Source: Pseudomonadota bacterium (GTDB lineage Bacteria > Desulfobacterota > Desulfobulbia > Desulfobulbales > Desulfocapsaceae). Taken from it: a DNA stretch of 64,000 nucleotides. Made by a program: the position numbers and the translations under genes. How positions within the stretch are numbered: the first letter of the stretch is position 1; each line of letters opens with the position of its first letter. A model generated the notes under the pieces. The model worked only from the letters and a program-made list of their open reading frames with translations, was not told where the DNA came from and ran no database searches. The stretch covers positions 1 through 64,000 of the forward strand of contig JAHJNL010000028.1 of assembly GCA_018820855.1 (NCBI GenBank), given 5' to 3'. Positions 1-64,000 of this stretch are shown here, piece after piece.

Positions 1-773
1 CAGAAACTGTTTATCCCTTTGTCCTGCAGGCTCTGCAGGAATATCTCTGAAAACGAGTGTCATGGGTACGTAAGCTTTTTCATGGGACAGAAGGATTCAA
101 TGCCGGGCGAGAGGCGGAGCGTAATAGTCAACAGCAGATTTAATGTTTTCCCTGAAAAACAATTCCGTTCTGGACATTTTTGTGTTTATGCCACAGGCTT
201 TTTTTTGTGCCGGAACATTCATATGTAAATTTCCCTTACCTTTTGTATGTTCGGATTCAGCTGGAATCGGTGTCCGGAATCGTCTGGAATTATGCACTTG
301 ACGCTTAAGAAACATATTGCCTGCGAGTTACTGCAGAATCTTTGCTGAAATGGGTTTGAGTTGAGCTGTTTTCTTTGCCGCCCATAGGCGATATGTTTCA
401 CCTGACAATAACAGATGATCTCCGGCCACGAAGCTGCCAAATTTCCCGGAACAGAATTATGGAACTTATCACATGGCCTCTTATCAGGATTTGTAGCGAT
501 CAGGCTGCCTATGGAGATAGGTTAGTGTATGCCTTTTGGGTGGTGTTGTATTGAATGTGCATGCTGATTTGTAAGCTGTTTACGGTAAAAAGGTTGAGAT
601 TCGTTTTGCCATTTTCAATTTTGTTTCCCCGGTTCCGTATGATATTATTGAAGTAGGCAATTTTGAAGTGAGAAAATGTTCGCCTTCGGGCTGGAAAAAA
701 ATCTTAGCAGCTGCTTCTTAGATCACGTACTTTCACCTGTTCAACGCTCTTTGAGTGTCCCAGGAGGTAGTTT
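1..773. other. Gene-free leading region
   Basis: No open frame here has a convincing start, ribosome binding site or recognisable protein. Short frames on both strands (for example minus 97-315 and 219-440) have no family resemblance and low-complexity composition. The stretch could be the decayed remains of an insertion or a long intergenic region whose gene lies left of the window. I see no tRNA, riboswitch or CRISPR structure in it. Confidence 0.5.
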
Positions 774-866
774 ATGGAAGATGTTGTTTTTCAGGCTTAC
801 AAAGTTGATTTGTTATACTTTTATGGTGATGTTGAAAAGACGATCCGAGTCCTCTGGAGTCGATAG
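774..866 (+). CDS. Small 30-residue ORF with strong ribosome binding site (possible leader peptide)
   Basis: A perfect AGGAGG lies at 762-767, six bases before ATG 774, the best Shine-Dalgarno in this neighbourhood. The frame runs 30 codons to TAG at 864-866, only seven bases before the DUF211 ATG at 874. The peptide starts MEDVVFQAYKVDLLYFYGDV and ends in LWSR; I recognise no family. It may be a translated leader coupling ribosomes into the weakly signalled DUF211 gene, or a small protein in its own right. A frameshifted remnant of a longer N-terminus is also possible. Function is unknown. Confidence 0.45.
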   Translation: MEDVVFQAYKVDLLYFYGDVEKTIRVLWSR

Positions 867-873
867 GTATTTC

Positions 874-1140
874 ATGGCCTGTACCCGAAAAATAGTCCTG
901 GATGTTCTCAAGCCTCACCAGCCCAATGGTGTTGAATTTGCCACGGCACTGGCTGATTTGTCGCCAGATTATCAAGTACGGCTTACCGTGGTCGAGGTTG
1001 ATGAGAAAACCGAGAGCGTCATCGTGGTTCTTGAGGGAGAAAATATCATGTTTGAGCCGATAGTCGATCTCATAAAAAAAATGGGGGCATCGGTTCACAG
1101 TGTTGATGAAGTTGAAGTCAATGGTTCGACAATGGTATAG
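874..1140 (+). CDS. DUF211 family protein
   Basis: This 88-residue protein starts MACTRKIVLDVLKPH and carries the DUF211 pattern: an N-terminal VLDVLKPH strand, a VxEVDEKTE stretch and a C-terminal GASVHSVDEVEV segment. DUF211 proteins are small ferredoxin-fold proteins best known from archaea; no reaction is established. An in-frame extension to 676 exists but resembles nothing, so ATG 874 at the start of the domain was chosen. It has only a weak ribosome site of its own and follows the 774-866 ORF by seven bases. The VIT1-type transporter starts 81 bases downstream, so the two probably share an mRNA and possibly a role in metal handling (inference). Confidence 0.8.
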   Translation: MACTRKIVLDVLKPHQPNGVEFATALADLSPDYQVRLTVVEVDEKTESVIVVLEGENIMFEPIVDLIKKMGASVHSVDEVEVNGSTMV

Positions 1141-1221
1141 AGCGCATGTCCCTCTTGACAGGCACTATTTTCTGAAGGCGCTGTCTTCCCGGGAACGGTA
1201 TGCCCCCGGACGGAAGAGTTG

Positions 1222-1809
1222 ATGATTCCGGAAAAATGGAAACAGCTCTTTTCCCTTCTTTATCGGGGACGGAGAATTGCGAGGCGCTATCTGATCACCA
1301 ACGGCTTTGACGGAGCTCTGACTATGCTCGGATTGATGACCGGGTTTTATGTCAGTGGAACCACAGAGTTGGGGGTGGCAATTAATGCCAGTCTGGGCGC
1401 GGCAATAGCCCTTTTCGTCAGTGGCTTTTCCAGTGCCTATCTCAGTGAGACAGCGGAGCGTAGACAAGAGCTGCTGGAGCTGGAGCAGGCCCTGCTTGTC
1501 GACCTGGAAGAGAGTCATTACGGTACGGCCAGCCGCTATCTGCCTCTGCTTATTGCCTCGGTTAATGGGTTTTCTCCTCTTCTCTTCTCCCTGTTGATCC
1601 TCTCCCCTTTACTTCTTGCCTATCATGGGGTTGCCTGGTTCTATTCACCCTTTCTTGTTGCCATTGCCGTTGCTCTTTTCTGTATATTTCTCCTGGGGGT
1701 GTATCTGGGGAAAATAAGCAGGAGTTTCTGGCTATGGGCGGGCCTCAGAACAGTTCTTATCGCCGTGAGTATGGTAGTGCTTATCCTCCTGTTTGAGTTC
1801 AGGCGATAA
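1222..1809 (+). CDS. VIT1/CCC1-type membrane metal transporter
   Basis: This 195-residue membrane protein has the VIT1/CCC1 layout. A first helix begins with the DGALTMLG stretch characteristic of the family (about residues 31-45), a glycine-rich second helix follows, then an acidic cytoplasmic segment rich in Glu (about 75-100, ERRQELLELEQALLVDLEE) and three more hydrophobic helices. Family members move Fe2+ or Mn2+ out of the cytoplasm. A TTG at 1219 is possible, but ATG 1222 follows GGAAGAG at a usable distance. The Glu-rich loop fits the metal-binding domain of the plant and bacterial proteins. The metal is not determined by sequence. Confidence 0.75.
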   Translation: MIPEKWKQLFSLLYRGRRIARRYLITNGFDGALTMLGLMTGFYVSGTTELGVAINASLGAAIALFVSGFSSAYLSETAERRQELLELEQALLVDLEESHYGTASRYLPLLIASVNGFSPLLFSLLILSPLLLAYHGVAWFYSPFLVAIAVALFCIFLLGVYLGKISRSFWLWAGLRTVLIAVSMVVLILLFEFRR

Positions 1810-1885
1810 GTTTTCGCTTGGAAGTGTCAATCTTGCAGGCATTATTGCGAGACTTTTTTAGAGTGATCTTTATGAAAAAGACGGG

Positions 1886-2710
1886 CTAGAGGGTGTCTGT
1901 CTTGCGAGAAGCTGTATTCAGTTGTGCATAGTTGTTGTCAGCAGGAATGGCAGGGAAGTTGCCGCCGAAAAGCAGGGGACGGAAAGTGAAAAAGTGATAC
2001 CGTTTGTTTTGAACTGTCACTAAAGGCGGGGATCGGTAACCTTCAAAATAGTCATATCCCTCTTTGAGATTTTCCCAGAACTGGACCCATTTGGAGTTGT
2101 TGTGGGCAGCCATGTTTTCCCAGGTCATCCGAAAGGGAAAGATATGTACGGGAACCTGGGATTGACCTGCAATTATGGCGGCTTCAACAATGGTGTATAT
2201 CTCTTCCATACGGAAGTCGGTCATGGCAAAACAGCCAATGGAAGAACAGCGGCCATGCACCATCAGAACACTTCCGGTTCGATTATGACTCCTGTCGAAT
2301 TCGTTAGGGAAGCCAAGATTAAAAGAAAGATGATAGTCGCTGTAAGGGTTCAGTTGGTTTGCTCCAACACTGTAGAATCCTTCCGGGCTCTGTTTATCAC
2401 CTTCTTTGATTTTAGGTCCGAGGGTTCCGGAATGGTCGCAGATGGTATAGGTTTTGAAGAGCTTGTATGCGAGTCCTTTGCGGGTCCATACTTCCAGCTG
2501 TTTTTCTTTCTTGAAAATCCGGATAAAAACAGGATCACCGAGTCCTACATCCATGCCTTGCATCTCACGAATCAGTCGAGGGGCAACACGTCTATATGCT
2601 TCCTGGGATGTTTTACTGCTGGGAATGCGGCATCCTTCCGCCTGCAGCTGAGTTGCCGGAAGAATAAAAAGATAGAGAAAAATTAAAGCCTTAATGGAGA
2701 AATGGTGCAT
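1886..2710 (-). CDS. Exported L,D-transpeptidase-like (YkuD domain) protein
   Basis: This 274-residue protein begins MHHFSIKALIFLYLFILP, a signal peptide with a likely cut after LQA. The YkuD catalytic motif is clear: VHGRCSSIGCFAMTD at about residues 165-180, holding the His and the nucleophilic Cys. The arrangement is closest to the YafK/DpaA branch, which acts on peptidoglycan-lipoprotein links, though a standard cross-linking role cannot be excluded. A TTG start at 2764 would add 18 residues before the signal peptide, so ATG 2710 is preferred. It is the last gene of a minus-strand run that also encodes two lipoproteins, which fits an envelope role. Confidence 0.8.
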   Translation of the reverse strand: MHHFSIKALIFLYLFILPATQLQAEGCRIPSSKTSQEAYRRVAPRLIREMQGMDVGLGDPVFIRIFKKEKQLEVWTRKGLAYKLFKTYTICDHSGTLGPKIKEGDKQSPEGFYSVGANQLNPYSDYHLSFNLGFPNEFDRSHNRTGSVLMVHGRCSSIGCFAMTDFRMEEIYTIVEAAIIAGQSQVPVHIFPFRMTWENMAAHNNSKWVQFWENLKEGYDYFEGYRSPPLVTVQNKRYHFFTFRPLLFGGNFPAIPADNNYAQLNTASRKTDTL

Positions 2711-2828
2711 CGTTTGAAATTTGAGAATCAGGAAAAGAGAAACTAATACGTCAATCAAAGCCAATATGTATAATTAATCAAGAAGAGAAAGAAAAGTCCA
2801 GGAAAATTGAGGCGTTTGGCGCTTTTTT

Positions 2829-3059
2829 TTAATTACGCTTGCTCCCTTTGTAGGTGAATGTCTTGACAATCATCTTGTAAAAGCTGCCTTTGTCTATTCC
2901 GATCTTTTTCCCACAGGGACAATAGATTTTGTTCCCCTGTGTCTGAAAATTGTACATCTTGCTGATTCGCTCCTTGTGACAGCGGAGAACTTCGCCCTGC
3001 CCAATTTTGTCATAGCGCCAGAGTTTCTTTTTGCATGCTGCGCAGTGGATAATGAGCAT
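2829..3059 (-). CDS. Small cysteine-rich (zinc-ribbon-like) protein, unknown function
   Basis: 76 residues, basic, with an N-terminal CAAC pair, a lone LRC cysteine near residue 27 and a CPCGKK motif near 47-52. Four or more cysteines in pairs suggest a structural zinc site. I do not recognise a named family. It sits 35 bases downstream of the 102-residue gene and upstream of the transpeptidase on the same strand. No strong ribosome site is visible before ATG 3059. Confidence 0.55.
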   Translation of the reverse strand: MLIIHCAACKKKLWRYDKIGQGEVLRCHKERISKMYNFQTQGNKIYCPCGKKIGIDKGSFYKMIVKTFTYKGSKRN

Positions 3060-3094
3060 AGAGAGTTGATGCGTTGAGAGTTTACAAGTGCAGA

Positions 3095-3403
3095 TTAAAT
3101 TATCTGACGGGGTTGTTCCAGTGTTTCTGGATCCAGGAATTTAACCATCCTCACCTTTCTGCTTCTGGGAAATTCTCGCTTAATCATCGCCTTCAGTTCT
3201 TTGGCCAGTTGAGGTAAGGGGATGTCAAGTTCCTGCTCCTGATAACCGTGTTCCTGCAATCGGACCTCAGCCACATCTCTTTTGATGATGGCTATCCTCC
3301 TGTTTCGTTTATAAGAAAGGAGTTCCACTCCACCTGGCGGGTCTATCTTTTCAAGGATGCGTAAGGTGTCAGCAAGGATAGAGGCAACTTTAATAAGGGC
3401 CAT
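3095..3403 (-). CDS. Hypothetical protein, 102 residues
   Basis: This frame begins MALIKVASILADTLRILEKI and is rich in charged residues, with no signal peptide, membrane helix or recognised motif. Alternating hydrophobic/charged segments suggest a small soluble alpha/beta protein. It lies between the FlgO-like lipoprotein and the cysteine-rich protein on the same strand with short gaps, so it is probably co-transcribed. Function unknown. Confidence 0.5.
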   Translation of the reverse strand: MALIKVASILADTLRILEKIDPPGGVELLSYKRNRRIAIIKRDVAEVRLQEHGYQEQELDIPLPQLAKELKAMIKREFPRSRKVRMVKFLDPETLEQPRQII

Positions 3404-3492
3404 GAAGATGGTGAGTAAGAAGGGAACTATTAGCGATAGACTTTTTTAAAAACCAGATTCCCGGGGGAGGGGTATGGATAAGTAGAATTTCA

Positions 3493-4119
3493 TCAGTAAA
3501 AGATCTTATCAATAATTGAATCGGAAGGTGCTTGGACGGTGTCCCTGTCCTCCATTTCTCGCTGCAGGCCGAACATGGCCAGCAGGTTGTCATCCATGCA
3601 GAGGTGGTAGCTGTGTGCTGAAAGGATATTTTTGTTGACCGGATTTACCAGTCTGGCGGAGATGTACAGGGTACGGTTAACGAGAGAGTAGGTGCCTACC
3701 AGAGTGGCTTGGGCTGCTTGGTCGGCAGTGATCTGGGACAGTTCTCGTGAAAGCATTTTTTCGCCGGATCCAGGCCGGATCTGCATGGTGTCGCGGAGTT
3801 TTACTTCCCGGACCGTGTAACCTCGTTGTACCAGACGCGCTCCAATATGTTCCTGGAGCAGTCTGCCAAAGCGTGAAGTCTGTTCCAGATTATCATTGTA
3901 AACAAAAGTAGAGGTAAGGATCGGGAGATCAGGATGTCTTGGGATCAGGGGCGGGAGGGCCTCATCCACCAGGTTGTCAGTTATTTTTTCAGCCAGACTG
4001 ATAAGGTTGACGTCGCCGCCAAGCAGACTTTCCAGGCGAGTACAATTAAAGGAAGAACAGCCAGAAAGCAGGAAAAGAAGAATCAGAATTGTGAAAAATC
4101 TGCTGCAGGGTTTCATCAT
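3493..4119 (-). CDS. FlgO-like outer-membrane lipoprotein
   Basis: 208 residues from MMKPCSRFFTILILLFLL to a lipobox LSGC, so a lipidated envelope protein. The rest matches the FlgO domain: a helix around LISLAEKITDNLVD, then LTSTFVYNDNLEQTSRFGR, an RGYTVREVKLRD strand and a VGTYSLVNRTLYISARLV segment. FlgO was defined in Vibrio as needed for outer-membrane anchoring of flagella, but the domain also occurs away from flagellar genes, as here. The frame stays open to 4251, but those extra residues precede the signal peptide, so ATG 4119 (or adjacent 4116) is the start. It follows another lipoprotein gene by 58 bases. Confidence 0.75.
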   Translation of the reverse strand: MMKPCSRFFTILILLFLLSGCSSFNCTRLESLLGGDVNLISLAEKITDNLVDEALPPLIPRHPDLPILTSTFVYNDNLEQTSRFGRLLQEHIGARLVQRGYTVREVKLRDTMQIRPGSGEKMLSRELSQITADQAAQATLVGTYSLVNRTLYISARLVNPVNKNILSAHSYHLCMDDNLLAMFGLQREMEDRDTVQAPSDSIIDKIFY

Positions 4120-4177
4120 GGGTGCATGGGGGGCTGTTTTTGATTGTTCAGGTGGCCCTTCCCTCCAATGGGAAAGA

Positions 4178-4852
4178 TTATCTGCCGGTAGATACCATCT
4201 GAATGGTTTTTCCCTGGGACGTGTTTTGATAGTGCCAGAAATCAGGGTCATTAATGTAGTAAATATCAGAAGTCCTGAACAGGTATTTCTCGTCGGCTAC
4301 CATGGATGTGGTAATAATTACTTCATAGTGGCCGACACTGGGAGCTGCTGCATTGAAAATGTCGAGTCCTACGGCTGTGGCAATGGCCTGAATTTCACCT
4401 GGAACGCTGCGGAGTACGGAAACTGCTGTGGTCAATACCGTCAGGGCTCCCGGGGGTAGGGAAGAGCGGGAGGTACTGTGATAGATCACCTGTACCTTGT
4501 AGTCTACTTCTATATCGGACAGTTTTTTCTCGATGCTGGTGGGGACGCCGAAGTGGACAAGTCTGGTAATAAGGAGATCCCGAAATCCTTCGTTAAATTG
4601 CGATGTCTCTCCTTGATCGCAGGGAACGGCGTCGCTGCCGCATGTTGCCTTGACAAAGACTGCTTTGTCAAGATAGTCGCTGCTGATCAGCTGGTTGTTT
4701 ATCTGGTTTGCCACATCACTGGCCAGAATATCCCAGTGCTGTGCTGCCTGCATCTTTTGTTGTTCGGAGTAGGCGTAGGATGCGGGCTGCGGAATACGCG
4801 TGCAACCGCTAAGCAGGATAAAAAGGAAAAAATAAAGAGGGATGCGCATCAT
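4178..4852 (-). CDS. Lipoprotein of unknown function
   Basis: 224 residues beginning MMRIPLYFFLFILLSGCTR, a clear lipoprotein signal with Cys as the acylated residue. The mature part has a helical stretch, a CGSDAVPCDQG loop whose two Cys could pair, and an alternating beta pattern (VDYKVQVIYHS; HYEVIITTSMV). The C-terminal part ends in aromatic residues (DPDFWHYQ). The paired position upstream of the FlgO-like gene suggests the two lipoproteins work together, but no family was recognised. Start chosen at ATG 4852; the longer frame to 4894 would place residues ahead of the signal peptide. Confidence 0.65.
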   Translation of the reverse strand: MMRIPLYFFLFILLSGCTRIPQPASYAYSEQQKMQAAQHWDILASDVANQINNQLISSDYLDKAVFVKATCGSDAVPCDQGETSQFNEGFRDLLITRLVHFGVPTSIEKKLSDIEVDYKVQVIYHSTSRSSLPPGALTVLTTAVSVLRSVPGEIQAIATAVGLDIFNAAAPSVGHYEVIITTSMVADEKYLFRTSDIYYINDPDFWHYQNTSQGKTIQMVSTGR

Positions 4853-5047
4853 GTCTCTAAAGATACAAAGAAGAGATTCATGGGATACCGACAAGCTTTA
4901 GCCAACACTTCTTTATGTTACGCTGCAGCCCTTAGTGTCCCTGGTAAGTGTGTTCAGGCTTATCAAGGTAGCCTAAAGACTGTATCGGACGATCTGCTGA
5001 GAAGTAAAGGGAAAAGCTCTGTTTTTTCTTTATTTGTTTCTTTGTAA

Positions 5048-5491
5048 TTATCCGCTGAGACTATCAAGACTCTGCCGGAGCTGTGATTCCGGAGGCGCTC
5101 CGACTATCTGGTCAACTATTTTTCCGTTTTTGAAAAACAGGAGGCTGGGTACGCCGCGTATCTGGTAATGCATTGCTGTTCCCGGATTGCAGGAGGTGTC
5201 AAGTTTGGCGATAACCACTCTGCCAAGATAGTCCTTGGCAATTTTGGAGATCAGGGGAGCAATGGACTTGCACGGACCACAGGTGGGGGAATAAAAATCG
5301 ACCATCACAGGTAATGTCACCCTTGCGATAAATGATTGAAATTCAGTGTCAGTGAGTTCCACAGGTGTTGCCAGGGAACGCATATCTATCTGTCTCCCGC
5401 ATTTGCCGCATTTGGGGAAAAGGTGCTGCTTGCCACCTGGGATTTTGTTTTTTGTCTTGCAGGACGGACAGGAAACAATGAGACTGTTCAT
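5048..5491 (-). CDS. trxC: Thioredoxin 2-type (TrxC-like) thioredoxin
   Basis: 147 residues. The N-terminal 35 contain two CxxC pairs (CPSC and CGKC), the zinc-binding region that marks thioredoxin 2. The thioredoxin fold follows with active site CGPC, FFKNGK, and the cis-proline in RGVPSLLFF. Start chosen at ATG 5491 because AAGGAG lies six bases upstream; the open frame reaches 5575 but lacks such a signal. The residue before CGPC is Thr (SPTCGPCK) where almost all thioredoxins have Trp, which may change redox potential or partner choice. It is a cytoplasmic disulfide reductase, and zinc binding in this class has been linked to oxidative stress responses. Confidence 0.85.
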   Translation of the reverse strand: MNSLIVSCPSCKTKNKIPGGKQHLFPKCGKCGRQIDMRSLATPVELTDTEFQSFIARVTLPVMVDFYSPTCGPCKSIAPLISKIAKDYLGRVVIAKLDTSCNPGTAMHYQIRGVPSLLFFKNGKIVDQIVGAPPESQLRQSLDSLSG

Positions 5492-5769
5492 GGGAAACTC
5501 CTTACTTGGCATCGCATTGTCGATCTTGGGATATTTGATGCAACAGAAAGTGTGAATGAAACAGGGAACTGTCAAGGGGAGACGTACCCGTATTCGCTAT
5601 TGCCCTATCAGGCCTGAGTGTATATAATCATTAGGAGGTTTTCAAAGGTATATATCGTTTCATCGGCAGCTCACTTGCAGTGAACTCATTTCATCGGAAC
5701 CGATTGCCTCAGTTTTTTTCTTTATCTCTTTTTAATTGTGCATTTCCAGACAACTATCTCTCTTTCGTC

Positions 5770-6615
5770 ATGTCCATCGATTTACATGTCCATTCTCACT
5801 ATTCCGACGGTACTCAAAGTCCGACAGAATTAGTACGACTTGCCGCAAGCAGCGGTGTGTCGGCCCTATCTTTGACAGACCATGATACTATGGAAGGACT
5901 GGAAGAAGCCTTGTCCGCTGGATTCGAGTATGGAATGGAAGTGGTGCCGGGACTTGAGCTCAGTGTTGTACATAAAAAAATACCTTTGCATATTCTGGGA
6001 TACTGGATGGACCCCTGCCACGTTGAACTGGCTGCAGCGTTGACTGTCCTGCAGCAGGCCAGAGACCACAGAAATGAAAAAATCATCGAAAAATTAAAAG
6101 CCCTCGGAATAGATGCTTCAGTTCAGGAACTGGCAGAGATATCTGGAGTTGGACAGGCTGGTCGACCCCATATTGCTAAACTGCTCATGACTCATGGAGT
6201 GGTGAGCTCAATGCAGCAGGCATTTAATGAATATCTGAGGAAAGATGCAAGGGCCTATGTGGAAAGATTTGCCTATAGTGCGGAGGAGGCAATCGGCCTG
6301 ATTGTAAAAGGGGGGGGGATTGCTGTGCTGGCCCATCCTGTTCAGGTGGACAGGACTCTGACCTCTTTGTCTGTCTTGCTTCCTGCCTTGGTGTCTTATG
6401 GTTTGGAAGGGATTGAAACTTTTTATCCCACCCAATCAAAAAAAATGCGAAAAAAAATCAGACAATTCGCCCAGGTCTATGACCTTTTACTGACAGGGGG
6501 CAGTGATTATCATGGAGATATTCGTCCGGGTACCCGTCTTGCGGGAGGGAATAATGTATTCGTTCCCCCGGGACTCCTTGATATGATGAAAGCACGGCTG
6601 CAGCAGCGCAGATAA
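5770..6615 (+). CDS. PHP-domain phosphoesterase (RNase AM / YciV-like)
   Basis: 281 residues with the full PHP metal-ligand series: DLHVHSHYSDGT near the N-terminus, TDHDT, PGLELS, HILGYWMD, LAHPV and GGSDYHG near the C-terminus. This order and length match the TrpH/YciV group. Its E. coli member is a trinuclear-metal 5'-3' exonuclease that also hydrolyses pAp, so pAp removal or RNA end trimming is plausible. Start at ATG 5770, immediately before the first strand; the open frame back to 5680 adds an unrelated hydrophobic segment. It stands alone on the plus strand, diverging from trxC. Confidence 0.8.
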   Translation: MSIDLHVHSHYSDGTQSPTELVRLAASSGVSALSLTDHDTMEGLEEALSAGFEYGMEVVPGLELSVVHKKIPLHILGYWMDPCHVELAAALTVLQQARDHRNEKIIEKLKALGIDASVQELAEISGVGQAGRPHIAKLLMTHGVVSSMQQAFNEYLRKDARAYVERFAYSAEEAIGLIVKGGGIAVLAHPVQVDRTLTSLSVLLPALVSYGLEGIETFYPTQSKKMRKKIRQFAQVYDLLLTGGSDYHGDIRPGTRLAGGNNVFVPPGLLDMMKARLQQRR

Positions 6616-6795
6616 CTTTTTACGGGCTAAAAAGGGCTTACAGGTTCTCGGTTAACCAATCTCAATCAACTCCTTACAGACTTCCTCCTTGATGGCTGTG
6701 AGTCTTTTGTCACGAGTTGATAATCAGAATGAATCGTTTTGAATTTTCTGTCCCTTTACCATGAACCAAGGAAATCATTTATAAGGCACTAACCT

Positions 6796-8181
6796 ATGCA
6801 TTCAATACTCGTAGTTGATGACGAGCCCAATTACCTTGTAGTCCTTTCGGAACTGCTCCGGGATGAAGGTTTTGAGGTCTTCACCGCTCCTGATGGAAAA
6901 GAGGGAATGGTCGCGATACAGGAGGTGGATCTTGATCTGGTGATCACGGATATGCAGATGCCGGGTATGGATGGATTGCAGTTTCTCCAGAAAATCAAAG
7001 AGGTTAACAATGATCTGCCAGTGATTATGATCACAGCCTTTGCCGAAGTGGATAAAGCTGTGGCGGCCATGCAGGCCGGGGCTTACAACTATCTCGCTAA
7101 ACCTTTTTCTAATGATGAACTGCTTGTTAATATCAATAAAGCAGTGCACCATTATTCCCTGATCAGGGAGAACAGCAGGCTGCGCAAGGAAATGATGACT
7201 CGTACCGGCTTTAGCGGTATGGTCGGTAAAAACAAGAAGATGCGGCATGTGTATGAGCTGATTGAAAAGGTGGCTCCAACGCCCTCAACGGTGTTGATTG
7301 CCGGGGAGAGCGGAACGGGAAAAGAACTGGTGGCCAAGGCCATTCATTTTAACAGTCCTCGGGCGGATAAACCCTTTATCACCGTGAATTGTGCAGCCCT
7401 TGCTGATAATCTCCTTGAAAGTGAACTCTTCGGCCATGAAAAAGGTGCCTTTACCGGGGCTGTATCTATGCGTAAGGGCCGCTTTGAGTCGGCAGACGGT
7501 GGTACTCTGTTCCTGGATGAGGTTGGTGAAATCCCTATGGCCCTTCAGGCAAAACTGCTTCGGGCAATCCAGGAAAAGAGTTTCGAACGGGTGGGCGGTA
7601 ACAAGAACTTGAGTGTTGATGTGCGTATTGTCAGTGCCACTAACAGAGATTTGAAAGAGGAAGTGAGCCAGGGGAAATTTCGTGAAGATCTCTATTATCG
7701 ACTGAATGTGATCCATCTTGGCTTGCCAGCCTTGCGGGAGCGTCTGGATGATATTCCTCTGCTTGTCGAGTATTTTGTTACAAGTTTTGCTGACCGTCTT
7801 AATAAGCCTGACCTGACAATCAGTAGTGAGGCCATGCGACTTCTGGTCACGCTGCCCTGGGAGGGAAATGTCAGGGAACTTGAAAATACCATTGAACGGG
7901 CAGCTATCCTCTGTGATGATAATGTCATAGAGGCGGACGATGTCCAGCCTGAGTCACTTGGCAATAACGGGCAGGACTGGAGCAGGGACCTTGATTGGGA
8001 GCAGCTTATCCCCAAGGATGCAGGGCTCAATGATGTCCTCTACGCCATTGAGGACAGGATGCTGCGTCAGGCCCTGGAAGAGACGGGGTATGTGCAGGCC
8101 CGGGCTGCGGAACAGTTGGGGATCACGAAGAGTCTGCTTCAGTATAAGATGAAAAAGTACGGGATAAAGAAGAAGAAATAG
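6796..8181 (+). CDS. NtrC-family sigma-54 response regulator
   Basis: 461 residues in three parts. Receiver domain 1-120 has acidic pocket DDE at 8-10, phospho-acceptor Asp52 in ITDMQMPG, and Lys in AKPF. The AAA+ domain, about 140-380, has Walker A GESGTGKE, the sigma-54 contact loop GAFTGA and Walker B FLDEVGE. The C-terminal Fis-like helix-turn-helix includes [20 protein letters not shown]. Proteins of this form bind enhancer sites and drive sigma-54 polymerase after phosphorylation. No histidine kinase lies next to it, so its partner is elsewhere. ATG 6796 starts directly at the first receiver strand. Confidence 0.9.
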
Positions 8182-8202
8182 CGAGGAAATGCTATCAGCC
8201 GA

Positions 8203-9063
8203 TCAGCATCGCTGGATACCCCAGTGCAGTTTGTTTCTGAGGATGGAAAAAAAATCCCTTTCCGGGGAGACAATGAGGCGCAGGGGCTGTGTTGCCATTT
8301 CGATCTTTAGACAATTTTCTTCAGTCATGTTCCAGGCAGATTGGCCGTCGATGATAACTTGGGCCTTTTGGTTATGACCTGTTTTGAGCGTTGTTTGCAA
8401 TCGGCGGTCAGCAGGCAAAAGGATCGGTCTTGAGCTCAGCATAAAGGGACAGATGGGTGTGACCAGGATTGATGCCAGTCCTGGGTAGACCAGGGGGCCT
8501 CCGGCAGAGAGGTTGTAGGCTGTTGATCCGGTGGGAGTGGAAAAGATGAGGCCGTCTGCCTTGTACGTGGTGATGTGCTCCTGATCGGCCCTGGTTGAAA
8601 ACTCCAGCATCTGGTCAAGTGTTCCTTTGCAGATAACCACCTCGTTGAGAGCATAGCGAGACGTGCTTTGGTCTCCTTCAAGGGTCAGAGTGCCCTTGAG
8701 CATCATTCGATTTTCAATGGTGACCGCTCCGGAGATCAGTTCGTCCACTGCAGCCATGGCTTCCTGCTCAGTCCGTTCCGTAAGAAACCCAAGATTTCCC
8801 ATGTTGATCCCGAGCACCGGGATAGAATGTCGTGCAGCCTGATCTGCCACATGAAGAAGGGTTCCGTCACCTCCCAGAACGATAAGGACGTCAATGTCTG
8901 TATCCACTCTGTCCAGAGAGACAGTGATTCCCGCTTTCTCCAGTCTTGTTGAAAGGGTACAGGCCAAGGCGGCAGCTGGAGGCGCATTCTTTTTCCTGAT
9001 GATTCCTGCATGATGCAGAGGCAAACTCTCAACGGTGCGGAAAGGTTCGCTTAAGAAAGACAT
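8203..9063 (-). CDS. nadK: NAD kinase
   Basis: 286 residues. The nucleotide-binding GGDGTLLH motif is near residue 70, followed by GNLGFL, the catalytic-region NEVV and the conserved TPTGSTAYNLSAGGPLV. NadK phosphorylates NAD to NADP in the cytoplasm. ATG 9063 is one base past the proC stop (TGA 9067-9065). A TTG at 9078 would give five more residues and overlap proC. Either way the two genes are translationally coupled, linking NADP supply to an NADPH-using enzyme. It converges on the sigma-54 regulator with a 21-base gap. Confidence 0.92.
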   Translation of the reverse strand: MSFLSEPFRTVESLPLHHAGIIRKKNAPPAAALACTLSTRLEKAGITVSLDRVDTDIDVLIVLGGDGTLLHVADQAARHSIPVLGINMGNLGFLTERTEQEAMAAVDELISGAVTIENRMMLKGTLTLEGDQSTSRYALNEVVICKGTLDQMLEFSTRADQEHITTYKADGLIFSTPTGSTAYNLSAGGPLVYPGLASILVTPICPFMLSSRPILLPADRRLQTTLKTGHNQKAQVIIDGQSAWNMTEENCLKIEMATQPLRLIVSPERDFFSILRNKLHWGIQRC

Positions 9064-9064
9064 T

Positions 9065-9877
9065 TCAGCGTTTTCCAAGCTCTGTTGAGCGATTCACTGC
9101 TGCTGCAATGGCATCCATAATGATTCCCCGGAATCCGCTGCGCTCCAGGACGTGTTGTGCGGCAATGGTTGTTCCGCCCGGAGAGGTGACCATGGCTCGC
9201 AGTTCAGCAGGGTGCTTATTGCTCTCCATGAGGAGTTTTACAGAACCCAAGATAGTTTGCAGAGCCAAGGTCTCAGCAACGGGACGGGTCAGGCCTGATT
9301 CCACTCCAGCATCTATCATGGCCTCGGCAAAGGTGAAGACGTAGGCCGGACCTGAGCCACTGAGTCCGGTTACAGCATCAAGGGCCTGTTCATCAAGTAT
9401 GACCGCCTTGCCTACCTTGCTGAAAATCTCTTCGGCACGCTGCAGGTCACTTTTTTCGACATTTTTGTTGCCGCTCAGCGCTGATGCTCCCTCAAGAACC
9501 AGGGCCGGGGTATTAGGCATAACTCTGATGATTTTACAGTCGTCACGTCCCAATCCCTGTTCATAAAAAGAGATGGGGAGGCCTGCGGCTATGGAGATGA
9601 TCAGGTGCTGCGGACCTGTCATACTTTTACTGGCTGCCAGGACTCTATCCATGATCTGTGGCTTTACGGCCAGGATGATTGTGGCACATGTCTCCCAGAG
9701 AGCTGCACTCTCCTCAAAGCCCTCTACTCCGTAGGTGCTGGTAATATAGTCACGTCGTTCTGCGTTGGGTTCTGTGACGGAAATGGCCTCAGGACTATAG
9801 AGGCCGGACTTGATAATACCACGAATCAGGGCTTCACCCATCTGGCCGCCACCGATAAAACCAATTCTGTTATCCAT
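9065..9877 (-). CDS. proC: Pyrroline-5-carboxylate reductase
   Basis: 270 residues, normal length for ProC. The N-terminal Rossmann motif GFIGGGQMGEALIRG, the VMPNTP segment, TGLSGSGPAYVF and the C-terminal TSPGGTTIAA are all present. The enzyme performs the last step of proline synthesis, reducing pyrroline-5-carboxylate with NAD(P)H. It is upstream of nadK in a two-gene unit. ATG 9877 is the natural start before the first Rossmann strand. Confidence 0.95.
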   Translation of the reverse strand: MDNRIGFIGGGQMGEALIRGIIKSGLYSPEAISVTEPNAERRDYITSTYGVEGFEESAALWETCATIILAVKPQIMDRVLAASKSMTGPQHLIISIAAGLPISFYEQGLGRDDCKIIRVMPNTPALVLEGASALSGNKNVEKSDLQRAEEIFSKVGKAVILDEQALDAVTGLSGSGPAYVFTFAEAMIDAGVESGLTRPVAETLALQTILGSVKLLMESNKHPAELRAMVTSPGGTTIAAQHVLERSGFRGIIMDAIAAAVNRSTELGKR

Positions 9878-10081
9878 TTTCCTATCCTCTTGAGTGCCTT
9901 TAAAAGATCCAGTTTGTTAGGGTTAGCGGAAATTCTGTGAGAATGTACCATGTATGAGAAGAACAGTCTACAGGGGAAAGCAGGCTTTTGATTCGAGATG
10001 AAATATGGTTGTATTCATGATATACTATCTCAAATCTACTGAGATTAAATACTTTTGTCCATACAGGAGAGCTGGGAAAAA

Positions 10082-10519
10082 ATGAAAAAAATTGTGATTG
10101 GAATGTGCATGGTGCTGGCGATGGCCGGACATGGTTTTGGCGCTTGTGTCGAAGGCGATTGCGTCAATGGTCAGGGAACCTATGAATGGGAGGACGGGAC
10201 ACGCTATACAGGGAGCATACGTGATAAGGCTCCGGACGGAGATGGCACTATGCTCTATCCCGATGGCGGGGAATACAAGGGGAAAATGAAAAACGGTACC
10301 CGGAACGGCAGTGGGGAAATGTCATTCCCTGATGGGAGAAAATATAGCGGAGAGTGGGCAGACAACCTGATGAACGGCCAGGGGACAATGATTTGGCTTG
10401 ATGGCCGGAAGTATGAGGGCCAATGGATGGATGGCATGCAGCATGGCCAAGGCCGTCTCAGTCATCCGGACGGCAAGGTAAAAGAAGGACAGTGGGAGGA
10501 CGGTGATCTCCTGGATTGA
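10082..10519 (+). CDS. Exported MORN-repeat protein
   Basis: 145 residues. A signal peptide MKKIVIGMCMVLAMAGHGF is followed by about five MORN repeats of 23 residues, each with the pattern G-x-(W/Y/F)-x-DG-x-x-Y-x-G-x-W, for example FPDGRKYSGEWADNLMNGQG. MORN proteins form beta-sheet ribbons that bind lipid or protein partners; no enzymatic role is implied. A TTG at 10055 would extend the frame but place residues ahead of the signal peptide. An imperfect inverted repeat, ATCTCA (10027-10032) and TGAGAT (10040-10045), lies in the upstream region. Confidence 0.75.
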   Translation: MKKIVIGMCMVLAMAGHGFGACVEGDCVNGQGTYEWEDGTRYTGSIRDKAPDGDGTMLYPDGGEYKGKMKNGTRNGSGEMSFPDGRKYSGEWADNLMNGQGTMIWLDGRKYEGQWMDGMQHGQGRLSHPDGKVKEGQWEDGDLLD

Positions 10520-10596
10520 GAAGCTCAAGCGAAGGAAGATGTCGTTTTTATACATAATGATGATGGGAAGAGTAAGGATCCCAAGGAGAAAGAAGA

Positions 10597-10776
10597 ATGA
10601 TTAATCAGGAACTGCTGGATATTCTTGCCTGCCCTCAATGTAAAGGTCCGGTGCTTCTCAATGAGGCAGGTGATGGTTTGATTTGTAATACCTGTCGTCT
10701 GCTTTATGAGATTCGGGATGATATCCCTGTGATGTTGGTGGACGAGGCAAAGCCAATGGCTGAAACCACCAAATAG
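10597..10776 (+). CDS. Trm112/YcaR-like small zinc-ribbon protein
   Basis: 59 codons from ATG 10597 to TAG 10774-10776, preceded by AAGGAG at 10583-10588. The sequence has the Trm112 family pattern: LLDILACPQCKGPV, then GLICNTCRLLYEI and DDIPVML near the C-terminus, with CxxC pairs for one zinc. In E. coli the homologue YcaR sits among LPS/lipid genes; in eukaryotes and archaea Trm112 activates methyltransferases. Which applies here cannot be told. It is five bases upstream of the MscS gene, so they are co-transcribed. Confidence 0.85.
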   Translation: MINQELLDILACPQCKGPVLLNEAGDGLICNTCRLLYEIRDDIPVMLVDEAKPMAETTK

Positions 10777-10781
10777 CAGCT

Positions 10782-11921
10782 ATGGAATTTTCTTTTATAG
10801 GCCATCTGGAGGCCTACCTGGCCAAATTTCCACTGTTCCAGGAATATGATGTACTTGAAAGGCTGGTAATCATCTTAGTCTACCTTGTCCTGGCCAAGGT
10901 AATTGATCTGATTCTCATTCGAGCCTTGAGAGGTCTGGCCCAGAAAACCAGATTTCACCTTGATGATTATCTCGTAGCCTTCTTTCACCGACCTCTGCTT
11001 GTTACTGTGGCTATGCTCGGTGTTCTTCATGCCGCATCCATTGAACCGAAACTCCCTGAGGTGTCTTTCTTTATTCTTGTGGGAGGAGTCAAGACTCTGA
11101 TTCTGCTACTATGGTGCGCAGCAATTTCTCGCAGTTTGAGCAAGTTGACTCATAAGGAGACCTTGGAGCTTTTTGGGGCTGAGTATATTGATCCGGACAT
11201 TTTCCTGCTCTTTAAAAATGTTTCCAGAATTCTCATCCTTTTTCTTACCATTGTCTGGATCCTTCTCATTTGGAAGGTGAATCTTTCCCCGATTTTTGCT
11301 TCGGCCGGAATTGCTGGAATTGCCATAGCTCTGGCAGCCAAGGATACTCTGGCTAATTTTTTTGGCGGAATTTCTGTTTTTATGGATCGTGCCTATAAGG
11401 TGGGTGAATATATCATTCTTGATTCAGGGGAACGGGGGGAGGTGGTGGAGGTGGGCATTCGTTCCACGAAGATTCAGACGCGGGATGAAGTGCTCATTAC
11501 CATACCCAATTCCATCATGGCCAATTCCAAGATCATCAATCAATCAGCGCCGCAACCAAGGTTTCGGATTCGTCTTGATATTGGTGTGGCCTATGGAACA
11601 GATCTGGACCAGGTCGAAGAACTGCTCCTGCAGGTTGTGGCCGATAATAATCAGGTGATCCGGCAGCCTGCACCGCGACTCCGGCTTCGCTCATTTGGCG
11701 ATTCCGCTGTTAATTTCCAACTGCTTCTCTGGATTCGCGACCCGCGGGAACAGGGCAGGCAGACACATCTTTTGTTAAAAGAGATCTATCGATGTTTTAA
11801 CGAGAATAATATCTCTATTCCTTTCCCGCAGCGGGATGTCTATGTCAGGAGTGGTGAGAATCGTCCTGCAGTTCAGCAATTGCCGAAACAGGAGCTGGAT
11901 CGTATTGAGGGTGATATTTAA
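10782..11921 (+). CDS. MscS-type mechanosensitive channel
   Basis: 379 residues. There are about four hydrophobic segments before the pore helix (near 30-50, 65-85, 95-115, 150-170). The glycine/alanine-rich pore helix GIAGIAIALAAKDTLANFFGG follows, then the beta domain (FMDRAYKVGEYI, TIPNSIMANSKIINQS) and the C-terminal alpha/beta domain with SFGDSAVNFQLLLWI. This is the MscS core with extra N-terminal helices, a cytoplasmic-membrane channel that releases solutes under tension. The strong terminator at 12004-12045 follows. Confidence 0.9.
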   Translation: MEFSFIGHLEAYLAKFPLFQEYDVLERLVIILVYLVLAKVIDLILIRALRGLAQKTRFHLDDYLVAFFHRPLLVTVAMLGVLHAASIEPKLPEVSFFILVGGVKTLILLLWCAAISRSLSKLTHKETLELFGAEYIDPDIFLLFKNVSRILILFLTIVWILLIWKVNLSPIFASAGIAGIAIALAAKDTLANFFGGISVFMDRAYKVGEYIILDSGERGEVVEVGIRSTKIQTRDEVLITIPNSIMANSKIINQSAPQPRFRIRLDIGVAYGTDLDQVEELLLQVVADNNQVIRQPAPRLRLRSFGDSAVNFQLLLWIRDPREQGRQTHLLLKEIYRCFNENNISIPFPQRDVYVRSGENRPAVQQLPKQELDRIEGDI

Positions 11922-12003
11922 AAGAATGTCGAGCAGGAAGGTCGATATCTTGCTGTTCTCATCTGAGTTGATGGCATAGAGTCAAAGAGAGCAAAATGCG
12001 GAC

Positions 12004-12045
12004 AACAAAAAAGCCCGGTTCCAGAAGGAACCGGGCTTTTTTGTT
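12004..12045. terminator. Bidirectional rho-independent terminator
   Basis: Perfect 19-base arms: AACAAAAAAGCCCGGTTCC (12004-12022), loop AGAA, and the complementary arm 12027-12045. A GC-rich core flanked by A and T runs serves both strands, ending mscS from the left and ppsA from the right. Confidence 0.92.
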
Positions 12046-12064
12046 ACTTGCAGAAAAGAAGGAC

Positions 12065-14506
12065 TCAGGGTGCTATGCCCATCTCTTTTTCCTTCTCGTG
12101 TACAGCCATTCGGGTCTTGATGGCAGTATCGGGGATCAGCGACATTGAGTCGATACCAAGCTCAACCAGGAAGGTGGCAAACTCGGGGAAGTCAGAGGGA
12201 CCCTGACCGCAGATACCTATCTTTTTGCCGCGACGCTTGGCCGTCTTGATAACCATGCGGATCATATCCTTCACTGCTTCGTCACGCTCGTCGGCGATAC
12301 CGGCGATGAGGCCGGAGTCACGGTCAAGGCCGTAGGTGAGCTGGGTCAGGTCATTGGAACCGATAGAGAAGCCATCGAAGATGTCGGCAAAGGCATCGGC
12401 GGAGATGACGTTACTGGGGATCTCGCACATGACGTAGACTTCCAGGCCGTTTTCACCCTGAACCAGACCACATTCGCGCATAACCTGAATAACTTTTTTT
12501 CCCTCTTCCGGTGTTCGGCAGAAGGGTACCATCAGTTTAATGTTGTTCAGGCCCATATCGTTTCGTGCCTTGAGCAATCCCTGACATTCCAATTCAAAGG
12601 CGGGACGATACTTGGGGTCGTAGTAGCGCGAGGCTCCACGCCAGCCAATCATCGGGTTTTCCTCATTTGGTTCATAAAGGGTGCCGCCCGCCAGATTGGC
12701 ATACTCGTTACTCTTGAAGTCAGAAAGACGGACGATTACATCCTTGGGATAGAAACCGGCAGCAATACGGCCAACACCTTCGGCGACCTTATCGATGAAG
12801 AACTGCTTCTTGTCGGAGTAGGCACCAGTCTTGGCATCAATCTGTTTGACGATCTCCTGTTTTTCCGGATCACTGGAGGCCTTGAGCTCCTCATAGTTGA
12901 CAAGCGCCATGGGATGCAGGCCGATGTGGGAGTTGATGATAAACTCCTCACGGGCCAGTCCCACACCATCGTTGGGGATCTGGCACTCGATAAAGGCCTT
13001 TTCAGGAATGGCCAGATTCATCATGATCTTGGTCTTGGTGGCAGGCATGTCACCGAGATCAACCTTTTGAATCTCATATTTGAGCAGGCCATCATAGACA
13101 TATCCTGTCTCCCCCTCGGCTGAGGATGCGGTGATAGACTGACCGTTCTTGATCTTCTTTGAGCCGTCACCGGTTCCGATAACACAGGGGATACCGAGCT
13201 CACGGGAGATAATAGCAGCATGGCAGGTTCGACCGCCACGGTTGGTGATGATGGCACCGGCGATCTTCATGATCGGTTCCCAGTCAGGATCGGTCATGTC
13301 AGTGACCAGGACTTCACCTTTTTTAAAGGTGCTGATGTCCTTGACATCATTGATGCAATGGGCAACACCCTGACCGATCTTGGTTCCCACAGCCAGACCC
13401 TCGACAATAACATCGCCCTTCTCAAGCAGCTTGTAGGTCTCCATGATACCCTTGTTGGCCTGGGAGTGGACGGTCTCGGGACGGGCCTGGACGATAAACA
13501 GCTTGCCGGTACCGACATTGACGCCGTCACCATCTTTTGCCCATTCGATATCCATGCCTTTGCCGTAATGGTCCTCGATGATACAGGCCCACCTGGCCAG
13601 CTGCAGGATCTCGTCATCGCTGATGACGTAGGATCTGCGCTCTTCGTCGGTGGTGGGGATATTCTTAACCGGTTCTTCAGTGGCAGGATCGTTGTCGTAA
13701 ATCATCTTGATCTCTTTAGAACCCACCTTCTTGCCCACGATAGGCCGTTTACCTGCCTTGAGGGTGGGTTTGAAAACGTAGTACTCATCCGGATTCACAG
13801 CACCCTGAACTACGTTTTCACCTAATCCCCAGGCACCGGTGATAAATATGGCGTCTTCGAAGCCAGACTCGGTATCAATGGAGAACAAGACGCCGGAGGA
13901 GGCAGAGTCGGAACGGGCCATCTTTTGAATAGTAATGGAGAGGTAGACGTCAAACTGACCATAGCCCTGATGCTGGCGATAGGAGATGGCACGGTTGGTG
14001 AAGAGGGAGGCAAAACATTTTCTGCAGTTCTGGATGATATTGTCGTGGCCGTGGATGTTGAGATAGGTCTCCTGCTGACCGGCAAAGGAGGCATCCGGCA
14101 GGTCTTCGGCTGTAGCTGAGGAGCGTACGGCAACATCAACGTTTACACCGTATTCGGCTTCCATCTTTTGATACGCTTCGATAATAGCATTGCGAAGATC
14201 ATCAGGGAAGGGTGCAGTACGAATGATATCCCGACATTTCTCGCCACGCTCAGCCAGATTATGCATGTCTTCAATATCGAGATCAGAGAGTACTCTTTTG
14301 ATCTCGTCTTCAATGCCGGCCTCTTTCAGGAGGTAACGGTAGGCATAGGCAGTGATGGCAAAACCGTGGGGAATTGCAACGCCTTTACCAGTAAGATGCT
14401 GATACATCTCGCCAAGCGATGCGTTTTTACCACCGACCAGGGGGACATCATCAATACCTATATCATCAAACCATAGAATAAATTCCTTGTCGTGACTACT
14501 GCCCAT
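12065..14506 (-). CDS. ppsA: Phosphoenolpyruvate synthase
   Basis: 813 residues, close to the usual PpsA length. The N-terminal ATP-binding domain starts with GIDDVPLVGGKNASLGEM and includes VDVAVRSSATAEDLPDAS. The phosphohistidine domain carries the catalytic His in GGRTCHAAIISRELGIP. The C-terminal barrel carries the GSNDLTQLTYGLDRDSG motif. PpsA makes PEP from pyruvate and ATP, a gluconeogenic step needed when growing on C2/C3 acids or CO2. AGGAG is present eight bases before ATG 14506. Transcription ends in the shared terminator at 12004-12045. Confidence 0.95.
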   Translation of the reverse strand: MGSSHDKEFILWFDDIGIDDVPLVGGKNASLGEMYQHLTGKGVAIPHGFAITAYAYRYLLKEAGIEDEIKRVLSDLDIEDMHNLAERGEKCRDIIRTAPFPDDLRNAIIEAYQKMEAEYGVNVDVAVRSSATAEDLPDASFAGQQETYLNIHGHDNIIQNCRKCFASLFTNRAISYRQHQGYGQFDVYLSITIQKMARSDSASSGVLFSIDTESGFEDAIFITGAWGLGENVVQGAVNPDEYYVFKPTLKAGKRPIVGKKVGSKEIKMIYDNDPATEEPVKNIPTTDEERRSYVISDDEILQLARWACIIEDHYGKGMDIEWAKDGDGVNVGTGKLFIVQARPETVHSQANKGIMETYKLLEKGDVIVEGLAVGTKIGQGVAHCINDVKDISTFKKGEVLVTDMTDPDWEPIMKIAGAIITNRGGRTCHAAIISRELGIPCVIGTGDGSKKIKNGQSITASSAEGETGYVYDGLLKYEIQKVDLGDMPATKTKIMMNLAIPEKAFIECQIPNDGVGLAREEFIINSHIGLHPMALVNYEELKASSDPEKQEIVKQIDAKTGAYSDKKQFFIDKVAEGVGRIAAGFYPKDVIVRLSDFKSNEYANLAGGTLYEPNEENPMIGWRGASRYYDPKYRPAFELECQGLLKARNDMGLNNIKLMVPFCRTPEEGKKVIQVMRECGLVQGENGLEVYVMCEIPSNVISADAFADIFDGFSIGSNDLTQLTYGLDRDSGLIAGIADERDEAVKDMIRMVIKTAKRRGKKIGICGQGPSDFPEFATFLVELGIDSMSLIPDTAIKTRMAVHEKEKEMGIAP

Positions 14507-15110
14507 CGTTATTTCTCCTACTGGGATTAGATTGTTGAGGTGACAGATTCGCAGGTCCGAAAGTGTCTTATGTATCTTAGAATCATTAAGGTATAAAAAA
14601 TTAAGCCCCGTTTTTCAAGAGCCTGAAAAGAGGGACTCAAATAATATTGAAGCATTATATAAGGAAAACTGTCGATTCGTCAAGTGTTAGAGGCAGACTT
14701 TGTCTGGAACAATACCTTTGATTTTCTCTCACTGGAAGGGATCGCAATTTGTGCTTTCTTGATATTTGATATTGAGTACAAAGCCGTATTTTTTTAAAGG
14801 TGATAGAATTGCAAAATAATTAATTCCGGAATGGCTAAAAAGATACATACAGACTACGAAGAGCCTTTTTGGCAAGGTGTACGAATTTGAAAAAGTGGAA
14901 CGTACACAAAATATGCCGTAATGACAGTAAATTTGCAATAGCGAAGCAGGAAAATATTTTTTACGATGTTATCTCTGATAACTAAGAGATGAATTGGTAG
15001 AAGAGAAGCGGAAAGTATGATATTGTTTTTTACTACCCTGAAGGATCACGTTTACTCAGCTAAGTTGAAAAAAAAACTCCTGTATGGGAGGAAAGCGGAG
15101 GTTGGAAGGT
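14507..15110. other. Intergenic region between divergent ppsA and phosphohexomutase
   Basis: About 600 bases, AT-rich, with no supported gene. It must hold promoters for both flanking genes. A minus frame at 14729-14938 has no recognisable product. No riboswitch fold was recognised by eye. Confidence 0.5.
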
Positions 15111-16847
15111 ATGTCTCAGGCAACAACATTCAAAGAACTCTATCATCAATGCAACATTGGCAGCGTCCATTCTCAAAGTGATTATTTTTCCCTGATCAGG
15201 GAGTTGGTTCGTCTGCGAAATGATGAGGGCACTGAGTGGCAGCGCTATATTGACCAGACATATGCTCTGGTCATGGATGAGATTATTACCAATGCCGGTG
15301 AGCCGGTAACCCCTGTGAAGTTCGGTACCTCGGGTTGGCGTGGAATGCTGGGAAAAGACCTTTTCCTGCGTTCGGTATCCTTTGTCACCGCAGCAATCCT
15401 TGATTTATATCTGGCCGTGGACAATGAACCTGAACTGGCAGTTTTTCTTGGAGTGTCCAGTCTGGGGGAGGCCAGAAAACGTGGATGTGTGCTGGGTTTT
15501 GATAATCGTTTCGGCGGGGAAATCCTGGCTGGAGCGGTGACCGAGGTTTTGAGAGGGGCGGGTTTTACGGTTCACTATGCCGGAGAATCCACTACCGGTG
15601 TTCTTTCCGCGGCCGTTCTTGAATTGAATGCTGCGTTTTCTATCAATCTTACTCCATCTCATAACCCTCTTGAATACGGCGGTTACAAATATAACGCAGC
15701 AGACGCCGGTCCGGCAGCGGCAGAGTTGACCGGACGAATTACGGCTCGAGCCCGGGAGATCATTGCCGCCGGGAGTTCACCGTTGGTTGCTCTGGATAAG
15801 CCTGTGGTGTCTCCTGAAGCGCGCAACGATGTACACCCTTTTGATGCCCTGAGTACCTGGAAGCAGCTTGTCCGCAGAAATAAGTCCATTCATGGGGTGA
15901 ACTACGATGATATCCTGGATCGATTTGCAGGAGACAAAGAAGTAGTCGTGGTCATCGATTCTGTGCACGGGGCAAGCAGAATTCATATAGATTCCCTTTT
16001 TGAAGGGGCTGGCAGTGAACGCCTAGTCCAGTTACGGGCCAATGCGGATCCTACCTTTAACGGGATCGCCCCGGAACCCTCATCGGTGAATATCGCTGGA
16101 GTGATTGATATTCTCGCGTTGCGGAAAGAATCCTTGAAGGTTGGCGCGATCATTGATCCAGACGGTGACCGGATCAGGTTTACGGACGGCACCACAGAAA
16201 TCAGTATGAATCAGTTTGGGGCTATGGCCTATCATTTTCTTCACGAGGAGAAGGGAAAAAGAGGTATGGTGGCCAAAACCGTGGCTACTTCAAATCTTGC
16301 CAATCGACTGGCTGAGGTCTTTGGTGAAGAAACGTATGAACCGCGGGTGGGCTTCAAAGAGTTCAAGCCTGTGATCGGCAAGGCCCTGGTCTGTTTCGAG
16401 GAATCGGACGGGATCTCTATCATCGGTCATACTCCGGAAAAAGATGCCTATATCGGACTGTTGCTCGCCCTTGATATGGTTTTGAGTCGCAGGCAGAATC
16501 TTGGCGATTATCTGGCCGAGATAGAAGGGGAATTCGGTGCCTATTATCCGGATCGGGATGGTTTGTTGGTGAGTTCCCAGGGAAAGGAGCTGACCGCCGC
16601 ATTGTCTAAGCTTGGAAAATATGATGTTGGCAGTACTATACGTGTTGGCGACAGGGAGCAGGTTATCAGTCAGGTTATTGCCATTGACGGTCGAAAGATG
16701 ATTTTAGAAGACGGCTCCTGGCTCATGATCAGGCCGTCCGGGACTGAGCCTAAGGTCCGGTTTTATGTGGAGTCACGAACGGCCAGTGGTACCGCAGCCC
16801 TGGTTCAGGCCGCTCGGGTTATGTTGGAAGAGATAGGTCTCGTATAG
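15111..16847 (+). CDS. Alpha-D-phosphohexomutase (phosphoglucomutase/phosphomannomutase family)
   Basis: 578 residues. Family signatures run in order: FGTSGWRG near residue 75, the active-site phosphoserine loop INLTPSHNPLEYGGYKYN, the Mg2+-binding DPDGDRIRF, the sugar loop FEESDGIS, and the phosphate-binding RPSGTEPKVRFYVE. The enzyme interconverts hexose 1- and 6-phosphates and so feeds LPS and exopolysaccharide sugars. Which hexose cannot be decided. ATG 15111 is preferred over 15084 because GGAGG and GGAAGG precede it. The N-terminal 60 residues before FGTSGWRG are longer than in the short PMM/PGM group. Confidence 0.85.
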   Translation: MSQATTFKELYHQCNIGSVHSQSDYFSLIRELVRLRNDEGTEWQRYIDQTYALVMDEIITNAGEPVTPVKFGTSGWRGMLGKDLFLRSVSFVTAAILDLYLAVDNEPELAVFLGVSSLGEARKRGCVLGFDNRFGGEILAGAVTEVLRGAGFTVHYAGESTTGVLSAAVLELNAAFSINLTPSHNPLEYGGYKYNAADAGPAAAELTGRITARAREIIAAGSSPLVALDKPVVSPEARNDVHPFDALSTWKQLVRRNKSIHGVNYDDILDRFAGDKEVVVVIDSVHGASRIHIDSLFEGAGSERLVQLRANADPTFNGIAPEPSSVNIAGVIDILALRKESLKVGAIIDPDGDRIRFTDGTTEISMNQFGAMAYHFLHEEKGKRGMVAKTVATSNLANRLAEVFGEETYEPRVGFKEFKPVIGKALVCFEESDGISIIGHTPEKDAYIGLLLALDMVLSRRQNLGDYLAEIEGEFGAYYPDRDGLLVSSQGKELTAALSKLGKYDVGSTIRVGDREQVISQVIAIDGRKMILEDGSWLMIRPSGTEPKVRFYVESRTASGTAALVQAARVMLEEIGLV

Positions 16848-17199
16848 GTTGCAAGTAGCTTTCATACGCATGAGCACCGGAGTATCCTTCCTCACTGGTT
16901 GACCCGTGATCTGGTTACCAGGCATACTGGTGTAAATGAGCACAGGCATATGGAGTACTGTTGTGCAGTTGATATCAAGGTGTGAGAGGTTTTTTTGCAT
17001 GCACCGCTATAGCTCAAATCCCAATGCTATGGAAATCGTCATTGCTTTTTGACCTTCCGGTATTAGAATAAGAAAACTGTGCGAAGATAATAACTCATCA
17101 AAGGAATTGATTTTTCTACAACAAGTTCATCAAAAAGTCATTCGGGCCGCTCGGACCGGATTGGTTAAATACAAGACAGATCGATCAGGAGTAGAGATT
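16848..17199. other. Intergenic region upstream of nifU
   Basis: About 350 bases without a supported gene. The nifU frame stays open back to 17107, but that extension lacks resemblance to NifU. I see no sharp promoter or terminator. Confidence 0.4.
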
Positions 17200-18039
17200 A
17201 TGTGGGAATATACAGATAAGGTACAACAGCACTTTTTACACCCCCATAATGTTGGGGAAGTTGAGAAACCCAATGGTACCGGTGAGGTGGGCTCCCTTGC
17301 CTGTGGGGATGCCTTGAAGCTGACATTGAAAATAGATAAAGACGAACGCATTGTTGATGCCAAATTTAAGACCTTTGGCTGTGCCTCTGCTATTGCCTCC
17401 TCGTCGGCCTTGACTATGATGGTCACTGGGATGACCGTGTCTGAGGCCGAGAAAATCACCAATGAGGATATTGCCGATTACCTTGGCGGCCTGCCAAAGG
17501 AAAAGATGCACTGTTCTGTCATGGGGCGTGAGGCACTGGAAGCCGCTATTGCTGATTATCGTGGGGTGATGCTGCCCATGGCCGAGGGCGAGGTGGTCTG
17601 CGAGTGTTTCGGGGTTACTGACCTTGAGGTGATACGGGCGATCAGGGAATCGAATCTGCGTTCGGTCGAAGAGATAACCAATTTTACCAAGGCCGGCGGT
17701 GGCTGCGGAAAATGTGAGGATCGGCTGCGGGAGATCCTGCATGCGACAGTGAGTGAAGGAACGGTCACACCGGTCCAGATTGTAGGTCATCCAAAACGTA
17801 TGACCACTCTGCAGAAGATCAAGAAGATTGAGGAGGTCCTTGAACGCGAGATCAAACCAGTTCTTCGTAAGGATGGCGGTGATATTGAACTGGTAGATGT
17901 TGATGGTGATTTTGTCATGGTTTCTCTGCGTGGAGCCTGTACAAGCTGTGCCAAATCCCAGACCACCCTGAAAGAGTATGTGGAGAAAAAACTGAGGGAA
18001 CTGGTGCTTGAGACTCTGATTGTGGAGGAAGCTAAATAA
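17200..18039 (+). CDS. nifU: NifU-type iron-sulfur cluster scaffold
   Basis: 279 residues in the three-domain NifU layout. The N-terminal IscU-like scaffold (about 1-125) has cysteines in SLACGDAL, FGCASA and MHCSVMG. The central BFD-type [2Fe-2S] domain (about 130-185) has VVCECFGVTD and GGGCGKC. The C-terminal NfuA-like domain has CTSC. It assembles Fe-S clusters with sulfur from NifS. AGGAG lies eight bases before ATG 17200. The stop overlaps the nifS start by one base. No nitrogenase gene is nearby, so this pair is probably the general cluster-assembly system, as in other anaerobes that use NifUS for housekeeping (inference). Confidence 0.93.
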   Translation: MWEYTDKVQQHFLHPHNVGEVEKPNGTGEVGSLACGDALKLTLKIDKDERIVDAKFKTFGCASAIASSSALTMMVTGMTVSEAEKITNEDIADYLGGLPKEKMHCSVMGREALEAAIADYRGVMLPMAEGEVVCECFGVTDLEVIRAIRESNLRSVEEITNFTKAGGGCGKCEDRLREILHATVSEGTVTPVQIVGHPKRMTTLQKIKKIEEVLEREIKPVLRKDGGDIELVDVDGDFVMVSLRGACTSCAKSQTTLKEYVEKKLRELVLETLIVEEAK

Positions 18040-19223
18040 TGAACTGTGATGCAGATAAAGTGATTTATATGGACAATAATGCCACCACCCGGGTTGCTCC
18101 CGAGGTGGTGGATGCCATGCTGCCGTTTTTAACGGATTGTTACGGCAATCCATCCAGCATGTATAACTTCGGCGGCCAGGTGGGAACAGCCATAAGCCAG
18201 GCCAGGGGCAAGGTTGCGGAATTGCTCGGTGCCGAGTCTTCGGAGATTATCTTTACCAGCTGTGGCACGGAAAGCGACTCCACTGCCATTCTTTCTGCCC
18301 TGCAGGCCTTTCCCGAAAAGAGGCATATCGTTACCACCCGGGTGGAGCATCCTGCGGTCAAGAATCTTTGTGAAAATCTGGATCGGCTCACCGGACACAA
18401 GCATCGGGTGACTCGTCTGCAAGTGGAATCCGATGGAACCCTGGACATGGCGCGATATGAAGAGGCCCTGGCTGATGATACCGCCATTGTCTCTGTCATG
18501 TGGGCCAATAACGAGACAGGGGTTATTTTTCCTGTGGAAAAAATGGCGGTCATGGCTAAAGAGCGGGGAATCCTTTTTCATACTGATGCTGTTCAGGCCG
18601 TGGGCAAGATCCCCATTAACCTGGGAAAGCTCGATATCGATTTTCTTTCCCTGTCAGGTCACAAACTTCATGCCCCAAAAGGGGTGGGCGTTCTCTATGT
18701 AAAACGTGGTACTCCATATGTTCCGTTTCTTGCCGGAGGCCATCAGGAAGAGGGTCGGCGTGGCGGAACAGAAAATGTGGCTTCCATTGTGGGCTTGGGA
18801 AAGGCCTGTGAACTTGCCGGGAAAATGATGGGGGAAGAAAACAGCAGGGTCAAGGCGCTGCGTGATCGACTTGAAGAGGGTTTGCTCGCCTCTGTTCCCA
18901 AATCCATGCTCAATGGCCACAAGACAGATCGGCTTCCCAATACCAGCAATATCAGTTTCGAGTTTGTGGAAGGCGAGGCTATTTTGCTGCACATGAACAT
19001 CTATAATATCTGTGCCTCATCGGGGTCAGCGTGCACTTCCGGATCCCTTGAACCGTCCCACGTCCTGCGGGCCATGGGTGTTCCTTTTACTGCTGCCCAC
19101 GGTTCCATCCGCTTTTCCCTCAGCATCTATAATACTGAGGCCGAGGTGGATTTCGTGCTGGAGAAGATGCCTCCCATCATAGCGGAGCTTCGTGAAATGT
19201 CCCCCTTTTGGAAAGCGGAGTAA
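18039..19223 (+). CDS. nifS: Cysteine desulfurase NifS
   Basis: 394 residues, class V aminotransferase fold. PLP-binding Lys is in SLSGHKLHAPKGVG and the mobile catalytic Cys loop in ASSGSACTSGSLEPSHVL. The N-terminal YMDNNATTR motif is typical. It removes sulfur from cysteine and hands it to NifU. Because the organism also seems to make a selenoprotein, the enzyme might additionally act on selenocysteine, but nothing in the sequence shows that. It is second in the nifU-nifS-thyX unit. Confidence 0.95.
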   Translation: MNCDADKVIYMDNNATTRVAPEVVDAMLPFLTDCYGNPSSMYNFGGQVGTAISQARGKVAELLGAESSEIIFTSCGTESDSTAILSALQAFPEKRHIVTTRVEHPAVKNLCENLDRLTGHKHRVTRLQVESDGTLDMARYEEALADDTAIVSVMWANNETGVIFPVEKMAVMAKERGILFHTDAVQAVGKIPINLGKLDIDFLSLSGHKLHAPKGVGVLYVKRGTPYVPFLAGGHQEEGRRGGTENVASIVGLGKACELAGKMMGEENSRVKALRDRLEEGLLASVPKSMLNGHKTDRLPNTSNISFEFVEGEAILLHMNIYNICASSGSACTSGSLEPSHVLRAMGVPFTAAHGSIRFSLSIYNTEAEVDFVLEKMPPIIAELREMSPFWKAE

Positions 19224-19225
19224 TC

Positions 19226-20158
19226 ATGCTTGTTGTTGACCCCTCTTATGAGATTCAGGACGAACTGGATCAAACCTCACTGGTCATTCGCCTGGAGGCC
19301 TGCGGTCGGATCTGTTACAAGAGTGAGGAGAAAATTACAAAGGATTCGGCTTTGCCCTTTGTCAAAAAAATCGCGGAACATGGGCATAATTCCGTCATGG
19401 AGATGGCAGTAGTTACGTTAGGGGTGCAGTGTTCCCGGGAACAGGCTGATGCCTTTTTGCTTCTTGAGCCCAAATATCTTTTTATTGACCGTGTTGATGG
19501 TGAGATGCTGGTCACAGGGTCCATCCGTTCTTTTCGTGAACTCTATCAGCGTGCAGGAAACACTGTGCCGGTGCACGCTATGGTCAGCTTTTTAGTTGAC
19601 GGCCACCCCTATCTTTTTGAAGGGGTATGGGATGGTGGACACGGTCTGAGCGAAGGAAGCAATATCGAGGTCAGAAAGCTGGATTTGCAGGAGGTGGAAG
19701 CCCTTCCTCCGCATTTACTTGCCCGCCATCGTTTCAGTGGAGTCAAGTTTGTTGTTAATCGCGCTGTTACTCATGAAATTGTCAGGCATCGTCCCTGTTC
19801 ATTTTTACAGGAAAGTCAGCGCTATTGCCGATACAGTCAGGATAAATTCGGCAGCCAGGTAACTTTTATCAAACCCATGTTTTACGAAGAGGGGACTAAG
19901 GAGTATTTGCTCTGGCAGAAGGCCATGGAAGATACTGAGCAGATCTACCTCCAGTTGCTTGAAACCTCCACACCCCAGGCAGCGCGAACTGTGCTGCCTA
20001 ACTCCTGCAAGACAGAGATTATCGTTTATTGCAATCTGGCAGAGTGGAGGCATATTTTTACTTTGCGAACCAGTCCTGCTGCTGAACCCTCCATGCGCGA
20101 AGTCATGATTCCCCTTGCCGCTGAGATGAAAGAACGTTATCCGGCGGTCTTTCCCTGA
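19226..20158 (+). CDS. thyX: Flavin-dependent thymidylate synthase ThyX
   Basis: 310 residues carrying the ThyX signature RHRPCSFLQESQRY (the RHRxxSxxxxSxRY motif) and C-terminal TLRTSPAAEPSMREVM. The enzyme methylates dUMP using methylene-THF and FAD, releasing THF and not DHF. ATG 19226 is two bases past the nifS stop with GGAG upstream, so it is in the same operon. The protein is longer than the common 220-250 residue ThyX; the extra residues are an insert between the N-terminal core and the motif. Confidence 0.93.
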   Translation: MLVVDPSYEIQDELDQTSLVIRLEACGRICYKSEEKITKDSALPFVKKIAEHGHNSVMEMAVVTLGVQCSREQADAFLLLEPKYLFIDRVDGEMLVTGSIRSFRELYQRAGNTVPVHAMVSFLVDGHPYLFEGVWDGGHGLSEGSNIEVRKLDLQEVEALPPHLLARHRFSGVKFVVNRAVTHEIVRHRPCSFLQESQRYCRYSQDKFGSQVTFIKPMFYEEGTKEYLLWQKAMEDTEQIYLQLLETSTPQAARTVLPNSCKTEIIVYCNLAEWRHIFTLRTSPAAEPSMREVMIPLAAEMKERYPAVFP

Positions 20159-20183
20159 AGCCAGTTACTCCTTTCTTTTTCTG

Positions 20184-20219
20184 AAAGCTCTTATTTCCTC
20201 CGAGGATGAGAGCTTTTTT
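20184..20219 (+). terminator. Rho-independent terminator after thyX
   Basis: AAAGCTCT (20184-20191) pairs with AGAGCTTT (20209-20216); an inner CCTC/GAGG stem extends the hairpin, and a run of T follows. It lies 25 bases past the thyX stop. Confidence 0.75.
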
Positions 20220-20243
20220 CTTATGCACCCCATTCTACCTGTA

Positions 20244-20272
20244 TTGACACTTTATTAAGAATTAGTTATATA
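20244..20272 (+). promoter_or_regulatory. Sigma-70 type promoter for fhs
   Basis: TTGACA at 20244-20249, a 17-base spacer, then TATATA at 20267-20272. The -35 box is a perfect match and the spacing is ideal. It lies after the thyX terminator and leaves a leader of about 170 bases before the fhs ATG. Confidence 0.75.
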
Positions 20273-20453
20273 GGTCATCAATTCTGATGAAATAGAGGTT
20301 GGCATTGATTTGAAGGTCCGTCGATGCTGCCTTCCCAGCCTGTCTGGGGGGTTTATCTCTTTGGATTCGTATGGTTAACTGTTTGACCTGCGAAAAAAAA
20401 GAGATCTTTCCTGGGCACTAACAAACTAACCCTTGCTGCAAAAGGAGATCAAT

Positions 20454-22217
20454 ATGGTTCTTGATCCAACAAAACACGCCGACTGGGAGATAGCCCAGGA
20501 GGCGGAGTCACGGATGAAAACAGTGTATGAGCTTGGTGATATCCTCGGTCTTGAGAAAGAGGAAGTGCTTCCCTATGGTCACTATGTCGGCAAACTTGAT
20601 TTCACAAAAATCATGAAGCGCCTTGGCAATAAGCCTGATGGCAAATATGTGGATGTGACCGCCATCAGTCCAACGCCTCTTGGAGAAGGAAAATCAACCT
20701 GTGCCATGGGATTGGTACAGGGACTTGGTAAACGGAACAAGTCCGTTGTCGGAGCGATTCGTCAGCCTTCCGGCGGACCCACGATGAACATCAAGGGATC
20801 GGCTGCAGGCGGCGGTTTGGCCCAGTGTATCCCACTTACCGAGTTTTCCCTTGGTCTGACCGGTGACATCAATGCTATCATGAACGCCCATAATCTGGGT
20901 ATGGTGGCATTGACTTCCCGCATGCAGCATGAGGCCAACTACACTGATGAGCAGCTTGCCCAGCGGAACCTGAAACGGTTGGATATCCATCCGAAAAAAG
21001 TGGAATTCAACTGGATTATGGATTTCTGCGCTCAGGCGCTCAGAAATATAACCATCGGTATCGGCGGCAAAATGGACGGCTTTACGATGCAGTCCTCTTT
21101 TGCCATTGCCGTTTCCTCTGAGATCATGGCCATTCTCGCGATTGCCAATGATCTTGCTGACATGCGCCGCCGTATTGGCAGGATTGTTGTTGCCTATGAC
21201 AGACAGGATCGTCCGATCACCACCGCTGATCTGGAAGTTGACGGTGCCATGACCGCATGGATGGTCCAAGCCCTGAATCCCAATATTATGCAGACGTTGG
21301 AAGGGCAGCCCGTTCTTGTTCATGCCGGTCCTTTTGCCAATATCGCCATTGGTCAGTCTTCTGTTATTGCCGACCGTGTTGGTCTGAAAATTGCCGATTA
21401 CAATGTTACCGAGTCCGGCTTTGGTGCTGATATCGGATTCGAAAAGTTCTGGAATCTTAAATGTCGGTTCTCGGGCAACAAACCGAACTGTGCCGTTGTT
21501 GTGGCCACCATTCGTGCTCTTAAATGTCACGGTGGTGCACCGATTCCTATTCCGGGCAAGCCTATGCCTGAAGAGTATGGCAAGGAGAATGTCGGCTGGG
21601 TTGAAGAGGGTTGTAAGAATCTCATTCACCATATTGAGACCGTTAAGAAGGCAGGTATCAATCCTGTTGTATGTATCAATGCATTCTATACCGATACTGA
21701 TAACGAGATCAAGGCCGTCCGTCGTATCTGCGAGGCAGCCGGTGCCCGTGTTGCCCTATCCCGTCACTGGGAGCATGGTGGTGACGGAGCTCTGGAATTT
21801 GCTGATGCCGTTGTTGATGCCTGTGAAGAGCCCAATAACTTCAAGTTCCTCTATGATCTCTCTGATCCCCTTGAAAAACGCATTGATCTCATTGCTAAAG
21901 AGGTCTATGGAGCAGACGGTGTTTCCTATACTCCGGAGGCCCAGGCTAAACTGAAGCGCCTTGCTGATGATCCTGACATGAAGGAAATGGGAACCTGTAT
22001 GGTCAAGACCCACCTCTCCCTCTCTCATAATCCTGCTCTGAAGGGGACTCCTAAAGGCTGGACCCTCCCCATCCGTGACATCCTCACCTACAAGGGGGCC
22101 GGATTTGTTGTTCCTGTGGCCGGGGCTATCAGCCTTATGCCGGGTACTGCGTCTGATCCTGCTTATCGCAGGGTTGATGTGGATGTAGAGACCGGAAAGG
22201 TTAAAGGCGTGTTCTAA
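20454..22217 (+). CDS. fhs: Formate-tetrahydrofolate ligase
   Basis: 587 residues, normal for the family. The ATP loop TPLGEGKST is near residue 70, with [15 protein letters not shown] and the C-terminal [12 protein letters not shown]. Fhs activates formate with ATP to 10-formyl-THF, the entry to the methyl branch of the Wood-Ljungdahl route and to purine and C1 synthesis. AAAGGAG precedes ATG 20454; the frame from 20433 is not needed. Its own promoter and terminator make it monocistronic. With the MTHFR at 37239 and ThyX next door it fits folate-based C1 metabolism. Confidence 0.96.
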
Positions 22218-22281
22218 TATGGTATGAGAAAAAAAGCGTAAAGAATAGCAGTTTCCTGACATTGTCAGTGTACTGTTAGGC

Positions 22282-22327
22282 AACGGGTTAAAAAAAGTTC
22301 ATCTTTTTTTAACCCGTTTGTTTTTTT
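22282..22327 (+). terminator. Rho-independent terminator after fhs
   Basis: AACGGGTTAAAAAAA (22282-22296), loop GTTCATC, and TTTTTTTAACCCGTT (22304-22318), then a T-rich tail to 22327. Fifteen-base perfect stem. Confidence 0.88.
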
Positions 22328-22420
22328 AGCAAAAAGCTTGTATTGTTATTATGTGTTGGGCTATACCAGACACAGTGTTTAGTAGTGTAATCTTCTCTAT
22401 TTTTTATATATCCAGCTGAT

Positions 22421-24655
22421 ATGGCAGTAAAACAAAACATTATTCCTAAGAAAAAGAGTTCTCTCAAAGGGACCGTAAAAGATCAATCCGGTGCAGGGAA
22501 GGTCAAGATCGGAGAGCTTTTGAGTAAGGCCGGCTATATCACTCCGGCCCAGCTTGCCACAGCCAAAAAAGAGCATAAGGAAAAAGGTGGCAGGCTCGGA
22601 GCCATCCTGCGTCAACTCGATTATATCGATAATGACACCATCTATACCTTTCTCAGTCGTCAGCACAATTTCACTTCGGTTCAGATCAGCAAAGAGCCAC
22701 CGAGTAAGGATGCCGTAGCCCTGATGCCCTATGAAGTGGCCAAGCGTTTCATGGCTTTTCCCCTTCGTCTGGCTGGAAACACCTTGCAGATTACTATGGC
22801 CGAGCCTACGGATACCGAGGCCGTGGAAAAGCTTCAGCATATCATGGGTAAGGACCTTTCCGTCTGTGTTTCCATGGAAGACGATCTGGTTGATGCCTAT
22901 AAACAGTATTACGGTATTGATGCAGAGGAGGCCGAGAGTTTTTCAAGCATTGTCGGTGACGATTTTGAGGAAGAGATGTCTGTCACTGAGATTGACGACT
23001 TCGGCAGCATCGTGGCTGAGGCCGCCGATGATTTTGAGATAGAAGCGGATGAAGAGGACATCGGAGGTGATCAGTTCGCTGCCTCTGATGCCCCCATCAT
23101 TAAATTGGTTAACGGTATTCTTGTCAAGGCGGTGCAGGATGGGGTCTCTGATATCCATGTGGAGCCTTATGAGAAATCCATGCAGGTCCGCTATCGCAAG
23201 GACGGTTCTCTTTTTAAGTCCATGAACCTGCCTTTGACCATTAAAAATGCCATGGTGGCCCGCCTGAAAATTCTGGCCAATCTCGACATCACTGAACGTC
23301 GTGTTCCCCAGGATGGTCGTATCAAAATGCGGCTTGGGCGAAACCGTTCTGTGGATTTTCGTGTTTCCTCCCTCCCCACCCTTTTTGGTGAGTCCGTTGT
23401 CCTTCGTATCCTGGATAAAAGTTCCCTCAATGTGGATCTGACCAAGCTTGGTTTTGAAGTGGAGACATTTGAGGCCCTGAAGCGTTGTCTCAAACGTCCT
23501 CAGGGGTTGCTGCTGGTTACCGGGCCCACCGGTTCCGGTAAAACTGTTACCCTCTATTCGGCGTTAAACTCTTTGAACTCAGAGGATATCAAGATTCTGA
23601 CAGCTGAAGATCCGGTTGAGTTCAACTTTAAGGGGATCAATCAGGTCAATGTTCATGCCGAGGTCGGGATGACTTTTGCCGCAGCTTTGAAGGCCTTTCT
23701 TCGTCAGGATCCTGATATCATCATGGTAGGTGAGATTCGTGACATGGACACTGCCGAGATTGCCATCAAGGCCGCCATGACCGGTCACCTTGTCTTTTCC
23801 ACCCTCCATACCAATGATAGTGCAGCAACCATCGGGCGTCTTATCGACATCGGCATTCCCCCATTTATGCTGGCCTCTTCCATCACCATGGTTCTTTCCC
23901 AGCGACTTGGCCGCAGGCTCTGTTCGAAGTGCAAAAAGCCGGAACAACATGACCCCCAGGAATTGCTCAGCATGGGATTCAAAGAGGAAGAGGTCGATTA
24001 TGTGGTCACTTACGGTCCTGTGGGCTGTCCTGACTGTAACGGTCTGGGTTATAAAGGACGGGTCGGGTTTTTTGAGTTGATGGAAGTGACTGACGAGGTG
24101 GCCAAGGCCATCAGTGCCGAGGTTCCTGAAGATCATTTGCGCAAGATTGCCCACCAGGAGGGAATGGTGCCACTTCGTCAGGCGGCCATTGAAAAGGTCC
24201 GTCAGGGGGTAACCAGTGTAGAGGAAGCCTTACGCAGGACAGTGGCTCATGAAGAAAGTCTCCCCGCCTATCTGGTCAACCCGGACGTGGAAAACTATGA
24301 GGATGCAGATACTATTATCCGTGAAGGAAATACAGATATTGATTTCTTTAAATTGATTCGGGGGGCGCTTTCTGTTGTAAAGGGTGGAAAGAAGATCGCT
24401 GAACTGACAGAGCCTGGTGAATATTTCGGGGAGATGGCTGCTTTGTCGGGTGAACAGCGTACTGCATCGATTGTCTCCATGGGGCGTTCCACCATAAAAC
24501 GATACCCGGGTGGTAAGCTTGATGAAATTATCACAAAATATCCAGATGTTTCTATTCATCTTTTCAAGACCATGGCCACCAGGTTACACAAGACCAACCA
24601 GATCATTGTCAAACTGGCTGGAGGCGTCAGCCGCCAGCAACCCAAGCGGTCATGA
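22421..24655 (+). CDS. GspE/PilB-type ATPase with MshEN-like N-terminus and C-terminal cyclic-nucleotide-binding domain
   Basis: 744 residues. Residues about 25-165 resemble an MshEN region (KIGELLSKAGYITPAQL, then GGRLGAILRQLDYIDNDTI), which in MshE binds c-di-GMP. The secretion ATPase core follows, with Walker A GPTGSGKT near 368, Walker B IIMVGEIRDMDTAE, the His box GHLVFSTLHTND, and a zinc site of two cysteine pairs (CSKC, CPDC). After the ATPase, residues about 625-730 form a cNMP-binding-like domain with PGEYFGEMAALSGEQRTAS, retaining the phosphate-cassette Glu and Arg. It would power pilus or type II secretion assembly, possibly under two nucleotide signals. No other pilus gene is in the window. 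The glycosyltransferase downstream overlaps by four bases (ATGA). No clear Shine-Dalgarno before ATG 22421. Confidence 0.88.
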   Translation: MAVKQNIIPKKKSSLKGTVKDQSGAGKVKIGELLSKAGYITPAQLATAKKEHKEKGGRLGAILRQLDYIDNDTIYTFLSRQHNFTSVQISKEPPSKDAVALMPYEVAKRFMAFPLRLAGNTLQITMAEPTDTEAVEKLQHIMGKDLSVCVSMEDDLVDAYKQYYGIDAEEAESFSSIVGDDFEEEMSVTEIDDFGSIVAEAADDFEIEADEEDIGGDQFAASDAPIIKLVNGILVKAVQDGVSDIHVEPYEKSMQVRYRKDGSLFKSMNLPLTIKNAMVARLKILANLDITERRVPQDGRIKMRLGRNRSVDFRVSSLPTLFGESVVLRILDKSSLNVDLTKLGFEVETFEALKRCLKRPQGLLLVTGPTGSGKTVTLYSALNSLNSEDIKILTAEDPVEFNFKGINQVNVHAEVGMTFAAALKAFLRQDPDIIMVGEIRDMDTAEIAIKAAMTGHLVFSTLHTNDSAATIGRLIDIGIPPFMLASSITMVLSQRLGRRLCSKCKKPEQHDPQELLSMGFKEEEVDYVVTYGPVGCPDCNGLGYKGRVGFFELMEVTDEVAKAISAEVPEDHLRKIAHQEGMVPLRQAAIEKVRQGVTSVEEALRRTVAHEESLPAYLVNPDVENYEDADTIIREGNTDIDFFKLIRGALSVVKGGKKIAELTEPGEYFGEMAALSGEQRTASIVSMGRSTIKRYPGGKLDEIITKYPDVSIHLFKTMATRLHKTNQIIVKLAGGVSRQQPKRS

Positions 24656-25443
24656 CGAAAATAAGCGTTTATATTATTGCCTATAATGAGGCCTGGAAAA
24701 TCAGAGATGCTATCAATTCTGTTCTCTGGGCTGATGAAATTGTGGTGGTTGATTCTCATTCTACAGATGATACGGTAGCCATTGCCGAGTCCTTGGGAGC
24801 ACGGGTTGTTCAAGTCGATTTTCAGGGATTCGGAGATCTGCGCAACCAGGCCATAGCTGCCTGCAGTCATGAATGGATTTTCAGTCTTGATTCAGATGAA
24901 CGCTGTACCAGAGAGGCGCGTGATGAGATCCTGGAGAAGCTTGCTGCTCCCGGAAATACCGAGGCCTGGTATGTGCCCAGAAGGAATTTTTTCATGGGTC
25001 GTTGGATTAAGCATTCAGGATTTTATCCTGACTACCGACAACCGCAACTGTTTAAAAAAGGGACATTAGTCTTTGCGCCGGATATGGTTCACGAGGCCTA
25101 TCAAATTCTTTCTTCGGCCCCACCTGCTTACCTCAAACACGCCATCTGGCAGGTTCCGTTTAAGGATTTGGAAGAGGTGCTGCACAAGGCCAATAAGTAT
25201 TCCAGTCTTGGTGCCAGAAAATTGGCGGATAAGGGAAAAGAAGGTGGAATGGGCAAGGCACTCGGCCGCGGACTCTGGTCGTTCTGTAAACTCTATTTTC
25301 TCAAACTGGGCATCCTTGACGGATGGCCGGGTTTTGTTATTGCCGTGGGAAATTTTGAAGGGACCTTTTTTAAATATGCAAAACTCCACGAATTGAACTC
25401 TTCCTGGTCACCACCGCATTCTCCTCCCCTCACTCGAAACTGA
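24652..25443 (+). CDS. Glycosyltransferase family 2 (LPS-core, WaaE/KdtX-like)
   Basis: 263 residues. GT2 fold: N-terminal ISVYIIAYNEAWKIRDAI, nucleotide-binding VVVDSHSTDDT, the DxD-type SLDSDERC and a C-terminal basic/hydrophobic segment (KLYFLKLGILDGWPGFVIA). This arrangement is that of the LPS core beta-1,4-glucosyltransferase group (WaaE/LgtF-like). Start overlaps the stop of the ATPase gene, so translation is coupled. It converges on the next glycosyltransferase with a 14-base gap. Confidence 0.8.
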   Translation: MTKISVYIIAYNEAWKIRDAINSVLWADEIVVVDSHSTDDTVAIAESLGARVVQVDFQGFGDLRNQAIAACSHEWIFSLDSDERCTREARDEILEKLAAPGNTEAWYVPRRNFFMGRWIKHSGFYPDYRQPQLFKKGTLVFAPDMVHEAYQILSSAPPAYLKHAIWQVPFKDLEEVLHKANKYSSLGARKLADKGKEGGMGKALGRGLWSFCKLYFLKLGILDGWPGFVIAVGNFEGTFFKYAKLHELNSSWSPPHSPPLTRN

Positions 25444-25457
25444 GAATCATATTATCC

Positions 25458-26285
25458 TCAGCCTCCTTGCTGTAACAATCGCTCTTTGCTCCATTCTCTA
25501 TGTTGAGAGAGCCCGTTTTCACACCAGACAAGTTTTTTCTGCAGGGTATTGGCAAGAATTCTGTCATTATTTGTAAGGTGTTGACGTGAGTTGATTTTGT
25601 GATGAAGGTGATAGGCAACCCCTTTGAACTTCAAGTTCTGTCGTCTTACTCCATAGTTCAGCATCCTTGCGGTAAATTCAGAATCCTCTCGCCCCCAACC
25701 AACAAAATCTTCATTGAAGCCGTTGATCGCCTCTGCATGTTTGCGCCAGAAGGCAAAGTTACAGGTCTTGATGCCGCTAAGTCGTTTACTGGAGAAACTG
25801 AAGAGCCTGGAAAGGAGGTTTGAACGAATGCAGTTTTTCCTGTTTTCCACACCGGGGTCCGTCAAACAGAAGCAAAGTTCTTTTTTGGCGATGGCCTTGC
25901 TGGTTGTTGCGGCGTTGAGCAGGACCCGTGAACCCTGGATAAAGAAATTTTCTCGGGCCGCATTGATGTGATCAGCAATGAAATTTTCTTCAATCAGGAT
26001 ATCCCCGTCGATGAGGATTATATAGTTGCCTTTGGCAATGGATAATGCTTTGTTTCTGCTCCTTGAAAGGCGAAACCCCTTGTTTTTCTGCCAGGAATGG
26101 ACAATGACGACAGGAGATTCCTTTTGCAGAGATTCGATGACCAGCTGTGTGTCAGGATCGGAGCCGTCATCGGCAATGATTATTTCAGACGGAAGGTAAG
26201 TCTGTTTGAATACAGAGCGAATCGATAGCTCCAGGGCTTCCTTCCAGTTGTAAGTTGTGATAATGAGTGATGTCCGCACAGGCAA
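25458..26285 (-). CDS. Glycosyltransferase family 2 with galactosyltransferase-type C-terminal domain
   Basis: 275 residues. N-terminal TSLIITTYNWKEALELSI, IIIADDGSDPDTQ, the DxD-type LIDGDILIE, and a C-terminal FNEDFVGWGREDSEFTARM that matches the Glyco_transf_7C region. The first codon is TTG at 26285; GTG 26279 is the alternative, and neither has a good ribosome site. It is the last gene of the minus-strand LPS block, 56 bases after the heptosyltransferase. Acceptor sugar unknown. Confidence 0.78.
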   Translation of the reverse strand: MPVRTSLIITTYNWKEALELSIRSVFKQTYLPSEIIIADDGSDPDTQLVIESLQKESPVVIVHSWQKNKGFRLSRSRNKALSIAKGNYIILIDGDILIEENFIADHINAARENFFIQGSRVLLNAATTSKAIAKKELCFCLTDPGVENRKNCIRSNLLSRLFSFSSKRLSGIKTCNFAFWRKHAEAINGFNEDFVGWGREDSEFTARMLNYGVRRQNLKFKGVAYHLHHKINSRQHLTNNDRILANTLQKKLVWCENGLSQHREWSKERLLQQGG

Positions 26286-26313
26286 GAGAGGGGTAAAGGT
26301 TATAGGTTAGGTA

Positions 26314-26404
26314 ACTAGGCTGAAGGTTGAAGGGAAAAACATTACGTATTGTCCCGGGAACCTGTTGGTTTTTTCTCAGCCTTCAGCCTAATTGCCTGAA
26401 TAAC
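26314..26404. repeat. Dispersed heptamer-rich inverted repeat, copy A
   Basis: AGGCTGAAGG (26317-26326) and CCTTCAGCCT (26380-26389) are perfect inverted arms inside longer, imperfect 25-base arms that end in AAAAAC/GTTTTT. CCTGAA at 26395-26400 marks the right edge. The right arm lies inside the 3' end of the heptosyltransferase gene and encodes its RLKAEKK tail. Related copies are at 37130, 47361 and 47953. Confidence 0.65.
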
Positions 26405-27421
26405 ATGGAGGACTTTTTCTACTGTCAGATCATTCATGCAGCGCCAAGTGTATTTTGTGCAGGGTTTCTGCGCATAACAGGGGCTGCAGGGAAGTGTCTC
26501 CCGGATAATAGTATGAGATGTTCCATAAGGACCTGTCCTGACCGGGTTAGCTGGCCCAAAGAGGGCAAAAACAGGAACGTCCAGAGCAGCTGCAATATGC
26601 ATGGGACCGGTATCATTACAAATAAAGAAACGGGCCTTGGCGATGAGGGAGACCAGTTCTTTGAGACCTGTCTGGCCTGCAAGATTGATGGCTTTGCCGT
26701 TGCTCGTTGCTACCACCTCTTCCACAATATGACTGTCGGCAGGGCTGCTGATAACTACTGTCGGCAGTGGTAGCTTGGCTGCCAGCTGGCCAAATCGCTC
26801 CGCCGGCCAGCGGTTGGCCTCTTTCCCGGCAGAGGGGGCCATGATACAGAACTCAGCAGGGAGAGAAGCTGAAAGCTCGGATACAGCGGGCAGGGGTGGA
26901 AAGGGGTATTCAATCTGAGAAGTGTCACAGTCCAGTAACCGAGCGAGTTTGAGGTAGCGGTCAATGGCGTGGATCTGATCCCCGCCCTGTATTTTGTGGG
27001 TATAAAAGAAAGGGCTCCCTTCATCGGAGTCGGAAAAACCCAGTTTGCATCTGGCTCCTGCAGCCCAGGTAATAAGTCCGCTGCGCAGCAGACCGGAAAG
27101 GTCCACCGAGATGTCAAAGTGTTCGGCTCTGAGTCCTTTCCAGAACCTCTTGATTTCAGGAAGTGTCTGACGGATACGGCTAATTTTTTTCCAGCCGTCC
27201 TTATTCATGATCCATAAACGTTCTATCAGGGGGTGCCCTTCCAGGAAGGTGTGCAGTCCCTTGGCAACGACCCAGTGAATTTCCGCCTCTGGGTATCGTT
27301 TGTGTACCGCTGCCAGGAAAGGCAGGCTGTGAACGATATCGCCTAAAGCACTGGGCTTGATAATCAGGATCTTTACAGGTCGTTTGCTGGTGGAGAGGAT
27401 ATCATTGAGAGTATCATTCAT
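26342..27421 (-). CDS. Heptosyltransferase (GT9, WaaC-like)
   Basis: 359 residues of the GT9 fold. N-terminal ILIIKPSALGDIVHSLPFL and HWVVAKG; C-terminal nucleotide-binding region with CNDTGPMHIAAALDVPVFALFG, including the Asp and the GPM segment conserved in ADP-heptose:LPS transferases. It adds L-glycero-D-manno-heptose to Kdo in the LPS inner core at the cytoplasmic face. The C-terminal tail RLKAEKKPTGSRDN is encoded by a dispersed repeat (copy A) and has no family counterpart that I know. Start overlaps the GT4 stop by four bases. Confidence 0.88.
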   Translation of the reverse strand: MNDTLNDILSTSKRPVKILIIKPSALGDIVHSLPFLAAVHKRYPEAEIHWVVAKGLHTFLEGHPLIERLWIMNKDGWKKISRIRQTLPEIKRFWKGLRAEHFDISVDLSGLLRSGLITWAAGARCKLGFSDSDEGSPFFYTHKIQGGDQIHAIDRYLKLARLLDCDTSQIEYPFPPLPAVSELSASLPAEFCIMAPSAGKEANRWPAERFGQLAAKLPLPTVVISSPADSHIVEEVVATSNGKAINLAGQTGLKELVSLIAKARFFICNDTGPMHIAAALDVPVFALFGPANPVRTGPYGTSHTIIRETLPCSPCYAQKPCTKYTWRCMNDLTVEKVLHVIQAIRLKAEKKPTGSRDNT

Positions 27422-28470
27422 GATTTTTCGAAGAGCATTTTAATGGCATGAATATGCTGCCCGATGGTCAGGCCGTGGGCAAGGGCGAAGTTGTCTGTTA
27501 CCGTAAAGGTGGTGTTTAACTCTCTTATAGTCCGAGCTATGGTTTCCGGTCTGTTATCGGTCAGGATTATACCATCTCGGGCAGAGAGTAGTTCTGTTGC
27601 CCCTACTTCTTTACTGGCAATGACCGGGGTTCCGCATTGCAGGGATTCAGGAATAACCAAGCCAAACGCTTCGTAATCAGAGGGGAGGATGGTGAAATCC
27701 ACTGCGCTGTAGACAGGCGCCAGGTTGGGAATGTAGCCTATATATCTGCAGTTTTCAGGGTGTGCCTGTGGGATTTTACTGCCGGCGACCAAGAGTTCAT
27801 ATTTGCTGGCATCCAGTAACCTGAAGGCCGCCAGAAGCTGGGTCAGGCCCTTGCACTGGTGGCCGCAGGATGGCAGGAGAAATGTAAGTTTCTTTTCGTC
27901 TATCTGCAACTCTTTACGGGTTTGCCGGACTGTCTTGTCGTCGGCAGGAAAAAATTTGTCTGTGTCTATGGGGGGATATATTGTTTTGATCTTGGTTTCT
28001 GCAACGTTGTAGTGTGCCATGATCTCCCTGGAAATGGCCTTGGAATGGGCCATGATAACAGGCACTGTTGCAACCATCTTTTTTTCAAAGAATATTTCAA
28101 TCTTGTCGTGCAGTCGGCGAAAGAGAGAGGTCCGGTTGATACGTCTGATTGTTTCCGGATGGACCCCGCCACAGACAGCGATATCCTGACAGTTGGTCCT
28201 GGTCAGGCTGATGGTGATATCATAGGCATCTTTCTTGAGACGGGTATTGCACAGGTGGAGGAAATGATACTTCTTCCAGCGTCCGGGCAGGGGCAGGAGA
28301 CTGGGCTGATAAATGGTACAGGAAGATTGTGCGGCCAGTTCTTTGTTCACCTCATAGGCATAGATGAATACCTGATCTCCATCTGCAAGAAAACCCTTGA
28401 GAAGCGAGAGCATGTAAGCCTCCATGCCGCCGCCCATGGAAAACTGGTTATGAATAATGGCTATTTTCAT
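27418..28470 (-). CDS. Glycosyltransferase family 4 (WaaG-like)
   Basis: 350 residues of GT-B fold. N-terminal IIHNQFSMGGGMEAYM, a mid-protein HSKAISREI, and the C-terminal donor site DYEAFGLVIPESLQCGTPVI with the ExxxxxxxE pair. Most like LPS core glucosyltransferase I (WaaG). The Met-Gly-Gly-Gly loop would contact the sugar-nucleotide phosphates. It is linked to the next gene by an ATGA overlap. Donor unproven. Confidence 0.8.
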   Translation of the reverse strand: MKIAIIHNQFSMGGGMEAYMLSLLKGFLADGDQVFIYAYEVNKELAAQSSCTIYQPSLLPLPGRWKKYHFLHLCNTRLKKDAYDITISLTRTNCQDIAVCGGVHPETIRRINRTSLFRRLHDKIEIFFEKKMVATVPVIMAHSKAISREIMAHYNVAETKIKTIYPPIDTDKFFPADDKTVRQTRKELQIDEKKLTFLLPSCGHQCKGLTQLLAAFRLLDASKYELLVAGSKIPQAHPENCRYIGYIPNLAPVYSAVDFTILPSDYEAFGLVIPESLQCGTPVIASKEVGATELLSARDGIILTDNRPETIARTIRELNTTFTVTDNFALAHGLTIGQHIHAIKMLFEKS

Positions 28471-28474
28471 GTGA

Positions 28475-29434
28475 TTAGAATTGGCCGAATCTTGATGAAA
28501 ATTGTTCTTCCACCTGCTTGAGTCTGCGAAAATAGGACCATTTTTTTAGAGGGCTGTTGGGGATAAGTTGGCTGGCAAGTTTGTGTCTGTTCCTGAATTT
28601 ATACTGCAACCCTGCAGGGTCATTGCTATTGTCTGCTGCATTTACGTAACGTTCCATGGCAGCGAGGTTTTTTATCCGCCAGTGGTCGGCAATAATACCA
28701 TGACCATGTTTTTTCCGAAAGAGCCTCTTGTTCTGTTTGACCATCTTCTTTACAGTTGGACAGGTATTGGAAAAGCTGCCTGAGCCGCGATGGTAAATAA
28801 AGGCATCTTCTGTGATCATCAGTTTCAGGCCGGCTTTTGCTGCCCGGTAATTGAAATCTGTATCCTCGTAATAACCAAGACCGAAGGCCTCGTCCAAGCC
28901 ATTAAGCTCGCTGTATACCTTGGTTCGGATCATTACACAACAAAAGCTGAGGATATCTGTGTGGTAGTGGAAGTTATGCGAATGATCGCACCAACTCTTT
29001 CCCTGGGCCAGAATCTCGTCCGGCCTGTGCCCCTCGGTAAATATCTGCTGATCATTGCCCGTTTGATTGGAGACAGGTCCGAGCATGGACCAGTCCGGAT
29101 TCTCGTCCATCAGGCTAAGGCAGCGCGGGATAGAACTGGCAAGGACCTGGGTGTCACTGTTGAGCAGCAGAAGAATGTCGCTGCCGGCAGCTTCAACTCC
29201 CATATTATTGCCACCGGCATAGCCCCTGTTGGTCTTACTGAATATGAGTCTGATTCGCGAGTCTTCCTGAGCTGCCTGTTCAAGAGCCTGGCATGTCTGC
29301 TTGTCTGAACCGTTATCAACCACGATGATCTCAATTTCGGTGGGATCTTGCTGCAGGCTGCGCAGGCAGGGGCCGGTGGTCTCCTGGAATTTATTGAAAC
29401 TGACAATAATGACACTGCAGTGCGGGGTGTTCAT
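28475..29434 (-). CDS. Glycosyltransferase family 2 (rhamnosyltransferase-like)
   Basis: 319 residues. CSVIIVSFNKFQETTGPCL, the VDNGSDKQT loop, LLLNSDTQV (DxD region) and a C-terminal GLDEAFGLGYYEDTDFNYR acceptor-side motif place it with GT2 enzymes such as rhamnosyltransferases. The start overlaps nothing upstream; its ATG overlaps the acyltransferase stop by four bases. Probably adds an outer-core or O-unit sugar. Confidence 0.78.
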   Translation of the reverse strand: MNTPHCSVIIVSFNKFQETTGPCLRSLQQDPTEIEIIVVDNGSDKQTCQALEQAAQEDSRIRLIFSKTNRGYAGGNNMGVEAAGSDILLLLNSDTQVLASSIPRCLSLMDENPDWSMLGPVSNQTGNDQQIFTEGHRPDEILAQGKSWCDHSHNFHYHTDILSFCCVMIRTKVYSELNGLDEAFGLGYYEDTDFNYRAAKAGLKLMITEDAFIYHRGSGSFSNTCPTVKKMVKQNKRLFRKKHGHGIIADHWRIKNLAAMERYVNAADNSNDPAGLQYKFRNRHKLASQLIPNSPLKKWSYFRRLKQVEEQFSSRFGQF

Positions 29435-30006
29435 GGCTGTGCCAAAAGCTGTTTGACCTGATTGCTACAGAGGAGAGAGAGGTTCTTTCTGATCTTTTCT
29501 TCAGGCCAGTCCCACCATGCCAGATGGAGCAGGGCCTCAATGGTGGACTGGTCAAAACGTTTTTTTCTCTCCCGGGCCGGGTTGCCGGCGACGATGGCGT
29601 AAGGGGCAACATCGTCAGTGACCACGCTCTCTGCACCGATGACTGCTCCGCTGCCAATGGTGACTCCGGAAAGGATGGTGGCACCATAGCCGATCCAGAT
29701 ATCATTGCCAATGCTAATATCCCCTTTTGAGCCGGGATGGCCGCTGATCTCCGCGGCTTCAGGCCAGATCTGCTTAAAGGCCGGGAAAGGATAGGTGGTC
29801 AGCCAGTCGGTGCGGTGGTTCCCTCCCAGGATAATGGTAACCTTGTCGGAGATAGAACAGAAACAACCGATGGAGAGGCGGGTGGTCTGGTCAAAGGTGA
29901 GGATGGTCGGTTCGCCGTAGGTGTGATTGCCAATGGACAGGTTCGGGTTGGAGAAGCGGTCCCTGGTCAGGGGCTGTTTTTTTTGTCTGGAAAAACGCAT
30001 GGTCAT
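29431..30006 (-). CDS. Hexapeptide-repeat acyltransferase (CatB/WbbJ-like)
   Basis: 191 residues of left-handed beta-helix type. Hexapeptide turns show as ISIGNDIWIGYGATILSGV, IGSGAVIGAESVV and PYAIVAGNPAR, the last being the signature of the xenobiotic/antigen acetyltransferase group, with a His in GGNHRTDW as likely base. In this cluster it most likely acetylates an LPS sugar. It overlaps both neighbours by four bases, so it is inside the operon. Confidence 0.8.
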   Translation of the reverse strand: MTMRFSRQKKQPLTRDRFSNPNLSIGNHTYGEPTILTFDQTTRLSIGCFCSISDKVTIILGGNHRTDWLTTYPFPAFKQIWPEAAEISGHPGSKGDISIGNDIWIGYGATILSGVTIGSGAVIGAESVVTDDVAPYAIVAGNPARERKKRFDQSTIEALLHLAWWDWPEEKIRKNLSLLCSNQVKQLLAQP

Positions 30007-30767
30007 GTGCTGTGCTTTGATTTGGTATCCGTTTGTATTCGGGCCTTGTAGACAAACTGGGTGGCCAGGAAATTTTTAAAGAGATCTGTATATGCGCGCC
30101 GCATCCTCATGCCGACCCATGGGATTAGACGCAACAGGTCTGATGGTGCCAGGATACGGGTGTCGAAAAGGATCTTGAATGGACAGATGTCTTCAAAGGT
30201 ATAGGCGAAATCACAACAGCTATAACCGCATTCCTCCAGAAGGTCGCGAAAACTCTTGATGGTAAAAAAACGCAGGTGGCTGCGATCCAGGATGCCATAG
30301 TCCTGGTACTCCCATCGGCCCATAAGGATCTGCAGACGAGACTTCCAGTGGACAATACTGCAGGTGGAAATGACCAGACAACCGCCGGGCGCCAGCCATT
30401 TTTTCAAGGTGTGCAGGGTGGCGGCAGGATCAGCAATATGTTCAATGACCTGGGACATGAAGATGATGTCAAACAGGCCGTGTTCTTCGGTGTGGCGCGT
30501 GACCATATCCTGAGTGTCAGGGGCATCTATGATACCGGTAATCACCTCCAGTCCCCTTTTTCTGGCTGCTTCAGCCTGTTCCTGTACCGGCTCCACCCCC
30601 AAGGTCAGGCATCCCTTTTCTTTGGCCAGATATTCAGTCATGTAGCCGGTGGCACAGCCTATCTCAAGGACATGGCTTTGGCCAGGGATCATGGCCAATT
30701 GAAGCCGGTCAATGTTGTTCTGGTGCAACCCCTGAAAGTCGATATGCTCCTGGTGATATTTAATCAT
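30003..30767 (-). CDS. Class I SAM-dependent methyltransferase
   Basis: 254 residues from ATG 30767. SAM motif I is VLEIGCATGYMTEYL, followed by GVEPVQEQAEAAR, the FDIIFMSQVIEHIADP motif II/III and PGGCLVISTC. The enzyme probably methylates a sugar or lipid in LPS synthesis. ATG 30767 overlaps the WaaL stop as ATGA; an ATG at 30806 is possible and would overlap by 43 bases. C-terminal residues form an amphipathic region that may touch the membrane. Confidence 0.78.
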   Translation of the reverse strand: MIKYHQEHIDFQGLHQNNIDRLQLAMIPGQSHVLEIGCATGYMTEYLAKEKGCLTLGVEPVQEQAEAARKRGLEVITGIIDAPDTQDMVTRHTEEHGLFDIIFMSQVIEHIADPAATLHTLKKWLAPGGCLVISTCSIVHWKSRLQILMGRWEYQDYGILDRSHLRFFTIKSFRDLLEECGYSCCDFAYTFEDICPFKILFDTRILAPSDLLRLIPWVGMRMRRAYTDLFKNFLATQFVYKARIQTDTKSKHST

Positions 30768-31987
30768 GCTGGGACCGCGATCGGTCTGGGTGACAACTGC
30801 TGCCATTCTTCAGAACAGTTATAGAGAAAGGAGCTGAAGAATGAAAAGAGAAAACCTGTTTCATAGACCTGCAGGTATGATTCACTCAGCATGATGACCA
30901 GAAAAAAGATCGGAAATGCCAGGCGCAAGGGAGTGAGAGAGTCTTTCATGGTAACGGCTAGAACAAGTTGACTGCTAAAGATGGCGAGAAGGCTGAGAAG
31001 ACCGAAAATGCCAAATAGAGCGGTGACCAGGAGATACTGATTGTGAGGGTTATCCGTATTGGGCATGGCCGGTGAACGAGACTGGTTTATTTTTGCATAT
31101 TCACCGGGAAAGTCACCTGTTCCTGTCCCGGTCAGCCAGTTCTTCTTGAGAATCTCCAAGGTGTTGGTACAGAACCAGAGTCGACATCCCATTGAAGTTA
31201 TTTCACCGGATCTGAAATTCTGAACTTCTGTAACAGCAGTAGTAATGCGTGTTCTGAAAGTTGGGCTGATCTGATAGATGGCGGTGATGAGGAGGGGCAG
31301 GAGAATGAGAGCCATGACCAGCATTTTTTTTGATCTTGTCTGAAAATATTGAAAAAGGGTGACAACCAATAAAACAAAAAAGGCTACGTGGCCGGTTCGT
31401 CCCACAGTGATAAACATATTGCAGAAAAGAAAAAGAAATAAGAATCCTTTCAGGGCCTTGAACAGAGCACGATTCGTTCCCAGAAGTATGTTCTGGAGAA
31501 TGATATAGATGGCCAGAGCCAGCATGGGATTGTACACCACATGGCTGGTTCCTTCGGTGGTAAAGGTTGATCCGGGAGACAGAGCGATTACTCCCAGCCA
31601 AACCAGATAGGCTTTACCGGCCTGGATAACTATGGCTGCAACAAAGGCAGACAGGTAATATTTTGTATGATCCTTGTTGACAAGGGTGAGGAAAACAGGA
31701 AAGAGGAGGAGTTTCCATTGCTTGAGCAGGACTTGTATCCCCCAGTCCAGATCTTTGCTCCAGAGCAGGCCAAGTGCATAGAGACCGATATATACCAGGA
31801 CCGCGATGGCAAGAGGATTATGAAAAATGTCTGTGAGTTTCTTCCTCAAATCGCCTCCTGCTATCCAGACCAGGATGAGAAGGATGGCGAGGATTGAAGT
31901 GACGGATGTTGACAGGGGAAGAGCAAAGGCAAAAAGAACAAGGAGCGGTGAGGCGGCAGCTGTTGCTTTTTGTGCAAGTGAATTCAT
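30764..31987 (-). CDS. waaL: O-antigen ligase (WaaL-like)
   Basis: 407 residues with about a dozen hydrophobic helices and one large periplasmic loop (about 255-320) holding RITTAVTEVQNF and ending with NPHNQYLLVTALFGIFGL, where the His is the one conserved in WaaL ligases. The enzyme joins undecaprenyl-linked polymer to lipid A-core at the periplasmic face. Its presence argues for smooth LPS. It is 61 bases downstream of msbA. Confidence 0.85.
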   Translation of the reverse strand: MNSLAQKATAAASPLLVLFAFALPLSTSVTSILAILLILVWIAGGDLRKKLTDIFHNPLAIAVLVYIGLYALGLLWSKDLDWGIQVLLKQWKLLLFPVFLTLVNKDHTKYYLSAFVAAIVIQAGKAYLVWLGVIALSPGSTFTTEGTSHVVYNPMLALAIYIILQNILLGTNRALFKALKGFLFLFLFCNMFITVGRTGHVAFFVLLVVTLFQYFQTRSKKMLVMALILLPLLITAIYQISPTFRTRITTAVTEVQNFRSGEITSMGCRLWFCTNTLEILKKNWLTGTGTGDFPGEYAKINQSRSPAMPNTDNPHNQYLLVTALFGIFGLLSLLAIFSSQLVLAVTMKDSLTPLRLAFPIFFLVIMLSESYLQVYETGFLFSFFSSFLYNCSEEWQQLSPRPIAVPA

Positions 31988-32048
31988 TATAAAAGCATCA
32001 AGATCGAGTGTTAGTTAAGTTGAGTAGGCGAGCAAAAAAGAGAGCTTG

Positions 32049-33779
32049 TCAGGATTTGTATTGCATGTTGTAGAGCGTCTCGTATTCACCATCCAGTGCC
32101 AGCAGTTTCTCATGGGTTCCCTCTTCAACTATTTTTCCATCCTTGACCACAATGATACGATCGGCGTTCTTGATGGTGGAGAGTCGGTGAGCTATAACAA
32201 ATGTGGTTCTGTTTTTCATGAGATTCTCCAATGCCTTCTGGACTTCCCGTTCCGATTCCGTATCCAGGGAAGACGTGGCCTCGTCGAGAACAAGGATCGG
32301 AGCATTTTTCAGAAGTGCCCGGGCAATGGAAAGCCTTTGCCGTTCGCCACCGGATAGCTTGATCCCTGCTTCACCAATGACGGTATCAAATCCTTTAGGA
32401 AGGTTTGTAATAAATTTTAAGGCATAGGCCGCATCCGCCGCCTTTTGGATCTCTTCTTCGCTCCTGTCCGGGTCACCATAGGCAATGTTGTTGCGGATTG
32501 TATCGTTAAAGAGAATGGTTTGCTGGGTGACGATGGCTATCTGGTCGCGAAGAGATTTAAGCGTGACATCACGAATGTCGTGGCCATCAATGAGCAGAGC
32601 GCCTTGTTGGATATCGAAAAATCGGGGAATGAGGTTGGCAAGGGTAGATTTGCCGGAACCGCTGGGGCCGACGATGGCCAGGATTTGCCCAGAGGGGACC
32701 GTGAGATTGATATCCTTGAGGACCTCTGAGGTTCCATCATAACTGAAATGTACACCCTGCAGGGTAATAGCGTCGTGAAAAGGGGGCAGTTCAATTCCGT
32801 CGGATTTATTAACAATAGCTGGTTTTTTGTCAAGAAGACCAAAGACTCTGACCGCTGCAGCCATGCCCTGCTGCACGGTGGAATTGATCTTGCTCACTGC
32901 CTTGATCGGCTCGTAAATCATCACCAGGGCAGTGAGAAAGGAAAAAAAGGTGCCGGGAGTTGAATTTCCGGCAATGACTTCCTTGCCACCAAACCAGACG
33001 ATCAAGGCCATACCCATACCGCCGATGACTTCCATGAGCGGGTGCTGAATACGACGATACCTGGCATCTTCCATGATGACGTGAAAGAGCGTAAAGACTT
33101 GTGCCGAGAAACGTTTGGTCTCGTACTCTTCCATGGCAAAGGCTTTGACCACCGGAGCACCGGTGATGGATTCGTGCATGATGTTTGAAACCACGGCTGT
33201 TTCTTCCTGCATTTTTGTACTGATCCGACGAAAAGCCCGGCCAAACTTGACAATGGGGAAAGAAGCAGCCGGGAGAAAGATAATAGAGATGAGTGCCAGT
33301 TTCCAGTTCATGGAAAAGATAACAATGAGAAGAAAGATAACCTGGAAAAAGTCACGCAACAGGCCGACCACAACAGTGGAAATGGCACCCTGCATCAGGT
33401 TGATGTCGTTGATGACTCTGGATATCAGTTCCCCGGTGGGTGTCTTGTGGAAAAAGGAGAGTGCCTGCTGATGGACGTGCTCAAAGACCCGGATACGCAT
33501 ATCCCGGATCACGGTCTGTCCGATCTTTTCCAAAAGGAAAAAATTGAGGCCGTAAAAAAAGCCTTTGATGGCAAAAAGGGCTACCAGGGCAAAGGGAAGG
33601 ACAGCCAGGAAGTAGGTGTTTTTTTCAAAAAAGATCTTGTCCAGCAAGGGTTTGACCATATATGCCTGAGCCCCGCTGAGTCCTGCTACAATCAGGGCAG
33701 CAATCATGGCCACAATGAATGGAACTTTGTAGGGGCGGATAAGACTGAAAAGGCGTGTAAGAATTATTTTATTTGACAT
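32049..33779 (-). CDS. msbA: Lipid A export ABC transporter MsbA
   Basis: 576 residues from ATG 33779 (a TTG at 33785 is less likely). A six-helix transmembrane domain takes the first 320 residues, then the ATPase: Walker A GPSGSGKST, Q-loop, signature LSGGERQRLSIARALL, Walker B ILVLDEATSSLD and H-loop IAHRLST. Single-chain half-transporter of MsbA type, flipping lipid A-core to the outer leaflet of the inner membrane. It is first gene of the minus LPS block, and the ligase and core enzymes follow in order. Confidence 0.92.
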   Translation of the reverse strand: MSNKIILTRLFSLIRPYKVPFIVAMIAALIVAGLSGAQAYMVKPLLDKIFFEKNTYFLAVLPFALVALFAIKGFFYGLNFFLLEKIGQTVIRDMRIRVFEHVHQQALSFFHKTPTGELISRVINDINLMQGAISTVVVGLLRDFFQVIFLLIVIFSMNWKLALISIIFLPAASFPIVKFGRAFRRISTKMQEETAVVSNIMHESITGAPVVKAFAMEEYETKRFSAQVFTLFHVIMEDARYRRIQHPLMEVIGGMGMALIVWFGGKEVIAGNSTPGTFFSFLTALVMIYEPIKAVSKINSTVQQGMAAAVRVFGLLDKKPAIVNKSDGIELPPFHDAITLQGVHFSYDGTSEVLKDINLTVPSGQILAIVGPSGSGKSTLANLIPRFFDIQQGALLIDGHDIRDVTLKSLRDQIAIVTQQTILFNDTIRNNIAYGDPDRSEEEIQKAADAAYALKFITNLPKGFDTVIGEAGIKLSGGERQRLSIARALLKNAPILVLDEATSSLDTESEREVQKALENLMKNRTTFVIAHRLSTIKNADRIIVVKDGKIVEEGTHEKLLALDGEYETLYNMQYKS

Positions 33780-34127
33780 ATGCAATGTTGTGATGCGTAG
33801 TTTGTTGCCATCAATTGATGTGATTTTGTTCTGTTACGTGCAGGTAATCCTGATCATCTGCCTTCACGGAATCATTGCTGACAATCTCAACTGAACTAAA
33901 CACTGTTGATGCGCGGTTAACAAAAGTGAAAAGATAGTATTCTAACATCACTCAGAGGAAGAAACAAAGGGAATTTTCGGAGTGTCCGGGAAGGCCTGTG
34001 GCTCGGGATTTTGTTTCAGGGAGAACTGTTGTGTAAGCTCATGGCAAAACAAAAAAACTGTTGCGGTTTCTCGGTGGGTGTTGCTCTCATAACCTGTTGT
34101 TGCTCATACGAGGTGTTTCGCCTCCAT
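33780..34127. other. Intergenic region between the sigma-54 regulator and msbA
   Basis: About 350 bases without a supported gene. It must contain the msbA promoter, but I found no box with correct spacing. Near 34110-34124 there is a small GAGG/CCTC hairpin without a T run. Confidence 0.4.
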
Positions 34128-35525
34128 TCACTCATCTGAGGAGCTGGTGAAGTCTTCCAGGTATTCTTTGATCTTGGCTAAGAGTGAAGGGTAGCTGATT
34201 TCCAGCATCCTGGCTGCCATGCTCTTGTTGCCGTGACTTATCTCCAAGGCTTGATTGATCATTTTCTTTTCAATAATTCTCTTGGCCTTTTTCAGGGAGT
34301 AGGTGCCAAGAATTTCATTGATCTGTTGTTTGGCTGTACGTGGATCATGCGGGTCGGCAAGGTCTTTTGCAAGAATCTGGTCTGTTTCAGCAAGAATGGC
34401 CGCCCGCTCAAGGTTGTTTTTCAACTCCCTTATATTACCCTTCCATTCTTGACTAAGAAGTACGGTCATTGCCTCAGGAGAGATTTCCTTGATAGCCAGA
34501 CCCATTTTTTTGTTGAGTTTGGAGAGAAAGTGAGTGCAGAGGTAGGGGATGTCATCTTTCCTCTCCCGCAATGGAGGAAGTTTCAGGGTAAGTACATTGA
34601 GACGATAAAAAAGATCCTCACGAAATCTTCCTGACTTTACTTCCTGCTCCAGATCCTTGGCCGTTGCCGTAATCACACGGACGTTTATTTTTTTGGTTTT
34701 GAGACTGCCAACAGGGCGTATTTCGTTTTCCTGAAGAACCCGTAAGAGTTTCACCTGCAGGCTGAGAGGGAGTTCTCCTATTTCATCAAGGAAGAGGGTC
34801 CCGGAGTCTGCTTCTTCGAAGAGTCCTTTGCGGTCACGGTCTGCGCCGGTGAAGGCTCCTTTTACATAACCGAAAAATTCACTTTCCAGGAGGTTTTCCG
34901 GAATGCTGCCACAGTTTATGGCAATAAAATCCTTGTCTTTTCGAGTGGAGTTCCGATGAATCGCTTTGGCGATTAATTCTTTTCCGGTGCCGGATTCTCC
35001 GTTGATCAGGACTGTTGTGTCGTATTTTGCCACTTTTTCAGTGAGTTGCAGAAGAGATCGCATTTCCTTGGAGTGAGCAATGATTTCTTCAAAACAGCTT
35101 GGTCCCTGCAGTTCTTCCACTTTGGCCTTGAGGCGCATGTTTTCTTCATGCAAGGCCAGGTGCTCGCTTGCTTTTTCCAGGACAAGAAGGACTTCTGTTG
35201 TTTTAAAGGGCTTGGTGATAAAGTCATAGGCACCTGCTTTCATGGCTTCAACGGCATCATCAATGGTTGCATAAGCAGACATCATAATGATGATAGGGCG
35301 AGGGGCATCAGTACCCAGGGCCTTTAAAAACTGGAGTCCATCCATCTTGGGCATTTTCAGGTCGCAGAGGATAAAGGCAAATGGCGATTTTTGCTGTATG
35401 GCCAGACCCTGTTCTCCATTTTCAGCTATGGTAACCTGATACCCGGCATTGCTGGTGACCACAGAAAGCATATGACGCATATTTTCTTCATCATCTATGA
35501 TCAGGAGTCGTTTGTTGTGTGTCAT
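34128..35525 (-). CDS. NtrC-family sigma-54 response regulator
   Basis: 465 residues. Receiver 1-120 with acidic pair in IIDDEEN, phospho-Asp55 in LCDLKMPK and Lys in TKPF. AAA+ domain with GESGTGKE, the sigma-54 loop GAFTGA and FLDEIGE. A C-terminal helix-turn-helix lies around [20 protein letters not shown]. It is the partner of the kinase directly upstream (six-base gap), so signals sensed at the membrane are relayed to sigma-54 promoters. No target is obvious in the window. Confidence 0.92.
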
Positions 35526-35531
35526 ATTTTA

Positions 35532-37058
35532 TTAATTAGGTGATGGTTGCGAGGAGACGGGTAATTTGACAGTAAGAGTTGTTCCATGTCCGGCAGTGGA
35601 GAAAATATTGAGTTGACCGCCCGATTTCTCTATCAGGTTGTGCGCCACAGTAAGACCCAGGCCTGTGCCTTTTCCAGGTTCTTTGGTAGTAAAGAATGGG
35701 TCGAATATGGTCTCAAGATGTTCTTCACTGATCCCGGCACCATTATCCCTGACAGTAATCAGGACATATTCTTTCATGTCATCGGTTGTTTCGTTACTGG
35801 TTGAGATGACTATCGTGCCGTTCTGGTCGCTGGTTTTCTCTTCAATGGCATCGATGGAGTTGAGGATACAGTTGAGGAAGACCTGGCGCAGGCCGTCGCT
35901 GTCCACCGTCACCTCAGTGTGTGTTGCTGAAAAATCAGTTTCAAAGTCGATGATAACAGTCTTTTTTCTGATCCGAACGGTATCGATAAGCTCCTGGAGA
36001 AGGGTATGTATCTCTACAGTTACGACAGTCGAGGCAGTCGGGGTGCGGGAAAAATCCAGCAGATTTCTGATGAGATTGTTTATACGGGTGAGTTCCTGTG
36101 TCGCCTTCTTACTGAAAAGCACCCTGTCATCCTGGGAGATTGATTTTTCTGCAAGAAGTTCAATGTATCCCTGGATAATACCAAGCGGGTTGCCTATCTC
36201 ATGGGCCAGGCCCGCAGAAAGTCTGCCTATGGATGCAAGTTTTTCAGCACGTAACATCTCTTTACGGTTTCTTTGCAGTTCTCTGTTCGCTTTTTTGAGG
36301 GAATCAACAGTTGATCGCAGTTCCTGTTTGTCACCATCGATCCTTGTCAATAAGCGATTAAGGCTGAGGGAGAGTTGACTGAATTCTCCAAGGCCTTCCC
36401 CTGGGAAAAAGCTGGTATCGGTCTGGTCGGATCGTGAATCGGCCAGGCGGGCCAGGCGTTGGATGGGACGTATGACCACATGTACCAGTCGGGTAAAGCC
36501 TATGGTGGAAAAGATCAGGACGTTGACTATAAGGTAACCGAAAAATATTTTCTGTACGTGGCGAATAGAGGTGGAAACTTCTTGAAGTGAACGGACGAGG
36601 CCAATTGCTCCCTGGATGTCTTTTCCTCTTTGAAATGGTATTGCCAGCAGTAAATGTTGTCTTGTGAAAAAAAATCCATTCCAGGTCATACCGGAATATG
36701 CTGTTTCTGTTTTGCCACTCTTCGTTACATCTCGAAGAAGAGAATCCAGCGATAAATCAGGAGAGCAGGAACCAAGAGAATGGGTGGTTGTTGCATTGTT
36801 TTGTTGCCACTGAAGGCAGGTGATTCCGTTTTGATTGAAGAAATTCACAACTTCAGGAGACCTTGGCTGCCTGTTTTCCGAGTTGATGTCAGAGGGGAAA
36901 TAGAGTGAAGCCAAGTGCAGAATCCTTTCACTGGCATGGGCTTCCTGTGTCATCGCACTGCGCTGCCAGAACATCAGGAGGACCAGGCCGAACAGGAACA
37001 TGCTCAGCAAGAGGAGTATGGAGAGTGTAAGTCCCAGTTGAACTTTAAGTGTATGCAT
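35532..37058 (-). CDS. Membrane sensor histidine kinase
   Basis: 508 residues. Helix 1 at about 9-31 and helix 2 at about 165-190 bracket a periplasmic sensing region of about 130 residues with two Cys (CLQW and GSCSPD). A HAMP-like linker ([13 protein letters not shown]) leads to HisKA with phospho-His in [10 protein letters not shown], and a HATPase domain with the N-box [19 protein letters not shown] and [14 protein letters not shown]. The gene precedes its sigma-54 regulator on the same strand. The ligand is unknown. Confidence 0.9.
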
Positions 37059-37129
37059 TATTGTGATATCTTACCGAAAAATAGTGAGAAAATCAAGGGA
37101 TAGCGAAGATTGTGCGAAGTTCTGAGGGG

Positions 37130-37275
37130 GAGAGGTTGAAGGAAGAAGTCTGAAAGTAAAAAATAATAAGTTCCAGGTGAAACAAACATTTTTTATCGAG
37201 ACAGGATTAACCTGGCACCAATTGGATTGTTGTTACCTTCAGCTTTCAGCTTTCAGCTTTCTGTCTTTACTCTTT
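37130..37275. repeat. Dispersed heptamer-rich repeat, copy B
   Basis: A purine-rich arm with GAGGTTGAAGG and TCTGAAAG lies at 37130-37156, and a pyrimidine arm with three AGCTTTC heptamers at 37235-37266. The right arm runs into the 3' end of the MTHFR gene and encodes its KLKAES terminus. Related to copies at 26314, 47361 and 47953, but its CCTGAA edge is not clear. Confidence 0.55.
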
Positions 37276-38765
37276 AATCTGCAATGATCCCTGCCGGAAA
37301 AGAAATTAAGCCAGGAAGAACTGGTATTGAGTGACCAGTCTTTAGGGGGAAGCATTGGCAGGCCATTGATATGGTTGCAGTCTGGTGCAATACCTCGCTG
37401 ATAGGCACGAACCCAAAAACAGAGACGTTCGTTGGGGTAAACTTCGCAGAAACCGTTATTGGAGCCTCCGCAGGGACCATTGATCATTCTCTTTGGACAT
37501 CCGTACTGGGGGCAGAGGTAGGAAGATTCTGCCAGGGTGCAGTCACCGCACATGCGGCAACGAAAGAGAATTTTTTTGATCAGGTGCTCAAAAAAAGTAT
37601 AGAAGCGGCGCAGGGAGTGGCTTTTCTCAGCTGTGTGGCTGATTTTTGCTGCCAGTGGGAAAAGATGTCCATCTTCACAAAATATTTGCCGGTGAAGCAG
37701 ATCATTAGCCGCGAACAGGATGGGGAAATTCCGTTTTCTGGGAGCACGAGAACAGTTGCCGTAAAGATACCAGGTTGACGGCTCAGGAAAGTGAACTTCT
37801 TCTACCAGTTGCTGCCCGGTTCCGACAAAGGTTTCAGCTTTGTCCAGAAGGAATGAGATACTGTCAAAACTGAGATTGTTGCCACCCAGGTGCACACCTG
37901 AGTATCCTGTGTCACGCAGGACTGCTACCATTTTAGCAGCCCGCAGCAGTCTTGCCTCCTCGCCCCTGTCCGCTCCTTTGGCCTCATCCTGCATGCGCTG
38001 CAGGAGTTTGTCCGGTAGTATAACTCCGGGAACGCGTCCGCTGTTCATGATTTTGGCAACAGAGAGAGTAGGAACAAAGACGTTGGCAATGAGGGGAGTT
38101 GACAGGTGCTGGTCTCGTATCAGGCGAAGCAGTTCTGCATATTTTTTCATGTCAAAGCCAAGCTGGCTGATGACAAATTGTGCACCGCAGCGGATCTTGG
38201 TAAGAAGCTTCACGTATTGCCAGACCTGTTCCGATTCCATGGTCTTGAAAGGGGAAACTACGCAACCGGCAAAAAAAATCATGGGTGGGAGCTCCATGAT
38301 CCGACCGGGGGCACCCTCTTCCAAGGGAGGATGGTAGCGAAGGCGGTCAATCAGAGAAAGAAGCTGGGTAGAATCCAGGTCAAAAACTGGCATGGCCTGC
38401 CCATGAAAACCATAGCGTGGATAGTCGCCGCCCAGCACAAGGAGGTTGCGCAGGTTGTGGCGATGACACTCAAACAGCTGGCTTTCCGCCATGTTGCGAT
38501 TTTTGTCTTTAAGGGAAAAGTGGATTAGCGGGGAAATTCCCATGGCCTGGATGTCGAGACCAAGGGAGCTAGGCGCCAGCGCCGGATGACCACCTGGATT
38601 GTCGGTGATGGATAACGCCTTGATCCTGCCGTCTTTTTTTGCATCTTCTGCCAGCCTGAGGATTTTTTCCAGCCGTTTGCCACCGGACCCCCGGCCAGGC
38701 ACCAGTTCGTAGGTGATGGTGAACTCATTATTGTTGAGCAGGGATTCGTGAAAACTGTCAGTCAT
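37239..38765 (-). CDS. Methylenetetrahydrofolate reductase fused to MTHFR C-terminal cysteine-rich domain
   Basis: 508 residues. The N-terminal 300 form a MetF-type barrel: YELVPGRGSGGKR at the start, SITDNPGGHPALAP, RNLLVLGGDYP and QLGFDMKKYAELLRL. The C-terminal part has a dense cysteine cluster, CRMCGDCTLAESSYLCPQYG then CPKRMINGPCGG, matching the MTHFR C-terminal family found in C1-metabolising anaerobes (the MetV-like module). The enzyme forms methyl-THF; the Cys domain probably carries metal or Fe-S and links to electron donors. Most organisms encode the two parts separately. The last dozen residues (LKSKDRKLKAES) are made by a dispersed repeat. Confidence 0.85.
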   Translation of the reverse strand: MTDSFHESLLNNNEFTITYELVPGRGSGGKRLEKILRLAEDAKKDGRIKALSITDNPGGHPALAPSSLGLDIQAMGISPLIHFSLKDKNRNMAESQLFECHRHNLRNLLVLGGDYPRYGFHGQAMPVFDLDSTQLLSLIDRLRYHPPLEEGAPGRIMELPPMIFFAGCVVSPFKTMESEQVWQYVKLLTKIRCGAQFVISQLGFDMKKYAELLRLIRDQHLSTPLIANVFVPTLSVAKIMNSGRVPGVILPDKLLQRMQDEAKGADRGEEARLLRAAKMVAVLRDTGYSGVHLGGNNLSFDSISFLLDKAETFVGTGQQLVEEVHFPEPSTWYLYGNCSRAPRKRNFPILFAANDLLHRQIFCEDGHLFPLAAKISHTAEKSHSLRRFYTFFEHLIKKILFRCRMCGDCTLAESSYLCPQYGCPKRMINGPCGGSNNGFCEVYPNERLCFWVRAYQRGIAPDCNHINGLPMLPPKDWSLNTSSSWLNFFSGRDHCRLKSKDRKLKAES

Positions 38766-38795
38766 GGGTATGTCTTTGCAGTATCGGAATATTTT

Positions 38796-39371
38796 TTATT
38801 CTTGTGCTTCACTGTCCTTGGCAAAAGCCGGTGTCGAACGTAGCAGAGGAGGTGACGGGTCGATGTTTCGTAATTTCGCAAGTAACAGGTCTAGAGGGAG
38901 ACCAGGAGGTACAGCCTGTCTGTTTGCCTCAAGAGTGTCTGCAGCTTTTGCTGCCATCTTGCGTGCTCCTGTTTCATTTCTCTGATCATGCAGTTTGATA
39001 TACATGCCTGCTGCGCGGATCATGGCCTGGAGGACAAGCTTTTCTGCCCCTGTTGCAGGTAACCAGGCATGTTCCAATATTTCATGTACCTCGAAAAAGA
39101 GTTTCAAATCCCAGAGTACCAGAGCCTGGTCCCAGGCACTAACTAATTTTTCATCGAGGATGATTGCCAGGGCCTGTTCATAGCGGGAGAGTCGATCATA
39201 AATATATTTTTCATGTACAGACTCGTGGGGGATTGCGAGATAGTGTCGGGCTATCTTCAGCGCCGGAGTTATGTCCATTTCCGCAAAAACCTGCAAAATG
39301 GCAGCTGAAAGTTCATTGCGGATATCCCGTGCAAGTCGTTCTTCAAAGGGATTAAATCGTGATTCAACCAT
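38796..39371 (-). CDS. DUF309-domain protein
   Basis: 191 residues, probably starting at ATG 39371. The DUF309 signature LFFEVHEILEHAWLPATGAE is present, followed by LQAMIRAAGMYIKLHDQRN. Family members are all-helical with unknown function; His and Glu in the motif suggest metal binding. The frame remains open to 39437 without a better signal. It lies 30 bases before the MTHFR gene on the same strand, so could be co-transcribed. Confidence 0.7.
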   Translation of the reverse strand: MVESRFNPFEERLARDIRNELSAAILQVFAEMDITPALKIARHYLAIPHESVHEKYIYDRLSRYEQALAIILDEKLVSAWDQALVLWDLKLFFEVHEILEHAWLPATGAEKLVLQAMIRAAGMYIKLHDQRNETGARKMAAKAADTLEANRQAVPPGLPLDLLLAKLRNIDPSPPLLRSTPAFAKDSEAQE

Positions 39372-39512
39372 AATGAGAGAAACAGGGCTGTACAGCATTA
39401 ATGAGAAATGGTTGTGGTCAGGGGGCTGGCCTGGCACATCATACTTGTTGATAACTTCCGCTTCTATTACTTGGTAATAATCGAATAGGCAGGCTAAGGG
39501 AAGTGCTTCTCC

Positions 39513-41141
39513 TCAGCCCTTGTTGCACCAGGGAGTGGATTGGAACCATTCGGTAATCAGGTTGGGCGAGAGGGGTCTGCAGACATGAAAGCCCTGGAGA
39601 AAATCGCAGCCCAACTCGGTCAGCAAGTCTTGGGTCGCCTCATCTTCCACACCTTCAGCGACGACTTGACCGCCGATATTGTGAACCATATCAATGGTCG
39701 ACTTGACGATTACCGCATTATCTTCGTTATGAACCATGTCAATGACAAATGATTTGTCGATCTTGATTTCACGAGCCGGAAATTTTTTCAGATAGGATAT
39801 TGACGAGTAGCCGGTACCGAAATCATCAATGGACAGCTTGATTCCATTGCTTTTCAGTTCTCTTACCACACTGGCCACCCTCTCCTGATCGACGATGATA
39901 CAACTCTCAGTGATTTCCAGGACAAGCAGATGGGGGACCACCTGCCATTTCTTCAGCAACTTCTTTACCTCTTTTGGGAAATCAAGGTCATGAAGGTTTT
40001 TTATCGACAGGTTGACGGCAACGGGGATTTGCAAACCGGCCTGTTCCCAGAGACTGCATTGTTCAAGGGCCTTGTCAAGGACGAGAGTGGTAAGGCTTTT
40101 GATGAGTCCGGCCTGTTCCGCCAGAGGGATAAAATCATCCGGGCCGATAATGCCTTTATCGGGGTGTTGCCAGCGTAACAGGGCTTCCACCCCGATAATC
40201 CCCTTTTTCCGGATGGAGACCTTTGGCTGATAGTCAAGAAACATCTGTTTGTGCAGCAGGGCTTCCCGCAATTCACCGACCATGACCAGACGATTGAAGG
40301 TGGTCCGGTCCTGGTCGGGGTTAAAGATTGCATAGATAACGTCGTTACGCTTGGCATCATACATGGCCATATCGGCATAAAGGATCAGGGTCTCGCTGTT
40401 TAGTCCGTGTTCCGGATACAGTGCAATGCCTATGCTGATTCCCACATTGACGTTGTGGCCTTCAAGCAGGAAAGGCTCTTCAACGGCTGCGGCTATTTTC
40501 TGGCTGATCATCACCGCCTGAGAGAGGGTGGTGGCGGGCAGGACCATGGCGAATTCATCCCCGCCGAAACGGGCAAGGGTATCGGATTCTCTGACCACCC
40601 CCTGCATGCGATGGGCCACCTCTTGTAACAGGTAGTCACCATAGAAATGTCCAAGAGAATCATTGATCTCCTTGAATCGTACCAGATCCATGAGCAGTAC
40701 CGCAAGCGGCTCCCTGCGACGTTTGGCAACTGTCAGACCATGATCCAGCCTTTCTTCGATTAAAATCCGGTTGGGGAGTTCGGTTAACTCATCATGGAGG
40801 GCACGATGCCGCTCTCTGTCGGTCAGGTGTTCGCTGCGACGGATGGAGGCCAGACTTAAACGAACCACCATGACAACAAATATTGAACCGCTTAAAAGAA
40901 TACTTGAAACGATCAAGTGCTGGGTGGTGATGAATATGCTCTTGAAAAGGATGTTGATGTAGAGAATGTAACCGAGAATGAAAAAAACGATCAGGGCAGC
41001 CAGCCATTTCCAGCCCTTGTAGAGCTGATTTCGTCTCCGACATATCTTTTGGGTGGGAATGAGGGAGAGTGCCAGAAGAAGAACTCCTATTATTACCATA
41101 CTGATTGAAACAATTTTTAATTGATAACCCACCTCTACCAT
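39513..41141 (-). CDS. Membrane GGDEF-EAL c-di-GMP signalling protein
   Basis: 542 residues from ATG 41141. Three hydrophobic stretches occupy the first 100 residues. The GGDEF domain has an intact RFGGDEF active site and an upstream RxxD inhibition site (RESD, five residues before GGDEF). The EAL domain keeps EALLRW, NLS, EITES, DDFGTG, KIDKSF, AEGVE and QGF, so both activities look possible. A 42-base duplication at the 5' end offers alternative starts at GTG 41174, ATG 41141 and ATG 41099, none with a good ribosome site. It may influence the MshEN-bearing ATPase at 22421 through c-di-GMP (speculative). Confidence 0.85.
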   Translation of the reverse strand: MVEVGYQLKIVSISMVIIGVLLLALSLIPTQKICRRRNQLYKGWKWLAALIVFFILGYILYINILFKSIFITTQHLIVSSILLSGSIFVVMVVRLSLASIRRSEHLTDRERHRALHDELTELPNRILIEERLDHGLTVAKRRREPLAVLLMDLVRFKEINDSLGHFYGDYLLQEVAHRMQGVVRESDTLARFGGDEFAMVLPATTLSQAVMISQKIAAAVEEPFLLEGHNVNVGISIGIALYPEHGLNSETLILYADMAMYDAKRNDVIYAIFNPDQDRTTFNRLVMVGELREALLHKQMFLDYQPKVSIRKKGIIGVEALLRWQHPDKGIIGPDDFIPLAEQAGLIKSLTTLVLDKALEQCSLWEQAGLQIPVAVNLSIKNLHDLDFPKEVKKLLKKWQVVPHLLVLEITESCIIVDQERVASVVRELKSNGIKLSIDDFGTGYSSISYLKKFPAREIKIDKSFVIDMVHNEDNAVIVKSTIDMVHNIGGQVVAEGVEDEATQDLLTELGCDFLQGFHVCRPLSPNLITEWFQSTPWCNKG

Positions 41142-41177
41142 ACTGGCTGAAAAGACTTTCAATTGATAAATCACCTT
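41094..41177. repeat. 42-bp imperfect tandem duplication at the 5' end of the GGDEF-EAL gene
   Basis: Units 41094-41135 and 41136-41177 both begin TACCATACTG and share TTTAATTGATAA or TTTCAATTGATAA and a final CACC. On the minus strand each encodes a 14-residue block (YQLKVFSASMVEVG and YQLKIVSISMVIIG) and each holds one ATG. The length is a multiple of three, so the reading frame is kept. Confidence 0.8.
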
Positions 41178-41858
41178 AGTTGAATGAGGGTAAGGCAGAA
41201 TTGTTTCGATTCGTGTGGCATATACATAGCAAGTTATAAGGTACTGGGGAAGGGAAAAAATAACAATTATTTAAACTTTTCTACTGGAAGAGATTGACAG
41301 GTTACATCGACGTCGATTTTCCCTTGCAGCTCAGTTCAAGCATTAAGGCTAAAGCAAAAGGGATTTTCCAGCTGTTCTAGGTGGGACATGCATGGGTTTA
41401 AAATTTCAGAATGTTCTTCAATGTGGCGTGGATCGTCAGGAAATAAACAGACAGGAGGGGCATACCATAACGTAGCAAGATATGGCGGATTGCGTGGTTC
41501 GGAATCTACACAGTTAGAGCTTTCTTTTTTGCGGCATCTTTGTGGTACGGCAAATGCTTTGATGCGGGACTGCAGCACGCCTTTGCCCGTTGTCGAGAAA
41601 GCGCAGAAATATATCTGCTAATCTTGGCCTCTGTGGTCGACATATTTTCCATGATCATGATCTTGTGACAGCTATGAGTTACCCGGCCTTGGCGAGGGGT
41701 TTATATGGCACTGTTTGATCCCTTGCCTGTGAAGCCTATAAGGGTAATGGTCAGGATCAAATTGAAATTAAACGGATAGTTACAACGGTAGTTTTTCCTT
41801 GCAGAGTTTCCGGGGCCATGGTTACACTGTGTCTATGATTAAAAGGGACGAAAGAAAT
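41178..41858. other. Gene-poor region between the GGDEF-EAL gene and APH-like kinase
   Basis: About 680 bases with two opposite frames (minus 41336-41578 and plus 41388-41621) that have no family resemblance and no ribosome site. I looked for a c-di-GMP riboswitch because of the neighbour and saw no matching core. It may be degenerate coding DNA. Confidence 0.4.
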
Positions 41859-42908
41859 ATGCTGGCGGCCATAGACGATCTTCTGATCAAGACGGGGATG
41901 ATCAAAGGGGGGGGGCAGGTGCCTCCTCGTGACCTGACGATAGAGTCTCTTGCCGGAGATGGTTCAAGCAGGAAGTTTTGGCGGATTTCTCAGGGAAAGA
42001 AACACCTTTGTCTGGCGGTTGCACCTCCCTCCCTTGGTGAAAAAGATCTTGCCGAGGCCAGAGCCGCACGAGCTATCGGCCTGCATCTGCTGCAGAATGG
42101 GGTTAGAGTTCCTGAGCAGTATGGCTGGGACGCAGAGCATGGTATTCTCCTTTTTGAAGACTTGGGGGATTGTAAACTTCATGATTATGTTCTGAAGAAG
42201 CAAGGAAGGAAAGAAGAAGACTTCATCGCTGCTCTCCGCCTCTGGTATCAGCAGGTTATTGAAGGACTCGTGGTAATGCAGGTCAGAGGGGCTATTTCTT
42301 TTGATACTAAGTGGTGCTGGGATAGCCCTCGCTATGATCGGACCTTGATGCTTGAACGGGAATCCGGATATTTTCTCCGGGCGTTCTGGCAGGACTTGTT
42401 GGGTAATAAGGAGCCTGCCGGCTTGCAGGAAGAGTTTGTTGAATTGGCAGACCGGGCTGCCAGGATTCAATCTATCTACTTTCTTCATCGTGACTTCCAG
42501 TCACGAAATATCATGATTCATGAAGAAGAGGTCTGCTTTATCGATTTTCAGGGAGGGCAGCAGGGCCCTCTGGGCTACGATCTGGCCTCTTTGCTCATCG
42601 ATCCCTATGCGGCGCTTCCCGATGATTTTCAGGAAGAACTGCAGCAACTGTATCTGGATAAGCTGGAGGAGTTGATTGTTGTGGATCGCCAGGGATTCCG
42701 TGAGGAGTATCTCCTCTTGGCCCTGCAGCGAAATTTGCAGATTGTCGGAGCCTTTTCTTTTCTCAGTCAGCAGCGTAACAAACCATTTTTCCAACAGTTT
42801 CTCAGGCCGGCACTCATTTCTCTGGAAAAACTTTTGAGAAATGAAATTTTTGTGATGTTTCCAGTCTTAAAAAAGACGGTTGATTCTGCATTGACCTCCC
42901 TCAAGTGA
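41859..42908 (+). CDS. APH-family kinase (AmgK-like phosphotransferase)
   Basis: 349 residues from ATG 41859 (ATG 41835 possible). The catalytic loop FLHRDFQSRNIMI and metal-binding FIDFQGGQQGPLGYDLASLL are those of the aminoglycoside-phosphotransferase fold, closest in style to the AmgK sugar kinases, which phosphorylate MurNAc/GlcNAc at the anomeric position for wall recycling. An early SLAGDGSSRKFWRI strand fits the glycine-rich loop. A hypothetical small-molecule kinase is the safe call; substrate by homology is inference. It stands alone. Confidence 0.72.
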   Translation: MLAAIDDLLIKTGMIKGGGQVPPRDLTIESLAGDGSSRKFWRISQGKKHLCLAVAPPSLGEKDLAEARAARAIGLHLLQNGVRVPEQYGWDAEHGILLFEDLGDCKLHDYVLKKQGRKEEDFIAALRLWYQQVIEGLVVMQVRGAISFDTKWCWDSPRYDRTLMLERESGYFLRAFWQDLLGNKEPAGLQEEFVELADRAARIQSIYFLHRDFQSRNIMIHEEEVCFIDFQGGQQGPLGYDLASLLIDPYAALPDDFQEELQQLYLDKLEELIVVDRQGFREEYLLLALQRNLQIVGAFSFLSQQRNKPFFQQFLRPALISLEKLLRNEIFVMFPVLKKTVDSALTSLK

Positions 42909-43132
42909 GAGGTAGGCAATTTTCATTTTCACATGAGAAAATGAAAAGAGATCGTTGTGAAGAGAACACTGCGGTGGACAGGGCAATGCCTGTTGATTCT
43001 GGCGGCAATTTTTTGGGGCTATCCGGGTTTCTCAAACGCTCATTGATGTAAAAAAGTTACGGGCTTAAGCCCAGCTAGCTTTTCAGAATGTGAATATGGG
43101 AGGCTATGTGTTACTTGTGTTTGAGAAGAAAA

Positions 43133-43209
43133 TGGTGCACCCGGTTGGATTCGAACCAACGACTCCCGGATTCGAAGTCCGGTGCTCTATCCAGCTGAGC
43201 TACGGGTGC
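43133..43209 (-). tRNA. tRNA-Arg (anticodon UCG)
   Basis: On the minus strand the 5' arm GCACCCG (from 43209) pairs with CGGGTGC, followed by discriminator A and encoded CCA at 43135-43133. The D-loop has AGCTGGATAGAGC, the anticodon stem CCGGA/TCCGG encloses loop CTTCGAA with anticodon TCG, and the T arm is GTTGG TTCGAAT CCAAC. All four arms fold without mismatch. It reads CGA and, by wobble, other CGN codons. Confidence 0.97.
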
Positions 43210-43346
43210 AATATTTAGAAAAACAGGTAGATAGGATGTGACGTCAAGCCGTTGTTCTTTCCTGTGCAGGAAAAAATACATTTAATCGACAACACCTGGC
43301 TTGTCAAATACTATCGGGAGATACTTACTTCTTCCCGAAAAAGCCA

Positions 43347-45128
43347 TCATTCGCCACAGGTGATACGGATGGTTTCAGCCTTTTCGCTGATGCCTTTTTT
43401 CAAAACCTCATGGTTGTAGGCGGTAATCACATCCCGTCGTTTGAGCATCCCCACCACCCATTTGTTTTCCAGATCCTCTACCACCGGAATTTCTTCGATC
43501 CCTTTCAGGTCAAAGAGCTGCATAGCAGTGTAGAGAGAGTCGTCAGGAGTAAGCATTATCACATCCCGGCTACAGATACCGCCCACCAGATAACAGACGC
43601 GTTCTTCCTCGGAACGCTGCAGGATATTTCTTACATCCTGCATGGAAACGATGCCTGTCATTCTACCTGAGTCATCTACCACCGGGAAGTAAAATCCTTC
43701 CTTAGCCATACTGAAGATCTCAAGCAAATGGTTGATGTTGGCTCGTTCGGAGATGAAATCTACATCCTCTGTGATGGCCTTGCCCACACGGATGGATTTC
43801 ATGATGGCTGCCTCTCTCCCCTCATGAATATCAATACCCTCGCGGGTGAAATCAACGGTGTCGATGGAGTCGTGGTTGAATCTTTTGGCCACCATGGTTC
43901 CAATGATGGAGGTGAGCATGATGGGGATGATGATGAGGTAGTTACCGGTCATCTCAAAAAGGAGAAAGATAGCGGTCATAGGTGCATGGGTGGAGGCGGC
44001 GAGAAAGGCACCGATTCCCACCGTGGCATAGGCACCGGGGTCTGCAGTAAGAGTTGGAAGGACCTTATTGACAATGTGGCCAAAGCAACCGCCGATCATG
44101 GCCCCGATGAAGAGAGCAGGGGCAAAGACTCCGCCTGCCCCGCCTGAGCCGAGGGTTATAGCTGTAGCAACAATTTTAAGGAATACGAGGGCAAAGAGGA
44201 GAGGGATAGCGCCTTCACCATTGAGTACGCTTTCAATGAATTGGTATCCGTCACCCATGATCTGGGGACAGGCCATTGCCATGCAGCCGATGACCAGTGC
44301 CCCGGTAATGGGTTTGAGTTGTGGATGCAGGGGAAGTGCTTCGTATTTGTCACGGATCCAGTAAAAGATACGAATATGAAAGACTGCGATCAGTCCTATC
44401 ATGATACCCATCAAGCTGTAGAGTGGGATTTCAATAAAGGGATTGACCATGACGTAGTGAGGGATGGGAAATGCCGGAGTCGCTCCGTAATAGGCTCTGG
44501 TCACTACGGTGGATAGGGCGGAGGCAATGACAAGGGCACCAAAGGAGGTTATTTCAAAGGTACCGAGAAGTACGATTTCCGAGGCAAAAAAGATTCCGGC
44601 AATGGGGGCATTGAACATTCCGGCAATTCCGCCTGCTGCCCCTGCTGCAATATAGACCTTCATCCGACTGCCGGAGACCCGGAAAAACTGGCCCACCTGA
44701 GAGCCCATAGCTCCGCCAATGTGAGCGATAGGGCCCTCAACGCCAGCCGAGTTTCCGGTGCCGATAGTAAGTGCCGTGGAGATGATTTTCAAAGCGATTG
44801 TCCTTGCCCTGATATAACCGCCCTCCAGGTTGACTTTGCGTAAGAATTTAGTGAATCCATACCCGTTGACTTCTCCGGGAAAAAGGAGTGAGAGCGGGAT
44901 AAGCAGGATCATGCCACTGATGGGAATCAGGGGGAGAAGGAGTATATGCCAGCCGCCCAAGTCAATGCCGAGTAAGCTCTTGCCGCCCACAAAAAAGATG
45001 GTATGTACCCATTGAACTACGGTACGAAAAACGATATTGCACACACCGGCCATAAGTCCGATAAAGGTGGCGATAAGCATCATATGGGTGTTCTCGCCAG
45101 GTATGAATTTACGCAGATTCTTTATCAT
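43347..45128 (-). CDS. ClC-family chloride channel/exchanger with C-terminal CBS domains
   Basis: 593 residues. About ten membrane helices carry the ClC motifs: GTGNSAGVEGPIAHIG with the gating Glu, GSGGAGGVFAPALFIGA, and a C-terminal FLAASTHAPMTAIFLLFEMTG. The last 130 residues form two CBS modules (MTGIVSMQDVRNIL and EEIPVVEDLENKWVVGMLKR), which may bind adenine nucleotides. Function is chloride transport across the inner membrane; channel or Cl-/H+ exchange is undecided. Its ATG overlaps the dGTPase stop by four bases, a tight but functionally odd pairing. Confidence 0.9.
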   Translation of the reverse strand: MIKNLRKFIPGENTHMMLIATFIGLMAGVCNIVFRTVVQWVHTIFFVGGKSLLGIDLGGWHILLLPLIPISGMILLIPLSLLFPGEVNGYGFTKFLRKVNLEGGYIRARTIALKIISTALTIGTGNSAGVEGPIAHIGGAMGSQVGQFFRVSGSRMKVYIAAGAAGGIAGMFNAPIAGIFFASEIVLLGTFEITSFGALVIASALSTVVTRAYYGATPAFPIPHYVMVNPFIEIPLYSLMGIMIGLIAVFHIRIFYWIRDKYEALPLHPQLKPITGALVIGCMAMACPQIMGDGYQFIESVLNGEGAIPLLFALVFLKIVATAITLGSGGAGGVFAPALFIGAMIGGCFGHIVNKVLPTLTADPGAYATVGIGAFLAASTHAPMTAIFLLFEMTGNYLIIIPIMLTSIIGTMVAKRFNHDSIDTVDFTREGIDIHEGREAAIMKSIRVGKAITEDVDFISERANINHLLEIFSMAKEGFYFPVVDDSGRMTGIVSMQDVRNILQRSEEERVCYLVGGICSRDVIMLTPDDSLYTAMQLFDLKGIEEIPVVEDLENKWVVGMLKRRDVITAYNHEVLKKGISEKAETIRITCGE

Positions 45129-46309
45129 TGTTTTTCAGGTACCCTGCAACCAGCGTCTGCGGCCTGTTTGAGAAAAAAGCTGTCTGTCATGCCGGCAATG
45201 AAATCACAGACCATAGCTGCCGGAGTATGACTTACAAGATAGGACGGATCCATGTCGGTCATGAGGTCAACTGGGCCGGTGGTTTCTTTGCTTTCCAGTA
45301 TGCGTAAGTAACGGCTAAAAAGTGTCTCGTAGCATTTTTGGATAAGAGGCAGATTCTTCTTGGTCCGAGGATGGAGATAGATGTTTGTGTAGTTGAAATC
45401 TTTCAGCTCTTTGAGAAGTATTGCCACCTGATCACTGAAGCCGATATAACCCTTTTCTTTTTCTGCACTTGAAGGGATGTAACTGTTTGCGATAAGGTCG
45501 GTTACCAGGGTGTAGACTATCTCTCCGTTGGTGCTGCCAAGTTGTTTTTGGCACGCCCCAGGAATGTTTTTACGATCAATCAGACCGAGAAGGATTGCAT
45601 CTTCAATATCTCTGCCAATGTAGGCAACAGTGTCAGCCATGCGAACAACACATCCTTCCAGAGTCATGGGGGCAAGTTTGAATTTTGGATCTAATTTTTT
45701 CTTTTCCAGTTCCTGATCCAACGTTTCAAAGTCTTTTTCTGGAAGAGGAGAAAGCCTGTTTGCATGGATCTCACCGTCGTGACAGAGAATACCGTCAAGA
45801 GTCTGCAGGCTGAGGTTCCATCCTCTGCCTTTTCGTTCCAGGCGATCCAGAAAACGAACGGACTGAATGTTATGCTGGAAAGGCGGGAGGCCGTGTCGAG
45901 AGCAGAGGTCGGCAAGAAAGTTCTCTCCGTCATGACCAAAGGGCGGATGGCCGATATCATGACCTAAGGCGATGGCTTCGATCAGGTCTTCGTTAAGAGC
46001 AAGGAAACGACCGATGGTGCGGGCGATTCTTGAGACCAGCTGGACATGCAGTACCCGGTGGGTGATGTGGTCATTGGCGATCAGACAGAAGACCTGAGTC
46101 TTGTCAATATAGCGGGTATAGGCCCTGGAGTGGATGATGCGGTCGGCATCAAGGGCAAAGCTCTGCCGATAACCGCTGCGCTTTTCCTCATTCCTGCGCA
46201 GAGCTTCTGCACTGAGGGTTGCAGCAGGAGAAAGTCTTTCTTCTTCCAACGCATTAAGATGTGCCAGGGTGGGAAAAAGGTTTGTATGTGAAATTGCAGC
46301 CTGCATCAT
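45125..46309 (-). CDS. dgt: dGTPase (HD-domain dNTP triphosphohydrolase)
   Basis: 394 residues. The HD motif IALGHDIGHPPFGHDGE is complete, with upstream RIIHSRAYTRYIDKTQVF and THRVLHVQLVSRIART helices and a downstream RMADTVAYIGRDIEDAI. The enzyme hydrolyses dGTP (and sometimes other dNTPs) to nucleoside and tripolyphosphate, tuning dNTP pools. Two adjacent ATGs at 46309 and 46306 are possible starts. It is upstream of, and overlapped with, the ClC gene. Confidence 0.9.
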   Translation of the reverse strand: MMQAAISHTNLFPTLAHLNALEEERLSPAATLSAEALRRNEEKRSGYRQSFALDADRIIHSRAYTRYIDKTQVFCLIANDHITHRVLHVQLVSRIARTIGRFLALNEDLIEAIALGHDIGHPPFGHDGENFLADLCSRHGLPPFQHNIQSVRFLDRLERKGRGWNLSLQTLDGILCHDGEIHANRLSPLPEKDFETLDQELEKKKLDPKFKLAPMTLEGCVVRMADTVAYIGRDIEDAILLGLIDRKNIPGACQKQLGSTNGEIVYTLVTDLIANSYIPSSAEKEKGYIGFSDQVAILLKELKDFNYTNIYLHPRTKKNLPLIQKCYETLFSRYLRILESKETTGPVDLMTDMDPSYLVSHTPAAMVCDFIAGMTDSFFLKQAADAGCRVPEKQ

Positions 46310-46793
46310 ACTCTGATATTGACGTCTATCTAGCTAAGGGAAAATATATTTGAGTCAAGAGAAAACAATATACCAGTTCTGCTAAAAAAAGCACGTTTTG
46401 GCCAGAAATAGATGACAGCATGGTGACTTGAAAAAAGCCGGCTTTTCCTTGAAGGTCAGGGCATATGTATAAGAATGCTGCTCTCATCTATTTTTTATTC
46501 CCATGAGAAAATTTTTGACACGATGTAGTGATCGTTGAACAGTCAAGCCTTTTCGCTGGAGGGGGGTGTTTTTTAAGGTGGCCTGAAATATAATATGGAG
46601 TGCTTCGCGAGGCCTGTCTCAGGGAAGGTTTTGTGAAGGAGTAATAAAAGGCTGTCATCTTCCGGGAAGAGTATGTTAAAATCGGTACAATGAATTTTTA
46701 TTGAAATGACAACCAGATCGCTTTCTGTCAAGTGCGCGGGGATAGGAGCAAATGGATTTGTGTTGCCGGGTGCTTGGAGATCAGAGGAAGTGA
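46310..46793. other. Intergenic region between dgt and the 166-residue gene
   Basis: About 480 bases, no supported gene. A perfect 14-base palindrome AAAAGCCGGCTTTT is at 46433-46446, too short of a loop for a normal terminator and possibly a protein-binding site. The downstream gene has a good AGAGGAAG ribosome site. Confidence 0.4.
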
Positions 46794-47294
46794 ATGAGTA
46801 GGGAAACAGAGTCACGACAAATTTTCTTGGTTCAGGCGCAGAGCAGGCAAGAGGCTGTGCAGCAGGTCCTGCATTTTCTGCAGACAACCGAACTTATTTC
46901 CTATGGTCTGCTCAACATTGATGAGACCGGGATAATGGCCGGTGACAGCGATGTCTTTTGGGAAAATCTCTGGCAGGGCGTGGGGAAAAACAAGGCGTTC
47001 AGTCAGCAGGTATTGGAAGAGCTGCAAAGAAACGGTGTTCGCGAGGCCTCAGACTTACTGACTGTACCCCTTGGCTATCCAAGCAAGCTTTTACATATCC
47101 TGGCCCATATGATAGATGGCTTTGTCGGTGTCGATTCGGCGTTTTATAATCTGGTTGAGGATTCACACTGGCTGGGAAAAAAAATTGAGACTGCCATCTG
47201 CGAGAACCCAAAACAGTTCTGGTTGATTCCTGTGGAAACAGGGGAGGTCGAGAGGAGCGTATTGCCGGCTGTTGCACTGGTGGGTAAAGTTTAA
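46794..47294 (+). CDS. Hypothetical protein, 166 residues
   Basis: Begins MSRETESRQIFLVQAQSRQE with AGAGGAAG seven bases upstream, so it is well signalled. The sequence is soluble, mixed alpha/beta, with a middle segment LLTVPLGYPSKLLHILAHMIDGF and a conserved-looking HWLGKKIE near residue 130. No known family recognised. It lies 430 bases upstream of the selenoprotein with a dispersed repeat between them, so co-transcription is doubtful. Confidence 0.6.
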   Translation: MSRETESRQIFLVQAQSRQEAVQQVLHFLQTTELISYGLLNIDETGIMAGDSDVFWENLWQGVGKNKAFSQQVLEELQRNGVREASDLLTVPLGYPSKLLHILAHMIDGFVGVDSAFYNLVEDSHWLGKKIETAICENPKQFWLIPVETGEVERSVLPAVALVGKV

Positions 47295-47360
47295 GATATT
47301 GATTGATTCTTGACGTACCTGTTCAGCTGAGCGAGACTGAAGGCAAGGCTATCGACTGCA

Positions 47361-47500
47361 GACTGAAGGTGAAACAATATGCCTGAAGTTATTCAAGATG
47401 GCCTTTTGTCTTTTCGAGTAACAAAACAACATGAATCTACCAGGAAGTTGTTTTTTTTCTTCATCCTTCATCTTTTTTTCTAACTTCCTGAATAGTTAGT
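47361..47500. repeat. Dispersed heptamer-rich repeat, copy C
   Basis: A left arm with GACTGAAGGTGAAAC (from 47361) and a right pyrimidine arm with TTCATCCTTCATC ending CCTGAATAGTTA near 47500. The right edge CCTGAATA matches copies A and D. A second partial purine tract (GAGACTGAAGGC) lies just before. Confidence 0.55.
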
Positions 47501-47723
47501 CATTGATAACTATGTTTTGCTGTCATGTCCGCTATTGTTGAGATGTATGTTTTTTGTTACAAACCGGTGAAAAGCCTCCTCCGAAAATAAGAGAGTTTCT
47601 GGCAGGATCCACGTTCATCCTCATGATATGGCAGAACTTACTATGAGGCTATTGACTAAGGCTACCTGCAATGGCAATAATGAAGAAAAAAACAGGTAAA
47701 AAAAAAGAAAAAGGGAAAAAATC

Positions 47724-47948
47724 ATGAAGGTTTCTATAGAATATTGTACCCGCTGAAACTATAAACCTCGTGCTTCCAGGTTGGAAGAGGAACTGAAAAA
47801 GGAATTTGATGCAGATGTTGAGTTGATAGCCTCATCAGGGGGCGTTTATGAGATCGTCCTTGATGGTGAAAAAATCTTTTCCAAAAAGGCACTCAATCGT
47901 TTTCCTGATGATGGAGAGATCAGCAAATTGATACAAGGCAGAAGGTAA
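47724..47948 (+). CDS. SelW-like (Rdx family) selenoprotein, in-frame UGA read as selenocysteine
   Basis: ATG 47724 to TAA 47946-47948 is 74 residues if TGA at 47754-47756 (codon 11) is decoded as Sec. The N-terminus reads MKVSIEYC-T-R-U-N-Y-KPRASRLEEEL, giving the CxxU redox motif and the YC/NYxPRA frame typical of SelW/Rdx proteins. The rest (VELIASSGGVYEIVLDGEKI, FSKK, FPDDGEISKLI) follows the thioredoxin-like fold with the family GxFEIxxDG region. Without readthrough only ten residues would be made, so ordinary gene callers miss it. A hairpin directly after the UGA could be the bacterial SECIS. AAGGG lies eight bases before the start. The role is a small thiol/selenol redox protein; partners unknown. 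selA/selB/selD are not in the window. Confidence 0.85.
47757..47790 (+). promoter_or_regulatory. Candidate bacterial SECIS hairpin
   Basis: Nine bases past the UGA, CCT (47766-47768) pairs with AGG (47788-47790), and CTTCC (47773-47777) pairs with GGAAG (47783-47787), leaving apical loop AGGTT. The loop resembles the AGGUCU loop of the E. coli fdhF element, with G and U in the positions contacted by SelB. The lower bulge CGTG is unpaired. Position and loop fit a SelB-binding element within the coding region. Confidence 0.6.
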
Positions 47949-47952
47949 ATTG

Positions 47953-48096
47953 TTCAGGAAAAAAACTGGAGGCGAAAGGCTAGAGGTAATTGTTTAGATA
48001 AAGAGGTTGAAGGCTGGAGGTGAAAACCAACAATTAGTTCCTCTGGAGGTTATAATTTTTCCTTTCTGTCTGCAGTCTTTTGCCCAGGCCCCTGAA
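47953..48096. repeat. Dispersed heptamer-rich repeat, copy D (most complete)
   Basis: Bounded by TTCAGG (47953-47958) and CCTGAA (48091-48096). Heptamer-like runs AAAACTGGAGGCGAAAGGC and GAGGTTGAAGGCTGGAGG lie in the left half, pyrimidine runs TTTTTCCTTTCTGTC in the right. It begins five bases after the selenoprotein stop and ends before the DtxR-family gene. Confidence 0.6.
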
Positions 48097-48124
48097 TACT
48101 TATGGATAAAATAATTATTTTAGC

Positions 48125-48640
48125 TTAATCCTCTTTGGAGGGTGGGGTGGGGAACTGGCAGGAAGAGATGCAATCGTCACAGTTACTTCTGGTTTTACCC
48201 TGTTTGTAATAGTCAGCAAATCCCTGGAGCATATCATTGCCGCCTCGGGGGCAGATTTGAAGAAAGTCAATAAAAGAGATCATACGGGCTATGACTTCTG
48301 GTGGGGCGGCGTGTTCAACCCTGCAGGCACCTTCTTCTGCTGTTTTGCTGTCAATGCCGAGGACCTCAGTGAAAAATCGCTTTAATGCATCATGCCGGAA
48401 AATCACATCTTCAGCTGTCTTTTTTCCACTGTTGGTCAGGGTGATGGGTTCGTAAGGCGCGTAATTGATGAGACCTTTTTTGGAAAGGGCTCGGAGTGCT
48501 TCGGTGACAGATGCCCTGCTGACCTTGAGGCGGAATGCAATATCCTTGCTGCGTGCAACCTGTTTTTTGACAATGATATGATAGATGGCCTCAATATAAT
48601 CTTCCAGACTGGCACTGAGGTCAATGGACTTGCTGGGCAT
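48125..48640 (-). CDS. DtxR/MntR-family metal-dependent repressor
   Basis: 171 residues. An N-terminal winged helix-turn-helix (SASLEDYIEAIYHIIVKK, then SRASVTEALRALSKKGLI) leads to the dimer/metal domain with HDALKRFFTEVLGID and a Glu/Cys/His run (EEGACRVEHAAPPEVI), which is the metal site of Fe/Mn regulators. The C-terminus adds CDDCISSC, a cysteine cluster not typical of MntR and perhaps an Fe-S or zinc site. It probably represses iron or manganese transport, and likely its own gene through the operator at 48663-48685. Confidence 0.82.
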   Translation of the reverse strand: MPSKSIDLSASLEDYIEAIYHIIVKKQVARSKDIAFRLKVSRASVTEALRALSKKGLINYAPYEPITLTNSGKKTAEDVIFRHDALKRFFTEVLGIDSKTAEEGACRVEHAAPPEVIARMISFIDFLQICPRGGNDMLQGFADYYKQGKTRSNCDDCISSCQFPTPPSKED

Positions 48641-48662
48641 GGTCGGCTCCAGGAAGAGGTGA

Positions 48663-48685
48663 CTAGAAAATAGCTATGCTTCTAG
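48663..48685 (-). promoter_or_regulatory. Candidate operator upstream of the DtxR-family gene
   Basis: CTAGAA (48663-48668) and TTCTAG (48680-48685) form a perfect inverted repeat with 11 bases between, 22 bases before the DtxR-family start and about 70 before recN. The 23-base span fits a dimeric winged-helix regulator. It does not match a known DtxR or MntR box exactly. Confidence 0.4.
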
Positions 48686-48754
48686 AATTACCCTTGTTTT
48701 AGTGTTACGTCAAGCTTGTCTAATAATAATTTGTGTATATGTGTGAAATAAGCA

Positions 48755-50443
48755 ATGCTCTGTGAACTGAAAATTTCGAATCTTGCCTTGATTGAGACCT
48801 TACATTTGGACCTCTGTGAAAATGAGAGGAACGGCTTGGTGGTGATGACAGGGGAGACTGGTGCCGGTAAATCTATCATGCTGCGTGCTATCCATCTCCT
48901 GACCGGCGGCAGAGGGTCAGCAGAATGGATACGCAATGGAGAGGCTAACTGTACTGTTGAGGCTCTTTTTGAGGTTGCTCCCGGAAATAAGCTGTTACGC
49001 ACGATCCTTGAGGAACAGGGGGTGGATTCAGAAGATGCCCTGATCATGAAACGCGTGTTGAACGGGAATGGCAGAAGTCGGATGTATATCAATGGCTCTC
49101 CGGCGACCGCCAAAATGGCTTCTGAGCTTACCATAAATCTCCTCAATGTCGCCAGTCAGCACGATCATCAGCAGCTTCTGCAGCCTCATTTCCATTTGGA
49201 CTTTATCGATACCATGGGCGGAATCTGGCCCCAGAGAAAGGAGTTCGACAAGCTTTTTCTGTATTGGCAGGAAGAGCGGAATGCTTTGGAACAATTAAAG
49301 CAACTGGAACGGGAAAAAGAGCAACGCAAAGATTTTCTCCATTATCAGCTGCAAGAAATTCGAGAGGTTGCACCTGTACCGGGTGAGGATGAGGGGCTGA
49401 CCGAAGAGCGGAAAAAGTTGAAGAGTGCTGAAGCACTGATCCAGATCAGTCGCAACTCTCATAGGCTTTTGGCAAATTCTTTGCTGGATGGTTTGACGCA
49501 GATTCGAAAAGACATGGCCCAAGCCGCTGAGCTCGATAGTGATGCCGAAGAATTGGCTGCAGAGTTCGCGAGTTTCGGCTACCAGGCAGAAGACCTCGTT
49601 ATCAGACTGCGCGATTATAGAGATTCTCTGGTTAACGATCCATACCGGCTGGAAACGGTGAATGAACGGTTGAATGAACTGCAGGGGTTGAAAAGGAAAT
49701 ATGGAAATTCCCTGCAAGATGTCATTGACTATGCGCGGGAGGCAGAGAACGAGCTGCAGCAGATAGAGAATTTAGACAAGGCTGTTGCTGATTGTGAAGC
49801 TGGCGTCTTGCAACTGGAGGAAGATCTTTGCTCTCAAGCTGCTTTGCTTTCGGAAAGGCGAAAGGAACATGCTGAAAAACTTGAGATGGCCATGGCCAGA
49901 GAGCTTGCCTCATTGGCCTTTCACCAGTCTGCTCTGGAAGTACGTTTTGGCGATCATAAAGCTGGAGCGGAATCTCTGCGACAGGGGGGATGGGATCGGG
50001 TGGAATTCTTTTTCTCGGCAAATCCAGGGGAGCCGCCGCGTCCTCTGGCAAAGGTGGCATCCGGAGGAGAGCTTTCCCGTCTCATGCTGGCCTTTAAGTG
50101 TCTGCTTGCCAAAAAAGATATGGTGGAGACCGTTATTTTTGATGAGGTGGATGCTGGTATAGGGGGTGAGGCTGCAGAGGCTGTAGCCAGAAAAATCCAG
50201 GAATTGGCTGGCCACCATCAGGTCATCTGCATTACCCATCTGCCACAGATCGCTGCCCGAGGAACAACTCATTTTCTTGTGGAAAAGGGAGTGGAAGAAG
50301 GCCGTACCCAATCCAATATTAAATTACTCGACCCTGACCAGCGCCTGGCTGAGGTGAGCAGAATGCTGGCTGGTGATTCGGTTTCCGAGCAGACAAAGGC
50401 CTGGGCCGAAGAACTCTTGGCCAAGGGAAGAAGTGTAATATGA
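48755..50443 (+). CDS. recN: DNA repair ATPase RecN
   Basis: 562 residues, usual RecN size. N-terminal ATPase half with MTGETGAGKSIMLRAI, a coiled-coil middle (about 160-370, many Glu/Lys/Leu), and C-terminal signature and Walker B halves (VASGGELSRLMLAFK, ETVIFDEVDAGIGG) and ITHLPQIAARGTTHFLVEKG. SMC-like, it acts early in double-strand break repair. The next gene overlaps by four bases. The DtxR-family gene diverges from it; no LexA box was recognised. Confidence 0.95.
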   Translation: MLCELKISNLALIETLHLDLCENERNGLVVMTGETGAGKSIMLRAIHLLTGGRGSAEWIRNGEANCTVEALFEVAPGNKLLRTILEEQGVDSEDALIMKRVLNGNGRSRMYINGSPATAKMASELTINLLNVASQHDHQQLLQPHFHLDFIDTMGGIWPQRKEFDKLFLYWQEERNALEQLKQLEREKEQRKDFLHYQLQEIREVAPVPGEDEGLTEERKKLKSAEALIQISRNSHRLLANSLLDGLTQIRKDMAQAAELDSDAEELAAEFASFGYQAEDLVIRLRDYRDSLVNDPYRLETVNERLNELQGLKRKYGNSLQDVIDYAREAENELQQIENLDKAVADCEAGVLQLEEDLCSQAALLSERRKEHAEKLEMAMARELASLAFHQSALEVRFGDHKAGAESLRQGGWDRVEFFFSANPGEPPRPLAKVASGGELSRLMLAFKCLLAKKDMVETVIFDEVDAGIGGEAAEAVARKIQELAGHHQVICITHLPQIAARGTTHFLVEKGVEEGRTQSNIKLLDPDQRLAEVSRMLAGDSVSEQTKAWAEELLAKGRSVI

Positions 50444-51483
50444 AGCAAGTAACAGCATTGGCCCTTTTTTCCGGAGGCCTGGACTCCATTCTTGCTGCCA
50501 GGCTGGTCGCATCATTAGGGGTGAGGGTGCTTGCAGTGAAGTTTGTGACTCCTTTTTTTGATTATGAATTGCTGGCAGACCCAGAAAGGTATCAACAGGA
50601 GGTCATGGAAAAATACGGTTTGGAGGTGGTGCTTTATGATCTCAGTAATAACTACCTGGATCTGCTTCACAAACCGGCCCATGGTTTTGGGAAAAATTTT
50701 AATCCCTGCATTGACTGTAAAATCTTGATGTGTTCACGTGCCAAGGAGTTGATGGCGAAATATGGTGCATCCTTCCTGATCAGCGGTGAGGTTCTCGGGC
50801 AACGGCCCATGTCTCAGCGCCGCGACACACTGCGAGTCATTGAACGTGATTCCGATAATGACGGTCTTCTGCTTCGCCCTCTTTCAGCAAAACTCATGTC
50901 TCCCACCAAGCCTGAAACAGAAGGCTGGATAGATCGTGAGAAACTCCTTAATTTCAATGGACGTGGCCGTTCCAGACAGATTGAACTGGCAAAACAGTAC
51001 GGCATAACAGATTTTCCAGCACCTGCCGGTGGCTGTATTCTCGCAGACCCCATTCTCAGCCCCAGAATTGCCCGAATTTACAGGGGGGACTTTGTTATCA
51101 AGGCTGAGGACATTACTGTCACAGATGTCCGTCTCCTTCTGGTAGGGAGACAGTTCCTTTTACCTGATGGTTTCTGGTTGATTCTGGGACGTAATGAGAA
51201 GGAGAACAGGAAGATCGAAGCTCTGGCAGGGGACAATGATATCCTCCTGTATATGCCTGATTGGCCTGGGCCTACTGCCCTTCTCCGTGGCTCGAAACAG
51301 CAGCCTTCTGATTTTGTTGTTATTGAGGAAACCTTGTTGAAGTGTGCGGGGCTTGTTGTTCGATACGCGAAAAATATCAAAGGGAACGACCCTGGTGAGG
51401 TTGTGATAGATGGACAGGGGGGGAGGCGGGAAATCACTTCTCAACCTCTGGATGACAAAATATTTCGAGAGTGGATGTTGTAG
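50440..51483 (+). CDS. PP-loop (ThiI/MnmA-like) protein fused to an NFACT-R/DUF814 domain
   Basis: 347 residues. PP-loop ATP pyrophosphatase motif LFSGGLDSILAARL at the start, then CIDCKILMCSRAKELM and FPAPAGGCILADPILSPRI, cysteine positions used in thiouridylases. The C-terminal part, from VGRQFLLPDGFWLILGRNEK, resembles the NFACT-R (DUF814) RNA-interaction domain. tRNA thiolation, the usual role of PP-loop proteins with such cysteines, is the likely function but the modified position is unknown. ATG 50440 overlaps the recN stop, so it is translated with it. Confidence 0.75.
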   Translation: MKQVTALALFSGGLDSILAARLVASLGVRVLAVKFVTPFFDYELLADPERYQQEVMEKYGLEVVLYDLSNNYLDLLHKPAHGFGKNFNPCIDCKILMCSRAKELMAKYGASFLISGEVLGQRPMSQRRDTLRVIERDSDNDGLLLRPLSAKLMSPTKPETEGWIDREKLLNFNGRGRSRQIELAKQYGITDFPAPAGGCILADPILSPRIARIYRGDFVIKAEDITVTDVRLLLVGRQFLLPDGFWLILGRNEKENRKIEALAGDNDILLYMPDWPGPTALLRGSKQQPSDFVVIEETLLKCAGLVVRYAKNIKGNDPGEVVIDGQGGRREITSQPLDDKIFREWML

Positions 51484-51511
51484 TGAATTGTTACAGGATA
51501 TTTTGTTCAGC

Positions 51512-52612
51512 TTACCGCGTGAATGTTCCGAGAAATTTTCTGACAGGCCAAGTGCAGCATCTTCCGATTCGGTGGGATGTAGACTTTTGATACAGTCTGT
51601 TTTCATGTTTCAACTTTTCAATTGTCGCAGACAATTGTTTAAAACGCTTATTTGCACTCTTTTGGTTTTCTTCGTGTGCCAGAGATTCTTGGATGTATTG
51701 GAGGCAGGTAATGCGGAAGGGATGTGATTTGTCCTGAAGGAGTCTGTCTCTGATTTCCTGCCAGGAGTTCTCTCCTTCATGGTATTGAAGGAGAATCTGG
51801 AGAACCCTGTCGATGTGGTGAATGTTGAGGGCGGAAAAGAGATGGGCATGGGCCTGATCAGGCGTTACTCCTGGAAAGAGCTGCATCGGAGTCTGATTTT
51901 GTAGGAAATCAGCCAGTACAATGGCTGTTTCAAAGTAGACCATGGCACTGTCTTCTTTGAGCGTATTGGTTGCATGGATTCGGTAACAAAGAAGCGGCTT
52001 GTCGATAAAGCGAACATGCTTTTGCTGAAAGAGTCTTAGAAAAAAGTCAAGATCATGAGAGTAACGATAATTTCTGAACAGACCGATGTCGTTGAAAACC
52101 TCTTTTTTACAGAACAGATTGGAGGTTGTGGTGACAATGTTTATGCCTAGCAAATCTGCGGCAAGTCTTTGATCCGGGTGGTCTCGTTTCAGGGGGATGT
52201 TATGTTTTGGTCTGTTGCTGAAAGAAAAATAATGTTCGCTGTTTTCGTGGATTGCCTCAACTTGGGAGAAAAGAGCGTCAATTGTCTTATCCTCTGTAAT
52301 GACATCAACAAATGTTTGCAGCCGCGTTGAGTGATACAGGTCATCTGAATTCAGTATAGCTACATAATCACCTTTTGCAGATGCAATACCTCTGTTAATG
52401 GTGGCGTGAGCACCGCAGTTTTGTTGTGTGAAGAGTTTGAGACGACTGTCGGAAAGGGTGGAGACAGTGGCAACCGAATTGTCAATAGAACCATCGTCTA
52501 TAATGATCAGTTCAAGATTTACATAAGATTGTTCAAGCACGGAAACAACTGCTTCGTATATGAATTTCTCGTGATTATAAAGAGGGATGATGACACTGAT
52601 TAATGGGGGCAT
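51512..52612 (-). CDS. Glycosyltransferase family 2
   Basis: 366 residues. GT2 N-terminus ISVIIPLYNHEKFIYEAV, IIIDDGSIDNS, and the DxD segment ILNSDDLYH, then an acceptor region with YRYSHDLDFFLRLFQQ. The C-terminal 120 residues are helical and end in a basic tail (RKFLGTFTR), perhaps for membrane contact. It converges on the PP-loop gene with a 28-base gap and marks the start of the glycan region. Confidence 0.78.
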   Translation of the reverse strand: MPPLISVIIPLYNHEKFIYEAVVSVLEQSYVNLELIIIDDGSIDNSVATVSTLSDSRLKLFTQQNCGAHATINRGIASAKGDYVAILNSDDLYHSTRLQTFVDVITEDKTIDALFSQVEAIHENSEHYFSFSNRPKHNIPLKRDHPDQRLAADLLGINIVTTTSNLFCKKEVFNDIGLFRNYRYSHDLDFFLRLFQQKHVRFIDKPLLCYRIHATNTLKEDSAMVYFETAIVLADFLQNQTPMQLFPGVTPDQAHAHLFSALNIHHIDRVLQILLQYHEGENSWQEIRDRLLQDKSHPFRITCLQYIQESLAHEENQKSANKRFKQLSATIEKLKHENRLYQKSTSHRIGRCCTWPVRKFLGTFTR

Positions 52613-52911
52613 GTCGAAGCGCTGTCTGTAGAAGTCAGTTCAGGGGAAAACAGCATGTTTGCCCTTGAAGATGGATTAATGGATAGTTTGTAAGGGAATA
52701 ATAGCAGGTGTTCAGGATTCAGGCAATGATCATTGTTTCTTTCTGTCAAGGGGAGCTTATGGTAAACTTGAACGAAGACGTAGGAGAAAATGCCATATGA
52801 AATACAGGGGATGGAAGTCAATAAGTTGTCCTGTCTCTGTGCTATGGTATATGCGTATTGTACTGCGAAAGTGTTGGTGAGTAACCTGCTAACAAAAGGT
52901 CTTTTTTTTTG
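52613..52911. other. Divergent intergenic region between two glycosyltransferases
   Basis: About 300 bases holding promoters for both flanking glycosyltransferase genes. A minus frame 52600-53085 crosses it and the next gene but has no family resemblance and is judged a shadow. No clear boxes were found. Confidence 0.35.
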
Positions 52912-54177
52912 ATGAAAATTGCAATGTGTAAAAAGGAAGAACGAGAGAGTCTGAAAGGTAGAATTGCCTGGTTGGTCCCCTATCCAATAAAAGGATCTGG
53001 TGGTCATAGGACTATTTTTTCTCACATACGTAATCTTGTGGACAGAGGGCATGAGTGTCATGTGTATATTGGTGAAGACCACCAATTACCCATGGAAGAA
53101 GCTGCGTTACGGGAAGCTGTAGAACTTTTTTTTGGACCTTGTCCTGCCAAAATTCATAGTGGATATCACGTCGCAGAGCGTTTTGATTTGGCCGTGGCAA
53201 CCGCCTGGTGGACAGCAGAGATCGTAGCCAGGGAGGTGATGGCCGAGCACAAGCTTTATTTTGTCCAGGATTTTGAGCCTTGGTTTAATCCCATGGGGGA
53301 TTTCTACATCCAGGCGGAAAATTCTTATCAACAGGGGATAACCCCTCTCACCATTGGCCGCTGGTTGTCTCATTTACTCCATGATCGCTATAACAGCAAA
53401 ACAAACTTTTTTGAATTCACCGCAGACAACAAGATCTATTTTCCGGTAGAATCTGTGACCCGGGAGCAGGCTGTCTGTTTTGTTTATCAGCCGGAAAAGC
53501 CCAGACGTTGTCCATTGATTGGCAGGGACACGTTAGCCATCGTGAAGCATCATTGTCCCGAGGTCACTATTTATACCTATGGCAGCAAGGAGGAACCGGG
53601 ATTTTATTTTGATCATACCCATCTTGGTGTTTTGAGCATGGAGGAATGTAATCTCCTTTATAATCGCTGCGCAGTCGGTTTGTGTCTGAGTTCCAGCAAT
53701 CCCTCCAGAGTTCCTTTTGAAATGATGGCTGCAGGGTTGCCTGCTGTGGATTTTCATGGGGATAACACAATCTATGATATGCCTGAGCATGGCGTTCTTC
53801 TGGCCGAACGAAACCCTTCATCGTTGGCTGGCGCAATTATAAAAATTCTGCAATCACCTGATCTCCGGAAGGAAATGCGGCAGTATAGCCTCAGTTTTAT
53901 GCAAAAACGACATGCCGATCTTGAATTTGAACAGTGTGCAAGCAGTATTGAAACTCTTCTTGCAGGGGAAAAGGCCCAGGAAGAAACGATCCTTCCTCTG
54001 TACCGAGCTGCCCCTTTTTCGGCTGACTTACCTGTTCCGTCTGTGCCCCTGGCTGCTGCTGCTGCTTCTTCTTTGTCGTCTGACCTTGTACATCCTGCCA
54101 AGGTGAAGTTGTTTCGACGTTTATGCCAAAATCGTATCGGCCGTGTCTTGAAAGTCCTGTGGAAAGGATATTATTAG
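52912..54177 (+). CDS. GT-B glycosyltransferase (WsaF/rhamnan-type)
   Basis: 421 residues. IAWLVPYPIKGSGGHRTIF and CHVYIGED at the start, then YFVQDFEPWFNP, a signature of WsaF-type rhamnosyltransferases, and the C-terminal donor site SNPSRVPFEMMAAGLPAVDF. Residues after 345 are low-complexity (an Ala/Ser stretch) before a basic end. Probably transfers rhamnose or a similar sugar in a surface polymer. ATG 52912 follows a TTG at 52909; the ribosome site is weak. Confidence 0.75.
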   Translation: MKIAMCKKEERESLKGRIAWLVPYPIKGSGGHRTIFSHIRNLVDRGHECHVYIGEDHQLPMEEAALREAVELFFGPCPAKIHSGYHVAERFDLAVATAWWTAEIVAREVMAEHKLYFVQDFEPWFNPMGDFYIQAENSYQQGITPLTIGRWLSHLLHDRYNSKTNFFEFTADNKIYFPVESVTREQAVCFVYQPEKPRRCPLIGRDTLAIVKHHCPEVTIYTYGSKEEPGFYFDHTHLGVLSMEECNLLYNRCAVGLCLSSSNPSRVPFEMMAAGLPAVDFHGDNTIYDMPEHGVLLAERNPSSLAGAIIKILQSPDLRKEMRQYSLSFMQKRHADLEFEQCASSIETLLAGEKAQEETILPLYRAAPFSADLPVPSVPLAAAAASSLSSDLVHPAKVKLFRRLCQNRIGRVLKVLWKGYY

Positions 54178-54202
54178 AGAAAAGCCTGGTGGAAGGATAG
54201 AG

Positions 54203-55090
54203 ATGAAGATGATCAGTGTTGTGATTCCTTGCTATAATCATGGTGTCTATCTCGAAGAGGCGGTAGAAAGTGTACTGGCTCAAAGTTATCAGCACTTCGA
54301 GATTGTCATTGTCAATGACGGTTCCACCGATCCATACACCAACGAGCTGTTGCGCTCCTTTGATAAGCCTAGGTGCCGGGTATATCATATGGACAACCAG
54401 GGGTTGCCGGCTGCTAGAAACAATGGTATCAGACGCACAAAAGGGGACTATATCTGTTGTCTGGATGCCGACGATAAGTACCATCCCGACTATTTTGCCA
54501 AGGCAGCTGCGGTATTGGATCGTGACAAAGATCTACAATACGGTGCTGTGCCGGCGTGGGTGCAACTTTTCGGTAGTAGTAACATACTATGGAAAACAAT
54601 TGGTAGCAATAGTGCGGGGTTTGAACCATTTATACAGGGGATTCGGAATAATATCCAGTCATCCACCATGTTTCGGAGGATTTGTTGGGAGCAGATTGGT
54701 GGTTTTGAGGAATCCATGACGTTAGGATATGAGGACTGGGATTTCTGGATAAAAATGCTCGATCTTGGTTATCAGTGGTTTTGTCTTGAAGAGCCACTCA
54801 TTTATTATCGACAGAAGGAGCATTCCATGGTTACTCGGGCCAATGAAATACGATCTCGACTATTGAAGACGTTAATAACAAATAATTATAGTTTTTATAG
54901 CAAACACTTGGTGCCTATATTGTTAGCTAGAGATAGCGAGGTACTCCAATTGAAGAACGAAAACAGGAAGCTGATAGAACAGTTAGACGTTGTTGTAGGT
55001 ACTCGTCAGACTTTAGTAAAGAACTCTGGACTGATCGCTCTCCGTATGGCTGTCCGGAATGTTCTAAGAAGGATTTTCCCTTTTTTATGA
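54203..55090 (+). CDS. Glycosyltransferase family 2
   Basis: 295 residues, with GGAAGGATAGAG before ATG 54203. MISVVIPCYNHGVYLEEAV, IVIVNDGSTDPYT and CLDADDKYHPDYF are GT2 donor and metal motifs; GGFEESMTLGYEDWDFWIKM is the acceptor/catalytic side. It follows the WsaF-type gene by 25 bases, so both are in one unit. The C-terminus is Arg-rich. Confidence 0.8.
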   Translation: MKMISVVIPCYNHGVYLEEAVESVLAQSYQHFEIVIVNDGSTDPYTNELLRSFDKPRCRVYHMDNQGLPAARNNGIRRTKGDYICCLDADDKYHPDYFAKAAAVLDRDKDLQYGAVPAWVQLFGSSNILWKTIGSNSAGFEPFIQGIRNNIQSSTMFRRICWEQIGGFEESMTLGYEDWDFWIKMLDLGYQWFCLEEPLIYYRQKEHSMVTRANEIRSRLLKTLITNNYSFYSKHLVPILLARDSEVLQLKNENRKLIEQLDVVVGTRQTLVKNSGLIALRMAVRNVLRRIFPFL

Positions 55091-55249
55091 AACAGCGTAT
55101 TGATGTCTTAGTGTGTTTGCTATGTCAGCATGAATCTCTAGGGCAGAGTTTGCCTGTCATAGTGTTATATTAAGAAAAATTACTTATCGTAGAGAGCAGC
55201 ATATCTCCTTTATTTTCTTGTTATTTAATTGATCTAGGTCTTGGTATAA

Positions 55250-56272
55250 ATGAAGATTGCAATAATTTCACAGCCTGAATATTTCAGAGCTTTCTATGAA
55301 AATGATTTAGATGTTCTTGGAGAAGTTCGAGAATTTCAATTCAAATTCACAATGACTGAAGGTGATTTTATAGAATTAGAAGAATTCAATGCTGATTTTA
55401 ATTTCTTCTTTAGAGGAGAATTCTTTCCTGAAGCTGTTTTAAAACGTCTTCAGGGGTATAAAATTGCACTTTCCAGCGAACCTTTTCCAAATTATGTAGA
55501 TGGAAGGCTTAATTATTCATCTGATTCACTCAGTCGTTTTCAAGAATTTAAAGAAATTGCTACTAAATCATATGACTATGTTTTTCATTATGATAAGTCT
55601 TCACTACCATTCTTGTCAGAGAATGGGTTGCACCTCTCAGGCGAGTTTGTTTTTCCTGTGGCATTAGGTGTTTATAAAAAAGTAGATTTGGAGAAAAAAT
55701 GGGATGTTTTTTTTATTGGCCGTTCCACTGAATACAGAGAGCGTTTTCTTGGATTATTAAAACATTATAAAAATGTGTTACACATTGCACATGGTGTCTA
55801 TGGTCATGATTTGGTAACTTATATTAATCAAAGTAAGTTAGTTTTAAATTTACATGCTGAGAATGAAATTTCATGGGAACCACGCGTACAAATGCTCCTG
55901 GCATCTGGCAGCATGTTACTTTCTCACAAAATAACAAAAAATGATTATTTAATACCAGGTGTTGATTATATAGAGGTCGATAATAATGATCCTTTAGATC
56001 TTTACTCAAAAGTTGAATATTTTCTTTCTCATGACGCTGAACGATCAGCCATTGCTGTAACCGGATTGGAAAAGGTTCGTAAGAACTTTGATTCTCTGCA
56101 AAAATTCAAGGCGTTAATTGATGGTATTCAGCACAATGAGTTTAATAAAGTTTATTTTGACCTTGAAAGGATTTCAGACTCAAAAAAGATTACAAAAAGG
56201 AAGGAAAATTGGTGCCCAAGATACCTTCGTAATCTTTTTATTTTTATGAAGCTTCGCAGACGAACCAGATGA
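55250..56272 (+). CDS. CgeB-like glycosyltransferase
   Basis: 340 residues. The middle-to-end pattern (VFFIGRSTEYRERFLGLL, then QSKLVLNLHAENEISWEPRV, QMLLASGSMLLSH and a DYIEVDNNDPLDLYSKVEYF tail) fits the CgeB/GT1-like spore-maturation family. The gene is visibly AT-richer than its neighbours, with many AAA/TTT codons, which suggests recent acquisition. The start is ATG 55250; the ribosome site is poor. A strong terminator follows at 56420. Confidence 0.7.
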   Translation: MKIAIISQPEYFRAFYENDLDVLGEVREFQFKFTMTEGDFIELEEFNADFNFFFRGEFFPEAVLKRLQGYKIALSSEPFPNYVDGRLNYSSDSLSRFQEFKEIATKSYDYVFHYDKSSLPFLSENGLHLSGEFVFPVALGVYKKVDLEKKWDVFFIGRSTEYRERFLGLLKHYKNVLHIAHGVYGHDLVTYINQSKLVLNLHAENEISWEPRVQMLLASGSMLLSHKITKNDYLIPGVDYIEVDNNDPLDLYSKVEYFLSHDAERSAIAVTGLEKVRKNFDSLQKFKALIDGIQHNEFNKVYFDLERISDSKKITKRKENWCPRYLRNLFIFMKLRRRTR

Positions 56273-56419
56273 TTCTCTTGATATCTTTTACATTCTATTG
56301 GGTTGAGTTTATCTGGGGGGAGGTGATTAATTAATATTAATCTTTCTTGATGGTTACAATGCTATAAGCCAGTGGGGGTGGGGTAAGTGGATTCTAGTAT
56401 GATAGGATGTTATGGATAA

Positions 56420-56457
56420 AAAAAGGCGATCATTTTTCAAAAAATGATCGCCTTTTT
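56420..56457. terminator. Bidirectional rho-independent terminator
   Basis: AAAAAGGCGATCATTTTT (56420-56437), a two-base loop, then the exact complement 56440-56457. It serves the CgeB-like gene from the left and the small secreted protein from the right. Confidence 0.9.
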
Positions 56458-56487
56458 AAAAAACATATAAGTAAAATATAACTTGAA

Positions 56488-56826
56488 TTATTGATTGTTG
56501 AACATGATGGCTACGGCATAGTTGTAACCTTCTGCATCTTTGGTGCCATCATAACCAACGCCAATTGGCTTAGTTAAAGACATTGCCGTAAGAATTGTTG
56601 CCATCATTTGGTCGGTACCGGTTGTGTTGAGGGTTAACCAGCCATCATGATTATTTGATGGGTCTGAGGTGCATCCGGTAACTTGGATACGAACAATAGA
56701 ACCGGCAGGACCTATTTTAACGGGAGTACAGGCTGCCCAGCTGGTTGCGGCATATGAGCTTCCAGCAAACAGAGCACAAGACAGTGCTATACCAGCAAGT
56801 CCGAGCATTATTTTTTTTGTTTTCAT
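56488..56826 (-). CDS. Small secreted protein, 112 residues, unknown function
   Basis: Signal peptide MKTKKIMLGLAGIALSCALF ending in SSYAA, GGAGAG before the start. The mature 85 residues have two Cys (AACTPV and GCTSD) that could form a disulfide, an alternating beta pattern (IVRIQVTG) and the terminal YNYAVAIMFNNQ. No family recognised. It has its own promoter and a terminator at 56420, so it is monocistronic, in the middle of a glycan region. Confidence 0.65.
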   Translation of the reverse strand: MKTKKIMLGLAGIALSCALFAGSSYAATSWAACTPVKIGPAGSIVRIQVTGCTSDPSNNHDGWLTLNTTGTDQMMATILTAMSLTKPIGVGYDGTKDAEGYNYAVAIMFNNQ

Positions 56827-56896
56827 AGTATCTCTCCAAAGTGAAGTTATTGGGGGGCATTAATATTAGCTTCTGGTGAAACATCTCTATATTTCT

Positions 56897-56925
56897 ATTG
56901 TAAGTTGCGTTTAAGGAAATAACAA
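56897..56925 (-). promoter_or_regulatory. Promoter for the small secreted protein
   Basis: On the minus strand TTGTTA (56925-56920), a 17-base spacer, then TACAAT (56902-56897), about 70 bases before the start. Four of six and five of six matches to sigma-70 boxes with ideal spacing. Confidence 0.6.
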
Positions 56926-57198
56926 GTATTTTTTTCAATTATGAACAGGGTAAGACGAATTTCATGCATGGCAAAACTGACCATGTTTTTGGCAGAATTG
57001 GATACAAAAGTGATAAAAGCCAATAAGTGGATAATCCACCCTTTTTTTGATAGTCTTAAAGAGGTGTTACTCAGAAGCAGAAAAAGACCAAAAGAAAGAG
57101 GTGACCCCATTCTTATCCTAAATATTTTATTGTGAAACTATAACAAGATAGCAGTGTTATAACCTATAGCCTTGTGTAAGTTTATTGAGTCACTTCTG
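56926..57198. other. Intergenic AT-rich region
   Basis: Two overlapping opposite frames (plus 56941-57135 and minus 56895-57110) have no resemblance to known proteins. The plus frame includes a basic stretch LRSRKRPKERGDP, but nothing supports expression. Confidence 0.35.
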
Positions 57199-58047
57199 TT
57201 ATTTCCAGGAAAAAATATTTCTACGATCATTTTTCAAGACAATACCCATTGAACGTATGTCCTCTAAGTAGCCCAGGTCGTTTGCATACTGATAAAGTCC
57301 TTTGACCTTGAAAGGTTTAGTGAAAAAATTTTTACCGTCTAGTGGATTTCGTAACGATGGAACATAACGTTGTTTCATCGATTCAAGACATTTCGCGTCC
57401 CATTCAACCCCGGCAAAATCGAGGACCTTTTTTACTGCTTCTTCTGGAGCGGCAATAAGATCTTCATAGCGCACTAGATGATATCGTTCTGTTTCTGCTC
57501 GTTTTGAGTTGTGTTCATGTATTTTAACCCAATTAAAGAGCTGGTTGATAAATAACTCACGAGTAAATTTTTCCTGGTCTCTACCGGCGGTCGAAATAGC
57601 ATACCTGAATGGATTGCGAACTAGATGAATATATTTGGCTTGTGGAAATATTGAATCATAAATTGCCCAGTTAAAAGTCTCAAATTGAGGGGAGCCATTC
57701 CATATTTCTTTGTAGCCCCAGCAAGCTGTATGGGGGTCAGTTCTGGCTACGTCAGCCATAAATTGGGCGATCAGCTTCCCTATCCGATTGCGTTCATAGG
57801 TTTCAAGCTCATCTCTCGTTTTGTTGGATGGGTTACGCCACGCATCTAAATATGATAAAATTAATCCGTGTTTTTCAAAGACTCGATTCCAAATAAACGG
57901 AGCGAGAAAGTAAGTTTCACCAAAAAAACTAATATGTGGGTGTGTATTGAAAATAGCTGAGAGTAATGTGGAACCAGATCTGCCAGCACCAATTATAATA
58001 ATCGGAGCTTGGCGGCTATGCTTTTCTGGTTGAATAGTGTCGTTCAT
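57199..58047 (-). CDS. Sulfotransferase
   Basis: 282 residues from ATG 58047. The PAPS-binding 5' loop is IIIIGAGRSGSTLLSAIF and the 3' phosphate motif YIHLVRNPFRYAISTAGR; YHLVRYEDLIAAPEEAV is also typical. It would transfer sulfate from PAPS to a hydroxyl on a sugar or lipid. The open frame to 58158 adds residues without the fold. A second, different sulfotransferase lies at 62746. Confidence 0.85.
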   Translation of the reverse strand: MNDTIQPEKHSRQAPIIIIGAGRSGSTLLSAIFNTHPHISFFGETYFLAPFIWNRVFEKHGLILSYLDAWRNPSNKTRDELETYERNRIGKLIAQFMADVARTDPHTACWGYKEIWNGSPQFETFNWAIYDSIFPQAKYIHLVRNPFRYAISTAGRDQEKFTRELFINQLFNWVKIHEHNSKRAETERYHLVRYEDLIAAPEEAVKKVLDFAGVEWDAKCLESMKQRYVPSLRNPLDGKNFFTKPFKVKGLYQYANDLGYLEDIRSMGIVLKNDRRNIFSWK

Positions 58048-58411
58048 AAGTTGATTTACCAAAAGAAGACAGAAAAGTTTTGTCAAAGGGGAACTTACAG
58101 CTTGAGAAGAAGATTGCGGTAGACTGTGCCTTTTATCAGATACCCGGTTTACAGTCAAATCAAACGTGCAGACACCTTATGGGACGAATGTAACAGAGGT
58201 GGGTGAAGGATGATCGCCAAGAAGCATATATACTTCATCTAGCTCCATTTCTGTCACAAAGTAGGTAGTTCATAATTCGTAATGTTCAATTCATGATTTT
58301 GCATATTATACATACTGTCTACTGGAGTCCAGTAATTAATCTGATATTTTTTCTATATAGTGCAATTTTTAAATTATAGTTCGATGTTATGAGACTCTTT
58401 CATAAGGGGTG
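58048..58411. other. AT-rich intergenic region
   Basis: About 360 bases with no supported gene between the STN-repeat gene and the sulfotransferase. Direct TTCATAATTC/TTCATGATTT similarities occur near 58270-58296 but no promoter was resolved. Confidence 0.35.
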
Positions 58412-59221
58412 TTATGGAAGGGAGGACTTGGTCGTATTGTATTCTTCGAAAGCATTAGTGACACCATCCATTGATGTTTCCTGCTTTTCTAATTCTGTGT
58501 CAGGCTGGATGTCTTTATTATTGTATTCTTCGAAAGCATTTGTGGCTTCGTCCATCGATGTTTCTGGCCTTGTTGAAGTTTCAGGTGGTGATGAACTTTT
58601 GCTGTTGTATCCTTCGAAAGCATTAGTGACAACATCCATTGATGTTTCCTGTTTTTCCAATTCCAGTGTAGGTTGGGCGCTTTTGTTGTTGTAATCATTG
58701 AAAGCATCAGTGGCTCCATCCATTGATGTTCTCTGATATTCAGGTACTGGGGTCGGGTCACCTTCTTTATTGTTGTATTCTTCAAACGCTATTGTGATAT
58801 CGTCCATACTCCCTGAGTCAGAGTCAGTCGCAGGTCTTTGGGAACTAGATACTTCTGGGTTGATTCTGTTAGGTTGGGCTCCTTTTTTGTCGAGAAAAAC
58901 CAGGGTCAGGGTTTTCTGCTCATCATTGCATATAATTGAGTAATTGAGATCCTTCAAGAGACGCGTGAGGGTCAGGTCCAGTGGGGCCTGATCCAACTCT
59001 ATGGACTTTTTATTGTTCAAGGCGCTGGCGTTGTGAATTTCAATGGTGTATTTTGCTTGTTTTGCAATATCCTTCAAAATTTCTGTCACCGGTTGGTCTA
59101 CTGCTTTCAGAGAAATGGGAGTTTTTTCAAAATCGCAACCGGCAGTACTATGGGCTGGAAAGAGTAAAGGCGAAGTAATGATCGTAACAGTAAAGCATGT
59201 AAGAAGAAATGAACGTATCAT
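58412..59221 (-). CDS. Exported STN-domain protein with five 28-residue repeats
   Basis: 269 residues. A signal peptide (MIRSFLLTCFTVTIITSPLL) leads to an STN domain at about 30-105 (DQPVTEILKDIAKQAKYTIE, PLDLTLTRLLKDLNYSI), the short domain of secretins and TonB-type receptors. From about 138 there are four and a half copies of a 28-residue repeat starting SMDxxTxAFEEYNNK and ending QET, acidic and hydrophilic. No beta-barrel is present, so it is not a secretin; it is probably a periplasmic or surface adaptor. The repeats may vary in number between strains. It is 121 bases downstream of the GT2 gene on the same strand. Confidence 0.75.
   Translation of the reverse strand: MIRSFLLTCFTVTIITSPLLFPAHSTAGCDFEKTPISLKAVDQPVTEILKDIAKQAKYTIEIHNASALNNKKSIELDQAPLDLTLTRLLKDLNYSIICNDEQKTLTLVFLDKKGAQPNRINPEVSSSQRPATDSDSGSMDDITIAFEEYNNKEGDPTPVPEYQRTSMDGATDAFNDYNNKSAQPTLELEKQETSMDVVTNAFEGYNSKSSSPPETSTRPETSMDEATNAFEEYNNKDIQPDTELEKQETSMDGVTNAFEEYNTTKSSLP
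58437..58812. repeat. 84-bp tandem repeat array
   Basis: The unit TTGTATTCTTCGAAAGC or a close variant recurs at 58437, 58521, 58605, 58689 and 58773, exactly 84 bases apart (28 codons). Copies differ by substitutions and keep the reading frame. Four full units and one partial. Confidence 0.92.
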
Positions 59222-59342
59222 AGAAAGCCTTATTGGGAAAAGTTTTTTAACTGCGACGATTTTTATCGTAACTTATCTAGAGTAACAATTATAAAGAATT
59301 GTAGCTAACATTTTTTAATTATAAGTATTCTGAATCCCCTAT

Positions 59343-61004
59343 TCAAGCAAGTTCATAATTATTGTTATTTTTTCTGAGGTTGACGCTATAATAAGGATCT
59401 CCCTGTTCTAACCACTTTTCCCATTTACGGTAGAAGGTTTTCTGTTCTGTTAAGGAATAGGTATCGATTGGTGGAGAAGGGTTACAGGTGTGGGCGGCCA
59501 GAGGGACATAAGCGATACGCCATTTGGTATGCAGGGCGGATAGGGCGAAATCGAGAAGGGCATAAGCTCCATGGAATTGTGTATCAAAACCGCCCAGTTG
59601 TTGCCATAATTCTCTTTTGATCATTACAGAGTAAGGATTGGGGGCGCTGATATTCCTGGCAGTTTTGGTTGCGGCCATGTACCCGGGTTCTGAAGAGTCA
59701 TATCCAGCATAGGGTGCAATGCATTCTCCTTTTTCATTATAGATCATGCCTGCATAAATAAATTTTTCTTCTTCATTTGTCAGACAGCCCGAAGTTATCC
59801 CGATGTTTTCGAGATCAAGCCACGATGCGAGGATTCTGGCGCTGTTATCATGCTTAGCTACGCATCCTTCCCATTGGATAAAAATATAGGGAGGAGGATC
59901 TTTTAAAACAGGACTTGTCAGTATGGTTGTCACATATTGGTCAGGTTGAAGCTGTGTCGGAAGGGTTATGTATCCGATCTGATCTTTTGGAGGAAGCGGC
60001 AGTTCTATCTGGTAGTTTCCGCGCCACAGTAATTTGTTTTCCTTAACCGTTGCTTTTATCTTTCTTCTTCGTAGGGTGTCGCGCAGAGCTGCCATGCCGG
60101 CTTCAAAGGCATAATTTTTTGCACCAGCATCCATAGACACAGATTCTGCATGTTGGCGCCAGTGGTAAAGAACCTGAGGGAGATGTTTTACTTTTGGGGC
60201 CAGTTCCATGCAGCGTAATATAAGATCATAATCTTGCGAACCGTCGAATTCAGAACGAAGTTTTCCTGCCTGAATGATCAGGTCAAGCCGGTAACACATG
60301 AGGTGAAAGATATAGTTGCCCCCATAGAGATTGTCTGGCGACCAATCCGGCTTCATCAGGTGCATAAAGCGCTTTCCCCCTGGAGAGAGCATGTCTCGAT
60401 CGGAATAGATGATACCCAGTTCCGGATCTGTTTTGATAGTCGAAATAAGCAATTGTATTGCTTCCGGGGCAATGCGATCGTCATGGTCGAGAAAAACTAT
60501 GTACTCTCCACGTGCCGCATCTATACCCCGGTTGGTGGCACTTGAAATTCCTGAGGAAGAATCTTCTTCGGAATAGAAAACCCGAATGCGGGGGTCTCTG
60601 CAGAATTTTGATCGAAGAACGGTGTGTGTCTCTTTGTTTGTTGATCCGTCATCGACAAGAATGAGTTCCCAAAATGGAGATGTTTGAGTTCGTACGGAAA
60701 GGATGCATTCTTTGAGTATACATGGGTCGGTATTGTATACAGGGGTAACAATGGTGATTTTTGTTTTTCCGTTGGCCTTTTTTGCCAGATTATGCTGTTC
60801 CTGCCACTGGCTAGTTGTCAAAAGAGAATGGCGGTCGATCCAGTCTTGATATTGTGGCCATTCGCTGTGCTGCCAGCGCTGCAGCGTTTCCTGGTCTGGG
60901 GTGACGGGAGGATAATATCGTAATAACTGCCAATGTTGTTTTGTACAGTGGCGAAATAAATTGTAGGTAGCGGTACGTATTATTTTGCGGAAAAGATTAT
61001 GCAT
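59343..61004 (-). CDS. Large family 2 glycosyltransferase
   Basis: 553 residues. After about 80 residues with no recognised domain, the GT2 domain begins with KITIVTPVYNTDPCILKECI, then LVDDGSTNKETH, FLDHDDRIAPEAI and FDGSQDYDLILRCMEL. The last 200 residues form a second module with an incomplete GT-like pattern (GAYALLDFALSALHTKW). It follows the beta-helix gene by 33 bases, so both may act on the same polymer. Confidence 0.75.
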   Translation of the reverse strand: MHNLFRKIIRTATYNLFRHCTKQHWQLLRYYPPVTPDQETLQRWQHSEWPQYQDWIDRHSLLTTSQWQEQHNLAKKANGKTKITIVTPVYNTDPCILKECILSVRTQTSPFWELILVDDGSTNKETHTVLRSKFCRDPRIRVFYSEEDSSSGISSATNRGIDAARGEYIVFLDHDDRIAPEAIQLLISTIKTDPELGIIYSDRDMLSPGGKRFMHLMKPDWSPDNLYGGNYIFHLMCYRLDLIIQAGKLRSEFDGSQDYDLILRCMELAPKVKHLPQVLYHWRQHAESVSMDAGAKNYAFEAGMAALRDTLRRRKIKATVKENKLLWRGNYQIELPLPPKDQIGYITLPTQLQPDQYVTTILTSPVLKDPPPYIFIQWEGCVAKHDNSARILASWLDLENIGITSGCLTNEEEKFIYAGMIYNEKGECIAPYAGYDSSEPGYMAATKTARNISAPNPYSVMIKRELWQQLGGFDTQFHGAYALLDFALSALHTKWRIAYVPLAAHTCNPSPPIDTYSLTEQKTFYRKWEKWLEQGDPYYSVNLRKNNNNYELA

Positions 61005-61037
61005 AATGATGAGAGCTGAAATTGCTCTAGGCGTTAA

Positions 61038-62633
61038 TTATTGTTTTAATCTCTGGCTCAGTCTGGCGGAAAATCGTTTTATAAAACCTTTTGCTCGTGA
61101 ATATGTTATTGCCAGCAGAGAATGAGCCTGCTCCCGTTGGGGGGTGATGTTGCCGGAGACAAAATTGTTGGATGAAAGCTTGTCGAAAAATATTGGCTGC
61201 CAATGTTCCTTGATGGTGTTGTATGTGATGGTGTTCAAAATCGACGGCATGAAATCAAGAAGGGGCGGTCGGGTGGAGTCAAATTCGTTATTAATTGCTC
61301 CGAGTCCCAAAGCGGTAATTCCGTGGAAATATGGAACGTATGGGTTTGCCCCGATAGCATTGTAGAGAATCTGATTGTTGCTGATGTCGTTGAATAGTGC
61401 TGTGCGGATCATTTTTATTCCGCCGCCATAGTTAGTTGTTATCTTGTTCTCATGTATGAGGTTCATGCACCCGTTATCCAGGGATATGCCGGGTAATTTC
61501 ATACTGGATGATCCGTCTTCAAGTAAGGGGTACTCTGAAATAAAATCGGCTTGAATTTCCTCTGGTGAGAGTTTGCTGCGCTCTCCATTCAGCGAGACAA
61601 TATTACGGTGGAAAATATTATAGCAGCTTCCCCAGTCAAAGCAGATTCCTTCTTTATTATTATTCACTAACACAGTGTCTTCGATAAGACAATTAACGGC
61701 CCCTTCAAGATAAATTCCCTGCGCCCGGCAATGAGTTATAGTGCAATTTTTGGTCAGGATGTGATGCGGGCGCCTCTTTTTTTTGTCTATGGGCAACGCT
61801 TCATGGTATCGTTCGGGAATGTCTTCTGGAGTGATGACAAGGGATGTGGAGCAGAGGTGAATACCGGCATCTTGGTTAAAATATCCTCGTGAGCGGGAGC
61901 AGGTGCAATCCCGTATTTCTCCGTTGTAAGAATGACCGATAATGAGAATGCCGGCAGATAAATTATTATCAAAAAGACATCCTGATATCCTGAAGTTATG
62001 CCCATTGTTGATGATGACACCGGAGCCTTCTGCGTTCGAACATCGACAATCGCTTACTGTAAAGGCAGATGAGTCGGTAATAAAGAGCATATTTCTGCCG
62101 GAGGAACAGTTGATTCCTTCGATGGAGAAATCCTCACAGCCAGCAATCTCGATGAAAAACTTATTGTTATGCGAGGGTGTTATAAGAGGAAGAGAACTGC
62201 GGATGGTGAAATGGTTACAATTGTTCACCCGGATAGAAGAGTGTCTGTTAAGAGTTTCCTGGTTTAAAATCAGGCTAAAGTGATCTTTTTCTGAGAGGCA
62301 GTTGTTCTTGAAAGGGTATGTGATTGTCTCGCTGTCATTTTGTTTTTTGGGGCTATGATTGGCAATCTGCGCCTTTATCTCGTTTCCTTCCAAGGGGATA
62401 AAATATTCAAGAGCCAAGAGGCTCATTGGTACCGCTGGTGTTAACCTGGCGGCTTGAAGGAGCTTTTTGTCGGTCGTTGGCACTTTATGTGTTGGTGGAT
62501 ACACGGGAGCAGGTATTTGTTTGGTTGAGGAAAGTAATTGAAGGTATGAAGTGAATATACTACTGTTTTCAAGTTTCCTGCAAGAAAACTGTGTGGATTG
62601 GTATAAAACATCGGATTTTTCAGAGGAAAACAT
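61038..62633 (-). CDS. Right-handed beta-helix (NosD/pectate-lyase-fold) protein
   Basis: 531 residues. From about 130 onward there are serial beta-helix rungs of 20-25 residues with Asn/Gly turns (for example NCNHFTIRSS, GCEDFSIEGINCSSGRNMLF, NNGHNFRISGCLFDNNLSAG, NCLIEDTVLVNNNKEGICF). Such proteins bind or modify polysaccharides. No clear signal peptide; the first 60 residues are polar. It shares an operon with the large glycosyltransferase. Whether it is a lyase, epimerase or structural protein is unknown. ATG 62633 has no good ribosome site. Confidence 0.68.
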   Translation of the reverse strand: MFSSEKSDVLYQSTQFSCRKLENSSIFTSYLQLLSSTKQIPAPVYPPTHKVPTTDKKLLQAARLTPAVPMSLLALEYFIPLEGNEIKAQIANHSPKKQNDSETITYPFKNNCLSEKDHFSLILNQETLNRHSSIRVNNCNHFTIRSSLPLITPSHNNKFFIEIAGCEDFSIEGINCSSGRNMLFITDSSAFTVSDCRCSNAEGSGVIINNGHNFRISGCLFDNNLSAGILIIGHSYNGEIRDCTCSRSRGYFNQDAGIHLCSTSLVITPEDIPERYHEALPIDKKKRRPHHILTKNCTITHCRAQGIYLEGAVNCLIEDTVLVNNNKEGICFDWGSCYNIFHRNIVSLNGERSKLSPEEIQADFISEYPLLEDGSSSMKLPGISLDNGCMNLIHENKITTNYGGGIKMIRTALFNDISNNQILYNAIGANPYVPYFHGITALGLGAINNEFDSTRPPLLDFMPSILNTITYNTIKEHWQPIFFDKLSSNNFVSGNITPQREQAHSLLAITYSRAKGFIKRFSARLSQRLKQ

Positions 62634-62745
62634 TAGATTATGTACGTGGCTAAAAAATCACACTTTGCTTTTCATGGGTAACTCATAGTTGATTGATTGC
62701 TTTTTCCAGAGATTATCCCAAAGAATTCAATTTCTAGACATTACA

Positions 62746-63852
62746 ATGAAAAAAACACTAATTATACATATTGGCTGGCATAAAACAGCCACAAAAGTAA
62801 TACAGTTGTATTTTGCCAATTATCGGAAAAAGCTTAAAAAATTTGATGTTTGTTATCCAGTGATTGATAACCGAACTGGTTTTGGTGGCATAAAACATTC
62901 AGATCTTTTGGTGTCTATTTTTGACGAACTAAAACAAGGACATAAGCGACACAACGTTCGTACATTTGATGAGCTGTTTAAAATGTCTGTGAATGAGATA
63001 ACTAACTCAAAATGTCGTTGGGCAATCCTTAGTGAAGAAGGGTTTAGTATGGAGTATCTCGGAATACCCAAATTAATGGGTCGATATAAAGAATATTTTG
63101 ATGATATAAAAATTGTTGCTTACATCAGGCGGCAGGATTATTTTTTAGAATCGTTTCATTCACAAGTTATTAAGCAGAGTGTTACCCGAGATACAAAAAA
63201 TCTCAATGATTTTTTGTCGCATTCTGGAATAAAAAAACGTGCTGATTACGCTTTGATTCTTGATTGGTGGGCTGATGTTTTCGGTAAGGAAAATATACTT
63301 ATTGCACCATTTGAACGTCATACTATTATCCCAGATCCGTTAACTTATTTTTTTAATCTCACTGGTCTTCCTACAAAAATACTTGCTAACTATTCTGTGG
63401 AACAAACACAGACGCACATCTCGCCACCCAGAGAGGTGACGGAGTTTTATCGATATATGAATTTGAAAGGCATAGATTTTCAAGAGAAAGCGCTATGCGA
63501 ATATCTCTTGAAAAGTGGTGCTACTCTTACGGATACAAAATATTTTGGACGAGCCGAGCGTGACAGGATACTTAGAGAGTATGGCAGTTCAAATGAAGAG
63601 GTGGCAAAGAAATATTTAAATAGAGAGGATGGTATTCTTTTTGAGGAACCGATCAGGGATTATCTTAACTGCTCGGAAACCTGGACAGGATTAAAGCCCG
63701 AAGATGTATTAGACTATGCCATGCCCATAATAGGAATGATGTCATTTGAAATCTCAAGACTGAGGCACGAAAACCAAAAGATGGCAAGCCTCAAAAAAAG
63801 AATATCTCATTTTTTATATAAATTTTACAGGCAGATGACAAGAAAAGCATGA
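62746..63852 (+). CDS. Sulfotransferase-like protein
   Basis: 368 residues from ATG 62746. The P-loop HIGWHKTATKVIQLYF resembles the PAPS-binding loop, and IVAYIRRQDYFLESFHSQVI the 3' phosphate motif of divergent sulfotransferases. It is AT-rich like the CgeB-like gene. Diverges from the beta-helix gene. It may sulfate the same surface polymer as the enzyme at 57199, though only weak overall resemblance exists between the two. Confidence 0.7.
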   Translation: MKKTLIIHIGWHKTATKVIQLYFANYRKKLKKFDVCYPVIDNRTGFGGIKHSDLLVSIFDELKQGHKRHNVRTFDELFKMSVNEITNSKCRWAILSEEGFSMEYLGIPKLMGRYKEYFDDIKIVAYIRRQDYFLESFHSQVIKQSVTRDTKNLNDFLSHSGIKKRADYALILDWWADVFGKENILIAPFERHTIIPDPLTYFFNLTGLPTKILANYSVEQTQTHISPPREVTEFYRYMNLKGIDFQEKALCEYLLKSGATLTDTKYFGRAERDRILREYGSSNEEVAKKYLNREDGILFEEPIRDYLNCSETWTGLKPEDVLDYAMPIIGMMSFEISRLRHENQKMASLKKRISHFLYKFYRQMTRKA

Positions 63853-64000
63853 TAACGGCTAACTTCAATTGGTTGTTTCATTTCCTCTGTACCACTTCAG
63901 ACCTTACGGTGCGAATGTTTACGGGCAGAATTGTCCTAATATCTATGGGACGTATAGCGTTCACAGGCGTTCCGGTTCGCTCCGTTCATCCCGATGCTCA
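63853..64000. other. Right edge, no supported gene
   Basis: 148 bases after the sulfotransferase. A short minus frame enters from the edge but is too short to identify. GC content rises again near the end. Confidence 0.3.

Follow-up and report, generated by a model that had tools for sequence, protein, structure and literature searches.

According to our analysis, positions 47724–47948 of the window (i.e., the whole stretch of 64,000 nucleotides under study) encode, with a probability of about 97%, a SelW-like selenoprotein of bacterial type that belongs to the Rdx family and in which the UGA at codon 11 is decoded by means of the selenocysteine (Sec) machinery. On established knowledge, Sec would indeed be inserted at this codon and the protein would have a redox role. 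The parts of the locus are given in Table 1, including a purine-rich stretch upstream of the start codon that, judging from its letters, may serve as a ribosome-binding site.

Table 1. Features of the SelW-like locus, with positions in the window and the basis of each assignment.
Feature	Position	Strand	Details and basis
SelW-like (Rdx family) selenoprotein gene	47724..47948	+	74 residues, TAA stop; frame, profile matches, conservation
UGA codon 11, probable selenocysteine codon (CxxU redox motif CTRU)	47754..47756	+	TGA kept in 62/64 relatives, tRNA-Sec in genome
SECIS-type hairpin CUUCCA/UGGAAG, GGU loop	47773..47787	+	pairing and third-position covariation over 80 sequences
Purine-rich stretch AAAGGGAA, putative ribosome-binding site	47710..47717	+	read from sequence

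The preliminary description of this DNA had pointed out a TGA at codon 11 in a CxxU context (C-T-R-U-N-Y) with 63 codons beyond it, and the frame reads so: ATG and ten codons lead to the TGA, 63 further codons follow, then TAA, for a product MKVSIEYCTRU-NYKPRASRLEEELKKEFDADVELIASSGGVYEIVLDGEKIFSKKALNRFPDDGEISKLIQGRR with the redox pair C8-x-x-U11 (context CTRU-NY). Taken alone, such a read-through frame is weak evidence, because the window holds 99 comparably open frames (at least eight codons before the TGA and at least 55 after it), four of which, the SelW-like frame among them, lie mostly outside long open reading frames (ORFs). What lifts the SelW-like frame above chance is that its Rdx match spans both sides of the UGA and that the TGA is kept in nearly all relatives (see below). 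The other three frames outside long ORFs are located at 41184–41618, 56624–56860 and 2836–3036, and neither of the first two has a Pfam match at E-values up to 0.1. A motif rule flagged four read-through extensions of long frames (18214–18699, 38799–41174, 43728–44513 and 7957–9078); 18214–18699 has no Pfam match, while 38799–41174 was rejected as a read-through and is read as two genes, GGDEF/EAL followed by a separate DUF309 gene in the same frame.

The assignment to the SelW/Rdx type, also proposed in the preliminary description, is borne out by profiles, sequence matches to known structures and predicted fold, all of which agree on a SelW-like continuation past the UGA. The read-through product matches Pfam Rdx (PF10262) over residues 2–71 (76.5 bits for a cut-off of 22.6; E = 1.8e-21), the NCBIfam model NF041051 (SelT/SelW/SelH; 103.4 bits, cut-off 88) and TIGR02174 over residues 3–71 (62.3 bits, cut-off 34.2). 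In an alignment of 33 members (the window protein and 32 of 64 relatives), all 33 scanned sequences match both NCBIfam models at E-values of 0.001 or better, and C8 is invariant, as is position 11 when U is counted as C, one member having a true Cys codon. The CxxU/CxxC motif following the first strand, a feature of the Rdx family, is present as C8-T-R-U11, and the gene has a single match in its own genome. The preliminary description expected a standard gene finder to call nothing here; since an NCBI model named for the SelW-like (seleno)protein family exists, annotation pipelines may know this type of gene.

The AlphaFold2 model of the 74-residue protein (pLDDT 88.2, pTM 0.70) has the order strand-helix-strand-strand-strand, then two helices, the first of them short; the product is predicted to have a thioredoxin-like fold. 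In Foldseek, the top 21 matches all come from six SelW-related bacterial entries (2fa8, 2obk, 2ojl, 2oka, 3dex and 2p0g), each recovered by sequence too, and the next matches are MIEN1 and mouse SelW. The model superimposes on 2fa8_A with a TM-score of 0.88 and an rmsd of 1.3, and on mouse SelW (2npb) with a TM-score of 0.71 (E = 1.3e-3), while the sequence matches of the product to the same two structures have E-values of 4.4e-10 and 6e-4, respectively.

In a scan of public genomes, codon 11 is TGA in 62 of 64 relatives, some of these public records being near-identical to each other. The preliminary description had suggested looking for Cys homologues at this codon, and one is present (TGC in L081). 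The codon is absent from the last relative, L046, a second selW-like coding copy in the same assembly as L023 that starts only after codon 13, with the UGA thus missing, and is possibly an assembly artefact. Within the same order, 119 of 146 genomes have a selW-like match, for 122 match rows in all, and an in-frame TGA is found in 120 of them; the other two begin past codon 11, at query residues 14 and 27. These rows come without the position of the TGA; of the 29 loci L083–L111, 28 showed it at codon 11 (the exception, L105, was missed by the search pattern). Among the 120 matches, three hold two TGA and one additionally a TAA. In a sample of the phylum, an Rdx match is found in 42 of 297 genomes, with a TGA in 39 of the 42 and none in the other three. 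The nearest record, L018 (Desulfocapsa sp.), shares 92% protein identity with the window protein, and the organism appears to be related to Desulfocapsa. Over codons 12–71, synonymous and amino-acid-changing differences relative to the window number 16 and 4 for L018, 24 and 8 for L019, 23 and 9 for L020 and 25 and 14 for L021, respectively; as they are mostly synonymous, selection at the protein level seems to act on the part past the UGA.

The Sec system that the preliminary description expected in this organism was recovered in full. Profile searches of the genome itself (106 contigs, listed completeness 100%, contamination 1.38) yielded one match over cut-off each for selA (609.5 bits), selB (367.7), selD (366.6) and tRNA-Sec (73.4), the four genes lying on four separate contigs. 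Among 14 control genomes, the cut-off was passed by selA in one, selB in two, selD in two and tRNA-Sec in five, the tRNA-Sec cut-off on its own being the least specific of the four tests; therefore, the tRNA-Sec result leans also on ARAGORN, which calls this tRNA with the anticodon TCA. The SelD gene of the genome (L014:1372-2448, minus strand) has an in-frame UGA of its own in a GUAAK context (...KASGUAAKLG...), and SelD is itself a selenoprotein candidate. As a side observation, selA is found about 320 bases from the end of its contig, and in at least ten other genomes of the order its start is no more than about 520 bases away from where the contig begins, which suggests a repeat or a gap beside selA.

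Across the order, 11 of the 119 genomes with a selW-like gene have no match to the selA model TIGR00474 (G041, G049 and G108 among them). Nine of these 11 have selB and nine a tRNA-Sec over cut-off, one genome (G145) having neither. Six of the 11 were scanned with PF03841 and PF05889 (SepSecS): the former stayed below its cut-off, its single match being that of 19.4 bits in G049, and the latter had no match. A tblastn search of half of G041 with the window organism's own selA returned a best E-value of 1.2, but 48,000 of the 2,000,000 bases searched are N, so that absence of selA from G041 cannot be concluded. The gene following that selA gave only short matches in the same half (the best over 54 residues, 35% identity, E = 1.9e-5), and we do not regard these as its counterpart. 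Missing selA genes in these 11 relatives possibly reflect incomplete assemblies or stretches of N, and the finding that in some near-complete relatives the UGA gene occurs together with selB and tRNA-Sec but no selA or SepSecS match is a separate, weak lead. Conversely, selA occurs in all but four of the 27 genomes of the order without a selW-like gene, and thus does not imply the presence of the latter.

Downstream of the UGA, the stem-loop CUUCCA-GGU-UGGAAG has a 6 bp stem and a loop that begins 22 nt after the UGA. The bacterial SECIS (bSECIS) consensus, as set out in the part of PMC13188914 available to us, asks for an apical loop of 3–9 nt with a G in its first two positions, a distance of 16–37 nt from the UGA, an upper stem of 4–16 bp and a free energy limit of −7.5 kcal/mol. 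The hairpin fits the loop, spacing and stem rules of that model as available, while its local energy (−6.8 kcal/mol) falls short of the limit; the 71 nt fold reaches −8.4 kcal/mol. Compared to shuffled sequences, however, the 71 nt fold is not unusually stable (z = +1.40; 189 of 200 shuffles equally or more stable). Among the 30 listed of 63 sequences searched, the best-energy hairpin under bSECIS-like rules has its loop start 22 nt past the UGA in 18 cases, 21 nt past it in two and elsewhere in eight, and two sequences (L023 and L031) gave none. An Rfam scan of 47000–48700 at E-values up to 10 gave nine listings, none at gathering score, which we read as chance.

The comparison of relatives is more telling. 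The window, 62 relatives and 28 of the loci L083–L111 make up 91 sequences with TGA, which reduce to 80 distinct 60-nt regions. In these, the six stem pairs correspond to standard pairs in 468 of 480 cells, against 166–296 after a shift of the 3′ half of the stem by 1–3 nt. At their third positions, Ala codon 17 and Glu codon 21 form a Watson-Crick pair in 73 of the 80 sequences and rank first among 171 third-position pairs; the expectation from 5000 shuffles within amino-acid classes, which leave sequence relatedness in place, is 51.4 on average and 64 at most. In 72 of 80 sequences, predicted folding stability exceeds the average for synonymous recodings (mean z = −0.91; z = −0.48 for the window itself), compared to 31 of 63 for a control segment further on (mean z = −0.22). 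Finally, the Cys form L081 has lost the outermost stem pair and kept the remaining five, and this single case thus says little on the bSECIS.

Several other explanations of the in-frame TGA have to be weighed. A Cys codon (TGC or TGT) may have turned into TGA in a pseudogene or through a sequencing error, and Cys forms are indeed known (the TGC of L081, CxxC in the 2fa8 and 3dex alignments), but this has a negligible probability in view of the TGA that 62 of 64 relatives, some of them near-identical, retain at codon 11 and that is present in frame in 120 of 122 matches of the order, of the mostly synonymous changes past the UGA with respect to the four nearest relatives compared, and of the covariation of the downstream hairpin. 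Under a reassigned code, or with a suppressor tRNA, UGA would be decoded as one of the standard amino acids, and the frame past the TGA would look just as open. Yet this reading is hardly credible in a window where UGA is the stop of 25 of 49 long ORFs, which implies that recoding is local and that UGA is not generally reassigned; the complete sel set and the sole tRNA-Sec match over cut-off, with its TCA anticodon, also argue against it. Termination competes with insertion at Sec codons generally, and the hairpin of the window is of modest stability, so the UGA might mostly terminate translation after a 10-residue peptide, Sec being inserted only at ample selenium and the site acting mainly as a selenium-dependent switch. 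We deem this quite improbable, given that the whole protein sequence is conserved and its predicted fold is confident, with no sign of regulation here.

The preferred reading thus remains a SelW-like protein carrying Sec at codon 11. Briefly, SelA would convert Ser-tRNA-Sec to Sec-tRNA-Sec with selenophosphate supplied by SelD, and SelB would deliver Sec-tRNA-Sec to the UGA by binding the hairpin downstream within the coding region. In the resulting thioredoxin-like protein of 74 residues, C8-x-x-U11 would fall where the first strand ends, ahead of the first helix, and C8 and U11 would most likely form a reversible selenenylsulfide in thiol redox chemistry. A further proposal, which we regard as unlikely, is that Sec at the Rdx site is obligatory in the order rather than a catalytic luxury and could support reactions that are out of reach for Cys. 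Behind it stand the in-frame TGA in all 120 order matches spanning codon 11 and the partly conserved neighbourhood (dGTPase, DtxR/MntR-type regulator, recN, ThiI-like gene); if true, Sec at this site might be needed, for example, for selenide or polysulfide handling in sulfur-metabolising bacteria.

The SelW-like gene is a typical member of a selenoprotein family catalogued from about 2005 onwards and already known in such bacteria, including Desulfotalea psychrophila, which we take to belong to the same order as the window organism. SelW-like selenoproteins had been listed in bacteria by 2006, in D. psychrophila, Geobacter sulfurreducens and others, with a SelW-like row that shows the figure 10, at least in the portion of PMC1794560 at hand. 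The same portion reports very few or no Cys homologues of SelW-like proteins in Sec-containing organisms, in agreement with our TGA counts in the order (120 of 122) and in the phylum (39 of 42). Likewise, in the accessible excerpts, PMC1088965 counts 48 SelW-like genes for the Sargasso Sea, where they form the most abundant family, and suggests a redox function, a table of PMC9312934 has an entry SELENOW-like (pfam10262, CxxU) and PMC12013277 credits three Desulfobulbia genomes with 22, 43 and 40 genes for known selenoproteins. None of the texts of PMC12013277, PMC13188914 and PMC8318568 contains the word SelW, and our literature search (Desulfocapsa/Desulfobulbaceae and selenoprotein) led to no paper known to us on selenoproteins of Desulfocapsa.

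Compared to bacterial SelW-like selenoproteins (SELENOW-like; PF10262, NF041051/TIGR02174), the window protein has the same CxxU, length, whole-profile match and bSECIS-type hairpin after the UGA; we see no difference of substance, only a new locus in a Desulfocapsa-like genome. The Cys-type Rdx structures 2fa8 (Agrobacterium), 2obk (Pseudomonas) and 2p0g (Vibrio) share its fold (query-normalised TM-scores of 0.81–0.90 over the listed chains), but their deposited chains have 103–105 residues instead of 74, and 2fa8 has CxxC where the window protein has CxxU; in 2obk and 2p0g, Cys presumably replaces Sec too. Mouse selenoprotein W also shares the fold and, we assume, the CxxU motif. In contrast to the hairpin found here in the coding region, its SECIS is of the eukaryotic kind, in the 3′ UTR, as far as covered by the available part of PMC13188914. 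Altogether, the locus is good evidence that this genome decodes Sec as well as a clean addition to a known selenoprotein family, and the set of relatives makes good data for bSECIS covariation within a coding region, existing knowledge being left unchanged.

Regarding the neighbourhood, the selW-like gene is preceded by a 166-residue ORF and by genes for a dGTPase-like protein and a ClC-like channel, and followed by a DtxR/MntR-type regulator on the opposite strand, recN and a ThiI-like gene, the names dGTPase, ClC and recN having been given from the sequence and not by profile. This layout is common to close relatives and offers no clear functional lead. Across 93 loci of relatives, some from the same or near-identical genomes and many too short for all the genes, tblastn found RecN in 41 (by similarity only), the regulator in 37, the ThiI-like protein in 23, the dGTPase in 20, the channel in 12 and the 166-residue ORF in three. 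The latter (46794–47294, plus strand) has no family over cut-off, its sub-threshold Pfam match being DUF4494, while the ThiI-like gene (50440–51483, plus strand), directly after recN, combines a ThiI-like PP-loop with an NFACT-R_2 domain.
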